Of a DNA stretch of 64,000 nucleotides, positions 1 through 64,000 are shown in pieces. The position numbers were made by a program, and so were the translations under genes. How positions within the stretch are numbered: position 1 is the stretch's first letter; each line of letters starts with the position of its first letter. A model generated the notes under the pieces. That model had not been told where the DNA came from. It saw only the letters and a list, made by a program, of their open reading frames with translations, and did not search any database. This DNA is from Candidatus Poribacteria bacterium (GTDB taxonomy: Bacteria > Poribacteria > WGA-4E > WGA-3G): contig JAAXGN010000027.1 of NCBI GenBank assembly GCA_012267415.1, forward strand, positions 1-64,000. Reading direction: 5' to 3'.

Positions 1-256
1 TAATTGTATAATCTACCATAAATTATACTACAAGTTACAGGATTTGTTCAAAGCAAATCTTATCCACTCTCTCAATTCTATACACCTTTCGCACCGCTGG
101 TGCTTGGTTTCTGGTGCTATTTACATTTCTATACACACTCCTCAGCGCATATTACTAATGATTCAAAGACCAATCTCCTTCTTGACCTGTGCCCAGGGTA
201 TTCCACCGCCAGCAGGAACAGCGGAATTTAACGTGAACTCAGAATAGATAATATCG
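1..256. other. gene-free edge region with one repeat copy
   Basis: I see no convincing gene here. Positions 77-107 hold one copy of a short repeat built around an inverted pair (CACCG/CGGTG) and reading 'ctatacacctttcgcaccg'. Related copies lie at about 9630-9660 (opposite orientation) and 9935-9965. The open frame at 44-247 has no ribosome site and runs through the repeat, so I do not call it. Confidence 0.5.
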
Positions 257-2239
257 CTAAGAACTACTTTCAACCTTCTTACTCGGCAAGCTTAACACTG
301 CCTCCACAATAAGCGCGATTACCATTCCGATAAGAAAAATTCGCCAGAGTTCGTTGGCTAATGCTGATGTATCGCCTACTTCAACATCAATTCTACGATA
401 CGATAACCCTTCAAACAGTGCGTCCACTGTCTCAACAGATGCTGCTTTAGCAGTATCTTCAACGGCACTACGGTTCACGGCTGCCCAATACGTTTCGTCT
501 CGGTAAACCCCGGCATGCAATCCACGTTCAGAAAGAGAGGATGCGTTTTCTTCAGGAGCAACTACCTTCCACTGTTCACGATCAGCAAGTGCATCGTGTG
601 CTGCAACACGTTGGGATGCATCCGTTAGAACAGATGTTCCTTCAGCTAATGCCCGCTGCAATGCCACATAAAAGACTACGCCGTCACGTTCAAGAGAAGA
701 ATACTGTGCTGTCGGTAAGGTGCTACAGAAATAAACGGCACCACGGTCAGAATTTACGCGAGATAACAACGGAGCATCGTCATCGAATCTTGCTAAGATC
801 GTTCCTGTACTTTCAAATGCGCGATACTTGAAAAACCGTAGATCGTTCAATGGCAAAGCATTACCACTTTCAACATGTGCGAAGAGGTCTGCATCCCCAC
901 GCCACCATGAGATTTTGTAGGGTTGCTCCTCAGCGGTTTGCCAGTCGTTCCATTGTGAGTCAAAGAAGCGTCCACCTGCGTGCTGATTAGGTGGGAAGAA
1001 GATTACGACTCGTCCGCTATTGACAAAGTTCTGTATCTGTTCAGCAACCACTCCTGTCGGTAAAGCTGCCTGCCAGATCAAAAGTCCTATGTTTTCCCAA
1101 TCAATTTCTCCTGTTTTGTTGACAGAAATCACATCTGTTTGATGTTGAAGTCGATTATCCGTTGGAATAGAAAGTGCCCGACGAAATGCTTCACCAATCC
1201 TTGCATCATCACTTACGATGACCGATTGGCGTATCGGTGGTTCGGAAAATACAAAGTAGAATCTGTTATCCAATGGATTCGCGTCACCGGGTAAACCGAC
1301 TGATCCCCAACCTGAAGTGAGTGTACCATCAATGGGAATGCGGTGTCCTTTAATAGAAGCACCCAGTACATCAAGCTCAACTTCAACGACTGAACGGACT
1401 TTATTAACCTCAAACTCAATTGGTACTCTTTGAATCGCAGTATTATTGCCTTCGGAACGGACAATCACATCAAGTAGCAGTTCTGCATTGTTACCTTGCT
1501 GCCACCGTTGCACATTTTCTACTCTCACAGATAAGTTGCTTGCTGCTGTTTCTGAATATGCCAGCAGGAAAAGATTTACACCTTCTAATTGGGCAAATTC
1601 TTCGGTTATCGCTTCCCATCGTCCGCTGTCAACAGCCCAATCGTTTTCACGTAGGTCAGAGCATATCCATATATCCACCCGTCCCGTATTGTTCGCTTTT
1701 AGATATGTTAGAGAAGTTTCGAGCATACTGGGAATATTTGCGCTGGTAGCACTTGCTTCAGTCATCGGTAAGCTTAATAATGCCTTCGGTGAATCTACTT
1801 TTTGCATGCGTCCAGTGGCACTATCAATTAAAAACAGATGTGTTCCGTAATCTCCCTGCTCCAATAAGTGTGCTAACCTTTTGAGTGCAGTAGACCTTTT
1901 TGATTCACCGGCTTGCAAATCTTGTGCTTCCATACTCGCTGATCTGTCGAGTAATACCAATGTAACATCAGGTTTTGCGAACCCGATACTTCCTAACCAA
2001 CCACCAGAAAGTGGACGGCTGATTGCAAAAATCAAGGCGGCGATAGCAAGAACTCGCATCAGCAAAATCAAAATATGACGGATCCGTGCCATCCCTTTGC
2101 TCATCCGTTTTGCTGTCATGAGAAACATCATCGCAGCCCAAGGAACGGTCCGGTGTCGCTGCTGATTGATTAAGTGGATAATAACAGGCAGTAGGACTAA
2201 TGGGAGTGCTATTAGGGTCAGGGGTTGAAGGAAATTCAT
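257..2239 (-). CDS. BatA-type vWA domain membrane protein
   Basis: A 660-residue inner-membrane protein. An N-terminal BatA-type segment with a helix at about 6-24 is followed by a second helix at about 55-74. Next comes a von Willebrand A domain whose MIDAS motif starts as DRSAS at 98-102. A long periplasmic part follows, and a last helix lies at about 633-652. The family sits with MoxR ATPases and DUF58 proteins and is thought to act in envelope stress tolerance or metal-dependent assembly; its exact role is not settled. Here it is the last gene of a minus-strand group with MoxR at 4785-5804 and the DUF58 protein at 3879-4781, but an HtrA protease intervenes. The family call is secure and the function is not. 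Confidence 0.88.
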   Translation of the reverse strand: MNFLQPLTLIALPLVLLPVIIHLINQQRHRTVPWAAMMFLMTAKRMSKGMARIRHILILLMRVLAIAALIFAISRPLSGGWLGSIGFAKPDVTLVLLDRSASMEAQDLQAGESKRSTALKRLAHLLEQGDYGTHLFLIDSATGRMQKVDSPKALLSLPMTEASATSANIPSMLETSLTYLKANNTGRVDIWICSDLRENDWAVDSGRWEAITEEFAQLEGVNLFLLAYSETAASNLSVRVENVQRWQQGNNAELLLDVIVRSEGNNTAIQRVPIEFEVNKVRSVVEVELDVLGASIKGHRIPIDGTLTSGWGSVGLPGDANPLDNRFYFVFSEPPIRQSVIVSDDARIGEAFRRALSIPTDNRLQHQTDVISVNKTGEIDWENIGLLIWQAALPTGVVAEQIQNFVNSGRVVIFFPPNQHAGGRFFDSQWNDWQTAEEQPYKISWWRGDADLFAHVESGNALPLNDLRFFKYRAFESTGTILARFDDDAPLLSRVNSDRGAVYFCSTLPTAQYSSLERDGVVFYVALQRALAEGTSVLTDASQRVAAHDALADREQWKVVAPEENASSLSERGLHAGVYRDETYWAAVNRSAVEDTAKAASVETVDALFEGLSYRRIDVEVGDTSALANELWRIFLIGMVIALIVEAVLSLPSKKVESSS

Positions 2240-2277
2240 AGTTTATATACTTATATAGTGGAATCCAAGATTAATGA

Positions 2278-2325
2278 AACACGCCACAGCGGGCGAGGAG
2301 ACCTCGCCGTACGGTGGGTCTTCGT
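2278..2325. repeat. extragenic GC-rich palindrome (GGCGAGGAGACCTCGCC type)
   Basis: The inverted repeat GGCGAGG-AGA-CCTCGCC is followed by a conserved tail reading 'gtacggtgggtcttcgt'. Close copies occur at 3748-3785 (ggcggggagaccccgcc), at 22315-22360 and at 41078-41125, all between genes. The family looks like a REP or BIME element that ends many of the transcription units in this window. Confidence 0.7.
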
Positions 2326-2336
2326 AAATAACTTTA

Positions 2337-3674
2337 TTATAACTTCACTGTGATTTTTTCTAAGCCATTTATCCCTTTCACATCAAGGATAACATCGGAT
2401 CCTTCCTGTTTCTGGTGCAGAATAGTCTCAAGTGTTCTAACATCAACGACTTCTTGACCATCAATGGCAACGATAAGCATACCCTTCAGAATCTTTGCTT
2501 TAAATCCAGGTGAAATACCATTAACCTGTTCAACCATCAGACCCCGGTCTTGATCGTTTAGGTAATCATACCTTAGATGGCTGCCGTTTCCTATCTCTCG
2601 CACTGCTAACCCCAGTTTTTTCCATGAAGCAGAATCGGTATCTACAGATCGTCCAACTAACTTAAGTGGCATCTCTTCAATAGGGATATTGAGTGTAATT
2701 TCTTGTGAATTTCGTAAGACCTTTAAGACACACTTTTTACCGATGGGATATTCCAGGATGATATTCTCAAATTCAGAGATGTTTGTCACTTTTTCACCAT
2801 CGTATTCAAGAATGATGTCATTTCGTTTTAATCCGCTTCTGAATGCAGCTGAGTTTATTTTGACGCTCCTTACTCTGATACCTCTTGAGTTGTTTCTCAT
2901 GTCTGCATCAATATACCCGCGGATCACGCTGCCGTGTGCGATCAGTTTTTGTCCTATTGTTTCAGCGATGTCACAGTTAACAGCAAAAGTTGAGCCTTCC
3001 CCCTGTTTAAGGGTATTGATACCGATGACTTCACCGTGAATATTTAGTAACGGACCACCGCTGCTACCTGGATGGATCCATGCATCTGTTTGGAGGAAAT
3101 TTTGATGGTATTGAAATGGATCTCTATCTTCATGCGGATGGAAACAACGGCTTTTTCCACTAACGATTCCAGATGTCACAGTGTATCGATATTGTAGTGG
3201 ATCACCGATAGCGATAGCGAGTTGTCCGACGCGAATGTTCCTTGGGTCCGCCATCGTAAGTACAGGACAGATGTCATGTGTATCAATTTTTATGACGGCA
3301 ACATCTGTATTCTTATCGGCACCGATTATTTTTGCATCATAAGAAGTGCCGTCATGGAGTCTCACCTTGATATTGTTTGCATCTTCCACTACATGCTCAT
3401 TTGTTAAGATGTATCCATCTTCACGAAAAAGAAAACCTGACGCACCTGATGGACGCGTTATAGGTTTACCCTCTTTGATCTGAGTTTTTTGAGTTGATAT
3501 GCTGACAATAGCAGGCATACTTTTTTCTACGACATTTATGAGAGCGTTTTCAAAAGAGCTTAATATCTCATAATCACTGGGTTGATGGGCTGCTGTTGTG
3601 CCCGAATTAATCATCGTGACAAAAACGATACAAAAAATGGTAATGCCAACATAAGAAAGTGTGCATCTTTTCAT
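2337..3674 (-). CDS. HtrA/DegP-like serine protease with PDZ domains
   Basis: A 445-residue trypsin-fold protease with an N-terminal signal or anchor helix at about 8-25. The catalytic triad is visible as H94 (in TNEHVVED), D124 (in NTDVAVIKI) and S205 (in GSSGGPL). Two PDZ-like regions follow, at about 250-335 and 360-445. HtrA proteins degrade or refold damaged periplasmic proteins. The gene lies between the BatA-like and DUF58 genes on the same strand, with gaps of about 100 and 200 bases holding palindromes, so co-transcription is uncertain. The length fits DegP-type proteins. Whether it corresponds to DegP, DegQ or DegS cannot be told from sequence alone. Confidence 0.9.
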   Translation of the reverse strand: MKRCTLSYVGITIFCIVFVTMINSGTTAAHQPSDYEILSSFENALINVVEKSMPAIVSISTQKTQIKEGKPITRPSGASGFLFREDGYILTNEHVVEDANNIKVRLHDGTSYDAKIIGADKNTDVAVIKIDTHDICPVLTMADPRNIRVGQLAIAIGDPLQYRYTVTSGIVSGKSRCFHPHEDRDPFQYHQNFLQTDAWIHPGSSGGPLLNIHGEVIGINTLKQGEGSTFAVNCDIAETIGQKLIAHGSVIRGYIDADMRNNSRGIRVRSVKINSAAFRSGLKRNDIILEYDGEKVTNISEFENIILEYPIGKKCVLKVLRNSQEITLNIPIEEMPLKLVGRSVDTDSASWKKLGLAVREIGNGSHLRYDYLNDQDRGLMVEQVNGISPGFKAKILKGMLIVAIDGQEVVDVRTLETILHQKQEGSDVILDVKGINGLEKITVKL

Positions 3675-3878
3675 CAGTTTTCTCCTTATTTGAATTGTTC
3701 AGGACTTACACATTTCAACAAGTTTGAATATTAAATATACAGATGGCCCGTTGATGATGGGCGGGGAGACCCCGCCCCTACAAGTTCGGTGCCTGCAAGG
3801 ATTATCGGAAAATTGACAATTTCATTATTTAATAAAATCCTTAACTTTAATAACTGAATACTAAACACTGTTTGCTGA

Positions 3879-4781
3879 TTATACTTTTTTGGGTGTACGA
3901 CCTAATAGGAATTTTGCTAATACATCACCGAAATCTTCATGGATACATACACGATGGTAGTCAATTTCGGTGCTACGGATGACTTCGTTCATACTCTCAA
4001 GGTAGTCTTCAAGTGCCCGTCGGTACTGAACGCCGATGATAGTTGGGTCTGCTAAAACAGGTTCTCCACCTTCCATATCCACGAACCGTATTGGACGGTC
4101 AAACTCGAAATCCAGTTCGTTCTGCTCTATAAGATGAAACACTGCAACATCGTGTTTACGAAATCGGAGGTGTTCAAAACAGTTTCGGACAACTTCCGGA
4201 TCAATGAAGAGGTCAGATATGATGACAATCATTGCGCGTTGTGGTACCCGTTCAGCGATCTGGTGTAGGACTTCTGCTAAACCTGTTTCACCGGAGGGTT
4301 CTACTGCTCCGAGTTCATCAAGTACAGTACTGAGATGTGTTGCACTGCGTTTAGGTGGTATTTCTCTGTGGAATTCTGTTCCAGCGCAGTATAGACCTAC
4401 TGCATCGCCTTGTAGTGCTGCGATATAGGCTAAAGTTCCGCCGATTCTTCGGGCGTAATCGAGTTTACTCATTCCGTTCAGAGCAAACCCCATGGATCCG
4501 CTGGTGTCAACGGTTAAACACAACCGCAGATTTGTATCCGCCTCAAATTCTTTAATATAGTAACGGTCATTCCTGGCATAGGCACGCCAATCGAGTCTGC
4601 GCGTGTCATCCCCCGGAACATACTTCCTATACTCAGCAAATTCGAGACTTGAGCCGCGTATTGGGCTGCGATGTTTACCGGATACGCTGCCTATCATAGG
4701 TAAACGGGCATGTAGTTCAAGCGTTGAAAGCCGTTCCAATACCTTCTGATTCAGGTAATCACGTTTGAGTTGCAGTGCCAT
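3879..4781 (-). CDS. DUF58 domain protein (vWA-like)
   Basis: A 300-residue protein with the DUF58 signature YVPGDDTRRLDWRAYAR at about 54-70, then a vWA-like fold with a DTSGS MIDAS motif at 92-96. It has no membrane helix, so it is probably cytoplasmic. DUF58 proteins are regular partners of MoxR ATPases, and here the MoxR gene stops four bases before this start. That spacing implies one operon and coupled translation. The pair may act as a metal-dependent chaperone on the membrane-bound vWA protein downstream, by analogy with other MoxR systems; this is inference. Confidence 0.92.
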   Translation of the reverse strand: MALQLKRDYLNQKVLERLSTLELHARLPMIGSVSGKHRSPIRGSSLEFAEYRKYVPGDDTRRLDWRAYARNDRYYIKEFEADTNLRLCLTVDTSGSMGFALNGMSKLDYARRIGGTLAYIAALQGDAVGLYCAGTEFHREIPPKRSATHLSTVLDELGAVEPSGETGLAEVLHQIAERVPQRAMIVIISDLFIDPEVVRNCFEHLRFRKHDVAVFHLIEQNELDFEFDRPIRFVDMEGGEPVLADPTIIGVQYRRALEDYLESMNEVIRSTEIDYHRVCIHEDFGDVLAKFLLGRTPKKV

Positions 4782-4784
4782 ACC

Positions 4785-5804
4785 TTATCCCTGTTCTGAT
4801 AATTCTTCTACGAGTCGTTCTACGATGTCTTGACTGGTGATGTTTTCAGATTCAGCAGCGAAGGAGGTAATGACACGATGTGACAATACCGGGCTCGCAA
4901 CAGCAACCATATCTTCAAGACGGGCCATATAACTACCACTCAGTGCAGCACGTGCTTTAGCACCCAGTATTAGGTATTGAACTGCACGCGGACCAGCTCC
5001 CCAGGCAACGAGAGGTTTCAACCACTCAGGGGTTGATTCATCCTTTGGACGCGTACTTCGGACTAAATCAACCGAAAATTCATAGATGTGTTCCGGTACT
5101 GGTACACGGCGAACAAGATTTTGAAACGCTATGACCCGTTCACCTGTCAACACGTGGTCCAATGTCGGAAGCGACATCCCTGTGGTCGTGCGAGCAATTT
5201 CAATCTCTTCTGAACGGTTGGGATAGTCCACTTCAATTCTGAACATAAACCGGTCCAATTGTGCTTCGGGTAATGGGTATGTCCCCTCCTGTTCAATAGG
5301 GTTCTGTGTTGCTAATACGAAGAATGGTGGGGCTAACTGGTAGGTTCTTCCGATGACAGTGATCTTATGTTCCTGCATTGCCTCAAGCATTGCAGCCTGT
5401 GTTTTTGAGGGTGCGCGGTTGATCTCGTCAGCAAGGATAAGGTTGGCGAAGAGGGGACCTCTTACGAACTCAAACTCACGTTTACCACCTGGTATTTCTT
5501 GAAGGATGTCCGTGCCAGTGATGTCCATCGGCATCAGGTCAGGTGTAAATTGAATTCGGCTGAAATCCAGTGCCATGGTTTCCGCAAATTTTCTTACCAA
5601 GAGTGTTTTTGCTAAACCCGGAACACCCATCAATAAGGCGTGTCCTTGTGAGAAAAGGCAAATTGATAAGTGTTCAATCACTTGCTCTTGACCGATAATA
5701 ACCTTTCCGATTGCAGTTTTTAGTTGGTCATAGACATCACGTAATTCGTCAATCGCTGCGACATCATCGGCATCCATTTGATCAATGTGTTGTGGTGTTT
5801 GCAT
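4785..5804 (-). CDS. MoxR family AAA+ ATPase
   Basis: A 339-residue AAA+ ATPase. Walker A is GVPGLAKT at 60-67 and Walker B is NLILADEINRAPSKTQ from about 121. The motif LATQNPIEQEGTYPLPEAQLDRF is characteristic of MoxR proteins and is only partly quoted here. The length is typical. A ribosome site (AAAGGA) lies just upstream of the ATG. It heads the group with the DUF58 protein four bases downstream. MoxR ATPases are thought to remodel or load metal into vWA partner proteins. The 240-base upstream region is AT-rich and holds the likely promoter. Confidence 0.95.
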   Translation of the reverse strand: MQTPQHIDQMDADDVAAIDELRDVYDQLKTAIGKVIIGQEQVIEHLSICLFSQGHALLMGVPGLAKTLLVRKFAETMALDFSRIQFTPDLMPMDITGTDILQEIPGGKREFEFVRGPLFANLILADEINRAPSKTQAAMLEAMQEHKITVIGRTYQLAPPFFVLATQNPIEQEGTYPLPEAQLDRFMFRIEVDYPNRSEEIEIARTTTGMSLPTLDHVLTGERVIAFQNLVRRVPVPEHIYEFSVDLVRSTRPKDESTPEWLKPLVAWGAGPRAVQYLILGAKARAALSGSYMARLEDMVAVASPVLSHRVITSFAAESENITSQDIVERLVEELSEQG

Positions 5805-6044
5805 CTTGATTCCTTTACATTAAATTAGAGATAGAACAATCAATAGAGACTATATCTTTGTAGGCAAATTTTCTAACAACTTCCTATTATAACATACCTG
5901 ACTTATTTAGTCAAATATAATATTATTGTAGGTCTAAGATTCATCTGAAGATTAAATTAATAATCAGGTTAATATATTATATTCTTTATGCACACACCTC
6001 AATTATCTGAGGCATTATCTATCGGATTTCTTCGGGAAAACCGC

Positions 6045-7158
6045 TTAGGACGAAGATGGTTTTATCTTCAAATAACCCTCTATAAAAGCATCTAAATCCC
6101 CGTTCAAGACAGAGTCAACGTTTCCTGTTTCAATATTCGTTCTTGTGTCTTTCACACGTTGATAGGGATGCAAGACGTAAGATCGGATTTGACTTCCAAA
6201 GTCAATATCTCTACGTTCAGGTTGTAGTTTGGCAATTTCCTCATCACGTTGTGCGCGATAGAACAGATACAATCGAGAACGCATTTCCTTCATGGCTATT
6301 TCTCTGTTCTTGTGTTGAGAACGTTCATTCTGACACTGCACCATTATCCCCGTTGGTTTGTGTGTAATACGGACGGCAGAGTCCGTTACATTAACGTGTT
6401 GTCCGCCTGCACCGCTTGCACGAAAAGTATCAATACGTAGGTCTTCGGTATTGATTTCTACTTCAACACTGTCATCAATTTCAGGGGTGACATGGACTGC
6501 TGCAAAAGAGGTGTGTCGTCGTTTGTTGAAGTCGAAAGGAGATAACCGAACCAGTCGGTGAACCCCAGATTCAGCTTGCAGATATCCATAAGCTGATGGA
6601 CCGCTGACAAAAATAGTTGTCCCTTTAATTCCTGCTTCATCCCCAGGTGTGATATCTGCTATTTCGGAGGTGTAGCTATGTTGGTCGCACCAACGTAGAT
6701 ACATCCGCATCAGCATCCCTGCCCAATCTTGTGCATCAACTCCTCCTGCACCTGGATGGATGCTTAGTATTGCGTTGTTTTTGTCAAACTCACCGTTCAG
6801 CATCAATCGTAATTCGATTTTCTCTAACTGTGCGGTAACTTCCTTTAGTCCGTTTTCAATTTCAGGTTCAAAACTGTTGTCGCTTTCTTCAATTGCAAGC
6901 TCCAATAAGGTCTGTAAATCTTCAACTAAACTTGCTACTTTCTCATATTCACCAATCTCATCTTTGAGAAAAGATATACGTTGATTTACTTTTTGCACCT
7001 GTTGGGAGTTTGCCCAGAAATCTGGTTTCAATGCTTCTTTCTCAAGTTCAACCAACTCTTGCTGTTTTGTTGGGAGGTCAAAGATACCCCCTGAGTTCTT
7101 GAAGTTGAGTTGTGATCCTATCTATTTCTGATTTAAGGTCTGATAGCATATTCTCCAT
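6045..7158 (-). CDS. prfB: peptide chain release factor 2, with programmed +1 frameshift
   Basis: RF2 ends translation at UGA and UAA codons. The main frame (7079 down to 6045) holds the SPF stop-recognition tripeptide in VRLSPFDFNKRR and the catalytic GGQ in SGAGGQHVNV. The true start is ATG at 7158. A 26-codon first frame (MENMLSDL to LRGYL) ends in a UGA at 7078-7080. It is preceded by an AGGGGG Shine-Dalgarno-like element (7087-7092), and the slip site is CTTTGAC. Skipping T7080 joins the frames (LRGYL-DLPTKQQ) and gives about 370 residues, the normal RF2 length. This is the classical autoregulatory prfB arrangement. The gene lies downstream of lnt. Confidence 0.95.
7077..7092 (-). promoter_or_regulatory. 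prfB programmed frameshift site
   Basis: On the minus strand AGGGGG stands three bases before CTT-TGA-C. This matches the known bacterial RF2 site, where the internal SD-like element pushes the ribosome +1 when RF2 is scarce and UGA is read slowly. The downstream frame continues without a break as RF2. Confidence 0.95.
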
Positions 7159-7184
7159 CCATTATTTTGAATTAGTTAATTTAG

Positions 7185-7320
7185 AACTTACCCATTCCCT
7201 CTGATAAGGGGGTTAGGGGTTAAAAAGTCGTTATTTCAATGATATATTAGTGATTTAACCCCCTAAATCCCCCTTATCAGGGGGACTTTAAGAGCCAGTT
7301 ATTATTTTTGGGCGTAAGTC
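7185..7320. repeat. inverted repeat of the CCCTTATCAGGGGG family
   Basis: A segment reading 'ccctctgataagggggttag' faces an inverted copy ending 'cccccttatcaggggg' about 60 bases later. Between them is 'taaaaagtcgttatttcaatgatata'. Pieces of the same family recur at 19545-19600 and include the tail 'gcgtaagtcctg'. The element fills the lnt-prfB gap. It may act as a folded RNA spacer or a remnant mobile element. Confidence 0.6.
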
Positions 7321-7323
7321 CTG

Positions 7324-8889
7324 TTAATTTGTTGTTTTTGATGAGATTAAACCGATTATTCGTGCTGTTGTTAAACTGACGATAGAAAACACGATACAGA
7401 GAATTGGAAGCCAATCACCATAACGTGTGTAAAGTGTCAGGTTTCCTTCTTTAAGATCGATTTCTGCATTTATGAATTGGTCTTCTGTTTGTGGTGTTAC
7501 CATCGGTCTTTTTATTTTTCCATATTTGTCAACGACACATGTGTATCCTCCATTGGCACATCTGAAAACGGCTATTCTGTTCTCCACTGCTCGCATCGGT
7601 GCCATCGCTAAATGAAGCTCAGGGAATGCAGTGTCGACAAACCAAGCATCGTTGGTCAGAATTCCCATTACATCTGCCCCATCTTTCACAAACTTCCGAA
7701 AATGATTCGGAAATGCAGATTCAAAGCAAATTGATGTTCCAACCTTTATTTTATCTTCTTCTGATTGCTGAACATTTACAATAGGTAACGTATTTAAAGA
7801 CTTTCCGTGTTCATAAGGTTGAAATTGGATAAAGTTTGGCAAAAAGTCAGCTAATGGCACATACTCTCCAAACGGCACAAGGTGCATTTTGGCATATTTC
7901 CCTACAATCTCGCTGTCAGAAGAAACAGAAATGACACGGTTGTAAAGATTACCGAATGCATCAAGATCAGTTGCTCCGATAAGCATAGGTATTTTTCCGA
8001 TCTGCTCTTGGAAATTCCTAAAGATATTGTTGTAGTATTCAGTTTTCCCAGATAACACCTCTCCTCTTACAGAAGTCTCGGGCCAAACTATTAGATCCGG
8101 TTTTTCTGAAGCAGCTTCTCTTGACAATTTGATATACTTAGCGAATATGCTTGGAAAATTCCCCCTTTGCCATTTCTCAAGTTGTGAAATATTACCGGGT
8201 ACAAGTGCAACCTTCAAACTGTTTTCTGTATCATCATGCCTATCAATTACCACAAAACCGTGGATAATACATACTATTGTTAGAAGACACGGTACAATAA
8301 CAGTTATCAGTTCATCGCGCCATCTGCTAAAATTGCAGATAAACTTTGCGATTCCTGCATTAAAAAAAACGACCAAAAAACTGATGCCGTAAACACCTGT
8401 AATAGAGGCGATCTGAATTCCGTGGGTAAAGTTCCACTGTGAATAACCGATGTTCCCCCACGGAAATCCTGTTAAGAGCCAACCTTTTATCCATTCTAAA
8501 CTAACCCAGATGGATGCGACTGCAGTAGGGTATAATATTCCTGTCCGCCATGGCAAAATATGGACTAATAGTGCAAAAACTGCGAAATAGAGTGCAGTAT
8601 AACCTACTAAGAGTGTATAACCGAGTAGGGTTGTTAGGATGTGTGCATAAGGATATAGCAAAACAATTGCTAACAATAGACCCGCAAAAAAAACTAACCC
8701 TGATATGTACCCCATCAAGAAAGCGGACTTCCGACTCGCTCCCGACTCAAGTGCCATCAATAAAGGAATCAGTGCAACCCACGCCAGTGGAAAGAAGTTG
8801 ACGTTAGGAAAACTACAAAATAAGAGGATACCTGAACTGCCTGCAAGTAGATAACGATAGCGTTTTACAAAACTCAAAGTCTTTACCAC
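7324..8889 (-). CDS. lnt: apolipoprotein N-acyltransferase
   Basis: This integral membrane enzyme adds the third acyl chain to the N-terminal cysteine of lipoproteins. It has 521 residues, with about six to seven membrane helices in residues 10-215 and a nitrilase-like domain after them. The catalytic triad is visible as E271 (in VWPETSVRGE), K334 (in KYAKMHLVPFGEY) and C388 (in GTSICFES). A last helix lies near the C terminus. The start is GTG at 8889. Its presence shows a diderm envelope with triacylated lipoproteins. prfB follows about 165 bases downstream, beyond a palindrome. Confidence 0.93.
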   Translation of the reverse strand: MVKTLSFVKRYRYLLAGSSGILLFCSFPNVNFFPLAWVALIPLLMALESGASRKSAFLMGYISGLVFFAGLLLAIVLLYPYAHILTTLLGYTLLVGYTALYFAVFALLVHILPWRTGILYPTAVASIWVSLEWIKGWLLTGFPWGNIGYSQWNFTHGIQIASITGVYGISFLVVFFNAGIAKFICNFSRWRDELITVIVPCLLTIVCIIHGFVVIDRHDDTENSLKVALVPGNISQLEKWQRGNFPSIFAKYIKLSREAASEKPDLIVWPETSVRGEVLSGKTEYYNNIFRNFQEQIGKIPMLIGATDLDAFGNLYNRVISVSSDSEIVGKYAKMHLVPFGEYVPLADFLPNFIQFQPYEHGKSLNTLPIVNVQQSEEDKIKVGTSICFESAFPNHFRKFVKDGADVMGILTNDAWFVDTAFPELHLAMAPMRAVENRIAVFRCANGGYTCVVDKYGKIKRPMVTPQTEDQFINAEIDLKEGNLTLYTRYGDWLPILCIVFSIVSLTTARIIGLISSKTTN

Positions 8890-9077
8890 GGATCAAATAA
8901 ACTTATTGAAATATTATCACACTTTTCTGTGGGTGTCAATATTATAATACGGGTGTGTAAATGTTTTGTCACCTATTCTGTCAGAACCAGGATTTACTGG
9001 ATTTTAAGATTTTCAGGATAAGAGGTTTTGGTGTTATCAGATGGATTGGTCTGTATCCATTCACCTTGATTATGGCA

Positions 9078-9312
9078 GTAGCACATTCATCCTTGATTGT
9101 GCTTCTTTCTAATACATGCATCCATCATTACCCCTCTCCGTCCAGCAAACATCGTCATATTGCCGTAGCACATTCATCTTGATTGTGCTTCTTTGGACAG
9201 CATGCATCCTTCATTACCCCTCTCCGTCCAGCAAACATCCAGATATTGCCGTAGCACATTCATCCTTGATTGTGCTACTTTGGACAGCATGCATCCTTCA
9301 TTGGACTCCTCT
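9078..9312. repeat. tandem repeat, three copies, period 86-87
   Basis: Copies begin at 9078, 9165 and 9251, each with 'gtagcacattcatc' followed by 'ttgattgtgct'. These two parts form an inverted pair (GTAGCACA and TGTGCTAC-like). The third copy diverges after about 55 bases. The hairpin core also occurs elsewhere, for example at 41898-41923 inside the 3' end of a hydrolase gene. Confidence 0.85.
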
Positions 9313-9780
9313 GTCTCCCATTGATAAGACGCAATTCTGAGCATATAACTTTATCGCGTGGGATGACGGCTTCGTTGCACAATCAAGATGAATGTGCTAC
9401 AGAAGAAATAAACCAAAGGCTATCGCGAAACTTTATGGCGGAGCATGACGCAATGCGGCTCTGCCGGACTGGGGGTATTACTAGTTTCGTGTTTTCATTA
9501 AATTGACACTTATGGTATGTGATGTCTTTCAAAAGGATAGGGTATAATGTATCTAAACCTTTGATGGAAGCGTTTTATCTTTGTCTGAACCAAGATTTAC
9601 AGGATAAGAACGTGTGAACAATAAAGATCAAGCACCAGCGGTGCGAAAGGTGTATAGAACGGGTGTATCTAATTCCCTAACCTGATATACCTTTCGCCTC
9701 TGGGGCTTACTACGGTAACTCAAGTTGCCACCTACGAGTCTTAGACAGGGAAACACCATCTTTTTAGCAATACTTGTAGC

Positions 9781-9900
9781 GCAAACTGTTAGTTTGCGGA
9801 CTAATATGCACAATCTAACAGATTGTGCTACATAGGCAATACTTGCAAACTGTTAGTTTGCGGACTAATATGCACAATCTAACAGATTGTGCTACATAGG
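9781..9900. repeat. two identical 56-base hairpin units
   Basis: The segments 9781-9836 and 9845-9900 are identical. Each contains two hairpins: GCAAACTGTTAGTTTGC, and CACAATCTAACAGATTGTG followed by CTACATAGG. The same hairpin family (arms CAAACT/AGTTTG) recurs at about 27070-27110, 39096-39160, 44415-44475, 62480-62510 and 63603-63630. Confidence 0.85.
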
Positions 9901-10041
9901 TGGCAACTTAGGTTATGGTAATGTCAACGTTTTCTATACACCTTTCGCCCCTCTGGGGCTTGGAATTTTACAGAAACTTTATTCCTCCCTTTACTCATGT
10001 GTTTCAACAAAAAATTTACACACTCTTCTTGTTAAGATTCA

Positions 10042-10070
10042 TTGCTATTTTTTGGCGTGTGTGGTAAAAT
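10042..10070 (+). promoter_or_regulatory. promoter of the defence operon, probably leaderless
   Basis: A -35 TTGCTA (10042-10047) and a -10 TAAAAT (10065-10070) stand 17 bases apart. The ATG at 10078 lies only 7 bases after the -10 box. Transcription would therefore begin at or next to the start codon, giving a leaderless messenger. No Shine-Dalgarno sequence precedes that ATG, which agrees. Confidence 0.6.
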
Positions 10071-10077
10071 AATTTGC

Positions 10078-10281
10078 ATGGAAAATCTATTTCTTGCGGA
10101 ACAAACAACTTCTCCCTATCTAATCAAACCGCCGTTTACAGGACACCAAACCTTTCCGTTTCGGTATACATGGCTAAAAAAAGGGTTTGATGCTGTAACA
10201 AAAGATCCTTTTGTTTTCTCATCTGACTTTGCTACTGTGGCCTTAGGTGTTGGAAAAAACATGGTGCAAGAGGTATTATGA
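10078..10281 (+). CDS. truncated DUF4007 (SspB-like) N-terminal fragment
   Basis: A 67-residue protein. Residues 20-64 carry the N-terminal DUF4007 pattern: FTGHQTFPFRYTWLKKGFDA, then SSDFATVALGVGKNM. DUF4007 proteins are normally about 280-300 residues. To my knowledge the family includes SspB, the nickase of the Ssp phosphorothioation system. This copy stops right after the GVGKNMV motif, and its TGA overlaps the ATG of the ATPase gene (ATGA). Either an in-frame deletion removed the body of the protein, or a short N-terminal module is kept on purpose. It sits directly behind a promoter and is coupled to the ATPase, so it may still matter for translation. The family assignment is by motif only. 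Confidence 0.65.
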   Translation: MENLFLAEQTTSPYLIKPPFTGHQTFPFRYTWLKKGFDAVTKDPFVFSSDFATVALGVGKNMVQEVL

Positions 10282-13200
10282 CTAACGTTCCATTGTCTGA
10301 TCTTTTTCATGTTAAGGGTCGTTTTCGTCGTTCTGTCCACCTTGAACGCGACTTCTATAGAGACAATGCTATAGACGGTTATGTTCTGACTGCTACAGCA
10401 CGTGAGATGTTATCGCGTGTAATTTCAACACTGGAGAATGGGTCAAGCTCTAAAGCCTGGTCTCTCACCGGTCCCTACGGATCAGGTAAATCCGCGTTTG
10501 CACTCTTTGCTGCCAAATTATTAGGCAATTCAAATTCACCTACAGCACAACAGGCTTTAGAACTATTAGAACGTGGTGATACCTCGCTATATGAGCGATT
10601 CAGAAACACTTACGGGAATGGAAATCAGTCAAGTTCTGGATTCTGTCCCATACTCGTTTCCGGGGAACGAGCACCCCTCACACTTGCTTTATTACGTAGT
10701 TTAGATCAGGGACTTTCCAATTGCAACAGAACAACTATATCTATTTCACTACAGCAGGAACTTAAAGAACTGTTGGAAACAGCAAACAAGGATTCCCTTC
10801 CTACTGCTTCTGAGATAATATACCTATATGAAACTGCAACCCACGAGATTTGTGAGTCAGGTGGTTCCGGTTTGTTACTCATAATTGATGAACTGGGTAA
10901 GTTTCTTGAATTCGCGGCACAGAATCCATCACAAGGTGATATGTTTGTGCTTCAAAGTCTTGCTGAATTAGCAGACCGTAGTCAACAGACGCCTATGTTT
11001 CTAATGACTATTCTTCATCAGGCTTTTGAGGCGTATGCACAACGATCAGAACAATCACAACGTGAGGAATGGACGAAGGTTCAGGGAAGATTTGAGGATG
11101 TCGTTTTTACCGAACCAACAGAGCAGGTATTGCGTTTAGTCGGTGCAGCTCTTGAGAAACAGTCAGATATAACGGCAGATATTAATTGTAGAGAAATTAT
11201 TCGAACTGCAGCTGAAATAGGATTAATTCCTCACCAGCTCAATGCAGACGAATTCACTGTTCTATTACAGGATTGTCTCCCACTTCATCCAACGGTAGCT
11301 TTATTGATCGGACCACTTTTCAAACGTTTTGCACAGAACGAACGGTCATTATTCGCTTTTCTAAATTCAAGTGAACCCTACGGCTTACAAGATTTCCTCT
11401 CAAACCGATCTTATGACGGATCTACGCTCCCGATGTACTCGCTTCCTGATCTATATGACTATCTTGACACGACACAAGGGAACGAACTCTTTACATCATA
11501 TAGTGGCAAGAAATGGGCAGAAATTGAATCCGCTATAATGCGACTAAAGAATCCTTCATATTTAACGCTGAAACTTATTAAATCTATCGGTTTACTCGGA
11601 ATTGTAAAAGAGGCAATTCCTAAGCTGAAAGCATCAGAAGAACTACTCCATTACGCATTAGACGATGGTTCAGCAGAATTTGATACCGAGTTTTCTGAGG
11701 TGCTATTAACATTACAGAATCGTTCAATTATAACCTATCGTGGACATAACGATATTTACGCAATTTGGGAAGGTAGCGATGTTGACATTGAAGAGAGACT
11801 CAGCGTTGCAGAATCACGAGTCAACACAAAGACAGCACTTGCGACCGATTTATCACGATACATACCGATGCGGCCTTTGGTTGCAAGACGACACCTGCAT
11901 CAAACTGGCACCCTCCGTTACTTCACTATTCGCTATACAGATATTGAAAACTATGAAGTAGACCTAAATGAACCACTTGAGGATGCAGACGGTCTTATCC
12001 TATATGCATTACCTGCTAACGAATATGAGGTAACACAACTAATTGAAAAAGCAACCGATATTGACCTAAGACAACGTCAAGAGGTCTTAATTGCAATTCC
12101 ACGTACTATTGGCTATCTTAACGACGCTGTGACGCAACTTGCTTATTTACATTGGGTAAATTCCAATACACCTGAACTTGAAAGTGACGCTGTAGCAAGA
12201 CGGGAACTCAGAAAACGATTGGCAGATGTTGAACAGGATGTGTCTGAAAGAATAGCAGCACTATATGGTGTTGATGCCAAAGAAGGATGCATTTGGTATC
12301 ATAAAGGAGAACAGACAGATATTGACTCCGTACGTAAAAGAAATGAATATCTTTCAATAATCTGTGATGAAATATTCCCAGAAACACCGTTAATACGGAA
12401 TGAACTTATCAATCGTAGAAAAATATCTGGTGCTGCGACTTCTGCTCGTAAAAAACTAATTCAAGCTATGCTTGAAAATGAAAACAGAAAGGATCTGGGA
12501 ATTGAAGGTTACCCTCCAGAATTGAGTATCTACCGTTCTCTCATATTCGACACAGGTATTCACCGTCATGTCTCAGGAATGTGGCGTTTCCATCCCCCAA
12601 AAGTTGATGACAGAAACAGATTAAATTATACTTGGAACGCAATTGAAAAGTTTCTTGAAGAATGTGAGGAAACAAGACAACCTATTGAAAACCTGTTTTA
12701 TCATCTCATGCAACCGCCTCTTGGTATCCGAAATGGTCCACTCCCAATTCTATTATGTGCAGTCATTCTCCACTACAGAACAGAAATTGCCCTTTATGAG
12801 AACGGTTCATTTATTGCGGATCTTTCCATGCCTGTCTTCGAACGATTGCTAAAAGCCCCCCAACAGTTTGAGATTAAACGATTTCGGTTAGCAGGCATCC
12901 GCACGGAAATGTTCTCAAGATTTCTGGAAATGCTTAACCAACCTGTGGAAACCGATCAACCTGACCTATTGACTATTGTCGCGCCACTTATGCGGTTTAT
13001 ATCACAATTACCTAATTATACACAAAAGACACAGGATCTGAGTGATGCAGCAAGAAGTCTACGGGAGGTAGTCAACAAAGCAAGTGAACCAGACGAACTG
13101 CTCTTTAGACAACTTCCTGAGTCGCTCGGTTTTTCTGCATTCACACCAGAATACAGTGATTCAATTGAACTTGCTAATTTCTTTAACGCACTGCAAGATG

Positions 13201-13388
13201 CATTGTCGGAACTTGGTACTGCTTACGATAAACTTCTTAACTCACTTGAAAGTATGCTTGCGGAAGCGTTTAGGTCAGAGATGACTGGTGAGAATCTCCG
13301 AACAGAATTAGCCGCAAGAGCGGAACCGTTATTAGAGGTCGTTATTGACACGCAATTAAAAGGGGTTTCTCATACATCTTTACAGTGA
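10278..13388 (+). CDS. large P-loop ATPase of a phosphorothioation/BREX-like system (SspC-like?)
   Basis: The first frame gives 1036 residues. Walker A is GPYGSGKS at 65-72 and Walker B is LLLIIDE at about 199-205. The rest is a long, mostly helical protein without membrane segments. Large ATPases of this kind (BrxC/PglY, DptH, SspC) accompany DNA-modification defence systems. The position between a DUF4007 gene and a PAPS-reductase-like gene fits SspC best, but I cannot confirm homology. The frame ends early at 13386-13388. A second frame continues directly with coding character to 13776 (see the next entry), so the intact protein would have about 1165 residues. The start overlaps the DUF4007 stop. 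Confidence 0.75.
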   Translation: MTNVPLSDLFHVKGRFRRSVHLERDFYRDNAIDGYVLTATAREMLSRVISTLENGSSSKAWSLTGPYGSGKSAFALFAAKLLGNSNSPTAQQALELLERGDTSLYERFRNTYGNGNQSSSGFCPILVSGERAPLTLALLRSLDQGLSNCNRTTISISLQQELKELLETANKDSLPTASEIIYLYETATHEICESGGSGLLLIIDELGKFLEFAAQNPSQGDMFVLQSLAELADRSQQTPMFLMTILHQAFEAYAQRSEQSQREEWTKVQGRFEDVVFTEPTEQVLRLVGAALEKQSDITADINCREIIRTAAEIGLIPHQLNADEFTVLLQDCLPLHPTVALLIGPLFKRFAQNERSLFAFLNSSEPYGLQDFLSNRSYDGSTLPMYSLPDLYDYLDTTQGNELFTSYSGKKWAEIESAIMRLKNPSYLTLKLIKSIGLLGIVKEAIPKLKASEELLHYALDDGSAEFDTEFSEVLLTLQNRSIITYRGHNDIYAIWEGSDVDIEERLSVAESRVNTKTALATDLSRYIPMRPLVARRHLHQTGTLRYFTIRYTDIENYEVDLNEPLEDADGLILYALPANEYEVTQLIEKATDIDLRQRQEVLIAIPRTIGYLNDAVTQLAYLHWVNSNTPELESDAVARRELRKRLADVEQDVSERIAALYGVDAKEGCIWYHKGEQTDIDSVRKRNEYLSIICDEIFPETPLIRNELINRRKISGAATSARKKLIQAMLENENRKDLGIEGYPPELSIYRSLIFDTGIHRHVSGMWRFHPPKVDDRNRLNYTWNAIEKFLEECEETRQPIENLFYHLMQPPLGIRNGPLPILLCAVILHYRTEIALYENGSFIADLSMPVFERLLKAPQQFEIKRFRLAGIRTEMFSRFLEMLNQPVETDQPDLLTIVAPLMRFISQLPNYTQKTQDLSDAARSLREVVNKASEPDELLFRQLPESLGFSAFTPEYSDSIELANFFNALQDALSELGTAYDKLLNSLESMLAEAFRSEMTGENLRTELAARAEPLLEVVIDTQLKGVSHTSLQ

Positions 13389-13776
13389 AGGGCATGATTT
13401 CAAAGGTTGGATTGAGTCAATCGGTACTTTCCTTGCGAAGAAACCACCTGCATCGTGGTTAGATACAGATAAGGCACAATTTGAAGTAAATCTTTCTCAA
13501 CTTGTTAGGAAATTCAGACATTTTGAAGCAGTATCCTATGAGAAGATAAGACACACTTCATCGACAGGGGAAACTATCAGGATAGGTATAACAACACCGA
13601 ATGAACAGGAACATGAACAGGTTGTCAATTTTCCAGATGGAGATAATAGTACTATTGAAGAGTTAGAACATAAGATTCTTAGGTTATTTGATGAATATAA
13701 ACTTGATGATAACTCCAATCTGAAACTTGCAATTTTGGCGCGAATAGCAAAGAAATTAATGCAAGACTCAGAGTAA
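13361..13776 (+). pseudogene. out-of-frame C-terminal continuation of the ATPase
   Basis: Downstream of the ATPase stop, the frame one base ahead stays open to a TAA at 13774-13776. It reads like protein: LYSEGHDFKGWIESIGTF, then a charged helical tail ending LAILARIAKKLMQDSE. It has no start codon of its own near its beginning. Removing one base in the run AAAAGGGG near 13360 fuses the two parts smoothly (QLKGFLIHLYSEGHDF). The cause is a single-base insertion, real or from sequencing. The first frame already contains the ATPase motifs, so partial function is possible. Confidence 0.8.
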
Positions 13777-13926
13777 AACTGACTTGATTATATTATCTCA
13801 TTGTGTTATAGTTAACCCGTAGGACACTTGATGAGTTTTGAGTAGGATGAAAACAATACCTCAAGTAACCTATCAGAGCACGGTATACAGCACTGCAATC
13901 CAATGGTATTGTATCAGGGAGTCAAT

Positions 13927-14745
13927 ATGGCACAAAAAACACGACATCTTCTCGGTCTATCAGGTGGGAAAGACAGCTCAGCACTTGCTGTCTACATGCG
14001 GGACAGAGTACCAGAGATGGAGTACTTTTTTACCGATACTGGTAAAGAATTACCAGAGACTTACGAGTTCTTGGATCGTCTTGAAGCATTCCTCGGCAAA
14101 CCGATTGCTCGTCTCAATGTAGAACGCGATTTTGACCACTGGTTGACGTTACACGGTGGATTGTTACCCTCTTCCCAAGTCCGTTGGTGTACCATCAAAC
14201 TCAAAATCAGACCTTTTGAGGAATATGTCGGTGAAGATAAAGCGTACCACTACATCGGTATCCGAGCTGACGAAGATCGCGTTGGCTACAAACCGTTGAA
14301 AACCTCCAACCTTCAAAACATTATTCCCAAATATCCATTCAAAGAAGACGGTATCACTAAGGAAGATATTTACCGTATACTTGAGGAAAGTGGACTCGGT
14401 TTGCCAGAATATTACAATTGGCGCACGCGTTCCGGGTGCTACTTCTGCTTTTTCCAACGTAAATCTGAATGGGTGGGACTCTTAGAACAACATCCCGACC
14501 TATTTGAGCTTGCCAAGGGTTACGAGAAATTTGACACAGAGACAGGGGAACGGTTTACATGGAGTCAAGGGGAGAGTTTAGAGGAATTAGCTGATCCAGA
14601 ACGGATAGCTCAGATCAAGGAAAATACAGAGAAAGCGAAAGCTACTAAGAAAAAAGAAAAACCGAATCGGCGACTCATAGAGATTCTTACGGATGTTCAT
14701 GATGATGAGGATGATGAGGAACCTTGTTTGATTTGCCATAAGTAA
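13927..14745 (+). CDS. PAPS reductase-family protein, DndC/SspD-like
   Basis: A 272-residue PP-loop ATP pyrophosphatase. The nucleotide motif SGGKDSS is at 12-18. A later CxxC (C171, C174 in SGCYFCFFQRKSEW) and a C-terminal CLIC (C267, C270) could bind a cluster or metal. DndC and SspD proteins activate DNA for sulfur insertion, and CysH-type enzymes reduce PAPS. The GCYFCFFQRK motif and the neighbourhood favour the DNA phosphorothioation branch. I chose ATG 13927 because AGGGAG stands six bases before it; an upstream ATG at 13903 lacks a site. No cysteine desulfurase (DndA/SspA) lies nearby, so sulfur would have to come from an enzyme encoded elsewhere. Confidence 0.85.
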   Translation: MAQKTRHLLGLSGGKDSSALAVYMRDRVPEMEYFFTDTGKELPETYEFLDRLEAFLGKPIARLNVERDFDHWLTLHGGLLPSSQVRWCTIKLKIRPFEEYVGEDKAYHYIGIRADEDRVGYKPLKTSNLQNIIPKYPFKEDGITKEDIYRILEESGLGLPEYYNWRTRSGCYFCFFQRKSEWVGLLEQHPDLFELAKGYEKFDTETGERFTWSQGESLEELADPERIAQIKENTEKAKATKKKEKPNRRLIEILTDVHDDEDDEEPCLICHK

Positions 14746-14749
14746 AAGA

Positions 14750-15700
14750 ATGGAGATAGCCTTGAGGAATAGAGAAATTCTAAGTAGATTCTATGACCTA
14801 AATATATGGCAAAGAGGAGATGAAAGAGCACCTCATAAACCTCTTCTTGTCTTGTATGCAATTGGAAGACTAATGCGCGGTGACAAGGAATTAGCCTATA
14901 TTGATATAAAAGAGGATCTAATCAATTTGTTAAAGGAGTTTGGACCACCCAGAAGGTATTATCGTCCTCAGGATCCATTCTGGAGGTTACGAAATGAAAA
15001 AGCATCAGTTTGGCATATACCTAACGAATATATGATTGGTGAGACGATGAGAAGTAATAGGATTTCTACTGGTGATGCGATAATTAAGGATCTTGAAGAA
15101 TACGGTGTTGGCAGCTTCATTGATCCTATTGTAAGGAAATTTGAGAGGAATCATAGATTGGCTTATGAAGTTGCTATGAACCTATTGGATGCGCATTTTC
15201 CTATTACTTACTATGAAGATATATTTCAGGCAGTTGGCATTTCTTATCCAACCCAAATAAGGTTTTATACGACTGAAACAGAAACAGAAACAAGGACTAC
15301 GCGCCCCCGTGACCCACGTTTTCGTCAAAAAATCTTGAATGCCTACGAAAATAAATGTGCAGTTTGTGGTTTCCAAGTCAGATTACGTGATAATCTGGTT
15401 GCATTAGAAGCAGCACATATCAAATGGCATAGAGCAGAGGGACCAGATATTGAATCTAACGGATTAGCTTTATGTTCTCTACACCATAAACTTTTTGACC
15501 GCGGAGCTTTTAGATTATCTCTGGATTGGGAAATCCTTGTTTCGCAAAATGCTAACGGATCATCCGGTTTTGATGATTGGTTGATGAGATTCCATTCTGA
15601 ACCAATCAATTTTCCACAGAGTCGGTCTTATTATCCAAAGGCAGAATTTATTGAATGGCATGCAGAACAGGTGTTTAAAGGGGATTATCGGGAATTGTAA
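14750..15700 (+). CDS. phosphorothioate-binding HNH restriction endonuclease (SBD-HNH)
   Basis: A 316-residue two-domain protein. The N-terminal part (about 1-140) carries RAPHKPLLVLYAIGR at 26-40 and PFWRLRN further on. These are typical of sulfur-binding domains in ScoMcrA/SprMcrA-type enzymes that recognise phosphorothioate DNA. The C-terminal part is an HNH nuclease: zinc cysteines C203/C206, catalytic H223 in EAAHIKWH, then NGLALCSLHHKLFDRG (C242, H245). The gene starts four bases after the DndC-like gene. A second start, TTG at 14762, has the better GGAG spacing and would remove four residues. Genes of this family usually act as sulfur-dependent restriction enzymes. Whether it restricts or tolerates the host's own modification cannot be read from sequence. 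Confidence 0.88.
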   Translation: MEIALRNREILSRFYDLNIWQRGDERAPHKPLLVLYAIGRLMRGDKELAYIDIKEDLINLLKEFGPPRRYYRPQDPFWRLRNEKASVWHIPNEYMIGETMRSNRISTGDAIIKDLEEYGVGSFIDPIVRKFERNHRLAYEVAMNLLDAHFPITYYEDIFQAVGISYPTQIRFYTTETETETRTTRPRDPRFRQKILNAYENKCAVCGFQVRLRDNLVALEAAHIKWHRAEGPDIESNGLALCSLHHKLFDRGAFRLSLDWEILVSQNANGSSGFDDWLMRFHSEPINFPQSRSYYPKAEFIEWHAEQVFKGDYREL

Positions 15701-15744
15701 AGTAGAAACGGGATTTTTATATCCATAAATAAAGGAAACAATTT

Positions 15745-18270
15745 ATGAAAAAAGACGGTAACACTTTCCATGCAGATTTGTTCTATAGTTATTCCCATAA
15801 AGATGAGAGATACAGAAGCAATATGGAAACAGCACTTTCACAACTTAGAAGAGATAAATTGCTTAAGGAGTGGTCAGACCATAAGATTCTGCCGGGACAA
15901 AGTATTTCAGAAAGAATCAAAGATAAAATGAATGAGGTAGACATCATTGTGTTTCTTCTTAGTCCAGATTTTCTTGATTCTGATGCATGCTTAGAAGAAT
16001 GGGAATACGCAAAAAAACTTCAAAATGAGGGAAGATTGGTTTTTCGTATTCCGATTATACTGAGAGACTGTTCATGGATAGATTTTCTCGGTGATGATGA
16101 TGTTAAAGTCTTACCAAATGATGGGCGGCCTGTTACAAAGTTCAATCCCCAAGTTGCAGCTTGGCAGCAAGTCTACAATGGTCTTAAAGGTGTTATCAAT
16201 GAATTGAAGAATACGTTCAAACCCAAATTAGAATACATAAGAAAATTGGAAAAAACCGATTTCTTTTCTTTAGAGCATGTTAAACTTCAAGATATATTTG
16301 TCTTCCCAACTCTCTTCTATTATGTTCCATCATCAAATGAAGAGAAATTGCGCATAAGAAAAATAAAAGATCAAAAAGAACTTTTGGAAAAGGAATATAT
16401 CCTGATTCATGGAGAAGAGAAAAGTGGGAAGACTGCTCTAGGACGATATATTTTTCTTTCTCTAGCTAACAATCTCTCAACTCCTGTATTGTATATTAAC
16501 CTTGAAGAAATATCTCAAAAACCAATAGCAAGAGTCTTTTATGATGAATATTGTAAACAGTTTAGTGGTGATTACTCTCTCTGGAAGAAACAAGGAGAAA
16601 AAACACTCATACTAGACAATTTGTCATCAAAATCACGTATTTTAGATATAATTGAATACGCAAAATTACATTTTGAAAAGGTAATAATAACAGCGTCGAC
16701 TGACATTTATACCTCTTTTTTCTATGATGACGAACGTTTAAGCGAATTTCGCAAGATGCAAATTGAAACCTTGAGTTATCAACAACAAGAAACGCTAATC
16801 AGAAAAACTCTAACATTATCCAACAGGAATGAACCTGTTCCCGACGGTCGAGTAGATCAAGTTGAAAAGGACGTGAACTCCATTATTACATTTAAGAAAA
16901 TTGTTCCCAGATATCCTTTTTTTGTTCTGTCAATTCTGCAGACATATGAGGGTTTTATACCTGATGATTTGTCAATAACTTCATATGGCCACTGTTATCA
17001 AGTCTTGATTCTTACAAATTTCCGAGACGCGGGAATAGCACATAATGATAAATCCATTAACACCTGCTTCAATTTTCTAGAGAAATTAGCTTTCAAAATC
17101 TTTGAGCATACGAAACTCCAAAATCAAACTGAATTTGACTATGACGCTTTTGTGAAACAATATTCGCAGAGTTTTATTATACCAGATGCAATCTTGAATA
17201 GGTTGAGAAAAGAGGATTATGGTGTTATAAATAAAGACGGTTCTTTTAAACAGTCGTATATGTATTACTTTTTTCTAGGCAGATATCTGTCACGAAGAGA
17301 TGAAGAAAAGGATGTATTAATCAAGGCAATGTGTGAACATAGTTACATTGCATCAAATTACCTTACAATTTTATTTATTATTCACCACACTAACGACAAT
17401 GAGATAATAGAGGACATTTTACTTGGAACCATGTTAACACTAGACACTTACAGTCCTGCAACTCTAAACAAAAGTGAAACTGATGTTTTTCAAGAAATAA
17501 TGGATAAGCTGCCAAATAAAATATTGTCTGATGATAGTGCAGAAAAAATAAGGCAAAAAGAAAGAGAACTCCGTGAAATTTCAGACAATCTCTCTGCAAC
17601 TGAAGATGAAGTTGAAGTTGAAACAGAAGAAAATCCTGTCAACGATATCTATCGCATTCTGAAAAATAACGAGATTATGCGACAGATTTTGCGAAATAGA
17701 TACGGGACATTGGAAAAAATGAGAATTAAGGAGATTATTGAGACCATTACAGAGAGTGGTTTACGTCTGGTTCAATTTGGACTTGTAGATGAAGATTGGA
17801 TCACCAATACGGCACATTATCTTCAAAGGAAACATCCAAATTTGAGTTTTGATAAGACCAAGAGAGTCTTAGAATTTCTGTCGTTTATTTGGACATTAAT
17901 AAATATTAGAAAAATTGTTAGTTCTATAAACGTTCCAGAGATTAAAGAAGTTGTCAATGAAGTAGTACAGAAGATCGGAACACCAGCGTATGACTTGATA
18001 GGCTATTTTAACCACCTATACAGTGAAGAAGAACTCACTATTCGAGCCAAACAAGAACTAGAGGCTTTATTAAAACAACATGATGATATTTTCTTTCATA
18101 GAGTGTTGTCACTAGAAACACAATATTACATGAACACACATCGAAGTGATCGTGTGGTTGAACAGAGCATTTGTTCCTTGCTAGGACTAGATTATGTTCA
18201 TACACCTTTAGATAGCCTACATAAAAAGGAACGTGAAGAACCACATAAACGTAAGCGTAAAAAACGATAG
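15745..18270 (+). CDS. TIR domain STAND-type NTPase
   Basis: An 841-residue protein. A TIR domain covers about 8-150: FYSYSHKDERY, then SPDFLDSDACLEEWEYA with the glutamates expected near the NADase active site. A P-loop NTPase follows, with Walker A GEEKSGKT at 223-230 and a Walker B-like TLILDN at 287-292. The remaining 500 residues are helical, with an acidic stretch at about 610-640 and a basic tail. TIR-STAND proteins act as NLR-like sensors that deplete NAD when a phage is detected. The gene follows the HNH nuclease by 44 bases with its own AAGGA site. It is clearly richer in A+T than the genes around it, which suggests acquisition by transfer. The sensed ligand is unknown. Confidence 0.85.
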   Translation: MKKDGNTFHADLFYSYSHKDERYRSNMETALSQLRRDKLLKEWSDHKILPGQSISERIKDKMNEVDIIVFLLSPDFLDSDACLEEWEYAKKLQNEGRLVFRIPIILRDCSWIDFLGDDDVKVLPNDGRPVTKFNPQVAAWQQVYNGLKGVINELKNTFKPKLEYIRKLEKTDFFSLEHVKLQDIFVFPTLFYYVPSSNEEKLRIRKIKDQKELLEKEYILIHGEEKSGKTALGRYIFLSLANNLSTPVLYINLEEISQKPIARVFYDEYCKQFSGDYSLWKKQGEKTLILDNLSSKSRILDIIEYAKLHFEKVIITASTDIYTSFFYDDERLSEFRKMQIETLSYQQQETLIRKTLTLSNRNEPVPDGRVDQVEKDVNSIITFKKIVPRYPFFVLSILQTYEGFIPDDLSITSYGHCYQVLILTNFRDAGIAHNDKSINTCFNFLEKLAFKIFEHTKLQNQTEFDYDAFVKQYSQSFIIPDAILNRLRKEDYGVINKDGSFKQSYMYYFFLGRYLSRRDEEKDVLIKAMCEHSYIASNYLTILFIIHHTNDNEIIEDILLGTMLTLDTYSPATLNKSETDVFQEIMDKLPNKILSDDSAEKIRQKERELREISDNLSATEDEVEVETEENPVNDIYRILKNNEIMRQILRNRYGTLEKMRIKEIIETITESGLRLVQFGLVDEDWITNTAHYLQRKHPNLSFDKTKRVLEFLSFIWTLINIRKIVSSINVPEIKEVVNEVVQKIGTPAYDLIGYFNHLYSEEELTIRAKQELEALLKQHDDIFFHRVLSLETQYYMNTHRSDRVVEQSICSLLGLDYVHTPLDSLHKKEREEPHKRKRKKR

Positions 18271-18311
18271 TATTGATGAGAACTATCAAATACCACCCAC
18301 AAAAACTCCCC

Positions 18312-18341
18312 TTGACAAACCACCATCCCCTCAAGTATAAT
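18312..18341 (+). promoter_or_regulatory. sigma70-type promoter before the Rpn gene
   Basis: A perfect TTGACA (18312-18317) and a perfect TATAAT (18336-18341) stand 18 bases apart. They lie 43 bases before the ATG at 18385, and nothing else lies between, so this promoter most likely serves the Rpn gene. Confidence 0.75.
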
Positions 18342-18384
18342 CAATAAAAGAATCTTTAGATATAGCAAAGGCACAACATTTAGC

Positions 18385-19254
18385 ATGGCACAAAATGATG
18401 AAATCGTGAAGCATCTGATGCACGCATACGCCGAAGCGTTCGCTGCGCTATCCTTTGGTACACACGATGTCAAAGTCTTAGAGACACTCGACACGGAACA
18501 ACAACATGTTAAGGTGCTTCGCAATGATATGACGTTTAAGGTGCTATGGAACGATGAGACGGTCCTGCTTCATATAGAGGTGCAAACCGAGGATAGTAGA
18601 GATAAACCGATGCCGTTGCGTGTCCTGGCTTATGCAAGCCAACTATACCTCCGTCATGAACTTCCTGTATATTCAACGGTGATATATCTAAGTCCAAATG
18701 CTGGAGAGACTGACCCTGGTGGCTCCATTTATGGAAACGAGACGTGGGGTTTACAGCATAAGTATCAGGTAATTCGGTTGGCAGATTTAGATGGTGAATC
18801 GTTTTTGGATTCTGCATCGGTTGGATTGTTACCTTTTACACCTTTAATGAAACCGCCCGAAAGTATGGATACGGAGGAATGGTTAAAGAAGTGTGTTGAG
18901 AAGACAGTTGCCGCGCCTGTTGATACAAAGACACGCGGGACATTATTGTTTGCTCTAACAACGTTTAGTAGTTTGGTGCACGACATTACATTTATACAAA
19001 AAATCATATCGGAGGAAATGATGCAAGAATTTCCATTTATCGAACACTTAAGGCAGAAAGGTGCACGTGAAATGGCAATCAAGAATATTCAGGCTGTGCT
19101 AACAAAACGGTTTCCACAGAGCAATGTACAAACCATAGAACAGCCACTTGAATCTATTGAAGATCTTGATCGTTTGACAGAACTGCATCTAACGGCAATT
19201 GACACTCCCAGTGTTGAAGATTTTTTACAAGCATTGAACGGGTCGGAAGTGTAA
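18385..19254 (+). CDS. Rpn family PD-(D/E)XK nuclease / YhgA-like transposase relative
   Basis: A 289-residue protein. The core HIEVQTEDSRDKPMPLRVLAYASQLY at about 62-87 is only partly quoted but matches the Rpn/YhgA-like PD-(D/E)XK fold, with E-x-Q as catalytic residues. These nucleases promote RecA-independent recombination in E. coli and are often numerous in genomes full of short repeats, as here. It has a strong promoter of its own and lies at the edge of the defence island. I see no terminal inverted repeats that would make it an insertion sequence. Confidence 0.8.
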   Translation: MAQNDEIVKHLMHAYAEAFAALSFGTHDVKVLETLDTEQQHVKVLRNDMTFKVLWNDETVLLHIEVQTEDSRDKPMPLRVLAYASQLYLRHELPVYSTVIYLSPNAGETDPGGSIYGNETWGLQHKYQVIRLADLDGESFLDSASVGLLPFTPLMKPPESMDTEEWLKKCVEKTVAAPVDTKTRGTLLFALTTFSSLVHDITFIQKIISEEMMQEFPFIEHLRQKGAREMAIKNIQAVLTKRFPQSNVQTIEQPLESIEDLDRLTELHLTAIDTPSVEDFLQALNGSEV

Positions 19255-19676
19255 ACTGGTGCAGTAAGCGGTCCTGAAATTGCCACGTTCGTTCTCCAAC
19301 CAGATAGTGAAAACAGCATCATCGTTTTCACCCGTGTGAATATGTGTCTAACCCCCAATGACTTTGATGGTGCTGCACGTTACCTATATTATCATTATGA
19401 AGATTCAAATAATAATCAGGTAATTATGATTTCAGTAGTCCGGTGCGATAAGGATATCGCACCTACCGGCCTGGGAAGAATCGCTTTTTACCCATTTAAT
19501 TCCTTAATCTTCATTCAAGGGGAATGCGTAAGTCCTGAACAATTTTCTAACCCCCTAACCCCCTTATCAAGGGGGAATGCGTAAGTCCTGAACAATTAAA
19601 AAACAATTTTGAGTCAACGAAAAATAACTGAGTTTCGTTTTATTCTAAGTATACAATCCCTTTAGGAGAAAATAAT
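19255..19676. other. 422-base gap with a possible gene remnant and repeats
   Basis: Just after the Rpn stop, a frame of about 45 codons (19258-19395) reads like protein (PEIATFVLQPDSENSIIVFT). It has no start signal and then runs out, so it may be a remnant I cannot identify. A short repeat reading 'ggtgcgataaggatatcgcacc' lies at 19442-19464. A CCCCCTTATCAAGGGGG palindrome with the tail 'gcgtaagtcctgaacaatt' is at about 19553-19597, and its tail also occurs just before, at 19526-19545. Confidence 0.5.
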
Positions 19677-22179
19677 TTGAAGCAATCTGTCAGTTTAATG
19701 TTATTTTTCGTTTTTGCTGCAACTGCTGTTGCACAAACGGGTACAATCGAAATCACCGTCTATAATCAAAATACAGAAAGACCGCTTGAAAATGCAGAAG
19801 TACATCTCATAGAGACAGATGAACGTGAAAAAAGTAATGCTGAAGGTAAAGTGTGGTTTACGGGAATCCTGCCAGGTACTTATGCTCTTTCTATTTCTCA
19901 TAGGTCATTTCCAATACCGATAAATGTCACCGTAGAAGTTACCGCAGGACATACAACACAGACGAGAGTATCCCTCGGGGAGGTTTTTGAATTAGAAACA
20001 GTGGTCGTTGAAGGTGAACGTATACCCCCGACGATCAGTAGAAAAGATATACGCGGCAGCGAACTCCTACGTATTGCTGGTGTCGGTACTGACGCACTCA
20101 AAGGTCTAACGACATTGCCAAGTATCGGAATACCGAATGACTTTTTCGGCATACTCTACATACGTGGTAGTGAACCAGGATCAAACCTATACTATCTTGA
20201 TAGGACACAGCTTGGATATCCATTCCATTGGGGTGGTTTTCTTTCTACTATTAGTTCCGAAACGATTGAGACAATTGATATTTATGCGGGTGGATATGGG
20301 GCTGAGTTTGGTTTAGATTCACAAACTGTTCTTGATATCCATACCCGTGATAGTATTGAGGAAAGATTAGATGGAAAATTCAACCTGAATATACTCTATT
20401 CTGAGGGATTACTTGAGGGTAGAATTGGTGATAAAGGGTACATTTCAGTCTCTGGACGTAGAAGTTATTTCGATTTAATCGCAGGTCCTATTGCTAAAGC
20501 ACAAACAGGGACAGAACAACAGTTTCCTTTTTTTTTCCGATTATCAAATCAAACTTAACTACGAACTGAATGATAGACATTCGCTAACAGTTAATGCATT
20601 TGCAGCGACTGACCATTTTAACATTCGAGGAGAAGAAGGACCTGACCCAGACGATATTGAACCGGATGTTGGTAGAGAAGAACTATTTTTCAAGAACGGT
20701 TTTTCCGGACAAGGCATTCATCTCTATTCAGAATTATGGGATAATTTGACATCAAATATGTCTTTAACTCGAACTTTGAATTACCTTAACATTGATCTGA
20801 AAGTACCGATTGTACTCTCTTACAAGATAGTAGATGATCAGGCAGAATTTAAAGATGCAGTATTTGAAGATGGAAAATTAGTTGTGGAAGAAATAGTAAA
20901 CAATTCTTATGAGGTAAAGATAGATGTCCCGGTTTACACATTTCGAGAAGACATCATATATAAGCTGAATCCTTTCCTACAACTTGAATCGGGTTTTCTT
21001 CTGTCATATAGTCCAGCAAATAGTTATGAAGATGGGAGATTCTATGAATATGAACGCGTTGAAGAAAGTAGAACACGTTCAGTTACATTTGAAAACGGCA
21101 ATAGAATAGAATACTTTACACCTGAAAGATATGAGATTACTGAATTAGAAGAAACCCATTTCGAATTTGGGCACGATTTCTATCGGTCAGAAGGCTATTT
21201 ACAGGCAAGATATGATCCTTTACCTTCTCTCTCATTTGCCCTTGGCACTCGGTTAGACTATCTTGATCTAACTGAAGAACTCTCTATTCAACCAAGAGCC
21301 AGTGTGAATGTCAAACTCCAGAATGATTTCAACCTCCGTTTTGCGTATGGACAGTATGAACAGAGTCCGAGACCTTATCAACTCCTATCGGAAAATGGTA
21401 ACCCTGCTTTGAAGTCCAGTATTGCACGACACTATATCTTTGAAATTGAGAATGAATTCACGCAGCAGACAGATTTTAAGTTTGCGACATATTACAAAGA
21501 TACCCAGAATATGGTAATCAATGACAAAATACCTGTTCAACCCGGAGAAGCGCGTGCAGAATCTGAAGGAGGCAGATTAGCAACCGATGATACCATCTCC
21601 AATTTTCTAAATCAAGGTTCTGCTTATGTCGGTGGGGTTGAAGCTTTCTTGCGGCATAGGATTCCTGATAGGTTTTTCGGATGGGTGTCGTATGCTTACA
21701 CACATGCCGAACAACGTGAGAAAAATGATGCGTTATATAAACCTTATCTATTTGACAATACCCACATTGTCAGCATCGTTGCCAACTATAATTTCACCGA
21801 GAATACTGAAATGGGTTTAAAATGGCAATATCTTAGCGGGACATCTGCAGTTCCTATCAGTTCCCTACTCATACAGGATCCTGTAACACGTGGATTGAAT
21901 CCTTTGTTGGCAAGTGTTGATGAAGAGTTACATACTGAGCTGAAACCTTACCATAAGTTAGATTTAAGATTAAGTCACAAGTGGAAGGTTAGAGGAACTA
22001 AAATCGGTGGGTTTATTGATATAATCAACCTCTACAACCGAAAAAACAAAATAGAATTTAGTTTCAAAGAAGCTACCCTTATTATTCAAGATGAAGAGAT
22101 TGTCATTGAGGAGTGGAAATCAGAAGAAGTTCGGCAGCTACCCCGAATTTTTTATGTTGGATTAACGTTGGAATTTTAA
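19677..22179 (+). CDS. TonB-dependent receptor 1, interrupted by frameshift at a T9 tract
   Basis: An outer-membrane receptor in two frames. The first part (19677-20558) has a signal peptide (to about residue 20, ending AVAQ), a carboxypeptidase-regulatory-like domain (about 22-100) and a plug domain with the motif YAGGYGAEFGLDSQ. The second part (from 20537 to 22179) holds the beta-barrel and ends with the aromatic EF typical of outer-membrane proteins. Dropping one T from the nine-T run at 20528-20536 joins them (QFPFFSDYQIKL) into about 833 residues, colinear with the two paralogues downstream. The start is TTG with AGGAGA eight bases before it. The substrate is unknown. Without slippage the product would be a useless half receptor. 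Confidence 0.88.
20528..20536 (+). other. nine-T homopolymer at a reading-frame break
   Basis: The run lies between CC and CCGATTATC. With eight T the receptor frame is intact; with nine it ends at 20558. Homopolymer tracts in outer-membrane receptor genes are classical phase-variation switches, but they are also common places for base-calling error. Confidence 0.85.
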
Positions 22180-22199
22180 ACAGGTTCGTCCGTTTTTCT

Positions 22200-22500
22200 G
22201 GCATATTGACCATAGCAAATTGTATAATTTATGGTAGAATCAATACCTTATGAAGATTCAGTTGTTAATTAGGTAATTCGCGGGCGGGGTGTTAATTAGG
22301 TAATTCGCGGGCGGGGTGTTAATTAGGTAATTCGCGGGCGGGGAAACCCCGCCCCTACGAGACCTTTCTCCAACGATGAGTCTTATCAGTTGAATTACCT
22401 GATTATTTATTCAATCTTCATCAGGTATTTAATTTATTACAAAGAAGCACAATCTGGAAGAATGTGCTACAAAGACACACAATCTAACAGAATGTGCTAC
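22200..22500. repeat. tandem and palindromic repeats between receptors 1 and 2
   Basis: Three tandem copies of a 27-28 base unit ('ttaattaggtaattcgcggg', then 'cggggtg') occupy 22266-22341. The last copy runs into a GGCGGGGAAACCCCGCC palindrome. Two copies of a hairpin with the motif 'gcacaatctaacagaatgtgctac' or a close variant follow at 22448-22472 and 22478-22501. I see no gene in the 347-base gap. Confidence 0.8.
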
Positions 22501-22526
22501 AAAGAAAGTTGAGGAAAAGACTAACA

Positions 22527-24809
22527 ATGAGCCGTTTTATTTGTATGCTTCTTGTTTTAACATTGCCGGTTTCTGCCATTGTACAAACAGAGGCACAAAC
22601 AGGGACAATTGATGGTGCAGTCATAGACAGAATTACAAACGAACCTATAGAAGATGCAGAAATACTTATAATTGAACTTGATATGCGGACTACAACTGAT
22701 AGTGAAGGAACGTTCTCTTTCAAGGAAATCGCAGCTGGAAAATATACATTACAGGTATCTATACCAAGATCTAAAACCGATGAAAAAGTAAGTGTTGAGG
22801 TTGAAGAAGGTAAAACGTTGACACCAAACATCTTCATTACACGGGTAGACTATCAGTTAAAGGCTATAGAGGTTAAGACCGAACGTGTCCCCAAAACAGC
22901 TTTAAGAAAGAGTATAGAATCTGAAGAGATTACGCGAATACCTGGCACTGCCGGGGATGTGCTGAGAGCACTGCCTGTGATCCCTGGTATAGGTGTTGCT
23001 AACGATTTCAGTGGTGCACTCTATATCCGTGGTGGTTCTGATGAAGATAACTTATACTATTTTGACCGTGTTCCTGTGGGATATCCGTTCCACTTCGGGG
23101 GCTTGGTGTCTTCCTTGAATTCAGATGTCATTGATAGGATTGATGTCTATGCTGGCGGTTATGGTGCTGAATTCGGTGTTGATTCACAGGCAGTGATTGA
23201 CATTTACTCTAAGGATAACAGTCCTGAAAACCTTCGTGGTAAGTTTAATCTCAATTTACTATTTTCAGAGGGACTTTTACAAGGAAAAATTGGACAGAAT
23301 GGGTACTGGTATGCTGCAGGACGTAGAAGTTACATTGATCTGTTTGTGGGTTCATTGGCGTTTGACGCTGGTGCAATCACTGCTTTGCCAAGATTCTGGG
23401 ATTATCAAGTGAAAATTGGGTATGATTTTAGTGATAAACATCAACTATTCTTCAATATGTTTGCCTCTGGTGATAACTTTGCACTGACTTTAGATGGTGA
23501 AGACGTTGACGCAGACTTTAGAGGCGATACGAGTTTTGAGAGCGGATTTGAAGGTGCAGGTATACACTTCCGTTCTTCACTTACAGACAAGTTAACCTCA
23601 TATCTGTCATTAACGAGATCAGATTTTCTTTTTGATGTGAATTTTGGACCTACATTATCTCTTAATATTGATGCGCCAACATACACGTTGCGAGAAGACC
23701 TGACTTATCAACTAAACGAAAGGCATCGTTTAGAGTCTGGTCTTATCCTTGGTGTGGAACCGGGAGAGGTAAAAGGTGTGTTCTCTCGAATTCCGGACGA
23801 GGGTGAAGTAGACTATGATATTCGCTTTGTTGAAAAAGAGGTTATAGATGAATCTGTCAAAGGACAACGCATTGAAGCCTACTTACAAGATAGATTTAAT
23901 ATACTGCCTTTTCTATCAGTGGTGTATGGATTACGTCTTGACTATTTTAACCGCATAGATGAGATATCAATACAACCGCGCGGTAGCATTCGTGTGGAAT
24001 TACCCAATACTTCTGAACTCCAATTTGCCTACGGTATATACAACCAGACGCCAATACCCGCACAACTTTCATCTAGTGTGGGTAACCCAGAATTGAAATC
24101 TAGTCAAGCGAGTCATTACATTCTTGAACTTACACGAGAACTGTCACAGGATACTGAGATTAAGATGGCTGCGTATTACAAAGACCTTGTGAACCTTGTG
24201 ACAGCTGATGATGCATCTATATTCTTGAATCAAGGAATTGGTTATGCTCAAGGGACTGAAATATTCCTAAGACACCGAACTGGCGATAGGTTTTTTGGAT
24301 GGGCTTCTTATGCTTATGCACTCTCGAAACGAAAAGACCGTTTAGGTGAACCTTACCGGTACTACTCATTTGATCAGACACACGTCACCACCTTAGCAGC
24401 AAGTTATAAACTTACACCGACTTGGGAGATAGGTGCAAAATGGCAATATAGGACAGGTAATCCATATACACCTGTGACGGGTTCAGAACGAAGAATTGAC
24501 CCCCGGTTTCTTGAAGATGTAGAGAGTATTGACGAAATTAGCGCAGTAGATATCGTTGAAAATACAATATATATTCCTATCTATGGTGAGACTAATTCTG
24601 AACGTCTCCCACCCTATCATAGGTTGGACATCCGCTTGAGCAAGACCTTCATTTTTAAGAGTTGGAAATTCGGTGCCTTTGTGGAAATCTTGAATGTATA
24701 TAACCAGAAAAACCTACTTGACTATAGATACAATACAGACTACTCAGATAAAGATCCTATTAATCAATTTCCTCTAATTCCCTATTTTGGCATAACAGCG
24801 GAATTTTAA
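22527..24809 (+). CDS. TonB-dependent receptor 2 with carboxypeptidase-regulatory-like domain
   Basis: A 760-residue outer-membrane receptor. A signal peptide (about 1-24) is followed by a regulatory-like beta-sandwich (GTIDGAVIDRITNEPIEDAE, about 25-110), a plug with YIRGGSDEDNLYYFDRVPVG and YAGGYGAEFGVDSQAV, and a barrel ending AEF. I chose ATG 22527 (MSRFICMLLVL), which begins a proper signal peptide and has GAGGAAAAG upstream. A frame opening 33 bases earlier has no support. It is intact and colinear with receptor 1. The next receptor begins on the base after its stop, so the two are co-transcribed. Confidence 0.92.
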   Translation: MSRFICMLLVLTLPVSAIVQTEAQTGTIDGAVIDRITNEPIEDAEILIIELDMRTTTDSEGTFSFKEIAAGKYTLQVSIPRSKTDEKVSVEVEEGKTLTPNIFITRVDYQLKAIEVKTERVPKTALRKSIESEEITRIPGTAGDVLRALPVIPGIGVANDFSGALYIRGGSDEDNLYYFDRVPVGYPFHFGGLVSSLNSDVIDRIDVYAGGYGAEFGVDSQAVIDIYSKDNSPENLRGKFNLNLLFSEGLLQGKIGQNGYWYAAGRRSYIDLFVGSLAFDAGAITALPRFWDYQVKIGYDFSDKHQLFFNMFASGDNFALTLDGEDVDADFRGDTSFESGFEGAGIHFRSSLTDKLTSYLSLTRSDFLFDVNFGPTLSLNIDAPTYTLREDLTYQLNERHRLESGLILGVEPGEVKGVFSRIPDEGEVDYDIRFVEKEVIDESVKGQRIEAYLQDRFNILPFLSVVYGLRLDYFNRIDEISIQPRGSIRVELPNTSELQFAYGIYNQTPIPAQLSSSVGNPELKSSQASHYILELTRELSQDTEIKMAAYYKDLVNLVTADDASIFLNQGIGYAQGTEIFLRHRTGDRFFGWASYAYALSKRKDRLGEPYRYYSFDQTHVTTLAASYKLTPTWEIGAKWQYRTGNPYTPVTGSERRIDPRFLEDVESIDEISAVDIVENTIYIPIYGETNSERLPPYHRLDIRLSKTFIFKSWKFGAFVEILNVYNQKNLLDYRYNTDYSDKDPINQFPLIPYFGITAEF

Positions 24810-26942
24810 ATGACGTTTTCTATTTTCAGGTCATTGAAACATTTACTGATATTTTTGCTTTTAATAACTGCCTCAAACGCCTTCTGTCAGAATGATGAAT
24901 CTATAGACGATAATGAAGTCGGTGAAATTGTTGTTCTTCCACCGATAGAAGTTACGGCTGAACGGATTGAAATGAAACCGAGACATACGCTGAGTACAGA
25001 TGTGTTTAGGTATGCTACGGGTAGTGGTGGGGATCCGCTGCGTGTATTGAATTTACTTCCCAGTGTGGGTACGCTCAACGATTTCGTAGGCATACTATCT
25101 GTACGTGGTGGCGGTCCTGAAGACAATATATACTATTTTGATCGACTTCCATTAGGGTATCCATATCATCTTTACGGCATTGTTTCAACTGTGAATGCGG
25201 ATGTGATTCAGAATGTTGAGGTGTATCCTGGTGGTTATGGTGCGGAATTCGGTTCTGACTCGCAGGCTGTCATTGACATCTCTTCCCGTCGGTTGGCGGC
25301 ATCTCAATTTAGCGGAAAACTCAATCTGAATCCTGTTTATTCCCAAGTGTTCTCTGAAGGTAACATCGGCACACGCGGTTATTGGTATGTCTTTGGTAGA
25401 CGCAGTTATATGGGACCGCTTTTTGAGCTTTTACCCCATCTTTTGGAAATTGAAGATGACTTGGTTACACAGGTGCCAAGTTTCTGGAGTTATCAAAGCA
25501 AATTTGTGTATCAGTTATCAAAAATACACAGATTAGAATTTAATACAATCGCTGCAGACGATGGTGCTGAATTTAGAATTGGTCCAGATGAAGCATCTGA
25601 TAGTGACTTACGGGGACCTCTCATATCTGAGAATCCTTTTGATTCTCAGGGGATACATCTTTACTCTGAGAAAGAAAACAGGTTCAAGTCTGTTTTATCA
25701 TTGACCCGTTCCTTTTCACGTAATGAGCTGATTTATGGAGAAGGTTATTATTATAGGGATTTAGAAACCGTATTTTCACTTCGCGGGGATTTAAAGTATT
25801 GGATAAAATTTCCGAGATTTTTACTTGAATCTGGTTTTGAATTAACCAATCTTCCCTCAAGTTTGACAAGTGTCGGTTCTCGTCCGCTTGAAGAGGGTGA
25901 TTGGGATTACGATCCAAGGATAAAAATAGATGGAGAGAAAGTCTACACACATATTACACAAGACCTGCATAGATTTGAAGGTTATCTCCAAGCAACACAG
26001 GCACTGTTTTCATCAAGTTACATTGATTTTTATGGAACGCTTGGCATAAGAGGGAGTTACTTTAATATTATTGATTCTTTTGCGCTTCAACCGCGGGGTT
26101 TAATTGGTGCCACATTAGGATCGGAACAGCATGGTGATGTCGGTGTTACGCTTTTCCCTATAGATGTGCGCTTTATGTATGGTAATTATGTACAGAACCC
26201 TAAATTTTACCAAATTGTACTCGGTCATGAGAACCCAGATTTATCTCCGAGTTCAGCCACACACTATGTTGTTAGCATCAAGAAAAGCCTCACATCAGAT
26301 ACCAGATTTGAAGTCGCTGGATATTTAAAGTACTTAAGAGATATGATAGTCTATAATCTATCGGAGAGGCAGTATCAGAATCAAAAAACTGGCTCAGTTA
26401 GAGGCATAGAATTTTCGTTGGAGCATAAAATAGGGGATATATTCAGGGGTTGGTTTGCTTATACCTATACGGACTCAAAACGTCAAGATTCTCCTTATGA
26501 AAAGGAGCGAGATTATATGTATAGCACTCCGCATGTATTGACTATCAATCTAAATTACTTCTATTCTACTATAGAATTTGGTGCCAACTGGCAATACAAG
26601 AGCGGCATCCTATATGCACCGTTGGCTGGTAAAGAAAAATATACCAATCCTTTTACAAACAGACAGGTATGGATACCCATATACGGTGATCCGAAACGTA
26701 CTGTTCCCTATCACCGATTAGATTTAAGATTTCACTGGTCATTCTTCAATGACATCACAATAGATTGGCTTTTCTTAGAGATTGATAAGTTGAATGGTGG
26801 ATTTACGATTGAATTATGGAATGTCTACAACCGCACAAATCCATTACAAGTACGATATAATTCAGATTTTACTAAAGAAGTTCCCATTGCCCAATTACCT
26901 ATTGTCCCCTTCCTCGCATTGACGATTGAATTTGAATTTTGA
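24810..26942 (+). CDS. TonB-dependent receptor 3, without the regulatory-like domain
   Basis: A 710-residue receptor whose ATG follows the previous TAA with no gap. A signal peptide (to about residue 25, NAFC) is followed by a short linker. The TonB-box region could lie near VVLPPIEVTAERI. The plug has SVRGGGPEDNIYYFDRLPLG and YPGGYGAEFGSDSQAV, and the barrel ends in EFEF. It lacks the carboxypeptidase-regulatory-like domain of its two upstream paralogues. This is the third member of a tandem array that probably arose by duplication. The substrate is unknown. Confidence 0.92.
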   Translation: MTFSIFRSLKHLLIFLLLITASNAFCQNDESIDDNEVGEIVVLPPIEVTAERIEMKPRHTLSTDVFRYATGSGGDPLRVLNLLPSVGTLNDFVGILSVRGGGPEDNIYYFDRLPLGYPYHLYGIVSTVNADVIQNVEVYPGGYGAEFGSDSQAVIDISSRRLAASQFSGKLNLNPVYSQVFSEGNIGTRGYWYVFGRRSYMGPLFELLPHLLEIEDDLVTQVPSFWSYQSKFVYQLSKIHRLEFNTIAADDGAEFRIGPDEASDSDLRGPLISENPFDSQGIHLYSEKENRFKSVLSLTRSFSRNELIYGEGYYYRDLETVFSLRGDLKYWIKFPRFLLESGFELTNLPSSLTSVGSRPLEEGDWDYDPRIKIDGEKVYTHITQDLHRFEGYLQATQALFSSSYIDFYGTLGIRGSYFNIIDSFALQPRGLIGATLGSEQHGDVGVTLFPIDVRFMYGNYVQNPKFYQIVLGHENPDLSPSSATHYVVSIKKSLTSDTRFEVAGYLKYLRDMIVYNLSERQYQNQKTGSVRGIEFSLEHKIGDIFRGWFAYTYTDSKRQDSPYEKERDYMYSTPHVLTINLNYFYSTIEFGANWQYKSGILYAPLAGKEKYTNPFTNRQVWIPIYGDPKRTVPYHRLDLRFHWSFFNDITIDWLFLEIDKLNGGFTIELWNVYNRTNPLQVRYNSDFTKEVPIAQLPIVPFLALTIEFEF

Positions 26943-27360
26943 ATTGTCAAATTTTTCAATATCTTGTATAATCTTCGCAAACTGTAACACACGTTTTATA
27001 GCGAAATACAAGAATATATGCACACTTTTGCTACGTGAGACCCAAATCGACAGACTGGACTGTGCTGTAGCACAAACTTTTAGTTTGTGCAGTCGTGTCC
27101 ACAAACTAAATGAAGATTAAATAAATAATCAGGTAATTTTGATTGCCCCAGGCCGGTAGGTGCGATATCCTTATCGCACCGGATCCTACGCGGAAACCTT
27201 CAATGAAGCGGGTTGGGAAAAACCCGGTGCGATACGGATATCGCACCTACCGAGTTTGGGATATTGAGAATTACCGAATTAATAACTTAATCTTCATAAA
27301 GTTTGCGCTACAATTGTGTGCAAGTAATTATTGATTTCACCATAAAATCCCGGTTTTTGT
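26943..27360. repeat. repeat-filled gap before the DUF5916 gene
   Basis: The gap holds a hairpin of the 'gtagcacaaacttttagtttgtgc' family (27067-27091) with a broken second arm, and a larger inverted element. In the larger element 'ggtaggtgcgatatccttat' plus 'cgcacc' (27160-27182) faces an opposite copy at about 27218-27245. Its flanks 'gaagattaaataaataatcaggtaatttt' also border the matching element at about 36711-36740. Further pieces of the hairpin family continue to 27340. No gene is supported. Confidence 0.75.
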
Positions 27361-27374
27361 ATTCAAAGGAGGTC

Positions 27375-29726
27375 ATGCTTTTGAATGTAAAAATATCTTC
27401 TTCTCGACACTATCCTATAGTGAAACCTAAAAATATCATGAGACACTTTAGAACGACGGGCAATGAATTGCCCTACTACAAACGGGTATTTGTTACCAAT
27501 AAGTGTATATCTAATTCTGAATTTTACTATAGAGTGACTGCCTTAATATGTCTTATCACATTCGTCTTTTTCTTCGTAACAGATGTCTATTCTGAATCAC
27601 ACAATCTACAGATTAGAGCATATCGCACTTATGAGAGTATAGAGATAGATGGAGATTTGAACGAGTCAGACTGGCAAAAAGCGGATGTAATCAATAAGTT
27701 TACACAGATTGAACCGAATGAAGGTGAAGTGAGTTCTGAACCGATGGATGTTCGGATACTTTACGATAATAATAACATCTATTTTGGGTTCAGATGTTAC
27801 GATTCAGATATTTCTCAACTCGTTGCGAATGAAAGACGTAGAGATGCTCGGGACATCCATGATAATGATAACGTATTTCTACTATTGGATACATACAATG
27901 ACAAAAGGAGTGGTTTCTTTTTCCGTGCGAACGCCTTAGGTGCTATCCAAGATAGAGTCATCACCAACAATGGAGATACATTGAATGACGATTGGGATGC
28001 AGTCGTCGCGTGTCAATCAAAGATACATGACACATCTTGGACAACGGAGTTGCGTATTCCGTTTAACCAGTTACGTTTCAAGGAAAGTGACCCCATGAAA
28101 TGGGGTATAAATGTTGGCAGGGAACTCATCCGAAATCGGGAGGAGTCAATATGGGCACCAGTACCTGCATCGTACGGTGGTTTGGCAAAGTATAGAACGA
28201 CTAACCTTGCAGAGCTTGTAGGTTTAGAAGGAATCGTGCCTTCAAGAAGTATTGAGATTCTTCCCTATATTCTACCGGGTATGACTCAAGAATATGACGA
28301 ACAAGCATCCGTTGAAACAACGCAAAGATTCAAACTCGGTTTTGATGCCAAATACGGTGTTACGTCGAACTTAATAGCGGACTTAACCTATAATACAGAT
28401 TTCGCTCAAGTTGAATCTGATCAGGAGCAGGTGAACCTGACGCGTTTTAGTCTGTTTTTTCCGGAGAAAAGACCATTTTTTTTAGAAGGTGCTGGTCTTT
28501 TCGATTTTGGTATCCCTCGGCAGAGTTTTCGTAGCCCCCCCCCTATGTTGTTGTTCTATAGCAGACAGATAGGATTATATGAAGGCAATGCGGTTCCGAT
28601 TATCTTCGGGACTAAAGCCACTGGTAAAGTAGGGGGATACGGCGTAGGATTGATCCATGTCAGGACAGACGAATTCTACGATGCATCTGAAGATGATGAC
28701 CCAATTGATATTCCGCGCACAAATTATTCCGTTATCCGATTGACAAGAGATGGTCCGGCAGGTTCCCGTTTTGGTATGATCGCAGTGAACAAAGCCGACT
28801 CTCGTGACTACAACAGAGCAGGTGGTTTTGACTTTGAATTGCGTCCAAACGATAGATTGGATATTAGGGGTATGTTTGCAAGAACCTTTTCACCTGATAT
28901 GAGTGGAAGGAACAACGCATGGTATATCGGCACAAGATGGAGAAATGATCTCTTAAGAGTTAGCACTTCTTACACAGATATAGATGAAGACTTTGACCCA
29001 GAAGTCGGTTACGTGCGGGATGAAGGTATACGACAGATCCGTGGAGATGTGCGTATTGCACCAAGACCTAACAGATACGGTATACGTGAACTATGGTCGG
29101 GACCAGAGGTGAACTATATTTTTAACCAAGAGAACGAAATTGAAAGATGGAATATCTCCTATTCACATTGGACATCGTTTGCTACTGACGACTCAATTAT
29201 GTTCTTTTTAAGACGAGAATTTGAACGACTGGACGAAGATTTTGAAGTACGTGAGGATATTTTTATACCGATAGGTGATTACGAATTTGGTGTTTTCGGT
29301 GGAAGATTCTCTACAAGTGACAGTCGTATTCTCAGTATAACGACAGGATTTGAGACCGGTGAATACTATAATGGCGATCTACGAAAATACTATTTTGATA
29401 CTTCACTGAAACCGACCACAAGGATAAGTGTTAGCTTAGACTATGAATTCAATCGTGTGTTGCTGCCGGATGATAGTTTTGATGTCAATCTGTTCTCAGG
29501 TAGATTGAATTACTCTTTCTCTACGAAGTTATTCGCGAAGTTATATGCGCAATGGAATACAGAGAAGGATCAGATTTTGACCAATTTTCTTATTAATTAC
29601 ATTTATCGTCCCGGAAGCGATTTCTATTTTGTTTATAATCAGACTTACGATACGGATAAGACCACGAAGCGTGTACTGCAGGATTCCACGGTAGTTGCTA
29701 AAGTGACGTTTTGGTGGAATCCGTAG
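27375..29726 (+). CDS. DUF5916 outer-membrane protein with CBM9-like N-terminal domain
   Basis: After a hydrophobic signal (ALICLITFVFFFVTDVYS) comes a carbohydrate-binding family 9-like domain (IDGDLNESDWQKADVINKFTQ). A DUF5916 beta-barrel follows (FFPEKRPFFLEGAGLFDFG) and ends in the aromatic-rich VTFWWNP. The family is common near TonB-dependent receptors and is thought to lie in the outer membrane; its role is unknown. The start is uncertain. AAGGAGGT at 27366-27373 is too close to ATG 27375 but well placed for TTG 27381. The first 50 codons run through a copy of the 'gggcaatgaattgccc' repeat (27449-27480). GTG 27534 would begin a textbook signal peptide but has no ribosome site. Confidence 0.82.
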   Translation: MLLNVKISSSRHYPIVKPKNIMRHFRTTGNELPYYKRVFVTNKCISNSEFYYRVTALICLITFVFFFVTDVYSESHNLQIRAYRTYESIEIDGDLNESDWQKADVINKFTQIEPNEGEVSSEPMDVRILYDNNNIYFGFRCYDSDISQLVANERRRDARDIHDNDNVFLLLDTYNDKRSGFFFRANALGAIQDRVITNNGDTLNDDWDAVVACQSKIHDTSWTTELRIPFNQLRFKESDPMKWGINVGRELIRNREESIWAPVPASYGGLAKYRTTNLAELVGLEGIVPSRSIEILPYILPGMTQEYDEQASVETTQRFKLGFDAKYGVTSNLIADLTYNTDFAQVESDQEQVNLTRFSLFFPEKRPFFLEGAGLFDFGIPRQSFRSPPPMLLFYSRQIGLYEGNAVPIIFGTKATGKVGGYGVGLIHVRTDEFYDASEDDDPIDIPRTNYSVIRLTRDGPAGSRFGMIAVNKADSRDYNRAGGFDFELRPNDRLDIRGMFARTFSPDMSGRNNAWYIGTRWRNDLLRVSTSYTDIDEDFDPEVGYVRDEGIRQIRGDVRIAPRPNRYGIRELWSGPEVNYIFNQENEIERWNISYSHWTSFATDDSIMFFLRREFERLDEDFEVREDIFIPIGDYEFGVFGGRFSTSDSRILSITTGFETGEYYNGDLRKYYFDTSLKPTTRISVSLDYEFNRVLLPDDSFDVNLFSGRLNYSFSTKLFAKLYAQWNTEKDQILTNFLINYIYRPGSDFYFVYNQTYDTDKTTKRVLQDSTVVAKVTFWWNP

Positions 29727-29784
29727 ATTATGACAAATTTAGTTGTTTAGATGGCCCATTATGTGTTATAATATTTTAAAAATG

Positions 29785-29813
29785 TTGACAATTTGTCATG
29801 AATACGTTATAAT
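29785..29813 (+). promoter_or_regulatory. consensus promoter upstream of tonB
   Basis: A perfect TTGACA (29785-29790) and a perfect TATAAT (29808-29813) stand exactly 17 bases apart. The next start codon is at 30011, so the transcript would carry a leader of about 190 bases. I found no obvious structure in that leader. Confidence 0.75.
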
Positions 29814-30010
29814 TTGTAGTAGGTTAGTATAAAATGGACGTATTAGATTGTATATTGTCGTTTTTTTGATGGAAACTACAGTTAATCTGAAGTCTGTACG
29901 CAGGAGATATTATCATATCTCATTTGATTATAAGTCAATCTCATAAACTCCGGTAAGTGTGTTGTAAGCGCGCTATCGACATCACGAGTAAATCCGTAGG
30001 AGGAAAAGAG

Positions 30011-30964
30011 ATGAGTAGAAGTTCCGACATAGTATCACAATTACAGAGACGCAGAGCAGAAAGAAAAAAACCGAAAGTAAATTCTAAGTTAATGAAGGTT
30101 AGTCTTGCTGAAAATGAATTGGATGGCATAGTTACTGCAGCTGGAAATAAACCGCCTCCTATCACGCTTCAGAAGACCGGTGGTAGGAATTCTCTTTCAC
30201 TATTCTTTTCTATTGGACTTCATGTAAGTCTTGCTTTGTTATTGGGTTTCATATATATAAAAGATCGAATTTCATCTGAAGATGATAGGATTGATGCGGC
30301 ATTGGTTGCACCAGATCCCACCTTGAGGAAACGTACTACGATGCCAGTACGAGAACGTCCGACTTTTGAGGCGGAGCAACAAGAGATTGAAGCACCGATT
30401 GAAACAAATGTTCTTACGGATACAAGTCTACTGACTCCGAGGGATGGTGGTTTCACTTTGCCTTCAACGCACGGCACCGAACTGAACACCGAAACCCCTG
30501 GATTAAGAGAGGGTCCCAGGATAAATCTTACAAGAGGGATGAGGAATCCAGTTCAACCTACTACGACAGTTGCGCCACCAAAACTTGATCGTCCTACACA
30601 AGCACCTACAGTTTCACCGGATCTCTCAAATTTGGCAAATGAAACAAGTACACCAGTTTTTAAAGTGCCAGGTATAGATACGACTGACCTTGAGAGCTCA
30701 CCACCAAAATACAAGAAAAAGGTAGACCCAACATATCCGGATACCGCAAAACGGGCGGGGAAGGAAGGTACTGTTAAGCTGCAAGCGACAATCGGGACAG
30801 ACGGCATCCCGAAAAACATTGTAGCACTCACGAATCTTGGATTTGGGTTTGAAGATGCGGCTATAGCTGCATTGAAAAAATGTAGATTTGTCCCCGGTAA
30901 GAAAAAAGGTAAGGATGCAGAAATGACCGTTAGTATTCCTATTCAGTTCAAGTTAGATGACTAA
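30011..30964 (+). CDS. tonB: TonB family energy transducer
   Basis: A 317-residue TonB-like protein. A cytoplasmic basic N terminus of about 60 residues is unusually long for TonB. One membrane helix lies at about 62-83, followed by a Pro/Thr-rich periplasmic spacer. A C-terminal TonB domain (about 230-317) has YPDTAKRAGKEGTVKLQATI, then FEDAAIAALKKCRFVPGKKKG. It passes proton-motive energy to receptors such as the three encoded just upstream. ATG 30011 has AGGAGG seven bases before it; the frame opening 54 bases earlier has none. exbB and exbD are not in the window. Confidence 0.92.
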   Translation: MSRSSDIVSQLQRRRAERKKPKVNSKLMKVSLAENELDGIVTAAGNKPPPITLQKTGGRNSLSLFFSIGLHVSLALLLGFIYIKDRISSEDDRIDAALVAPDPTLRKRTTMPVRERPTFEAEQQEIEAPIETNVLTDTSLLTPRDGGFTLPSTHGTELNTETPGLREGPRINLTRGMRNPVQPTTTVAPPKLDRPTQAPTVSPDLSNLANETSTPVFKVPGIDTTDLESSPPKYKKKVDPTYPDTAKRAGKEGTVKLQATIGTDGIPKNIVALTNLGFGFEDAAIAALKKCRFVPGKKKGKDAEMTVSIPIQFKLDD

Positions 30965-30984
30965 ACTTTAGGTGTATATTTTTA

Positions 30985-31782
30985 CTAACGCATCTTTATA
31001 AGTCCTTTTCCAGCGAAATTGCGAATTAGATTTACGATGGATTGACGGGCAGTTACGCTGAGTTGTGTCTGTTCATGGGTGAGTAATTCAATCTCAGTTT
31101 CTACAACTGATGCTTGTTCACTGGACATATTCTCATAAAATCTGTCTTGAATATCTGTAGGGGAATCGTATAACGCGAGAGCGAGTGTATTTGTTTCTAA
31201 CACCTCAATTAGTGTTTTGATGGACTCATCTGGCATTTCACTGAGATCATCAAATGTATAAAGATGGTCTGCGACTTTTTCTATCAATCCAGGTTGATTC
31301 TCCTGCAGGACATCCATCAATTGATTCTGTTGTTCAATATTAACCTTGCCTAAAAGTCGGGCAAGGTTTTTTGATGCATTCCCAAAAAACAGCGTACTGT
31401 CCAAAATTGCCTCCAACTTACCTTTAAGTTCGTTCCATATCCGTTCTGCCTCTTCAGTTTCAATCATCTCCGTTGCCGAGATAGCTTCAGCAATCTGAAC
31501 TTGTCTTTTGAAGGGAAACTGCGCGAATATCTTTTGTGCGTAAGTTGTCAGTGCATCTTCACTGTCCTCTTCGGATTCATTTTCTCCAATCAGTACAAGT
31601 TTCCTGCGGATTTCCTCGGGATCAGTTGAGTCGGATTCTGTTGAAGCCACATCCATTAACAATAGAAAAACAGCGATTTCATCATCGTTTACCTCTTTAA
31701 ACGCTTTCATAACAACGGGTAACGGCGTTCTATCTAATAGATTTGTTAATTCCTGTATTGCAGCGTTATTTAAGAATGTCAT
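30985..31782 (-). CDS. FliG-like protein of unknown role in the purine operon
   Basis: A 265-residue soluble protein. Residues about 136-265 read like the FliG C-terminal region. LARLLGKVNIEQQNQLMDVL is followed by VADHLYTFDDLSEMPDESIK (the FliG FEDL motif), ALALYDSPTDIQDRFYENMS and a final helix. The N-terminal half is acidic and I do not recognise it. FliG is the flagellar switch protein, but nothing flagellar lies nearby. The ATG overlaps the purM stop (ATGA), so the two are translationally coupled. A non-flagellar, perhaps scaffold-like use of the FliG fold seems likely. Confidence is high that the frame is real and moderate for the fold. Confidence 0.75.
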   Translation of the reverse strand: MTFLNNAAIQELTNLLDRTPLPVVMKAFKEVNDDEIAVFLLLMDVASTESDSTDPEEIRRKLVLIGENESEEDSEDALTTYAQKIFAQFPFKRQVQIAEAISATEMIETEEAERIWNELKGKLEAILDSTLFFGNASKNLARLLGKVNIEQQNQLMDVLQENQPGLIEKVADHLYTFDDLSEMPDESIKTLIEVLETNTLALALYDSPTDIQDRFYENMSSEQASVVETEIELLTHEQTQLSVTARQSIVNLIRNFAGKGLIKMR

Positions 31783-32816
31783 GGACACAGTTCAACTCCT
31801 TTTTTGCCAGGTACAATTTGACCAATCTGTATCGCAGGAGCATCATATTGTTGCAGTGTATCAATCGCAACATCAACGTCTTCTGGTGCTAAAACTACCA
31901 CCATGCCTATACCCATATTAAACACACGATACATCTCATTTTCTTCTACATTTCCTGCTTGTTGTAATAATGAGAAGATAGGTTGTTTTTTCCAACTATT
32001 CTTATCTATTTTTGCTTGGCACCCATCGGGGAGAACTCGTGATATGTTGGCTGGTAATCCGCCGCCGGTGATGTGTGCAATCCCTTTTACTTCACACATT
32101 TGCATGAGTTGTAAGATCGGTTTTACATAACTCTGGTGCGGTTTGAGTAACTCTTCACCAACGGTTGTTGATATATCGGGAAGGTGGGTATCTATTTCAT
32201 ATTTACAAAGGTCGAATAATATGTGACGTGCTAATGTATATCCATTTGTATGTAGACCGTTTGACATCAATCCGATTATCTTATCACCATGCGTTATTTT
32301 TTCTCCGGTGATCACCTGATCTCTTTCTACGACACCCACAATAGTGCCGACGAGATCATATTCATCGGGAGCATATAGTCCTGAAAGTTCCGCCGTTTCT
32401 CCGCTAATCAGCGCGCAACCGATATCTATGCAGCCATTGGTAAGACCTAAGACAATCTGTTCAATTACGATAGGATCCATTTTTCCAGTGCCGATGTAAT
32501 CTAAGAAGAAGAGCGGTTCTGCCCCTTGAACAACGATGTCATTTCCGCAATGTGCAACTATATCGTAGCCTACTGTATCATGTTTGTTGGCTTTAAATGC
32601 AACCATCAACTTTGTGCCGACACTATCTGTGCTTGAGACAAGAACGGGTTGCCGGTATTCACTGAGTGCAAACAACCCTCCAAATGTACCTAAATCACTC
32701 AAGACTTCGGGTCTATAGGTTTTTTTGACAAGGGTTTTTATTTTTTGCATAGCGTCTGCTTCGGCATCAAACGATACACCCACATCAGCATAGGTCAATG
32801 ACTTTTGATCTGACAT
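31779..32816 (-). CDS. purM: phosphoribosylformylglycinamidine cyclo-ligase
   Basis: AIR synthetase closes the imidazole ring in purine synthesis, using ATP on FGAM. It has 345 residues, the usual length. Family motifs are visible: VLVSSTDSVGTKLMVAF, then DIVAHCGNDIVVQGAEPLFF, SGETAELSGLY and HITGGGLPANISRVLP. The small membrane protein stops nine bases upstream and the FliG-like gene overlaps the stop. With purF further upstream on the same strand, this forms a purine operon that also contains membrane genes. Confidence 0.96.
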   Translation of the reverse strand: MSDQKSLTYADVGVSFDAEADAMQKIKTLVKKTYRPEVLSDLGTFGGLFALSEYRQPVLVSSTDSVGTKLMVAFKANKHDTVGYDIVAHCGNDIVVQGAEPLFFLDYIGTGKMDPIVIEQIVLGLTNGCIDIGCALISGETAELSGLYAPDEYDLVGTIVGVVERDQVITGEKITHGDKIIGLMSNGLHTNGYTLARHILFDLCKYEIDTHLPDISTTVGEELLKPHQSYVKPILQLMQMCEVKGIAHITGGGLPANISRVLPDGCQAKIDKNSWKKQPIFSLLQQAGNVEENEMYRVFNMGIGMVVVLAPEDVDVAIDTLQQYDAPAIQIGQIVPGKKGVELCP

Positions 32817-32824
32817 AATGCTCT

Positions 32825-33156
32825 TTATTCGTTTTCCTTTCTATCGTGCGTGTCAGGATTTCTATCATGGGGTCGGGACGGTTTACGCAGTATTATATCC
32901 TTCAATAAGGCAACAAACAGTAATACACCGGTTACTACCATAGCAATCGTTGTACCCAGAACTCAGCTTGATCTTTAGGAATTTGTGGTCTTACACCAAG
33001 AATCAGTGTAGGCAGTACCCAATTTAGGATTAGACCGAGTACTGAATAGAGTAGTACAATCTTTAGTGTAGAAACACCTTGGACAGTACCAAGAGATTTC
33101 CTGACAGTATTACGGTTTTCTTTTCTTGCTTCTGGTGATAATCGACGATTTGACAT
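32825..33156 (-). CDS. small two-helix membrane protein, frameshifted
   Basis: The first frame gives 73 residues with a basic N terminus (RRLSPEARKENRNTVRKSLG) and one helix (STLKIVLLYSVLGLILNWVL), then ends FWVQRLLW. In another frame the sequence runs on at once as a second helix, GTTIAMVVTGVLLFVALLKD, and a charged tail to a TAA at 32825-32827, nine bases before purM. Adding one G to the GGG run near 32955 joins them (AEFWGTTIAMVV), giving about 110 residues. The break is a one-base loss, real or technical. I do not recognise the family. Confidence 0.65.
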
Positions 33157-33169
33157 AGGCGATCTTACA

Positions 33170-33262
33170 GGACTATAAACATATCGTCCCTACGGGACTA
33201 AAGAGGGGGTATAAAACGTCTTTCTATAAACATATCGTCCCTACGGGACTAAAGAGGGAAAC
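33170..33262. repeat. two copies of the 'atcgtccctacgggact' repeat
   Basis: Copies of 'ataaacatatcgtccctacg' followed by 'ggactaaagaggg' lie at 33177-33209 and 33227-33259. The core GTCCCTACGGGAC is a palindrome. More copies lie at about 46015-46040, 46062-46088, 46116-46172 and 46192-46216, and a variant at 62200-62222. They always sit between genes. Confidence 0.85.
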
Positions 33263-33341
33263 ATATTTGAAATTACGAAATTATATTCCGATTGTGTGAA
33301 TGAATATTTTTCACTGAGTAATTTGGCACAGCTCGTTATAA

Positions 33342-34775
33342 TTAGTTTACGATTAATGGCAATTGGCGTGGAATACGTTCTTTTAAGGTAATTGGATAAC
33401 TTCCATCAAAACAGGATGTGCAAAAATTGTCTGGTGCTTTTACTGCTTGTAGCATGCCGTCTATACTAACATATCCTAAACTATCAGCTCTGATATATTT
33501 TCGGATTTCTTCAATAGTGTGTTTACTTGCAATCAGTTCAGATCTTGTTGGTGTATCAACACCGTAGAAGCAGGGGTATTTGTTTGGTGGCGATGCTATG
33601 CGAACATGGACTGCTGTTGCGCCACCTTGTCGGACAATTTTTACGAGTTTTCTGCTATTCGTGCCTCGCATTATAGAATCATCAACCATGATAACCCTTT
33701 TTCCTTTAAGGACTTCTCGTATAGGATTCAGTTTGACTTTGACCATCAGTTCTCGTATATTTTGTGTTGGGTTCATGAATGATCGTCCAACGTAAGTATT
33801 CCTTGATAAACCGAGGTCAAAAGGTATGCCGGATTCCTCTGCGTATCCGAGTGCGGCAATTGTTGCAGAATCGGGTACTGGGATGACGACATCCGCTTTG
33901 ACAGGGTGTTCTCGTGCAAGTTGCTTTCCAAATTCTCGTCGTGTGCTATTGACACCTTGTCCGAACATCATGCCATCTGGTCGTGCCAGATAGATGAATT
34001 CAAAGATACATTGTGATAATTTGTTGTTTGGCGATGCGAAATGGAAAGATTCTAATCCAAGGAATTTTGATCGAAAAATGACTAATTCCCCTGGTTCTAC
34101 TTCTCGTATTGGGGTTGCCTCAATAACATCAAGTGCGCAAGTTTCAGAAGCAAGTATATAAGCATCTCCGAGTTTACCGATCCACAATGGACGAAATCCA
34201 TAAGGGTCACGTGCTCCCATAAGCGTTGTCTTATCCATGACAACGATAGAGAATGCACCTTCAACTGCACGAAATGCGTCGAAGATTCTATCTTCCAAAC
34301 TCTGCTGTTTAGACCTGGCGATAAGATGAAAAACGACTTCAGTATCTAAACTGGTACTGAAGATTGAACCACGATTTTCAAGGTGTTTTCTAATCTCTGG
34401 TGCGTTGACCAAGTTGCCATTATGTCCGAGTGCAAGTTCACCTTGCTTATAGTTTCGTACCAAAGGTTGGGCATTCTCAAGAGTGCTTGCTCCTGCTGTT
34501 GAGTATCTGTTATGTCCGATGGCGATGTCTCCAGATAATTTACCTAAGACTTCGGAATTAAATACGGCATCTACAAGCCCCATGCCGTGATGAAATGATA
34601 GTCTTTCACCATCAGAGACAACGATACCACTACTTTCCTGACCTCTATGTTGTAGTGCACGTAAACCCAGATAAGTTAATTCGACAGCTCTTGGGTGTCC
34701 AAATACACCGAAAACTCCGCATTCATCTTTGGGTTTATCAAACTGCATGCGTTGGTCCATCCTCATGTTGTTCAA
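33342..34775 (-). CDS. purF: amidophosphoribosyltransferase
   Basis: This is the first committed step of purine synthesis, moving the glutamine amide onto PRPP. It has 477 residues. The N-terminal nucleophile cysteine is C19 in KDECGVFGVFGH, exposed after removal of a short propeptide. LGLRALQHRGQESSGI and the PRPP loop VIMVDDSIMRGTN are present. The zinc or iron-sulfur type cysteines of Bacillus-type PurF may be represented by the later cysteines (for example NFCTSCFDGSYP). The start region overlaps the 3' end of the membrane-protein gene by 38 bases. Later ATGs at 34766, 34760 or 34748 are also possible starts. Confidence 0.95.
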   Translation of the reverse strand: MNNMRMDQRMQFDKPKDECGVFGVFGHPRAVELTYLGLRALQHRGQESSGIVVSDGERLSFHHGMGLVDAVFNSEVLGKLSGDIAIGHNRYSTAGASTLENAQPLVRNYKQGELALGHNGNLVNAPEIRKHLENRGSIFSTSLDTEVVFHLIARSKQQSLEDRIFDAFRAVEGAFSIVVMDKTTLMGARDPYGFRPLWIGKLGDAYILASETCALDVIEATPIREVEPGELVIFRSKFLGLESFHFASPNNKLSQCIFEFIYLARPDGMMFGQGVNSTRREFGKQLAREHPVKADVVIPVPDSATIAALGYAEESGIPFDLGLSRNTYVGRSFMNPTQNIRELMVKVKLNPIREVLKGKRVIMVDDSIMRGTNSRKLVKIVRQGGATAVHVRIASPPNKYPCFYGVDTPTRSELIASKHTIEEIRKYIRADSLGYVSIDGMLQAVKAPDNFCTSCFDGSYPITLKERIPRQLPLIVN

Positions 34776-35301
34776 TCACTGATACTTCTTTCTTTGATAT
34801 TCTGTAACCAATGATTGCGCCGATGGGTATTGCTAAGAGATACAATATCTCAACAGGTAACCCGATCAGTAACCAACCGCGAATCGGTAATGATAGAATG
34901 TAAGATATTAGAGCAAGGATAGGGACAATCAAATTGACAATTATATTCTGATTGCCAAAGATCCCCCATGGTACATTCAATAGTGCTACTAATCCGACGA
35001 CAGCGGGTGCGCCTAAGAAAGCACCTGAACAAACTGGCTTGAACGGAACTTCAAGGTTGAATTTTCGTCCGATGTATCTTATACCTTGAGTTGTTCCAAC
35101 AACCATGAATCCGTACGTAATTCCCATTGAGAATATCAACAACAGTGCTACCCAAAAACCGTGTGTTATTCTCTCTGCGATAAGTATTTCCCAAATAAAT
35201 TTCTTGACAACCAACAGGTATACGAGAAGTCCAGACAGAACAACAACAACACCTATAGCAATTTGGAAAGGAATTAATAGCATACGATTTTTTGGTAACA
35301 T
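34738..35301 (-). CDS. polytopic membrane protein of unknown function
   Basis: A 187-residue protein with about five hydrophobic segments: 7-30, 48-70, 91-112, 120-140 and 145-168. Its C terminus is charged. I do not recognise a family. It is the first gene of the purF-purM operon, directly behind a consensus promoter, and overlaps purF by 38 bases. A GGAG site precedes the ATG. A purine-related transport or membrane-anchoring role is possible but is only a guess from position. Confidence 0.75.
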   Translation of the reverse strand: MLPKNRMLLIPFQIAIGVVVVLSGLLVYLLVVKKFIWEILIAERITHGFWVALLLIFSMGITYGFMVVGTTQGIRYIGRKFNLEVPFKPVCSGAFLGAPAVVGLVALLNVPWGIFGNQNIIVNLIVPILALISYILSLPIRGWLLIGLPVEILYLLAIPIGAIIGYRISKKEVSVIEQHEDGPTHAV

Positions 35302-35347
35302 TTCAACTCCAAGACATCGGATGATTGCCAGTTAATTGACATTTAAA

Positions 35348-35376
35348 AGTATACCATAGTGCAAGATTAGTGTCAA
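35348..35376 (-). promoter_or_regulatory. promoter of the pur operon
   Basis: On the minus strand TTGACA (35376-35371) and TATACT (35353-35348) stand 17 bases apart, about 47 bases before the first gene. No purine riboswitch fold was recognised between them and the start codon. Confidence 0.7.
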
Positions 35377-35404
35377 GAAGATATGACAGATTCGGGTGTG
35401 TAAA

Positions 35405-35465
35405 ATTATAGTTTCTAGTCTGAACCAGGATTTTCAGGATTATATGATTTTCAGGATAAGATAGG
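35405..35465. repeat. 'gaaccaggattttcaggatt' family repeat
   Basis: A dispersed element reading 'ctgaaccaggattttcagga' followed by 'ttatatgattttcaggataag'. Close copies lie at 36455-36500 and 59337-59380, and a diverged one at about 8985-9028. It is made of degenerate short direct repeats (TTTTCAGGAT) and always lies between genes. Confidence 0.8.
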
Positions 35466-35508
35466 TAGATTAGAAGGATGGAAGGATGGAAGACCGTGTT
35501 CAAAACGT

Positions 35509-35537
35509 TTGACATCCAAATCAGAATAGTATATATT
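35509..35537 (+). promoter_or_regulatory. promoter of the Uma2 gene
   Basis: TTGACA (35509-35514) and TATATT (35532-35537) are separated by 17 bases, about 50 bases before the ATG at 35588. Confidence 0.55.
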
Positions 35538-35587
35538 ATAAGGTAGAAGGTAGATCACATAAAAATTGAAAAGTGAGGGAGATAAGA

Positions 35588-36412
35588 ATGGACAGCATCA
35601 AAGACTTTTATGCCAAAGTGGATAAATACATGCCCATCTTCCCCAAAGCGACCGGACAACCGACCATTTATATCGAAGGCTACCCTTTTGAGGATGATGA
35701 ACCTATGGCAGCAACCCTATATCACGGTATACAGATAACCTTTTTCTTTGAACAACTTTTTCGGCTTTATCGCTTAGAACCGCACATTCTTATCGGTGTT
35801 GATAGTTTTATCTATTATAGTGAAGGGGACATGAAAAAATGCGTTGCTCCTGATGTATATGTTGCATTAGGTGCAGAGAAAATTCCACCGAGACGCAGTT
35901 TCTATACGTGGGCAGAAGGGACTGTGCCCGATACTATATTTGAGTTTCTATCGGATAGCACGAAAAATGAGGATAGAGATAGAAAGGTCCAGATATATTT
36001 AGATGAGATGGGAGCAAAAGAGTATTTTATACATCAACCTAATCTGGAAGAACCTGCAGAGTTTCGCGGTTGGTATCGTGACAATTCCGGTGAAATTATT
36101 GAGATGAAATCAGACACACCCAGGACGTTGTTTAGTGAAAGATTAAATCTACTGTTCACATGGAATGTAGATATGGATTTGAATGTCCGCTTGCTGCGTC
36201 CATATTTTCCAGATGGAGCACCCATAACCACATCCATAGAAGAAAGTGTCCTGCGTAAAGAAGCACAGCAACAACGCGATGAAGAAAAACAACTTCGTGA
36301 AGAAGCAGAACAACAACGCGAAATTGCTGAAGCACAAGTTGCAGAACAAGCAGAATTGATTCAAGAACAGGCGGCTGAATTAGAAAGACTACGTCAACAA
36401 ATTGGTAAGTGA
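35588..36412 (+). CDS. Uma2 family endonuclease-like protein with C-terminal coiled coil
   Basis: A 274-residue protein. The Uma2 fold is a PD-(D/E)XK nuclease type. Its motifs are visible as APDVYVALG, then DTIFEFLSDSTKNEDRDRKV and YLDEMGAKEYFIHQP. After about residue 205 comes a Gln/Glu/Arg-rich coiled coil with the repeated pattern KEAQQQRDEE. I chose ATG 35588, which has GAGGGAG before it, over a GTG 15 bases earlier. Uma2 genes are highly multiplied in some phyla, including Poribacteria and Cyanobacteria; their role is unclear. The gene stands alone between repeats. Confidence 0.85.
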   Translation: MDSIKDFYAKVDKYMPIFPKATGQPTIYIEGYPFEDDEPMAATLYHGIQITFFFEQLFRLYRLEPHILIGVDSFIYYSEGDMKKCVAPDVYVALGAEKIPPRRSFYTWAEGTVPDTIFEFLSDSTKNEDRDRKVQIYLDEMGAKEYFIHQPNLEEPAEFRGWYRDNSGEIIEMKSDTPRTLFSERLNLLFTWNVDMDLNVRLLRPYFPDGAPITTSIEESVLRKEAQQQRDEEKQLREEAEQQREIAEAQVAEQAELIQEQAAELERLRQQIGK

Positions 36413-36960
36413 TAAGCACGTTTGAATATTAAATTTGCAGATTATAGTTTATTGTCTGAACCAGGATTTTCAGGATTATATGATTTTCAGGATAAGATAG
36501 ATAGATTGGAAGATAGGTAGTGTCCTAAAAGTTTGATGGCAGTACATCTTTTTACCTTTTGGTTTATCTACATCGTTTGTGTTATTCATTGTCAAATCTT
36601 TCAAACTTACGTTAACGAGTTTTGCTAACTAACTTTTAGCAACTAATGTTTTCACATAGATATTTCTCCAAATATCTTTCATTAGTTGAGACACTCTTTA
36701 GTCCCGTATGAAGATTAAATAAATAATCAGGTAATTTTGATTGCCCCAGGCCGGTAGGTGCGATATCCTTATCGCACCGAATCCTACGCGAAGATTTCGG
36801 ACGAAGTAGATTAGGATAACCCCTTCATTGAAGGTTTCCGATTAGGATCCGGTGCGATAAGGATATCGCACCCGCCAAATGCCAAACGCGCATTTGGCGT
36901 TGATTCACCGGCCTGGGAACATCTTTAAATTGACACAACGTAACCAAAACTTTACGCACC
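36413..36960. repeat. gap of about 550 bases filled with dispersed repeats
   Basis: It contains a 'gaaccaggattttcaggatt' copy (36455-36500). An inverted element follows, with 'ggtaggtgcgatatccttat' plus 'cgcacc' at 36754-36778 and an opposite copy at 36851-36871. A nested short palindrome lies at 36873-36899. The unit's flanks ('tgaagattaaataaataatcagg') are shared with 27110-27140. No gene is supported. Confidence 0.75.
36873..36899. repeat. nested 10-bp-arm palindrome
   Basis: CGCCAAATGC and GCATTTGGCG form perfect 10-base arms around a 7-base loop. The element interrupts a copy of the 'tatcgcacctaccggcctgg' repeat. An inverse-oriented copy at 46134-46160 interrupts a different repeat family. 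Confidence 0.8.
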
Positions 36961-36985
36961 CGTATTTGACCATGCAAATCAGTAG

Positions 36986-37014
36986 TTGACACAATCACAT
37001 AATTACGATAAAAT
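36986..37014 (+). promoter_or_regulatory. promoter of acs
   Basis: A perfect TTGACA (36986-36991) and TAAAAT (37009-37014) stand 17 bases apart, 57 bases before the acs start. Confidence 0.7.
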
Positions 37015-37071
37015 AAGAGAAAGTAGAATGTGATGAAACTTAGCTAAGGAATGTTTATAGAGGAGAGAAGC

Positions 37072-39015
37072 ATGGCAGACAACATTTTCCCACCATCGGA
37101 GACATCATATCCAATAGAGAACGCACACGTCAACAGTTTAGAAACATATCAAGAATTGTATGCTGAATCGGTTAAAGACCCAGACACATTTTGGGCACAG
37201 ATCGCTGAGCGGTTGACGTGGTATCAGAAGTGGCATACTGTAAGTGACTACGATTTTGTCAATGCACAGATTAAATGGTTTGAAGGTGGAACACTGAACG
37301 CTTGCTATAACTGTGTTGATAGGCACGTTGAAAACGGACATGGAGCGGAAACGGCAATAATTTGGGAAGGAAATGACCCTCAGGAAGATCAGCAATATAC
37401 CTTCAGCGAACTTCTTGTGGAGGTAAAAAAGTTTTCCAATGTGCTGAAATCTAATGGTATCGTCAAAGGTGATCGTGTCTGTATCTATTTACAGATGATC
37501 CCGGAATTAGCGGTCGCAATGTTGGCTTGTGCAAGAATTGGTGCGATTCACTCTATCGTTTTTGGTGCATTCTCTGCTGAATCTCTTCGGGATAGAATTA
37601 ATGACTCCGAATGTAAAATGTTAATCACACAAGACACTGCAATGCGTGGTGCCAGAAGCGATATTCCAATGAAAGCCAACGCTGATGCGGCAGTCGTTGA
37701 ATGTCCTTCAATTGAGTCTGTTGTCGTTGTAAAACGGACAGGTGATGCAGTTGAATTTGATTCTTCACGTGATGTATGGTGGCACGAAGCTATGGCTGAC
37801 GCTGGGACAGAATGTGAACCTGAAAAGATGAATGCTGAGGATCCGCTCTTTATTCTCTACACATCGGGTTCTACAGGTAAGCCGAAGGGTGTCCTACATA
37901 CGACTGGTGGATATCTCGTCTATACATCGTATACACATCAGCAGATTTTTGACTATCATCAAGGGGATGTTTACTGGTGCACGGCAGATATTGGGTGGAT
38001 TACGGGTCATTCATATATCATTTACGGGCCGCTTGCTAATCGTGCTATCACAGTGATGTTTGAAGGCGTGCCGAACTATCCTGATTATGGTCGATTCTGG
38101 CAGGTGGTAGAGAAACACAAAATCAACCTATTCTACACTGCTCCCACTGCATTACGTGCCTTGATGAAAGAAGGCGATACATGGGTAGAAAAATATGATA
38201 GGTCTACACTCAGATTATTAGGCACTGTCGGGGAACCGATAAAAGAACCGGAATGGTTGTGGTATTATAACGTTGTTGGAGAGAAACGTTGTCCGATTGT
38301 TGATACATGGTGGCAGACTGAAACCGGTGGTATTCTGATTACACCTCTCCCTGCAGCAACCACGTTGAAACCCGGTTCTGCTACCTTCCCGTTTTTTGGC
38401 ATTGAACCGGTGATCTTAGATGAGGAAGGAAATGAGGTGGATGGTAATCCGGCTACCGGTTACCTCTGTATTAAACGTGCGTGGCCCGGTATTATGCGGA
38501 CTGTCTATGGTGACCATGAACGTTTCATTGATGTCTATTTCAAGAGGTTTCCCGGTTATTACATGACAGGGGACGGTGTTTTGCGGGATGAGGATGGCTA
38601 TTACTGGATCACAGGACGCGTAGATGATGTCTTGAATGTCTCAGGACATAGATTGGGCACGGCAGAAGTCGAAGGCGCGATTGGACAGCATGCAGCGGTT
38701 GCTGAAGCTGCGGTTGTCGGGTATCCACACGATATTAAAGGTCAGGGAATCTATGCTTACGTAACACTTATGACAGGTGAAACCGCTTCAGAGGATGTAG
38801 AAACGGGTATAAAACTGGCAGTCAGACAGCATATTGGACCTATCGCAACACCTGACAAAATCCAATTTACGCCTGCTTTACCGAAGACGCGTTCAGGTAA
38901 AATCATGCGTCGGATATTACGGAACATTGCAGAGGGTGACGTATCAGATCTCGGTGACACGTCTACACTTGCTGATCCATCTGTTGTTGATGCTTTAGTT
39001 GAAGGTAGAAAGTAA
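37072..39015 (+). CDS. acs: acetyl-coenzyme A synthetase
   Basis: This enzyme activates acetate to acetyl-CoA through acetyl-AMP. It has 647 residues, the normal length. The AMP-binding signature [12 protein letters not shown] lies in the middle, WWQTETGG follows, and a C-terminal [14 protein letters not shown] carries the lysine that is usually regulated by acetylation. ATG 37072 was chosen because AGGAGAGAAG stands just before it; a frame opening at 37051 lacks a site. The gene has its own promoter. With PEPCK at 56 kb it supports growth on two-carbon compounds. Confidence 0.96.
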
Positions 39016-39206
39016 CGGCATAGCAGCACATTATAGTGAAATACAAAAACAAATGCACACTTTGGGTCCATTGGACTTAACCGACAGACTTGACCGTGCT
39101 GTAGCATAAACTTTTAGTTTGTGCAGTCGTGCACGCAAACTAAAAGTTTACGCTACAATCGTGTGCAAGTAATTATGGATTTTACCATAATCGACGAGGA
39201 CATTTT
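39016..39206. repeat. hairpin repeat between acs and the TPP gene
   Basis: It holds 'aaacttttagtttgtgcag' and, in opposite orientation, 'caaactaaaagtttacgctac' (39106-39160), followed by 'aatcgtgtgcaagtaattat'. The same block in nearly the same order precedes the DUF5916 gene (27297-27345) and partly the gene at 62558. It is therefore a repeated upstream module, not chance. Confidence 0.75.
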
Positions 39207-39701
39207 GTGGTTTCATCTCAAAAAATAGTTGAAGCACTCAAACAACAGAATATTACGCATGCAATTGGTGTTCCGGATAACGGTAGCGCACAGATATATG
39301 AACGGTTGCGTAAAGAGTCGGATATTGATGTCATCACTGTAAGCCGAGAAGGTGAAGCATTTGCTGTTGCTGCGGGGTTGTTTGTCGGTGGTAAAAAGCC
39401 TGTGATTATTATACAAAATACCGGTTTCCTTGAATCGGGTGATGCATTTCGCGGCACTGTTTACAACATGAAAATACCGGTCGTTGTGTTTATCGGATAT
39501 CGTGGATATCACAATCGAGATGAGCATGGAAAATGGGTTGACTCAGTAGCAACTTTCCTGGAACCGACACTCAAAGCGTGGTCTCTACCCTACAAGATGT
39601 TAGCATCTGACACAGATATAACGTCTATTGATTGGGCATTTCAAAAGAGCGCAGAAACGTCCTTACCTTCTGCGGTGCTTCTCATTGGTCATGCAAAGTA
39701 G
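39207..39701 (+). CDS. thiamine-diphosphate pyr-domain protein (sulfopyruvate decarboxylase alpha-like)
   Basis: A 164-residue protein equal to a single pyr domain of a ThDP enzyme. The conserved glutamate is in VSREGEAFAVAAGLFVGGKK, followed by IQNTGFLESGDAFRG and KIPVVVFIGYRG. The layout matches the alpha subunit (ComD) of sulfopyruvate decarboxylase or the N-terminal half of phosphonopyruvate decarboxylase. The beta (pp-domain) subunit that should complete the active site is not adjacent. The start is GTG with GAGGA six bases before it. The substrate cannot be told from sequence alone. Confidence 0.75.
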   Translation: MVSSQKIVEALKQQNITHAIGVPDNGSAQIYERLRKESDIDVITVSREGEAFAVAAGLFVGGKKPVIIIQNTGFLESGDAFRGTVYNMKIPVVVFIGYRGYHNRDEHGKWVDSVATFLEPTLKAWSLPYKMLASDTDITSIDWAFQKSAETSLPSAVLLIGHAK

Positions 39702-39718
39702 TTTGAGAATTGTTTCTG

Positions 39719-39783
39719 AGTAGGAGGGAACTCCGATTCCCGATTACGAGTGGTATTGGTCGCGATTCGGAGATCGCTCCTAC
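39719..39783. repeat. 'gtaggagggaactccgattcccg' inverted repeat
   Basis: The left arm 'gtaggagggaactccgattc' and the right arm 'gattcggagatcgctcctac' form an imperfect hairpin of about 60 bases. Copies or half-copies lie at 42876-42900, 47868-47902 and 62360-62424, all between genes. Confidence 0.85.
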
Positions 39784-39840
39784 GGATAAGATGTCCAATT
39801 ATTTCAATAGTTCACCATAGTAGAATTTGGAGTGAATAAT

Positions 39841-41043
39841 ATGCTGAGTGTTGAGCAAGCGCGACAACAGATGCTAGATACAATAGGTGTCTTACAAACA
39901 GAACAGAGAGAGATACTTGAATGTTCAGGTTATGTCCTTGCTGAGGACCTGTATGCCTCTGAAAATATCCCACCGTTTGATAACTCAGCGATGGATGGGT
40001 TTGCTGTTCTATCGTCAGATGTAAAGGATGCATCTAAAGAGAATCCAATTGATCTATTGGTAGTGGAAAGTATCGCTGCTGGATTTGCACCAGAAAAAAA
40101 GGTATCATCCGGGAGTGCAGCACGTATCATGACAGGTGCGATGATGCCAGAAGGCGCAGACGCAGTCGTGATGCAGGAGGTAACCGAGTTTGATGGCGAT
40201 ACTGTAAAGATCTTTGAAAGTGTTGATGAATCTGAAAACGTACGCTTCACGGGTGAAAGTGTCAAGGTGAAAGATTGCGTCATGTCAAATGGAAAGACGC
40301 TACGTCCACCTGAAATCTCCATGATGGCGTCGCTCAATTGTGCGACGGTAGCAGCGTATCGTAAACCTAAAGTAGCAATCGTCTCAACGGGTGATGAACT
40401 CACACCTATTGGAGAAACACTGAAACCGGGTAAGATACGCGATAGCAATCGCTACGGTCTCTACGCACAGGTACAGAATGCTGGTGGGATTCCTATAGAT
40501 ATGGGTATTGCACCAGACGATGAAGATGAGACTGAACGTATTTTTTTGAAATCCCTTTCACAGGCGGATGCTCTGATAACAAGTGGCGGGGTTTCTGTCG
40601 GTGAACATGATGTTGTTAGAAATGTGTTGACCAAGTTAGGTCAGATGCACTTTTGGCGGGTTGCAATGAAACCGGGCAAACCGCAAGTCTACGGTTTTAT
40701 TGATGACAAACCCATTTTTGGTTTACCTGGTAATCCTGTGTCATCGCTTGTTGTTTTTGAGTTGTTTGTTCGTCCAGCACTTCTGAAAATGGCTGGACAC
40801 ACTGAACTCTTACGTCCGACCTTTGAAGCGGTTCTCACGACTGATGTTACGAACAGCGATGGACGTGTGAATTATATGCGCGCTATTATCTCCAAAGAGA
40901 ATGGTGAATACGTTGCGAAAACGACGGGGCCGCAAGGATCGGGAATACTTCATTCGCTTGTGTTGGCAAACGGTCTCATCACAATTCCTGCAGGTGTAAC
41001 GTTAAGGGCAGGAGAGAGGGTAGAAGCGCAGTTTCTAAATTGA
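39841..41043 (+). CDS. moeA: molybdopterin molybdenumtransferase
   Basis: MoeA inserts molybdate into adenylylated molybdopterin. It has 400 residues. Motifs are PPFDNSAMDGFAV near the N terminus, RIMTGAMMPEGADAVVMQE, the MoaB/Mog fold STGDEL and SGGVSVGEHD, and LPGNPVSSLVVFE. ATG 39841 was chosen because GGAG stands nine bases before it; a GTG at 39832 overlaps that site. It implies molybdoenzymes elsewhere in the genome. No other cofactor genes are adjacent. Confidence 0.95.
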   Translation: MLSVEQARQQMLDTIGVLQTEQREILECSGYVLAEDLYASENIPPFDNSAMDGFAVLSSDVKDASKENPIDLLVVESIAAGFAPEKKVSSGSAARIMTGAMMPEGADAVVMQEVTEFDGDTVKIFESVDESENVRFTGESVKVKDCVMSNGKTLRPPEISMMASLNCATVAAYRKPKVAIVSTGDELTPIGETLKPGKIRDSNRYGLYAQVQNAGGIPIDMGIAPDDEDETERIFLKSLSQADALITSGGVSVGEHDVVRNVLTKLGQMHFWRVAMKPGKPQVYGFIDDKPIFGLPGNPVSSLVVFELFVRPALLKMAGHTELLRPTFEAVLTTDVTNSDGRVNYMRAIISKENGEYVAKTTGPQGSGILHSLVLANGLITIPAGVTLRAGERVEAQFLN

Positions 41044-41077
41044 GCTGAAGTGTTATGAACATCAGAATTAATATAAC

Positions 41078-41125
41078 ACACCACAACGGGCGAGGAGACC
41101 CCGCCCCTACGGGTGGTCTTCGTCA
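41078..41125. repeat. GGCGAGGAGACCCCGCC palindrome
   Basis: A copy of the GC-rich extragenic palindrome with the tail 'gggtggtcttcgt', placed directly after moeA. It matches the copy at 2278-2325 after the BatA-like gene's start region. Confidence 0.75.
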
Positions 41126-41172
41126 TCGGTATATGGGTGAAATGTCTCATTAGTTATTAACTTTACTATATT

Positions 41173-42009
41173 ATGGCGAAATCAAAGGGACTTAAGAGAT
41201 TCTGGGGTGAGATGTTTTTTTACGAGTCGGAAGGATCAGGTGTTCCACTGCTATTTCTGCATGGTACAGGATGTGATTCAACGGATTGGGACCTTGTAAT
41301 ATCAGAATTACCGAGGGAACAACGGTACATTACACTTGATTTCCGTGGACATGGACGGAGTACCACGCCAATTGAACCTTTTACCATTGAATGTCTTGCG
41401 GATGATGTGCTAAACCTTATCTATGCTTTAGATGTGCAGGAAATAGTTCTGGTAGGTCACAGTCTTGGCGGGATGGTTGCGATGGAAGCGGCAAGACGGG
41501 ATGCGCGTGTCGCTGCCTTGGTTTTGCTTGAAGGATGGACACGGCTATCCGTCACACGAGCTGCATTTGATGCAGCTCGATTTTACGGTTCTTTACCCAA
41601 CGAGACGATCAAAGAGATACAACGGAAAGCAGGTATGACAAGGGAACGTTTTATAGAAAGAGTTTGGGGTAGTTTCTGGGGTTCTGTCAGGGATTTTGAT
41701 GGTTGGAGTTTTCTTGAAAATGCAAAAATACCTATCTATGAAGTTTACGGTGAAATGGGACGGCATGAATCAACAGAGGAATTGCTGCAGATTCCATCTA
41801 ATCCGAGTATACATATAAGATGGGTTCCTGGTTCTGGACATTACTTACCCCACGAGCGTCCTGTAGCGGTGGCAGAGATTTGTGGGAATTTAATAGCACA
41901 ATCAAGGATGAATGTGCTACAGAACCGGTCTACGTTTGGGATCTATGCATTTGGTATTTCAACCGGCAAATCCAGCCGGTCTCCCCATTCTTTCCAAGAT
42001 CCGATGTAA
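41173..42009 (+). CDS. alpha/beta hydrolase
   Basis: A 278-residue alpha/beta-hydrolase fold protein. The oxyanion region [14 protein letters not shown], nucleophile elbow [14 protein letters not shown] and catalytic histidine in [13 protein letters not shown] are present. The substrate is unknown. The natural end of the fold is near ICGNLIAQ. The last 35 codons run through a 'gcacaatcaaggatgaatgt' hairpin repeat (41898-41923) and then overlap, on the opposite strand, the 3' end of the rhodanese gene. The tail is therefore probably an extension caused by repeat insertion that removed the original stop. Confidence 0.82.
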
Positions 42010-42773
42010 TTGCTTACATTCGGATAACCTAATAAGCGTAACGCTAAGTAGGTTTGGGAAGAACGGTATCCTCCCTGTCAGTAACACATGATCTGCTTTT
42101 CGGGTGTGATGCCGACAGGTTCATACAATTCCCGGAGTTGATGTGCTGTTTTAAAGGCACCATTTTCGTCAAGATTGTTGAGCCACTCAATATGTATAGA
42201 ACCGGGGATCGCACCTGCGCGTTCTGCCCGAGCGACTCTCCCGTAATGCTCATCCTCAGTGCGCGTATCCAATCGAATGAAGTCATCCTGATTCAATTGT
42301 CCGTGAATTGAATCAGCACTTAGATGTAAATGTTTCTGTGGTTCTCCCGTGAATGGTGTAACTGCAAGTGGTATAACCCCTTCTGTGCTGACCGGTCCGT
42401 CTGCGGCTAACCATGCTTTGTAACCACCATCCAGTAGACGGGTTTTCGTGTGTCCGAGATACTCACAGAACCAGAGTCCTCGTGATGCGCGTGTTCCCGA
42501 TATATCCTCATACCAGATGATTGTCTTTGTAGGATCAATGCCTCGTTGTTGAAACAGATATGCTATCATCCACATAAAGGCGTCAAACATCTCTTGTGTT
42601 GTATTGATAAGGCTTAATCCGAATAGATCCAAATGTAATGCACCCGGAATATGTCCGTTCATATACTCATGTGTTGGACGCGTATCCACAATGCAATTAT
42701 TTTTGTCGTCAAGGTTGTTCATTAACTCGTCAACAGTGATAACGAGTTGGGGATTCTCAAAACCTTTGTCCAT
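41943..42773 (-). CDS. two-domain rhodanese sulfurtransferase, probable selenoprotein (UGA at catalytic Cys)
   Basis: A thiosulfate sulfurtransferase-like protein of 276 residues if UGA 42080-42078 is read. Residues 1-120 form the inactive domain ([20 protein letters not shown]) and 150-276 the active one. Before the UGA the frame reads [10 protein letters not shown]. After it comes [20 protein letters not shown], then [20 protein letters not shown] and TAG. Rhodaneses have the catalytic cysteine exactly there (Y-C-Q-G-G), so residue 232 is best read as selenocysteine. Hairpins follow the codon at 42056-42075 and 42028-42052. The start is ATG 42773 with AAGGAG upstream; a frame opening 150 bases earlier is not supported. 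If UGA is a stop, the protein loses its active loop. Confidence 0.82.
42028..42080 (-). promoter_or_regulatory. candidate bacterial SECIS region after the in-frame UGA
   Basis: Two hairpins lie directly downstream of the UGA. The first pairs GGGAGGA with TCTTCCC (42056-42075; seven pairs including one G-U) around a UACCGU loop. The second (42028-42052) pairs CCTA with TAGG and AGC with GCT around GTTAC, and its loop starts with G about 35 bases from the UGA. The second fits the usual bacterial spacing and loop rule better. Neither is proven. Confidence 0.5.
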
Positions 42774-42936
42774 ATTAAATAATCTCCTTTCCGGTAGTAT
42801 AGTAAACTTCTGAATTAATGTAACATTCTTCCCTGTAAGAGTGAACTTCGATGTCCGACTGAATGCTCTGATAGTCGGGAAGCGGAGTTCCCTCCTACAG
42901 GGTCTTTGTATCATTATTTTCAATGTTTACTATAAT

Positions 42937-44301
42937 TCATCTACCTTTTTTAATCACGTTTATAGTTTTCCATTTACCCGTACGATACCAAAGCCACATG
43001 ACGCTGCCTTGTACAACGTTTGAGAGAGCGATTCCGATCCAGATTCCGATTATACCGAGAAAATTAGACAATAGAATTACAAGTCCTAAACCTACTCCCA
43101 TCTGTGCGGCGAGTGTAATTAGCATGGGTGATAATGTATCACCTGCCCCATTCAGTGCTTTACCCAAAACTAAGGAGAAAGCGATAAATCCGAATGTTAG
43201 TGATAAACATTGTAGAAAAACTTTTCCAATTTGAATCACCTCCACATCATCAGTGAATACTTTAAGAAACATCTGTGGAAACAGCAGAAATATGATACCT
43301 ATTGCTGTCATAAGCGATGTGCCTAAAAGGTTGCCTATGCGGGTTGTTTTTTCGGCTCTTTCTATGTTCCGCGCGCCTAAATTCTGACCAACAACTGGCG
43401 CAACAGCGTTTGCCACACCGAATCCAGGATTCATTGCTAATATACGTAAACGCATACAGAGTGTATATGCTGCGACAGCGAATTTACCATACGGACCTAT
43501 TACCCATAAGAAGCCTAATCGTGACACATGACGCCAGAAACCTTGCATTGAACTATATATGCCTAACCTGAAAATGTCAAGCATTTCGACCAGATCCGGT
43601 CTATACTGCACGTGTCGAAATGAGATGGGTGCTCGATCCCTCCAGCATAAGTATAGGAGTATAAGCACGCCGATACCTCTACCGATGAGTGTAGCATACG
43701 CAGAACCTGCTACGCCGAGTTTAGGAAAACCCCATAAACCGAATATCAATAAGGGATCAAGCACGATGTTGATAAAGGTTGAGAAGACGAGTACAAACAT
43801 CGGTGTGACTGCATCTCCGCCAGCCCGGAAGATTGAACCGAGTGTCATGGATAGGAACATTGTGCTGATTCCGACAAGAATAATATGCATATAAGTTGTG
43901 CCGAGTTGTATTACATCAGGTTCATCTATTCTCAATATCCGTATGCCAAATTCTGCTAAAGGGTAACCTATTATGCCTATCCCAATAGCGAACATGAAAG
44001 CTAATATAATCGCTTGCATTGCCACATGTCCAGCTTGTGCGAAGTTTCTTGCGCCAAGATATTGTGCCACCATAATCCCTGCTCCTGTTGAGATACCGAG
44101 GGAGAATATACCTACCAAACGCAACAGATCTCCACTTACACCCACAGCGGAGATTGCAGCAGGTCCCAATCTACCTACAAAGATCATGTCTACAGTGTTG
44201 AATGCATTTTGAAGCATATATCCGAATGTTATCGGGACAGCAAGTCTAAACAGGTGTTTTAGTATACTTCCGTCTGTTAAATTCTCACTAGTTTTATTCA
44301 T
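42937..44301 (-). CDS. MATE family efflux transporter
   Basis: A 454-residue protein with about twelve membrane helices. Features of the MATE/NorM type are LFRLAVPITFGYMLQNAFNTVDMIFVG in the first helix region (only partly quoted) and the matching second-half repeat near VANAVAPVVGQNLGARN. It exports cationic drugs or metabolites against Na+ or H+; the substrate is unknown. It lies about 160 bases upstream of the rhodanese gene on the same strand, with half of a 'gtaggagggaactccg' repeat between them. Confidence 0.92.
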   Translation of the reverse strand: MNKTSENLTDGSILKHLFRLAVPITFGYMLQNAFNTVDMIFVGRLGPAAISAVGVSGDLLRLVGIFSLGISTGAGIMVAQYLGARNFAQAGHVAMQAIILAFMFAIGIGIIGYPLAEFGIRILRIDEPDVIQLGTTYMHIILVGISTMFLSMTLGSIFRAGGDAVTPMFVLVFSTFINIVLDPLLIFGLWGFPKLGVAGSAYATLIGRGIGVLILLYLCWRDRAPISFRHVQYRPDLVEMLDIFRLGIYSSMQGFWRHVSRLGFLWVIGPYGKFAVAAYTLCMRLRILAMNPGFGVANAVAPVVGQNLGARNIERAEKTTRIGNLLGTSLMTAIGIIFLLFPQMFLKVFTDDVEVIQIGKVFLQCLSLTFGFIAFSLVLGKALNGAGDTLSPMLITLAAQMGVGLGLVILLSNFLGIIGIWIGIALSNVVQGSVMWLWYRTGKWKTINVIKKGR

Positions 44302-44399
44302 TCCAGTTTTCTTTTAACCTTTAGATGTGTATATCGAGTAACGTAATTAACGTCAGTTTGATTAATCATTTCGGATACGTTCACTCACGCCATTTCGTA

Positions 44400-44475
44400 T
44401 CCGAGATGTGTAATTGTAGCACAAACTTTCAGTTTGTGGCATATCTGACGCAAACTGAAAGTTTGCGCTACATTT
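44400..44475. repeat. hairpin of the 'gtagcacaaactttcagtttg' family
   Basis: 'gtagcacaaactttcagttt' faces 'caaactgaaagtttgcgctac' about 20 bases later, forming a long imperfect hairpin in the gap between the divergent MATE and M55 genes. It contains two further small hairpins, one in each arm. Confidence 0.8.
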
Positions 44476-44523
44476 ATCAAATTCACGTTAATTAACAAGA
44501 AACTATACCGTTTCAATTTAACC

Positions 44524-44552
44524 TTGCTTCTTAACGCGGTTTGGTTTATACT
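44524..44552 (+). promoter_or_regulatory. possible promoter of the M55 peptidase gene
   Basis: TTGCTT (44524-44529) and TATACT (44547-44552) are separated by 17 bases, 43 bases before the start codon. The -35 box is weak. Confidence 0.4.
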
Positions 44553-44594
44553 CAGCACAAAACAGAATGCACATAATAAGGTGGAATTGATGTT

Positions 44595-45410
44595 ATGCGT
44601 GTGTTGATCATGTCTGACATGGAAGGTGTCAGCGGTATAGTCGTTTGGGATCAGGTTGAAGGTGGTGCTGCGATGTTTGAGGAGTGTAGAAGTCTGTATA
44701 CAGAAGAGATCAACGCTGCTGTGCGGGGTGCGAAGGCTGCTGGAGCAGATGAGATCGTAGTCGTAGATTGCCACGGTGCAGGAAAAGGTTGGACGTTTAA
44801 TTCCCTTATCCCAGAAAAAATACATCCCGATTGTGAATGGGTGGCACATCATGGTTGGGGTAGATACGATGAGATGTGGAAAACAGGTTGTGATGCTTGC
44901 CTTCTGATTGGCATGCATGCACGCAACGGTACTCCCGACGGTGTGCTGTGCCACACTATTTCTACAGTCCAATATAGAAACCTTTGGTTTAACGATGATC
45001 TTGTTGGCGAGACGGGTGTCAATGCAGCACTTAATGGTCACTACGGTGTGCCTATCGCGTTGGTTACTGGTGATTCAGCGGTATGCCGTGAAGCGAAAGA
45101 ACTTTTAGGTGACACACTTCCAACTGTAGCAGTGAAAAAAGGTCTTAGTAGATACAGTGCAAGACAGATTCCACCAGCACGTGCCAGAGATATGATTGAA
45201 GCTGCTACAGAAAAAGCACTCAAAGATTTAGACAAGGTGCGTCCTTATGTGCCGAGTCGACCAACAACAATCAAAATTGAAGTATCCAATGTTGATAAAC
45301 TTTCAGACTTTAAGGGAAGAACAGGTGTTGAAATCACCGGTCCGTTGACTGTTGAGAGTCACGCAAAGGATTGGATGACAGCTTGGGATCAGTTCTGGCC
45401 CTTTGTCTGA
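44595..45410 (+). CDS. M55 family D-aminopeptidase (DppA-like)
   Basis: A 271-residue metallopeptidase. The N-terminal MRVLIMSDMEGVSG supplies zinc ligands D8 and E10. VDCHGAGKGWTFN, GMHARNGTPDGVLCHT and the NDDLVGETGVNA region match the DppA family, which cleaves D-amino acid dipeptides and forms a decamer. No dipeptide permease genes are adjacent, unlike the Bacillus dpp operon. The length is typical. Confidence 0.9.
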   Translation: MRVLIMSDMEGVSGIVVWDQVEGGAAMFEECRSLYTEEINAAVRGAKAAGADEIVVVDCHGAGKGWTFNSLIPEKIHPDCEWVAHHGWGRYDEMWKTGCDACLLIGMHARNGTPDGVLCHTISTVQYRNLWFNDDLVGETGVNAALNGHYGVPIALVTGDSAVCREAKELLGDTLPTVAVKKGLSRYSARQIPPARARDMIEAATEKALKDLDKVRPYVPSRPTTIKIEVSNVDKLSDFKGRTGVEITGPLTVESHAKDWMTAWDQFWPFV

Positions 45411-45434
45411 ACTATATGGAGGTCACAATATTGA

Positions 45435-45857
45435 TTAAGATTCTTTCAGGACATCGAGTTGATCGCCTGCTGCGTCTTTGCGTTCTAAGAGTTCAACTTC
45501 ATACCCATCCGGGTCTGTGATGAAAGCCATTTTCATCCCACCGGTAGTGAATTGTTTTCGCCACTCGTCGGGCCAAATCTCCAATCCTGCCTTTTCCAAA
45601 ACATCACAGAATTCCACAAGGTCTGGAACGCCAATAGCAAAATGCATTAGGTCTTCCTGAACCTGTAGGTCATAATCGGGTGAGTAAGTTAGTTCCAAGG
45701 TATGCGCGTTACCTGGGAGTTCAAGGTGGACGATCTGGTTACCTGCTGGTGATTTATCACTGCGACTCTTGACTTTAAAACCCAGATGATCGCAATACCA
45801 GTTGATAGAATTATCAAGGTCGCTGACGCGGACACGTGTATGTAGAAAAACAGCCAT
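45435..45857 (-). CDS. VOC/glyoxalase I-like protein
   Basis: A 140-residue protein with the VOC fold. Possible metal ligands in GloA order are H6 (FLHTRVRV), E47 (HLELPG), H72 (LMHFAIGVPD) and a glutamate in GYEVELLER. Lactoylglutathione lyase is the best guess, but many VOC proteins act on other substrates. It is convergent with the M55 gene, with only about 25 bases between them. Confidence 0.82.
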   Translation of the reverse strand: MAVFLHTRVRVSDLDNSINWYCDHLGFKVKSRSDKSPAGNQIVHLELPGNAHTLELTYSPDYDLQVQEDLMHFAIGVPDLVEFCDVLEKAGLEIWPDEWRKQFTTGGMKMAFITDPDGYEVELLERKDAAGDQLDVLKES

Positions 45858-46251
45858 GTATGTCTCCTAATAAATTCAATGGATTAGATTTTTGTAATTG
45901 TAAAATAATAGCACACGCACAAATTGTTATCAAGAAATAAAATCCAGAAGGGTGTGTAAATATTTTGTCACCATAATTGTCAATTTAAGAAGATAAATCC
46001 AATCTATTAGTGTCCTCAGTCCCGTAGGGACGCAATGTTTATAGATCATGGTTGAACACCCGTTCTTTAGTCCCATAGGGACGATATGTGCAAAATAAGG
46101 CAATCACATAACATATCGTCCCTACCAAATCAACGCCAAATGCGCGTTTGGCATTTGGCGGGACTAAAAAGGGTTAACAGCACGTTTTTCTATAAACATA
46201 TCGTCCCTACGGGACTGAGGACATACTCACAACAGATTCGCTTAACAATAG
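45858..46251. repeat. gap with four copies of the 'cgtccctacgggact' repeat
   Basis: Copies lie at about 46015-46040, 46062-46088, 46116-46172 and 46192-46216, in both orientations. The third is split by a nested palindrome (46134-46160). The rest is AT-rich with no gene; a small open frame at 46086-46286 runs through the repeats and is not supported. Confidence 0.8.
46134..46160. repeat. nested 10-bp-arm palindrome inside another repeat
   Basis: CGCCAAATGC-GCGTTTG-GCATTTGGCG, the inverse of the element at 36873-36899. Here it splits a 'cgtccctac|gggactaaa' repeat with about 35 inserted bases, so the host repeat can be restored by removing it. Confidence 0.85.
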
Positions 46252-47805
46252 CTAACCTTCAGCCCGGAGTTGGATTAATTTGTTGACGGCGTGAATACAA
46301 GCTTTTGCGCTCGCTTCGATGATGTCAGTGCTTGCCCCGTTCCCAGTGATGATCTTTCCGTTGTCCTGTACCTTTAACATGACCTCACCAATCGCATCCT
46401 CGCCTTCTGTTACTGAACGGATCTGGTAGTCGATGAGATTGAGGTCGATTTTTACGATTTGGTTAATTGCCTTGAATGCAGCATCAACGGGACCTTCACC
46501 TGTAGAAGCGTTTTCTATTACCCCCTCTTCAGTTTTAATACCGACGGTGGTTGTAGATGCGATTTTTGTTCCGCTGACAACTTGGATATAATCGAGTTCA
46601 AAAGTTGTTGGAACATACCGTATCTCATCGCTCATAATAGCTTCCAGGTCAGCATCATGGATTGCCTTTTTCTTATCAGCGACTTGCAGGAATCTCTCAT
46701 AGACCTTCTCTAACTGTTCCTTATCTAATTCATAGCCGAGTTCGTTTAGTTTATGTTTCAGTGCGTTTCGTCCGGACCGTGGACTGAGAATGATCTTGCT
46801 CTCTTTCCAACCGATCTCTATTGGGTCGATAATTTCAAAGGTCACGCGTGATTTTATGATACCGTCTTGATGAATTCCGGAGCTGTGTGCAAATGCGTTT
46901 TCTCCCACAATAGCCTTATTGGGTTGGACTGGAATTCCCATCGTGCGACTAACCCGTTTACTAATAGGAACAATTTCTTTGGTGTTTATATCCGTATAGT
47001 ATCTTTTGAAGTAATCGCGCCGTGTCCGTATAACCATTACGACTTCTTCAAGTGAAGTATTCCCTGCGCGTTCTCCGAGTCCATTAATTGTACATTCTAC
47101 TTGTCGCGCGCCTTGTTCAATTGCGGCAATGCTGTTTGCTACTGCCAACCCTAAATCGTTGTGGCAGTGTACACTTATGATCGCGTCATCAATATTTGCT
47201 ACATTTTCCATGATTCCCGCGATGAGATTGCTAAATTCTGTCGGTACTGTCCACCCGACTGTTTCAGGTATGTTTACAACGGTAGCACCTGCATCAATAG
47301 TTGCTTCTACGACTTTATATAGATATGACAGCTCGGTACGTCCGGCATCCATTGGTGAGAATTCGACAGTTGCATCAGGATGATCTGCACATAGACTTTT
47401 TGCATACGCTACTGCGTCAACTGCCATGTCCAATGTACGTTCAGGTGTCGTTCGTGTAATCCTTTCCATGTGGATATTTGAAGTGCCGACGAAGGTGTGA
47501 ATGCGTGCCCGTTGTGCGTCTTTAATAGCTTTCCATGCTGCGGTAATGTCCTTTTCCACAACGCGTGAAAGTGCACAGATTTCGGGTCCTTCTATTTCGT
47601 GTGATATTCTTTCAACAGCATCAAAATCACCTGGGGAAGAAATTGGGAAACCGGCTTCGATTACATCAACATTTAGTTTTGCGAGGTGTTTAGCGATCTC
47701 TAATTTCTCTTCAATACCGAGTGCGGCCCCGGGTGTCTGTTCAGCGTCTCGGAGTGTTGTATCAAAAATATAGACCTTTTCTTGTTTAGATTCAAAGTCA
47801 TCCAC
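46252..47805 (-). CDS. leuA: 2-isopropylmalate synthase
   Basis: First step of leucine synthesis: acetyl-CoA plus 2-oxoisovalerate to isopropylmalate. It has 517 residues. The N-terminal TIM-barrel has [16 protein letters not shown] and [11 protein letters not shown]. The metal site lies in [13 protein letters not shown]. The C-terminal LeuA dimer/regulatory domain (from about 385) includes [14 protein letters not shown] and probably binds leucine for feedback control. The start is GTG at 47805 with GGGAGG about eight bases upstream. aroF lies 120 bases upstream on the same strand, with a 'cgattcggagatcgctcctac' hairpin between. I found no leucine attenuator. Confidence 0.95.
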
Positions 47806-47925
47806 CGTTTTATCCTCCCATAAGGTTAGGTGTATTTTGAAAAGTGCTTAGTCAACATACTATTGTAGGTCGCGATTCGGAGATCGCTCCTACAGAACCT
47901 TTTGTATTGTAGAAGTACTCTTGAA

Positions 47926-48942
47926 CTATATTTCCCGTCCTACAGCAATTGCGATCGGTTTTATTTCTTGCATGAGTTTTTCAAATTGTTCAGGAAAGAG
48001 TGATTGTGCGCCGTCTCCTGTCATTGAATGGTCAGGATCATGATGTACTTCCAGCAATAATCCATCTGCGCCTGATGCTACGGATGCTTTTGTCATATCA
48101 CTTACGAGGCTCCTAATTCCTGTTCCGTGGCTGGGATCAACGACAATAGGTAGATGGCTTAATTGATGGACGGCTGGAACAGCATTGAGATCAAGTGTGT
48201 TTCGTGTATGCGTTTCAAAGGTTCTGATTCCGCGTTCACATAAGATGACGTCAGGATTTCCTTCAGATAGGATATATTCTGCTGCGAGTAGCCATTCTTC
48301 TATAGTTGACGCTAATCCTCTTTTGAGTATGACAGGTTTTCGTGCGCGTCCTACTTCGCGCAATAGATAGAAGTTTGTCATATTACGAGTGCCGAGTTGA
48401 AAGATGTCTGTATGCTCACCTACGATGTCGACTTCACTTGGTGTCATGACCTCTGTTACGATTCCCAATCCTGTTTCCTGTTTTGCGGTTGCGAGCATTT
48501 TGAGTGCCTCTAAACCGTAACCTTGGAAGCTATATGGACCGGTTCTGGGTTTAAAAGCACCGCCTCTGATAAAAGTTGCGCCAGCATTTTTTACGTATTT
48601 TGCGATGGTAACAATCTGTTCCGTGCTCTCTACTGCACAGGGACCTGCCATAACCGCAAGTTTTCGTCCCCCGATCTTCGTTCCGTTGACAGCAATGATG
48701 GTGGGTTCTTCCCGAAACTGTCGGCTTGCTAATTTATAGGGTGCCGTGATAGGCATCGTTTTTTCGACGCCGGACATTGATCCGATTGGCATATCTCCAA
48801 GCAATGTTTTATCTCCTATAACACCGATGACGGTGCGCTGTTCACCCGTCGAAATCTGTGCTTTCAAACCCACGCCTTCGACCCTTTTGACTATTTTATC
48901 AATTTGATCTGGCGTTGCATCTGGTTTGGTGACAATAACCAT
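47926..48942 (-). CDS. aroF: 3-deoxy-7-phosphoheptulonate (DAHP) synthase
   Basis: First step of the shikimate pathway: PEP plus erythrose 4-phosphate. It has 338 residues. An N-terminal ferredoxin-like regulatory domain (about 1-70) precedes the barrel, as in Thermotoga-type class I-beta enzymes. Motifs include [30 protein letters not shown] and [11 protein letters not shown]. The start has GGAGG eleven bases upstream. A full transcription attenuator precedes it (48990-49367), so the enzyme is controlled by aromatic amino-acid supply as well as, probably, by feedback on the N-terminal domain. Confidence 0.95.
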
Positions 48943-48989
48943 AATTTTAAAAATCCTCCGAAAAGACTGAATTGGTCAACACGATTATT

Positions 48990-49029
48990 AAAAAAAAACA
49001 ACCCAACACCGAAGTTTTTCGACGTTGGG
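48990..49029 (-). terminator. Rho-independent attenuator of aroF
   Basis: On the minus strand a 12-pair stem, CCCAACGTCGAA and TTCGGTGTTGGG, closes a four-base loop and is followed by TTGTTTTTTTTTT. It lies 48 bases before the aroF start, downstream of the leader peptide, so it can only act on aroF transcription. Confidence 0.88.
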
Positions 49030-49104
49030 GGTGAAGTGTGAAATCCATTGTAACTTGTACTGTCTTGCTTTTAGCCTTTTTTTAGGCTATCACTACCTAC
49101 CCCC
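49027..49104 (-). promoter_or_regulatory. antiterminator pairing partners and pause hairpin
   Basis: GGGGGT at 49104-49099, within the last codons of the leader peptide, is complementary to ACCCCC at 49032-49027. That segment forms the outer base of the terminator's 5' arm. Between them lies a small hairpin AGCC-TAAAAAAA-GGCT (49073-49088). A ribosome that reaches the leader stop would cover GGGGGT and allow termination. One that stalls earlier on aromatic codons leaves it free to pair and prevent termination. Confidence 0.65.
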
Positions 49105-49239
49105 GCAGTGCGTAAACGGGTATAATAAGGTCATAAAATATGCCCAAAAGTATAAAGCGTAATCCCGTGAATTCGTCCGGCTGGACTGGGATCCATTCTT
49201 GTGTGCTGTCATGTAGGCAATGTGTTCAAGTTTTTTCAT
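49093..49239 (-). CDS. aroF leader peptide, rich in Tyr, Phe and Trp
   Basis: A 48-codon reading frame, MKKLEHIAY to FTHCGGR, too short for usual gene calls. Its second half holds DYALYFWAYFMTLLYPF: four Tyr, four Phe and one Trp in 17 residues. An AGGA site lies about eight bases before the ATG. It stands between a consensus promoter and a terminator directly in front of DAHP synthase. This is the arrangement of trp- and phe-type attenuators, and the codons sensed match the end products of the pathway. Confidence 0.85.
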   Translation of the reverse strand: MKKLEHIAYMTAHKNGSQSSRTNSRDYALYFWAYFMTLLYPFTHCGGR

Positions 49240-49337
49240 CTACGAAATCCTGAATACCTTAGTTGGTAGTATTAATGTAATTAGTAGATAAAACGTGATA
49301 CAAGAGAAAAAGTTTAATTAAACTACATTATCATAGT

Positions 49338-49367
49338 ATTATATCATATAATTAGGAGTTATGTCAA
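49338..49367 (-). promoter_or_regulatory. consensus promoter of the aroF leader
   Basis: On the minus strand a perfect TTGACA (49367-49362) and a perfect TATAAT (49343-49338) stand 18 bases apart, just after the tyrS stop. Transcription would start near 49331, about 92 bases before the leader peptide. Confidence 0.8.
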
Positions 49368-49368
49368 A

Positions 49369-50607
49369 TTATTTATTTAGCAAGATACGGTGATATCGTT
49401 TTTTACCTGCTCGTAGGAGCAAAGACTCGTCCTTTAAGGAATTTGTATCCATTACGATTTTTATATCTTTCTGTTGCTCTTCATTAACATAAGCACCACC
49501 TTGTTCTATGAGTCTCCGTGCTTCACTACGTGAGTTTGCTAAACCGACTTCATGAAAGAGTTGGATGATAGGTATACCTTCTTCCAGGCGGTCTTTGGAT
49601 ATTGTAGTAGTTGGCATTGCGTCAAGGTCCATGCCTTCTCCTCCGAAAGCCGCCCGTGAAGTTTCCTGTGCTCTGTCTGCCTGTTCTTTACCGTGTGCGA
49701 GTTTTGTTGCTTCGTAAGCCAGTATATTTTTTGCTTCTCTAATCTCATCGTGTTCCAATTTGCCAAGTCTTTGCACTTCTTTCATTGGCAAAAAAGTGAA
49801 AAAAGCTAAGAACCGTTCAACGTCTCGGTCATCGGTGTTGATCCAATATTGATAGAATTGGTATGGTGTTGTTTTATCTGGGTCTAACCATATAGCTCCG
49901 CCTGCAGTTTTACCCATTTTTGCTCCACCAGCGGTTGTCAGAAGTGGAAATGTTAATCCGTGCACTCTTTCACCTTCAATCCTCCTTACGAGGTCAACAC
50001 CTGCGAGTATATTTCCCCATTGATCATCACCGCCCAATTGTAGCACACAATTATGTTCCTGAAATAGTCGTAGATAGTCGTAGGCTTGTAAGAGTTGGTA
50101 ATTGAATTCGAGAAATGAAAGTCCCATTTCGCGTTCAAGTCTTTGTCTATATCCTTCAGCGCGCATCATTTCGTTGACGCGAAAGTGTTTACCTATTTCG
50201 CGTAGAAATTCTACATAGTTAAGGGAAAGCAGCCATTCAGCGTTGTTTAGGAATAATCCTGCTGTGTTATCCAATTGGATGTAGCGTTGTAGCTGTTTGA
50301 GTATACGTGCGCCGTTTTTTTCGATCTGTTCAGCAGCGATCATAGGTCGCATTTCGGTTTTATCTGTCGGGTCACCGATCATGGTGGTGCCGCCGCCTAT
50401 TATGGCGATGGGTTTATGACCAGCCTGCTGTAGATGTGCCATTGCCATAATCGGGACAAGACTACCGGCGTGCAGACTATCTGCTGTTGGGTCAAATCCG
50501 ACATAATATGCTATCTGCGTTTCAGTGAGTAGTCGTGATACGATTTCTTCGTTAGTACACTGCTGGACGAAACCCCGCTGTTGCAAGGTCTCAAACACAT
50601 TTGACAT
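49369..50607 (-). CDS. tyrS: tyrosyl-tRNA synthetase
   Basis: Class I synthetase charging tRNA-Tyr. It has 412 residues. The HIGH-like signature is DPTADSLHAGSLV, the KMSKS-like loop is AKMGKTAGGA, and a C-terminal S4 RNA-binding domain starts at about 345 (SRSEARRLIEQGGAYVN). The pattern fits the TyrZ/proteobacterial-like branch. GGAGG precedes the start. No T-box leader was seen upstream. It lies just before the aroF attenuator, so tyrosine charging and aromatic synthesis genes are neighbours. Confidence 0.95.
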   Translation of the reverse strand: MSNVFETLQQRGFVQQCTNEEIVSRLLTETQIAYYVGFDPTADSLHAGSLVPIMAMAHLQQAGHKPIAIIGGGTTMIGDPTDKTEMRPMIAAEQIEKNGARILKQLQRYIQLDNTAGLFLNNAEWLLSLNYVEFLREIGKHFRVNEMMRAEGYRQRLEREMGLSFLEFNYQLLQAYDYLRLFQEHNCVLQLGGDDQWGNILAGVDLVRRIEGERVHGLTFPLLTTAGGAKMGKTAGGAIWLDPDKTTPYQFYQYWINTDDRDVERFLAFFTFLPMKEVQRLGKLEHDEIREAKNILAYEATKLAHGKEQADRAQETSRAAFGGEGMDLDAMPTTTISKDRLEEGIPIIQLFHEVGLANSRSEARRLIEQGGAYVNEEQQKDIKIVMDTNSLKDESLLLRAGKKRYHRILLNK

Positions 50608-51030
50608 GGGAGTTTATCCTCCAAATATTTTAAATATGGTATCATAAAGGAAATTTTTTGTCAATTTATGTTGAATTATTTATCAAACTCATGTAAACTG
50701 TACTCAAAATTGAAAAAATACAGACAGAATAAAATATAATGGACTGTTGACCTTTAAATTACCTGAGGGGTGTGCATAATAATTCGCTCTATCAACACAG
50801 ACAGGGAAAGATAGCAAGTGCCACTTGAGGCATAGAAATGCTGTTTGTTGTAGCACAATTCATTATGTGATTTTGACGTTATGGACGGCACACGGAGTGT
50901 GCCTGCTACTATTAAGAACATCCTGTGACATTCAAATATTTATGTACACCCTTCAATTACCTGTGAATTCTTTCTTAGCAGGACAGAGTTACAGCATTTT
51001 AGATTAGACAGAACAATAGGAGGAACACTC
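50608..51030. other. 423-base intergenic region between divergent tyrS and TPR gene
   Basis: AT-rich, with a hairpin 'ggcacacggagtgtgcc' (50885-50901) that recurs at 59462-59478. It probably contains the two divergent promoters, but I see no strong consensus boxes. An AGGAGGA site before 51031 serves the TPR gene. No gene is supported. Confidence 0.55.
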
Positions 51031-53808
51031 ATGAATTTCAGAGGAAAAATCGTATGGACAGCGAACCGTTCTCTATTTATATTTGCTGTCCTCTTTACTG
51101 TAACTTGTAGTTCATGCGCTCTAAGACAGCAATCAGTTGTTGAACGAAGTGCACAAACCGAAAAAAATCTACGTGAATTCAACAGTTGGGCACTAGACTA
51201 TCCTGATAAAGCAGAGAAAATTGAGGAAGCTATCCGAGAGGTTCAGGAGGATCCTGAGTCATCCCTTTTAGATAAGATACTAGCCCGGGCCTGGATCCTG
51301 CAAAAGGAAGAGAAAATTGCGGAGGCTATCGAAAAGTGGCGTGCCGCTGCAAATATCGCTGAAGAAATGGATAACATATTTGCCGCCCGATTATTTTTAT
51401 CCGTTGGTCATCTTCTACTGGAGAATGATAGAGGTAATGAGGCACTTGCCATTTACGACAAGGTGCTCTTACTAAAGCCTGATTATTCACGGGCTTACTA
51501 CCATCGGGGGCTTGCTAAGGATGAACTGGGACAACATGAAGCAGCAACTTCTGATTATGAGGCAGCACTTGCAGGTTATGATGAGGCAATTCGGCTGAGC
51601 CGAGACGATGCTAGTAGTTATTATTATCGTGGAAATGTGAAATACTATCTTAAGCAATATGAATCTGCGATTGCTGACTATGATGAGGCGATTCGCTTAA
51701 ACCCTAATGATGTAAAGTTCTATGATTTGCGTAGCGTTGCGAAGGCTGATCTTGGTCAATATGAAGCAGCAATTGCTGATTGTGATGAGGCAATTCGTTT
51801 GAACCCTAATATTGCATGGCTCTACACCAATAGGGGGCTTTCGAGTGCAAACCTTGGTCAACATGATTCGGCGATTTCCGATTTCAATGAAGCCATACGC
51901 TTAGAACCAAACCATTTCAATGCTTACGTCAGCCGGGGAATCGTAAAGATCTATCTTAAGCAATATGATTCTGCAATTGAAGATTTCAATGAAGCAATAC
52001 GCATAGAACCAAATGACAGTGGTGCCTATAATGGCAGGGGGTCTGCGAAACACGATCTTAAGCAATATGAGTCGGCGATTGAAGATTTCAATGAAGCAAT
52101 ACGCATAGAACCAAATGATGCTGCTGCCTATAATAACCGAGGACTTGTAAAGCTTGAACTTAGGCAATATGAGTCTGCGATTACCGATTTCAACGAAGCC
52201 ATACGCTTAAAACCGGAGAGTGCTGATGCCTATAATAACCGAGGACTTGTCAAAAGTGACCTTGCTCAATATGAGTCTGCAATTGAAGACTTCAATGAAG
52301 CCACACGCTTAGAACCAAATGATGCCGCTGCCTACAACGGCCGGGGATCTGCGAAACTCTATCTTGAGCAGCATGAGTCTGCGATTACCGATTTCAACGA
52401 AGCCATACGCTTAAAACCGGAGAGTGCTGATGCCTATAATAACCGAGGACTTGTAAAGCTTGAACTTAGGCAGCATGAGTCTGCGATTACCGATTTCAAC
52501 GAAGCCATACGCTTAGATTCAGAAGATGCAGCTGCTTATAATAACCGAGGACTTGTAAAGCTTGAACTTAAGCAGTATGAGTCTGCGATTGCTGATTTCA
52601 ATGAAGTTATACGTTTAGACCCGGATGACGCTCAGGCTTACCTCAATCAGGGCAGGACAAAATTGCAGGTTGGCCTGTACGAAGAGGCGGTTACCAATTG
52701 TAATGAAGCAATTGCTCTTAGTTCTGATGATACTGAAGCTTACCGTATCAGAGGTACTGCAAAGTTCCAATTAGGTCAATATGAGTCTGCGATTGAAGAC
52801 CTTGATGAGGCAATTGCTTTAAGTCCTGATTATGCTGGAACTTACTACATCAGAGGTATTGCGAAGTTCCAATTGGGTCAATATGAGTCTATGTTTGAAG
52901 ACCTGGATAAAACCATCCGAATGAATCTAAAACATGCCGAAGTCTATGCTAATCGCGGTATTGCTCAGATTGAGTTAGGTCAATATAAGTCTGCGATTGA
53001 AGACTTTGATGAGGCAATTCAACTAAACCCAAATGATGCTGCGGCTTATGCGAACCGAGGGTATTCAAATTTAAAACTTGAGAAGTATGAATCTGCGATT
53101 GCAGATTGTGATACGTCTATTCGTTTAAATGCAGATAATGCTATAGCTTATAGCAATAGAGGTTCTGCGAAGTTTCACATGAAACAGTATGAGTCTGCGG
53201 TCACCGATTTTGATGAAGCAATTCGGCTTAGACCCTCTTACGCCGATGACTATTATCGTCGTGGCAAAGCAAAACTTGAACTGGGACAACATGAAGCAGC
53301 AATTGCTGATTTTGACGAAGCAATCCGCTTATCAGATCTTGCAGGTGCCTATAAAGCTAGAGGGGATGCAAAATCTGCCCTGGGGCAGGTTGATGAGGCG
53401 AAAATAGATTTCGCGAATGCCTCTAACAGTCGAGGTGAAGTCAAGTTAGAGCAAGGTGAGTATGAGTCTGCGATTGCAGACTTTGATGAAGCAATTCGGT
53501 TGAATCCAAATTTCGCTGTTGCCTATAATAACCGTGGGCAAACCAAGAGTAAAGTCGGGAAATATAAAGAGGCAATTGCTGACTTTGATGAGGCGATCCG
53601 AATTAACCCAGATAGTGCTTTCATCTATTATGATAATCGAGCTGATGCTAAGGAAGCTTTAGGTCGCAAAGAAGCAGAATTGGATCGCCAAGCAGCGCAG
53701 GAGGCATTGGAAGAATTATTGCGGGAAACCGAGGAATTAATACGGGAACTTGACGAACAACACACTCCAGCACCTGAAAATTCTGAGGAATCACCTAACC
53801 CCCAATGA
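51031..53808 (+). CDS. tetratricopeptide repeat protein, about 22 TPRs, exported
   Basis: A 925-residue protein. An N-terminal export signal ends in VTCSSCAL; a lipobox at C26 or C29 is possible, which would make it a lipoprotein. From about residue 130 to 890 there are about 22 TPR units of 34 residues with the pattern YESAIADFNEAIRLNPND-AYNNRG; one or two near the C terminus are degenerate. The last part is a Glu-rich helix. TPR arrays bind partner proteins; the partner here is unknown. Some neighbouring repeats are nearly identical at DNA level (52150-52560), pointing to recent internal duplication. The Omp85 gene follows. Confidence 0.9.
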   Translation: MNFRGKIVWTANRSLFIFAVLFTVTCSSCALRQQSVVERSAQTEKNLREFNSWALDYPDKAEKIEEAIREVQEDPESSLLDKILARAWILQKEEKIAEAIEKWRAAANIAEEMDNIFAARLFLSVGHLLLENDRGNEALAIYDKVLLLKPDYSRAYYHRGLAKDELGQHEAATSDYEAALAGYDEAIRLSRDDASSYYYRGNVKYYLKQYESAIADYDEAIRLNPNDVKFYDLRSVAKADLGQYEAAIADCDEAIRLNPNIAWLYTNRGLSSANLGQHDSAISDFNEAIRLEPNHFNAYVSRGIVKIYLKQYDSAIEDFNEAIRIEPNDSGAYNGRGSAKHDLKQYESAIEDFNEAIRIEPNDAAAYNNRGLVKLELRQYESAITDFNEAIRLKPESADAYNNRGLVKSDLAQYESAIEDFNEATRLEPNDAAAYNGRGSAKLYLEQHESAITDFNEAIRLKPESADAYNNRGLVKLELRQHESAITDFNEAIRLDSEDAAAYNNRGLVKLELKQYESAIADFNEVIRLDPDDAQAYLNQGRTKLQVGLYEEAVTNCNEAIALSSDDTEAYRIRGTAKFQLGQYESAIEDLDEAIALSPDYAGTYYIRGIAKFQLGQYESMFEDLDKTIRMNLKHAEVYANRGIAQIELGQYKSAIEDFDEAIQLNPNDAAAYANRGYSNLKLEKYESAIADCDTSIRLNADNAIAYSNRGSAKFHMKQYESAVTDFDEAIRLRPSYADDYYRRGKAKLELGQHEAAIADFDEAIRLSDLAGAYKARGDAKSALGQVDEAKIDFANASNSRGEVKLEQGEYESAIADFDEAIRLNPNFAVAYNNRGQTKSKVGKYKEAIADFDEAIRINPDSAFIYYDNRADAKEALGRKEAELDRQAAQEALEELLRETEELIRELDEQHTPAPENSEESPNPQ
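52150..52560 (+). repeat. near-identical DNA repeats inside the TPR gene
   Basis: Stretches of about 75 bases around 'gagtctgcgattaccgattt' to 'gcctataataaccgaggact' are the same at about 52171-52248 and 52375-52452, and partly again at about 52480-52556. Such blocks can recombine and change the TPR number. Confidence 0.75.
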
Positions 53809-53849
53809 ATCTCATTGCCCACTAGTGTTCTGTCCAATCAAAAAATGGG

Positions 53850-53935
53850 GTGCTCCCGTTTATAGTAGGGCAATTCATTGCCCGTTTCTGCGGGAAGAAC
53901 GGGCAATGAATTGCCCTACTACAAATGGCTTCAAA
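53850..53935. repeat. 'gggcaatgaattgccctactacaaa' inverted pair
   Basis: 'gtagggcaattcattgcccg' and, 25 bases later, 'cgggcaatgaattgccctac' face each other. Single copies lie at 27453-27480 (inside the N-terminal coding part of the DUF5916 gene) and 55878-55905. Confidence 0.85.
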
Positions 53936-53965
53936 TATAATTCAAAGGTAGACAGTCTACTAGGT

Positions 53966-55843
53966 ATGCATTCCATGCGATCTTTTCAGTCCATATTTCT
54001 ACCGATTCTCCTTTGCTTTCTCATTATATATCTTACTTTTCAAACTAAAGAAACTTATGGGATTGAGGGGTTATCTATAAAGGAAAATGATACGACAGAG
54101 GACGCGACTGATATTGACTCCATCCCTCTCTACAATATTACAAAACTAACCTTTGATGGCAACAAACATTTCAGTCAAAGAAAGTTACGTGATCTGTTCG
54201 GTTGGGAGAAAAAAAAGGTGTATTCACGTAACGAGATCAGAGATGGATTCAATCGAATTGTGTCATCCTATCGTCATGATGGTTATGTTTTTGCACAGGT
54301 GTTACCTGTTCCTACCCCACATTCAGCTGACAATTCTCGTTTGGCAATAGATACAAGAATCCGTGAAGGTAAGAGACTCCGCTATGGTGATTTTTCACTT
54401 TCGGGAAATAAACTGCTGCCTAATTCTGAGATTCTACGAGAAATGCATCTACACAATGGAAAGTTTTTTACGAAAACATCTCTTGAACAAGGTATAGAAA
54501 GAACACAGTTTCTGTATAGTGAACATGGCTATCCGAAGGTTGAAATTGAACCGACAATTACACATCTCTCACCTGCAGATGGTAGAATCTATTTTACACT
54601 GAAAATCAACGAAGGCGCCCTTGTTAAGCTCAGTGAGATTAAGGTAAGTGGATTACATAAGACAAAACCTTATGTTGTCCTTAGAGAAATTCCATTGCAG
54701 GTGAACGAAACGTATAATCAAAGAAAGATTGATCAAAGCTACCACCGATTGCGAAATTTAGGTTATTTTTATCAGATTCATCCTAATATGTTAGAAGAAG
54801 GTCCAACAGATGATTCTATTATCTTTAATGCGAAGGTTACTGAAGCGCGGACTGGTAGATTAATTGGGATACTGGGTTATGCACCTCCCGTTGAAGGTTC
54901 TGATAATGTTCCTCAACTTACGGGGGTGGTTGAAGTCAGTGAGACGAATTTCCTTGGTACTGGACGTAATATCAATTTCTATTGGAAATCTGGTCTGTTG
55001 AGATCACTGAGTGTCGGATATACTGAACCTTGGATATTCGGCAGACCTATCTCTTTAGGATTCTCATATAGTCAACTCAAACAACGTAGTCAATTCAATG
55101 ATGCAGAATCAGAGGAAAAGTCGGGTAGCATTAGTGGTAATACAAGATTTGGGGATTTCTATCAAAGCGAGGTAATTTTCGGTTATAAACAGATTCGCTA
55201 TGATACACTAATCCCACAGCCTACAATTCCTATCATACAGTCCGCTATCAATGACAGTGATAATGCTGTCTCTGATACATCCCCCCTACAGATGCATAGC
55301 GGTTCAAAATACAGCATTTCCGTTCGTTTCACAAGGGATTCGCGAGACTATTATCTAAACCCAACACAAGGTAGAAGAGACAGTATCGCAGTTGAGGTAT
55401 CACGAAGTGACTTCAGACTAAGGAAGCTATGGCTTGATATTCAGCAGTATTTTCAGACGTGGGAAAACCAAATCATCGCTATAGAGATACACGGTGCATC
55501 GGCATGGGGAATAAATATACCACCGACAGAACTCTTTTATTTAGGGGGTGTCAATACTTTAAGAGGTTATGACGAGGATTGGTTTTCTGGTCCGCGTCGT
55601 GCTCATGCTACGATTGAATATCGATTCCTGATGGGTAGGAATTCTCAGATATTTGCTTTTTCAGATATGGGCTCGGTTACTTTCGTGGATAAACCGTCAA
55701 CGTTTGACAAACTCCGTGTTGGGTACGGTATTGGTGCGCGACTTGAATCTAAAGGGGGGATAATCCAATTGGATTATGGCCTGGCTGCTGGTGATTCAGC
55801 ACTACGTGGGAAAATCCATGTGAAGTTAGGTGCATCTTTTTAA
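53966..55843 (+). CDS. Omp85/BamA-TamA family outer-membrane protein
   Basis: A 625-residue protein. A signal peptide (SIFLPILLCFLIIYLTF) is followed by about four POTRA domains (from YNITKLTFDGNKHFSQRKLR to about residue 300). A C-terminal 16-strand barrel has FTRDSRDYYLNPTQGRR and LGGVNTLRGYDEDWFSGPR, with RGY the conserved loop-6 tip motif. It assembles or exports proteins across the outer membrane. The size is between TamA and BamA, so this may not be the essential BamA. I start at ATG 53966; a frame opening at 53750 runs through the upstream repeat and the end of the TPR gene. Confidence 0.88.
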   Translation: MHSMRSFQSIFLPILLCFLIIYLTFQTKETYGIEGLSIKENDTTEDATDIDSIPLYNITKLTFDGNKHFSQRKLRDLFGWEKKKVYSRNEIRDGFNRIVSSYRHDGYVFAQVLPVPTPHSADNSRLAIDTRIREGKRLRYGDFSLSGNKLLPNSEILREMHLHNGKFFTKTSLEQGIERTQFLYSEHGYPKVEIEPTITHLSPADGRIYFTLKINEGALVKLSEIKVSGLHKTKPYVVLREIPLQVNETYNQRKIDQSYHRLRNLGYFYQIHPNMLEEGPTDDSIIFNAKVTEARTGRLIGILGYAPPVEGSDNVPQLTGVVEVSETNFLGTGRNINFYWKSGLLRSLSVGYTEPWIFGRPISLGFSYSQLKQRSQFNDAESEEKSGSISGNTRFGDFYQSEVIFGYKQIRYDTLIPQPTIPIIQSAINDSDNAVSDTSPLQMHSGSKYSISVRFTRDSRDYYLNPTQGRRDSIAVEVSRSDFRLRKLWLDIQQYFQTWENQIIAIEIHGASAWGINIPPTELFYLGGVNTLRGYDEDWFSGPRRAHATIEYRFLMGRNSQIFAFSDMGSVTFVDKPSTFDKLRVGYGIGARLESKGGIIQLDYGLAAGDSALRGKIHVKLGASF

Positions 55844-55923
55844 CCGACATTGTAAGGAATCACAAGAAAACGGTAAGACGGGCAATGAATTGCCCTACTA
55901 CAAACAGCACTTCTTTAAATTGA

Positions 55924-55952
55924 TTGCAACAATCGTAAATCTGTGTTAGTAT
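55924..55952 (+). promoter_or_regulatory. possible promoter of pckG
   Basis: TTGCAA (55924-55929) and TAGTAT (55947-55952) are 17 bases apart, 30 bases before the ATG. Confidence 0.45.
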
Positions 55953-55981
55953 ATCTTGACAATATAAAAATGGAGGATTGA

Positions 55982-57766
55982 ATGACAAACAATAGTAAAC
56001 TGCTCAGTTGGGTTAAGGAAACAGCGGAGCTGTGCCAACCCGATGATATTTATTGGTGCGATGGTTCACAAGAGGAGAATGACCGTCTCTGTGAACAATT
56101 GGTGCAAAATGGGACTTTTATTCGTTTAAATCCGGATAAGAGACCCGGCAGCTACCTTGCACGTTCTGATCCTGAAGACGTTGCTCGCGTTGAAGGTAGA
56201 ACATACATCTGCGCCAAAACCTCAGCTGAAGCAGGACCAACAAACAATTGGCACGATCCAGTAGAAATGAAGGCAACATTAAATGGCTTATTTAAGGGGT
56301 GCATGAAAGGTAGAACAATGTATGTTGTTCCTTTCAGTATGGGTCCGCTTGGATCACCGATTTCACATATCGGTGTTGAAATAAGTGATTCGCCTTATGT
56401 TGTGGTAAATATGCGTATTATGACCCGTATGGGTAAAGAGGTATTGGATATCTTAGGGGAAGATGGTGATTTTGTGCCGTGTTTACACTCTGTCGGCGCA
56501 CCGCTTGAACCCGGACAGGAAGATGTTTCTTGGCCCTGCAATCCTGACAATAAGTATATTGTCCACTTCCCAGAGGAACGTTCTATCTGGTCTTTTGGCA
56601 GTGGATATGGTGGTAACGCCTTACTGGGTAAGAAATGTTATGCGCTGCGGATTGCTTCCATTATGGCAAAAAACGATGGTTGGATGGCGGAACACATGCT
56701 CATCTTAGGATTAACAAATCCTGAAGGTAAAAAGACATACATTGCTGCAGCATTTCCGAGTGCTTGTGGGAAAACGAACCTTGCCATGCTAACACCTACG
56801 ATACCCGGTTGGAAAGCAGAGACAATTGGTGATGACATCGCCTGGATGAAATTTGGTGAAGATGGTAGGCTGTATGCAATCAATCCAGAAGCGGGATTTT
56901 TTGGTGTTGCTCCAGGTACTTCTATGGACACAAATCCGAATGCAATGCACACGCTTGCATCAAACTCCATATTTACCAATTCCGCTCTGACAGAGGAAAA
57001 TGATGTTTGGTGGGAAGAGATGAGTGACGATGTACCGGATACATTAACAAGCTGGCTTGGTGAAGAATGGCATCCTGGTGATGAAAAAACCGCTGCACAT
57101 CCTAATTCACGTTATACGACTCCAGCATCCCAATGTCCTATCATTGATCCGAGTTGGGAAGACCCAAACGGTGTGCCGATTTCTGCAATTTTGTTTGGTG
57201 GTAGACGCGCGTCCACTGTTCCTCTGGTGTTTGAGGCGTTCAATTGGCAACATGGAACGTTTATCGGTTCAATTGCCTCGTCAGAACGAACTGCTGCAGC
57301 TGCTGGTACAGTTGGCGAACTGCGCCGGGATCCCATGGCAATGCTCCCATTCTGTGGATACAATATGGGGGATTACTTTGCACATTGGTTAGAGATGGGT
57401 GAGAAAACCGATGCGGATAAACTCCCCCGTATCTTCTATGTTAATTGGTTCCGTAAGGATGAAGATGGTGGTTGGTTGTGGCCAGGTTTCGGTGAGAATA
57501 GTCGTGTGCTGAAGTGGATCGTTGATCGGATCAACGGTGAAGCGGAAGCTACTGAAACACCAATCGGTTTTGTACCTGCGAAAAATGCAATTGACACCTC
57601 TGGCATCAACGTTACTGAAGAACAGATGGACGAGCTACTGCATGTAGACAGAGAAGAGTGGTTGAATGAGATTACATCAATCCGTGAACACTATGCCCGG
57701 TTTGAGGAGAGACTGCCAAAGGCTCTGTCAGACGAATTGGATGCTTTAGAAGCGCGTTTAAAGTAG
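55982..57766 (+). CDS. pckG: phosphoenolpyruvate carboxykinase (GTP)
   Basis: Gluconeogenic conversion of oxaloacetate to PEP with GTP. It has 594 residues, the usual length for the GTP-type enzyme. The P-loop is in [42 protein letters not shown] and [14 protein letters not shown] follow. GGAGG stands five bases before the ATG. With acs it points to growth on acetate, amino acids or other gluconeogenic carbon. It is followed by a long inverted repeat that may end transcription. Confidence 0.96.
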
Positions 57767-57789
57767 AACTGTCAATATAGACTGTGTTT

Positions 57790-57831
57790 TGTGTCGTAGC
57801 GGGTTCGTATCAGATAGAATACTACGACACA
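57790..57831. terminator. 10-bp inverted repeat after pckG
   Basis: TGTGTCGTAG (57790-57799) and CTACGACACA (57822-57831) are perfect arms around a 22-base loop. No T-run follows, so it is either a weak terminator or an extragenic palindrome. Confidence 0.5.
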
Positions 57832-57917
57832 AACCGTAGTTTCAATTTCCATTTATCTTCTGTGGTTTTCATTAAAGACAATCCGTATCACATTTTGCTA
57901 ACAATAGGGGAGAGGCT

Positions 57918-59297
57918 ATGTTAGAGAAGTTATTTAAAATAAAAGAGAACCATACGAGTGTTCGACGAGAGATAGTCGCAGGGTTTACAACATTCATGTC
58001 TCTCTCATACATCATCTTCTTCCAACCTTCACTTTTAAGATTGGCAAACATGGATGAAGGTGCTGTCATGATGGCAACTTGTCTATCAAGTGCTGGTGCG
58101 ACATTCCTGATGGCATTTCTGACGAATTATCCGGTTGCACTTGCTCCCGGCATGGGAATTAATGCCTATTTTGTATTTACTTTATGCTCAGATACAGGAC
58201 TTGGTCTACCGTGGGAAGAAGCATTAGGGATTGTCTTCATTTCAGGCATGTTATTCGTGATACTCTCATTTGTAGGTTTGCGTGCAGCAGTGATGAATGC
58301 GCTTCCTTCATCACTGAATAACGCCATTGCGGTTGGAATTGGTGTATTTATCGCCTTTATTGGATTACAGATGAGTGGGATTATCACTATTCATGGAAGT
58401 ACATTTGTTACAATTGGACCCATTCATACCAAACCTGTCTTAATTGCAGTATTTGGATTACTGCTAACATTGGCACTGATGGCGCATCGGGTGAAGGGTG
58501 CTATTCTGATAGGTATTTTTTCTACAACACTACTTTCACTGTTATTCGGTATTGTGAAGTTTGAAGGTGTTGTTTCTGCACCGCCATCAATTGAACCCAC
58601 ACTTTTCAAATTTAGTTTTAAGGAGATTTTTACCAGAGTAGAACTTATTCCAATTATTTTTGTATTTTTCTCTGTTGATATGTTTGACAGCATTGGAACA
58701 CTTACTGCGACAGGTCACGAAGCAGACTTACTTGAAGATGGTAAACTCTCTAAAGCGCGTCAGGCACTACTGACCGATGCAGTTGGGACAGTAGGGGGTG
58801 CATGTCTTGGAACATCTACAGTGACCTGTTATATTGAAAGTGCATCTGGCATCGCGGAGGGGGGTCGCACAGGTCTGACAACAGTGGTTGTAGGTTTCCT
58901 CATGCTTTTAGCTCTGTTCTTCTCGCCTATTATTAGAATTGTTGGTGATTCCATATATGTGAATCAGACAATTTCCACAATAGGTGGGCCCGCAACGGTT
59001 TTGCTACAGTTACATCCAATGATTGGTCCCGCGCTAATTGCTGTTGGTTGTATGCTATTGAAGGAGCTTGTGAATATTAATTGGGATGATTTTACTGAAG
59101 CTATCCCTGCTGCAATTACAGTCGTCATGATGCCACTATCATTTAGCATCACCGAAGGCATAGCATTTGGGTTTATTTCTATGTCATTTTTGAAGTTGGT
59201 AACAGGCAGACGTGATGAGGTACATCCACTCGTTCACTATTTCGCAGTGTTCTTCGTCGCGATGTATATTGAAAAAGGTTTACGTATTACCGCTTAA
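57918..59297 (+). CDS. NCS2 family purine permease (AzgA/PbuG-like)
   Basis: A 459-residue membrane protein with 12-14 helices. Family motifs are REIVAGFTTFMSLSYIIFFQP, APGMGINAYFVFT near the second helix pair, and STVTCYIESASGIAEGGRTG in the substrate region. It belongs to the guanine/hypoxanthine/adenine permease branch and takes up purine bases with protons. It has GGGGAGAGG before the ATG. It complements the pur operon at 31-35 kb functionally but is not linked to it. Confidence 0.92.
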   Translation: MLEKLFKIKENHTSVRREIVAGFTTFMSLSYIIFFQPSLLRLANMDEGAVMMATCLSSAGATFLMAFLTNYPVALAPGMGINAYFVFTLCSDTGLGLPWEEALGIVFISGMLFVILSFVGLRAAVMNALPSSLNNAIAVGIGVFIAFIGLQMSGIITIHGSTFVTIGPIHTKPVLIAVFGLLLTLALMAHRVKGAILIGIFSTTLLSLLFGIVKFEGVVSAPPSIEPTLFKFSFKEIFTRVELIPIIFVFFSVDMFDSIGTLTATGHEADLLEDGKLSKARQALLTDAVGTVGGACLGTSTVTCYIESASGIAEGGRTGLTTVVVGFLMLLALFFSPIIRIVGDSIYVNQTISTIGGPATVLLQLHPMIGPALIAVGCMLLKELVNINWDDFTEAIPAAITVVMMPLSFSITEGIAFGFISMSFLKLVTGRRDEVHPLVHYFAVFFVAMYIEKGLRITA

Positions 59298-59626
59298 AGT
59301 CCGCTGATTAGTGGTGTGTAAAGTTATTGTTACTTGTCTGAACCTGGATTTTCAGGATTATAGGATTATCAGGATAAGAGGTTTTTGGTGAGTATCAAAC
59401 TGGTATGGTAGAATTCACTACAAACTATGATGTATGAGTTTTATCCCAGTGAATAGTGGATGGCACACGGAATGTGCCTACTACTTTATAAACACATAAA
59501 TGAAGTTTACATAACAACAGACTGCTCACTTTATCCCTTGCAAACGGCGGGAGATCCGACAGGAATAAAAATGTATAAATAACTATAGACTTTACTATAA
59601 GTTCACCTTACACATAGGAGCAAAAA
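59298..59626. repeat. gap with 'gaacctggattttcaggatt' and 'gcacacggaatgtgcc' repeats
   Basis: A full copy of the 'ctgaacctggattttcagg' family lies at 59338-59380, and the 'ggcacacggaatgtgcctac' hairpin at 59462-59481. The rest is AT-rich. No gene is supported. Confidence 0.75.
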
Positions 59627-60961
59627 ATGAAAATTCTAACGAGAATAGGTTTTATCTTATGCTTGCTTTTAATTTTTAACTATTCTACCAATGTTTTAGC
59701 ACAGAATTCAGATCAGGAATTAGCAGAAGATGCACATACTGTAACCTGTACAGAACATTTGCATGAAATTGGAAAAGCACTTAAGGCTTACCATAAGGAT
59801 CATGGAAAGTATCCAAAGTGGATTTCAGATCTACATCCGAAATACTTGAAAGATTCAGCACATCTGTTTTGTCCAGCTGATAAGGAAAATGGTAACCCGA
59901 AACTCCGAGGAAATCCTCGTTATGTTCCGAACCCTGAAGTCGATGGAAAGATCCCTGGAAGTTATGACTATCAATTACATCCATCACTCAGAATGGAAGC
60001 TTATATCAATGCTGACCGTGAATTTTACGGTGATGTTGTTCCAATTATTCGATGTTGGCACCATCAGGGTAATAAATTCAATAATCTAAACTTAGATTTT
60101 TCAGGAAGAGTGTATCAATCTGATATGTGGTGGAACCGCGACCTTGAGAGAGCTTATGGCAGTATTGAAAAAGCAATTACTGGGTTAGAAGCGGGATTTA
60201 AAAAATCACCTGATAATCAAAGATACTTTTATGTTTATCCCAGATTGCTCAATTTGTACCTAAAGGCTGATAAAGAAAAGGATAGTGATATCCTAATTGA
60301 TCGTTTTAGGAACGTAATGTCACCAACAAACATTCGGCATAGTTACTATCTTGGTGACATGTTAGAGGCGAGGGGTCGTGTTGATGAAATGTTTAGTGTT
60401 TTTGATGAACTATTGCAGCATCACAAAGGAAATAGGAGTATCTATAACCACCTTGCAAGGACTCATGAAAGATTAGGTAATAAAGAACTTGCTGCAGAAT
60501 ATAAAGAAAAGGCAGTGCCAGTGTCTGTAACTGAAGGAGAAACTGTTCCCGATTTTGTTGGGAAAGATCTGGAAGGGAAACCTGTTTCAATAGCAGACTA
60601 TCGTGGAAAAGTTCTCTTAGTTGATTTTTGGGCTGTATGGTGTGGACCGTGTGTTGCTGAAATGCCAAATGTCAAGAGAGTCTATAACACCTATAAAGAT
60701 CAAGGGTTTGAGATTCTTGGCATAAGCCTGGATAATGACGAAAAGACATTAAGGGATTATTTGAAGAAGCATGAAATTCCTTGGCAGCAGGTTTTTGATG
60801 GACAGGGATGGGATAGTACTGTCCCGAGTATCTACGGTATCCGTGGGATTCCCACTATGTGGGTAATTGGAAAAGATGGCACATTGCTTACAACAAAAGC
60901 CAGAGGTGAACGTTTAGAAAAAGCTATCGTTAAAGCATTGGAAGATCAACCTATTGAATAG
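59627..60961 (+). CDS. exported thioredoxin-like protein with prepilin-like and TPR regions
   Basis: A 444-residue protein. Its signal peptide ends ANVLAQ-like (NVLAQN). Residues 35-180 resemble the DUF1559/prepilin-type domain: HLHEIGKALKAYHKDHGKYP, then FCPADKENGNP and a long loop. A TPR-like helical stretch covers about 180-300. The end is a TlpA-type thioredoxin domain with the redox motif FWAVWCGPCVAEMP. It probably works in the periplasm, reducing or exchanging disulfides. The combination of the first and last parts is unusual. TAGGAG precedes the ATG. An ELM1-like gene follows after 56 bases. Confidence 0.82.
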   Translation: MKILTRIGFILCLLLIFNYSTNVLAQNSDQELAEDAHTVTCTEHLHEIGKALKAYHKDHGKYPKWISDLHPKYLKDSAHLFCPADKENGNPKLRGNPRYVPNPEVDGKIPGSYDYQLHPSLRMEAYINADREFYGDVVPIIRCWHHQGNKFNNLNLDFSGRVYQSDMWWNRDLERAYGSIEKAITGLEAGFKKSPDNQRYFYVYPRLLNLYLKADKEKDSDILIDRFRNVMSPTNIRHSYYLGDMLEARGRVDEMFSVFDELLQHHKGNRSIYNHLARTHERLGNKELAAEYKEKAVPVSVTEGETVPDFVGKDLEGKPVSIADYRGKVLLVDFWAVWCGPCVAEMPNVKRVYNTYKDQGFEILGISLDNDEKTLRDYLKKHEIPWQQVFDGQGWDSTVPSIYGIRGIPTMWVIGKDGTLLTTKARGERLEKAIVKALEDQPIE

Positions 60962-61017
60962 CAAGGTGAGATACGTATCGGATATATTTTCAAGATTAGC
61001 AATATAATAGTTCATTT

Positions 61018-62094
61018 ATGAAAATAGTCGTCTTAAGTGATAAGAAACCGGGACATTTTAAACAATCTCTGGGTATTATACAAAATATACCTGATTGTGA
61101 TTCAGAATGGATTGATATTGCATTTAAAAGCAAATGGCGTGACAATTTACTGCGTGCATTCATGTGCATGTTTGGGGGAATACCGTTACCAACATCCCTC
61201 ATTCATGCTCTGTTGCGCCGGTGTCTTGAATCCAGTTCTTACAATTCATTATACCTCCTTCAAGAAGCAGACTTAATTCTCTCTACAGGTTCATCAGTAG
61301 CCGCAGTTAATTTGCTACTGGGGAAGTTGCTAAATGCCAAGACTGCCACCTGTCTACGTCCTTCTCCTGTAGGCGTTCGTCATTTTAACCTCGCCATACT
61401 CCCAATGGTATATTGGAAAAAACAGAAAAACAGACCGACCATCTGCCAAACTATCGGTATCCCAAATCCTATTTCGGTGGAAGTATTAAATTCTGAACGA
61501 AGTATTCTTCAGAATATACTGAAATTAAAGCAACGGAAACGTATTGGTCTACTCATCGGTGGAACAGATAAACACGAGACTATTTCGTTGGCGGATGCAA
61601 GAGAATTATATAATTCGTGTAAAAGCCTCGCAACTACTCTCCGTTTACAATTTCTATTGACAACTTCACGCCGCACACCCCCTGAAGTAACACAATTCCT
61701 GATGTCAAACTTTGAAAAAGAGGCGTGGTGTCCTCTTTTTATTACACCCGATACAGTATCTGAAATAGACGATCCGTATCAAGCGATTCTTGCCTTGAGC
61801 GACATCCTAATCGTGAGTGCAGATAGTTTTTCTATGGTTTGCGAAGCTGCCAGTAGTGGTAGAAACGTATTCGTTTTAGAGTTTTCGCACAAAACAACAC
61901 ACCGTCTGCCAAAACGCTATAACACCTATCACTATATGGAAGAGAACGGTATTCTCACGCTTTTAAAGATGGAAGAATTGCAAGATGCAATAACGGGTTC
62001 ATTTGACTCTGATACATCCATAAACAGACTCCAAGATGCTGATAAGGCGGTAACTGCAATTCTTGAAATGATGAAAGCTTTTAATAAAGACTGA
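61018..62094 (+). CDS. ELM1/GtrOC1 family (DUF1022) putative glycosyltransferase-like protein
   Basis: A 358-residue soluble protein. The N terminus MKIVVLSDKKPGHFKQSLG is typical of the mitochondrial-fission ELM1/DUF1022 family, followed by LILSTGSSVAAVNLLLG, LLIGGTDKHETIS and SDILIVSADSFSMVCEAASS. The fold is GT-B-like with a C-terminal nucleotide-sugar type motif. Bacterial members often lie near envelope genes, with no proven reaction. No clear ribosome site is seen. It is probably co-transcribed with the thioredoxin-like gene. Confidence 0.82.
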   Translation: MKIVVLSDKKPGHFKQSLGIIQNIPDCDSEWIDIAFKSKWRDNLLRAFMCMFGGIPLPTSLIHALLRRCLESSSYNSLYLLQEADLILSTGSSVAAVNLLLGKLLNAKTATCLRPSPVGVRHFNLAILPMVYWKKQKNRPTICQTIGIPNPISVEVLNSERSILQNILKLKQRKRIGLLIGGTDKHETISLADARELYNSCKSLATTLRLQFLLTTSRRTPPEVTQFLMSNFEKEAWCPLFITPDTVSEIDDPYQAILALSDILIVSADSFSMVCEAASSGRNVFVLEFSHKTTHRLPKRYNTYHYMEENGILTLLKMEELQDAITGSFDSDTSINRLQDADKAVTAILEMMKAFNKD

Positions 62095-62557
62095 ACTTTT
62101 TAGTTTATTGTGTGTGTTAAAGATAAAAGGTTGGAAGGTTGGAAGATTCGACCCAACCATAAGCGTCAATTTAAGGAGATAAACCCAAACTAATAGTGAT
62201 CTCAGCCCCGTAGGGACTAAAGACCAAACCAAGAATAAAACAATTTCCTTAAATTGACGACTAGGGTACGATTAGGAAATCGCACCTACCGGCCTGGGAA
62301 AATCGGTTTTACCCTATTAATTTATTATGGTAGATTATACAATTAATTCTACATTCCGAGTAGGAGGGAACTCCGATTCCCGACTATCAAAGGGTTTGGT
62401 CGCGATTCGGAGATCGCTCCTACAAGCAAGGTGTATAATCATTTTCCTGTTTCACCATAATCTTCATTTAGATTGTGCTTTTGAAACGCAAACTAAAAGT
62501 TTACGCTACAATTCTGTTTAGGTAATTATAGATTTCACTTTATATAAGGAGTATATG
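62095..62557. repeat. 460-base gap with four repeat families
   Basis: It contains a 'ccgtagggactaaag' variant (62200-62222), a 'gcacctaccggcctgggaa' piece (62282-62301), a complete 'gtaggagggaactccg ... cggagatcgctcctac' hairpin (62360-62424) and the 'aaactaaaagtttacgctac' hairpin with its downstream tail (62490-62530). No gene is supported. AAGGAG at 62547-62551 belongs to the next gene. Confidence 0.8.
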
Positions 62558-63547
62558 ATGAAAATTAAAAGTTTAGTCGCTATGGGCATGCTTGTGTTAC
62601 TTCTTGGAATGACAGCATTCATCGTTAATTCAGATGTTGAAACGGCTGAAGATGTAAACACGACGCAAGGAGCAGAAACACCGCATGAAGCAGAAAATAA
62701 TGAAGAGAATACTGAGCCTAATGAAGACTCAAATGATCACACAGTTGTTGAAAAGTTAACCAAGATAGAAGAGGAATTAAATAAAATACTTGATAATATC
62801 AAGGATGTTGATGTTGAAGTCGTTGATTCTATCAAGATTGATGGAGAAGATGGTTGGCGTGTCTATAAAATAATTCCTGAGGTAAAATCAAAGATTATCA
62901 GGGGTGAGGATTTAGACGTTCCGGAGTTATCAGAGATTATTAAAGCACTGGATGAGAAAATTGATATTGATTTGACTGCCATTGTTGATCCTGACAACAT
63001 TAGAGTACTGAAGAAAGACGTAAGCATTCTGTCTAAAAAATTGTTAGACTCGGCTGAAGTTGATAAACTCACAGAAAAGATCGTGAAACTTACGAAAGAA
63101 CTCTCTGCGGATTCGGATGAGCTGTCTAAGCAGATAAAGGAACTTCTTAAGAACTACCAAGTCGATACCAAGACAACTTTTGGCGTGGGTGGTGTTAAGG
63201 TTATAAAAGTTGATCCCTCCGGTTCTGCAACCGTTGTAAAAGATCTGAAAGCAATTGAAGACATTCAGTTAAAGATAAAAGAACTCACAAAAGACTCGGA
63301 TTCTGATGCGTTAGTTGATGCAATTAGAAAACTGATTGAGAAGAATCATCCTGATGCTACCGTTATTCTTGAAAAAGATGGTGTGAAGGTCTTTGAAATA
63401 AATCCTGATAAATCTAAGAAATTAGCGGATGATTCAGACGAAATTAGCGAGTTAAAAGAACGGGTTAGTCAGTTAGAGGATAAGATTGATCAATTGATCC
63501 AGAAACTTGGAACGGATGATTCTGAATCTTCAGAGAATCAGAAGTAA
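62558..63547 (+). CDS. exported coiled-coil protein of unknown function
   Basis: About 329 residues. A signal peptide (LVAMGMLVLLLGMTAFIV) is followed by an acidic low-complexity stretch (residues 25-60). Long amphipathic helices rich in Lys, Glu, Asp and Leu come next, with a repeated unit ('VKVIKVDPSGSA' and 'VKVFEINPDKSK', each before a coiled-coil block). The C terminus has a clear heptad pattern (LKERVSQLEDKIDQLIQKL). I do not recognise a family. Two ATGs are adjacent; the second (62558) has better spacing to AAGGAG. A terminator follows at 63692. Confidence 0.75.
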   Translation: MKIKSLVAMGMLVLLLGMTAFIVNSDVETAEDVNTTQGAETPHEAENNEENTEPNEDSNDHTVVEKLTKIEEELNKILDNIKDVDVEVVDSIKIDGEDGWRVYKIIPEVKSKIIRGEDLDVPELSEIIKALDEKIDIDLTAIVDPDNIRVLKKDVSILSKKLLDSAEVDKLTEKIVKLTKELSADSDELSKQIKELLKNYQVDTKTTFGVGGVKVIKVDPSGSATVVKDLKAIEDIQLKIKELTKDSDSDALVDAIRKLIEKNHPDATVILEKDGVKVFEINPDKSKKLADDSDEISELKERVSQLEDKIDQLIQKLGTDDSESSENQK

Positions 63548-63691
63548 TATTATTTCTAAATAATGATGTCGCATTACAAGTTTTATAGACATGTAATCTA
63601 ATTCGGCACAAACTAAAAGTTTGTGCTACAAAAAGAGAGACATTGTCAATTAGAAATGGTATAGTATCTGAATTGCTATAGTTGAATTGTT

Positions 63692-63726
63692 AATGGCGGG
63701 GTAAATATACCTCGCCATTTTTTTTT
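63692..63726 (+). terminator. Rho-independent terminator
   Basis: AATGGCGGGGTA and TATACCTCGCCATT pair with one G-U and are followed by a run of T to 63726. It ends the transcript of the coiled-coil protein. The stem is symmetric, so it could also serve the minus-strand gene at 63813. Confidence 0.75.
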
Positions 63727-63812
63727 GCACAATCTAAACCCACTATTGTTCATCTGTTGATATTGGTTGGGAATCTCATTGTGGGGTTCTGAGGCACTCG
63801 TGGATCTGGTAG

Positions 63813-64000
63813 TTAATCTATAAGTATCCCATTTCCAAGTATGGCGGAAAATCCTGATCCAAACAGGTAGCCGTCATGTCGAATTGCCCAAGTATGTTTC
63901 ACCTCTTGATAAAACCATTTAGTGTGCCATAGATAATTCACCCAGAGTCCTGTTCCTGTCGCTTTAGCGATTTCAATGCCGAGTTGATATCCATCACAAC
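63813..64000 (-). CDS. C-terminal end of a gene, Cache-domain-like (partial)
   Basis: On the minus strand an open frame enters from the window edge and ends at TAA 63815-63813. Its 62 codons read GYQLGIEIAKATGTGLWVNY, then LWHTKWFYQEVKHTWAIRHD and GYLFGSGFSAILGNGILID. The pattern W-N-Y-x(n)-K-x-W-x-x-x-x-DGYLFGSG resembles the end of Cache-type sensor domains. The upstream part is outside the window, so only the frame is certain. Confidence 0.65.
   Translation of the reverse strand, partial: CDGYQLGIEIAKATGTGLWVNYLWHTKWFYQEVKHTWAIRHDGYLFGSGFSAILGNGILID

What the first reader, a model, noticed from the sequence alone, without database searches (positions are those of the whole stretch)
41943..42773. 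Rhodanese with an in-frame UGA exactly at the catalytic cysteine: probable selenoprotein
Seen: the frame before UGA 42080-42078 ends KQIMCY. The same frame continues for 44 sense codons as [20 protein letters not shown] and onward to TAG. Family knowledge: two-domain rhodaneses have Tyr-Cys-x-Gly-Gly at this point, and the cysteine is the persulfide carrier. A UGA replacing only that residue, with conserved sequence on both sides, is the usual signature of selenocysteine. Two hairpins follow the codon. A reassigned UGA is unlikely because purM and several other genes here end at TGA. The first, inactive domain has Asp where the second has U, as in other tandem rhodaneses.
Basis: partly seen in the sequence, partly recalled or inferred. 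Interest (0 to 1): 0.88.

Follow-up and report, generated by a model that had tools for sequence, protein, structure and literature searches.

The report
Seleno-rhodanese with a split recoding signal
A bacterium of the Poribacteria group very probably makes a sulfur-transfer enzyme with selenium at its active site, and the RNA signal telling the ribosome to insert the selenium amino acid seems to lie about 100 bases from the codon instead of next to it, brought close by a long-range RNA helix.

Summary
In detail: a two-domain rhodanese (minus strand, 42773-41943) has one in-frame TGA (42080-42078) at the catalytic cysteine. The Poribacteria genome has selA, selB, selD and tRNA-Sec. One TGA is kept in 66 of 69 phylum orthologues; of 80 named loci 72 have TGA and 8 TGC or TGT. 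Selenoprotein: about 0.98. Rhodanese-related selenoproteins are already catalogued.

The new part is the insertion signal. RNAalifold on 81 distinct Sec genes predicts only two helices: P1, long-range (+14..+21 with +88..+95 after the UGA), and P2, a hairpin at +99..+119 with loop UGGAUYU. Both covary, with linked synonymous changes 75 and 69 nt apart. Folded from +14, P1 forms in 81 and P2 in 80 of 81 Sec genes, against 1 and 0 of 9 Cys homologues, five of them in genomes with tRNA-Sec. P2 fits the bacterial SECIS loop rule but lies 103 nt from the UGA (published range 16-37). With the P1 domain looped out the path is 21 nt; selD and moeB of the same genome have 16 and 20. I read this as a split, long-range bacterial SECIS; that function is inferred.

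The parts
41943..42773 (-). two-domain rhodanese (sulfurtransferase) selenoprotein gene, 276 residues read through the UGA
   Evidence: ATG with AAAGGAG upstream
42078..42080 (-). UGA (TGA) codon for selenocysteine at the catalytic position, residue 232
   Evidence: alignment to catalytic Cys; one TGA in 66 of 69 phylum orthologues; TGA at the codon in 72 of 80 named loci
42055..42066 (-). P1 5' strand (+14..+25 after the UGA; CCGUUCUUCCCA), core +14..+21
   Evidence: RNAalifold consensus, covarying pairs 17-92 and 20-89
41985..41996 (-). P1 3' strand (+84..+95; UGGAAAGAAUGG), core +88..+95
41997..42054 (-). 58-nt coding stretch looped out by the extended P1 (66 nt by its core); no consensus structure predicted
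   Evidence: predicts no pairs here
41961..41981 (-). P2 hairpin GACCGGC-UGGAUUU-GCCGGUU (+99..+119); putative SelB-binding SECIS apical stem-loop
41968..41974 (-). P2 apical loop UGGAUUU (G at loop position 2, as in the selD and moeB hairpins of the same genome)

Best explanation
This is a two-domain rhodanese whose active-site residue is selenocysteine, inserted at an in-frame UGA by the SelA/SelB/SelC/SelD system of the genome. The insertion signal is a split, long-range bacterial SECIS. A helix P1 pairs mRNA +14..+21 (extendable to +25) with +88..+95 (or +84..+95) and loops out about 58-66 nt of coding sequence. This places hairpin P2 (+99..+119, loop U-GG-AUUU) 14 nt of single strand plus its own stem from the UGA, so the effective UGA-to-loop distance is 11+3+7 = 21 nt instead of 103. 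SelB with Sec-tRNA would bind the P2 loop and deliver Sec to the ribosome waiting at the UGA; P1 starts 11 nt after the UGA, about where mRNA enters the ribosome (recalled). The protein would transfer sulfane sulfur through an enzyme Se-S intermediate. Shown: the gene, the UGA at the catalytic position, the Sec genes, the conservation and covariation of P1 and P2 in Sec genes and their absence or decay in the Cys homologues seen. Inferred: that P1 and P2 are the SECIS, that SelB binds P2, and the chemistry.
For: Sec machinery in the genome; tRNA-Sec in 15 of 15 non-poribacterial Sec genomes tested. UGA conserved with Cys alternatives. In 61 poribacterial genes the 15 best of 175 eight-codon windows for synonymous conservation all start at codons -3..+6 or +28..+34 after the UGA. 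RNAalifold on 81 distinct Sec genes predicts P1 and P2 and no other pair. 98.0% of cells paired against 95.6% shuffled and 33-48% slid; cells changed on both sides 38 against 6.6. Of 60 pairings of variable third-position Y and R columns between -90 and +126, only two never give C-A, and both lie in register in P1: 17-92 and 20-89. In the 61 poribacterial genes 17-92 ranks first of 198 such pairings (20-89 does not vary enough there to enter). Parsimony: 10, 4, 3 and 4 joint changes at 17-92, 20-89, 101-117, 102-116. Asp codon GAC/GAU is coupled to Val/Ile six codons on in 81 of 81. Folding from +14: P1 over 0.5 in 81 of 81 Sec, 1 of 9 Cys, 10 of 81 synonymous-permuted; P2 in 80 of 81, 0 of 9, 12 of 81. 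Same-genome selD and moeB carry hairpins at 16 and 20 nt; the window rhodanese has none with 4 bp and a G-start loop between 8 and 60.
Against: No experiment shows Sec insertion or SelB binding. The published model puts the apical loop 16-37 nt from the UGA (PMC13188914 section 5). The minimum-energy fold of the window's own stretch from the UGA on has the local hairpins, not P1; P1 appears there only when folding starts at +14 (0.97). Over all 81, folding from the UGA gives P1 over 0.5 in 75 and P2 in 76. Only 9 Cys homologues were available; amino-acid constraint alone leaves 71.6% of their cells paired, 5 of 9 show some hairpin with G in the first two loop positions, and L117 keeps P1 (0.8) with P2 lost. 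L122 (Sec) has a shifted P2 (loop AGUUA) in place of the consensus one. Two of five shuffle measures are weak: pairs changed on both sides 4 against 2.5 (32 of 500 shuffles reach it), further pair types 7 against 7.5. Sign tests on independent row pairs are too small to reach significance (at most 3-0, 3-0, 2-0). The Sargasso Sea study draws a predicted SECIS for its rhodanese (figure not held). 4 of the 66 UGA genomes lack a match to both tRNA-Sec and selA (G029, G032, G059, G060; completeness 81, 73, 83, 96%). G000 is rated 5.29% contaminated and its sel genes lie on other contigs than the window.
Confidence: 0.85

Rival explanations
1. It is a selenoprotein with an ordinary proximal SECIS just after the UGA that does not fit the simple hairpin model; P1 and P2 only enhance it, for example by slowing the ribosome.
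For: Codons around the UGA (-1..+7) are as constrained as the P2 region, and part of that lies before P1. Atypical bacterial SECIS elements are acknowledged in print. The window's own fold from the UGA on has local hairpins.
Against: The consensus fold of 81 Sec genes has no proximal hairpin. A model-fitting proximal hairpin occurs in 16 of 81 Sec genes against 166 of 405 codon shuffles. Among hairpins of -4 kcal/mol or better with a G-start loop, none with its loop at 16-37 nt is shared by more than 4 of 81; P2's place is shared by 79.
Confidence: 0.1
2. P1 and P2 are a conserved mRNA element unrelated to Sec insertion (mRNA stability, 3'-end processing, or constraint from an overlapping antisense gene).
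For: P2 lies near the 3' end and in the window overlaps a convergent alpha/beta-hydrolase ORF; 49 of 81 Sec genes have an antisense open stretch of at least 100 codons over P2.
Against: Presence follows Sec against Cys at the codon rather than the genome: of five Cys genes in tRNA-Sec genomes (L111, L117, L120, L124, L127) none forms P2 over 0.5 and one (L117) forms P1. 32 of 81 have shorter antisense stretches, down to 34 codons. G-U pairs (16-93 in 81 of 81; 17-92 in 4; 99-119 in 19) fit only the sense strand.
Confidence: 0.04
3. The UGA is a real stop, a pseudogene lesion, a sequencing error, or a read-through or reassigned codon giving another residue.
For: UGA is formally a stop; the part before it is 231 residues.
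Against: 66 of 69 phylum orthologues share a single internal UGA; whole-protein identity among UGA forms goes down to about 52% with both sides conserved; the 8 named loci without it have Cys codons; full Sec machinery; TGA also ends other ORFs of the window.
Confidence: 0.01

Closest known systems
Rhodanese-related sulfurtransferase selenoprotein of the Sargasso Sea and GOS sets (COG2897/cd01449; listed as rhodanese form 4, UxxG, in PMC13188914)
   Same: Two-domain rhodanese class by COG/cd label, Sec in the rhodanese, UxxG motif (here U-Q-G-G)
   Different: Its SECIS is reported as bacterial-type, sought immediately downstream of the TGA (PMC1088965, passages); no sequence comparison with it was made, so identity of the two families is likely but untested. 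No NCBIfam model is passed above its cut-off by this protein
Bacterial SECIS (bSECIS model; E. coli fdhF type)
   Same: Stem-loop with a small apical loop, G in the first two loop positions, in the coding region, with SelB and tRNA-Sec genes in the genome
   Different: Loop is 103 nt from the UGA instead of 16-37; distance becomes 21 nt only if the P1 domain is looped out
selD and moeB selenoprotein genes of the same genome
   Same: UGA followed by a hairpin whose loop has G at position 2 (CGGGU, CGUGCU)
   Different: Proximal hairpins, 16 and 20 nt from the UGA; the bare selD hairpin, -6.5 kcal/mol, misses the -7.5 cut
Archaeal and eukaryotic SECIS, mostly in the 3' UTR
   Same: Act from a distance in those domains (archaea: PMC13188914 section 5; eukaryotes: PMC1088965 passage)
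   Different: Those lie outside the reading frame and have other motifs; here the element is inside the coding sequence and of bacterial loop type
Azotobacter vinelandii rhodanese (1e0c) and Thermus rhodanese (1uar)
   Same: Same fold and active-site position
   Different: Cys instead of Sec; 33 and 31% identity in the structure alignments

Membership tests
Rhodanese / thiosulfate sulfurtransferase (two-domain) | Two rhodanese domains, catalytic residue in the second between a strand and a helix | tested here: met
   PF00581 E 6.7e-37, two stretches; AF2 pLDDT 95.1 with residue 232 between strand 227-231 and helix 236-247; best PDB matches are rhodaneses
Rhodanese / thiosulfate sulfurtransferase (two-domain) | Sulfur transfer activity | not testable with these tools
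   needs an assay
Bacterial selenoprotein | In-frame UGA at a conserved position opposite Cys in homologues | tested here: met
Bacterial selenoprotein | selA, selB, selD and tRNA-Sec in the genome | tested here: met
   relatives: tRNA-Sec and selA, tRNA-Sec (selB and selD not searched in relatives)
Bacterial selenoprotein | Sec present in the protein | not testable with these tools
   needs proteomics or 75Se labelling
bSECIS model (PMC13188914 Fig. 2 legend) | Apical loop 3-9 nt, upper stem 4-16 bp | tested here: met
   P2: 7-nt loop, 7-bp stem
bSECIS model (PMC13188914 Fig. 2 legend) | G in the first two loop positions | tested here: met
   81 of 81 Sec genes by local fold; the same loose test is passed by 5 of 9 Cys genes with other hairpins
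bSECIS model (PMC13188914 Fig. 2 legend) | MFE <= -7.5 kcal/mol | tested here: met
   30-nt stretch holding P2 in the window: -12.0
bSECIS model (PMC13188914 Fig. 2 legend) | 16-37 nt between UGA and apical loop in the linear sequence | tested here: not met
   103 nt; 21 nt only if the P1 domain is counted as looped out
bSECIS model (PMC13188914 Fig. 2 legend) | Directs Sec insertion through SelB | not testable with these tools
   needs reporter and binding assays

The most novel reading that the evidence does not exclude
Bacteria have a second architecture of SECIS: the SelB-binding hairpin lies about 100 nt from the UGA inside the reading frame and is delivered to the ribosome by a covarying long-range helix that loops out the intervening coding sequence. 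Here it is conserved over Poribacteria, the Latescibacteria-labelled phylum and a Nitrospinota-labelled genome, and it is absent or decayed where the codon is Cys.
Probability: 0.8. Interest if true: 0.8.

Novelty: new variant of a known kind. Interest (0 to 1): 0.72.

Why it matters
The rule that a bacterial SECIS sits right behind its UGA shapes both the mechanism (SelB must reach the waiting ribosome) and the software that finds selenoproteins. A SECIS that works from about 100 nt by RNA looping would separate sequence distance from spatial distance, might explain some selenoprotein genes that fail the standard model, and would give a new handle for programming Sec insertion. It makes a testable claim: compensatory mutations 75 nt apart should break and restore UGA decoding.

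Tried and rejected
Stop, pseudogene, sequencing error and code reassignment: rejected. Both scans ask for an unbroken stem of 4 bp and can miss bulged ones. P2 core elsewhere: GGCTGGATYTGCC occurs once in the genome by exact match, only here. Covariance model R1 on the window and 26 of the 155 loci held: besides the 14 Sec sites it hits the 9 Cys homologues (73.9-130.2 bits, by sequence kinship) and found no second copy elsewhere; the other hits are the opposite strand of the same sites, the 31%-identical Cys paralogue and two low scores in L111. Rfam on five loci: no relevant match. Gene neighbourhood as a clue to function: a MATE gene is upstream in the window, L062 and L099; other families were found in the upstream genes checked in L103, L109, L115, L118 and L123; no functional link drawn. 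Overlapping antisense gene: see rival 2.

Rows dropped: for the P1/P2 counts, identical -90..+129 stretches were merged, loci without the full stretch and paralogue L002 were left out, leaving 81 Sec and 9 Cys rows. The 198-pair null dropped 20 of the 81 Sec rows for alignment gaps far upstream. The drawn tree used 42 of 90 rows. The parsimony tree used all 90 rows by the quick method.

Literature: searches in a library of open papers; no title or abstract start in their listings describes a distal or split bacterial SECIS. Seen: PMC13188914 abstract, section 5 and passages; passages only of PMC9312934, PMC2398784, PMC1088965, PMC12013277 and PMC5649159; the rest as search listings. Figures are not held. 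The sequence behind MCY3690685.1 (form 4) was not compared.

Full report
What is there. The minus-strand gene 42773-41943 encodes a 276-residue two-domain rhodanese interrupted by one in-frame TGA at 42080-42078. Pfam finds two rhodanese stretches (E 6.7e-37). phmmer against solved structures puts the TGA opposite the Cys of the active-site loop in the Azotobacter (HCQTHHRS), Thermus (YCRIAERSS) and mycobacterial enzymes. AlphaFold2, on an alignment of 32 sequences, gives pLDDT 95.1 with residue 232 between a strand (227-231) and a helix (236-247), and Foldseek returns rhodaneses first. The genome is a Poribacteria genome by the titles of its nearest named relatives; it is 5.46 Mb in 170 contigs, 97.6% complete and 5.29% contaminated.

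It is a selenoprotein gene. The genome has selA (590 bits), selB (353 bits), selD (366 bits) and tRNA-Sec (77.7 bits), all over their curated cut-offs, on other contigs than the window. tRNA-Sec lies 15 nt after the selB match, and selD itself carries one UGA. Over 84 genomes of the phylum, 69 have an orthologue at 54% identity or more; 66 of these have exactly one internal TGA and 3 have none. Of 80 named loci, 72 have TGA and 8 TGC or TGT at the codon. In the phylum of the Latescibacteria-labelled genome G092, 20 of 64 genomes match, 19 with a TGA and one without (most of these are genomes already named). tRNA-Sec is present in 15 of 15 non-poribacterial Sec genomes tested and in 5 of 8 Cys genomes (below cut-off for L126 and L128, no match for L129). 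Within the phylum, 59 of the 66 UGA genomes have a tRNA-Sec match and 57 a selA match; four (G029, G032, G059, G060) have neither, one of them rated 96% complete. I take this for gaps in draft genomes, but it is a loose end. SelA and SelB are reported to co-occur in most bins of sponge symbionts of various phyla and to be missing in most of their reference relatives (PMC5649159, one passage).

Where the insertion signal is. The two hairpins in the local fold of the window are poorly conserved: 77.1% of cells paired in 81 Sec genes against 76.7% in shuffles (37-60% slid), and single pairs are broken in 69 and 71 of 81. Synonymous conservation in 61 poribacterial genes peaks in two places: the 15 best of 175 eight-codon windows all start at codons -3..+6 or +28..+34 after the UGA. 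RNAalifold on an ungapped alignment of 81 distinct Sec genes predicts 15 pairs in two helices and nothing else. P1 joins +14..+21 to +88..+95 (numbering: T of TGA = 0) and can be extended by +23..+25/+84..+86 around a constant C-A mismatch. P2 is a hairpin, +99..+105/+113..+119, with loop UGGAUYU in most. The same treatment of 9 Cys homologues gives neither, and 71.6% of their P1/P2 cells still pair, no more than their own shuffles (70.7%), which shows how much the amino acids alone contribute.

Covariation. P1 pair 17-92 is C-G in 60, U-A in 17 and U-G in 4 of 81; 20-89 is U-A in 73 and C-G in 8. These are third codon positions of Arg and Glu, and of Ser and Lys, so the protein does not dictate them. 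Among 60 pairings of variable third-position pyrimidine and purine columns between -90 and +126, only these two never form C-A, and they lie on one anti-diagonal, in register. In the poribacterial set 17-92 ranks first of 198 pairings over a longer stretch; 5 other pairings also have no C-A, all involving column 92, with lower covariation. P2 pair 101-117 is C-G in 71 and U-A in 10: the synonymous Asp codon GAC or GAU is coupled to Val or Ile six codons on. 102-116 is C-G in 77, A-U in 3, A-A in 1. On a tree from upstream protein sequence, joint changes number 10, 4, 3 and 4 for the four pairs. The tool's sign test is too small to be significant for any pair: at most 3-0, 3-0 and 2-0 on supported branches. 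Shuffles: 98.0% of cells paired against 95.6% (none of 500 as high); cells changed on both sides 38 against 6.6 (none of 500); covariation score 0.115 against 0.067 (none of 500); pairs changed on both sides 4 against 2.5 (32 of 500); further pair types not raised (7 against 7.5).

Thermodynamics and controls. Folding from +14 on (a ribosome at the UGA is expected to cover the bases before; recalled, not from a call), P1 has mean pair probability over 0.5 in 81 of 81 Sec genes, 1 of 9 Cys genes and 10 of 81 synonymous-permuted controls (one permutation each); P2 in 80 of 81, 0 of 9 and 12 of 81. Folding from the UGA gives P1 in 75 and P2 in 76 of 81 Sec genes and neither in any of the 9 Cys genes. 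For the window itself the minimum-energy fold from the UGA has the local hairpins instead of P1; from +14 P1 reaches 0.97. The one Sec exception for P2, L122, folds a shifted hairpin with loop AGUUA, which still has G at loop position 2. The fewest Sec/Cys changes on the tree are four. Five Cys rows form one outer clade; L111 and L120 sit inside the poribacterial Sec clade with both helices gone; L117 is sister to L123 (Sec) with P1 kept and P2 broken by a mismatch; L132 stands beside the large Sec clades. Five Cys genes sit in genomes that still have tRNA-Sec, so the element follows the codon and not the genome.

Why I call it a split SECIS. The review PMC13188914 (section 5) gives the bacterial rule: loop 3-9 nt, stem 4-16 bp, G in the first two loop positions, 16-37 nt from the UGA for most, MFE at most -7.5 kcal/mol. 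In this same genome selD has UUAGCUC-CGGGU-GAGCUAG at 16 nt (bare hairpin -6.5 kcal/mol) and a moeB selenoprotein gene near selA has CCUGGG-CGUGCU-CCCAGG at 20 nt. The window rhodanese has no hairpin with 4 unbroken pairs and a G-start loop between 8 and 60 nt; its strong candidate is P2, at 103 nt (-11.5). Among all 81, no such hairpin of -4 kcal/mol or better with its loop at 16-37 nt is shared by more than 4, while P2's place is shared by 79. If the P1 domain (+14..+95) is counted as looped out, 11 nt before P1, 3 nt after it and the 7-nt stem strand give 21 nt. So P2 meets the rules but for linear distance, and P1 would supply the missing proximity. That SelB reads P2 is inference.

Function of the protein. 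The chemistry would be that of a rhodanese with selenolate in place of thiolate, carrying sulfane sulfur (or selenium) as Se-S (or Se-Se); substrate unknown. No gene neighbour common to the few loci checked was found. The genome also has a Cys paralogue at 31% identity.

Compared with what is known. Rhodanese-related sulfurtransferase selenoproteins were found in the Sargasso Sea (3 sequences, COG2897) and GOS (8, cd01449), and are listed as rhodanese form 4 (UxxG) in the 2026 review (passages). The authors of the Sargasso paper state that all new families had stem-loops resembling bacterial SECIS elements and draw one for this family; the figure is not held, so I could not compare. NCBIfam has no model that this protein passes. 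In eight paper searches no listing described a distal or split bacterial SECIS; the library is partial and most listed papers were not opened.

Noticed in passing
L153:8205 (G000 contig C104, about 1.6 kb from selA): A second selenoprotein gene: by eye a fusion of a rhodanese-like domain and a MoeB-type adenylyltransferase with in-frame TGA (MVPS-U-SEAGVLGVLPG) and a proximal hairpin at 20 nt. No family search of it was completed (one search failed). The MoeB selenoprotein family is listed in PMC13188914.
   Followed up: partly
L154 (G000 contig C157:17766-18692, minus): selD is itself a selenoprotein gene (VKCAG-U-ASKL) with a proximal hairpin at 16 nt.
   Followed up: partly
42831-42902, also 39716-39735 and 62356-62375: Inverted repeat CCCTGTAGGAGGGAACTCCG...TTACAGGG between the MATE gene and the rhodanese, with similar sequences elsewhere in the window (4 matches with up to 3 mismatches, 0.00 expected): probably a short interspersed repeat family.
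   Followed up: no
L117:3685-3810: A Cys rhodanese with P1 intact and P2 broken by a mismatch, sister to Sec form L123: looks like a recent Sec-to-Cys switch with the signal decaying.
   Followed up: partly
G060 (phylum search): A genome rated 96% complete with the UGA rhodanese but no match to tRNA-Sec or selA at the thresholds used; draft gap or real loss not decided.
   Followed up: no
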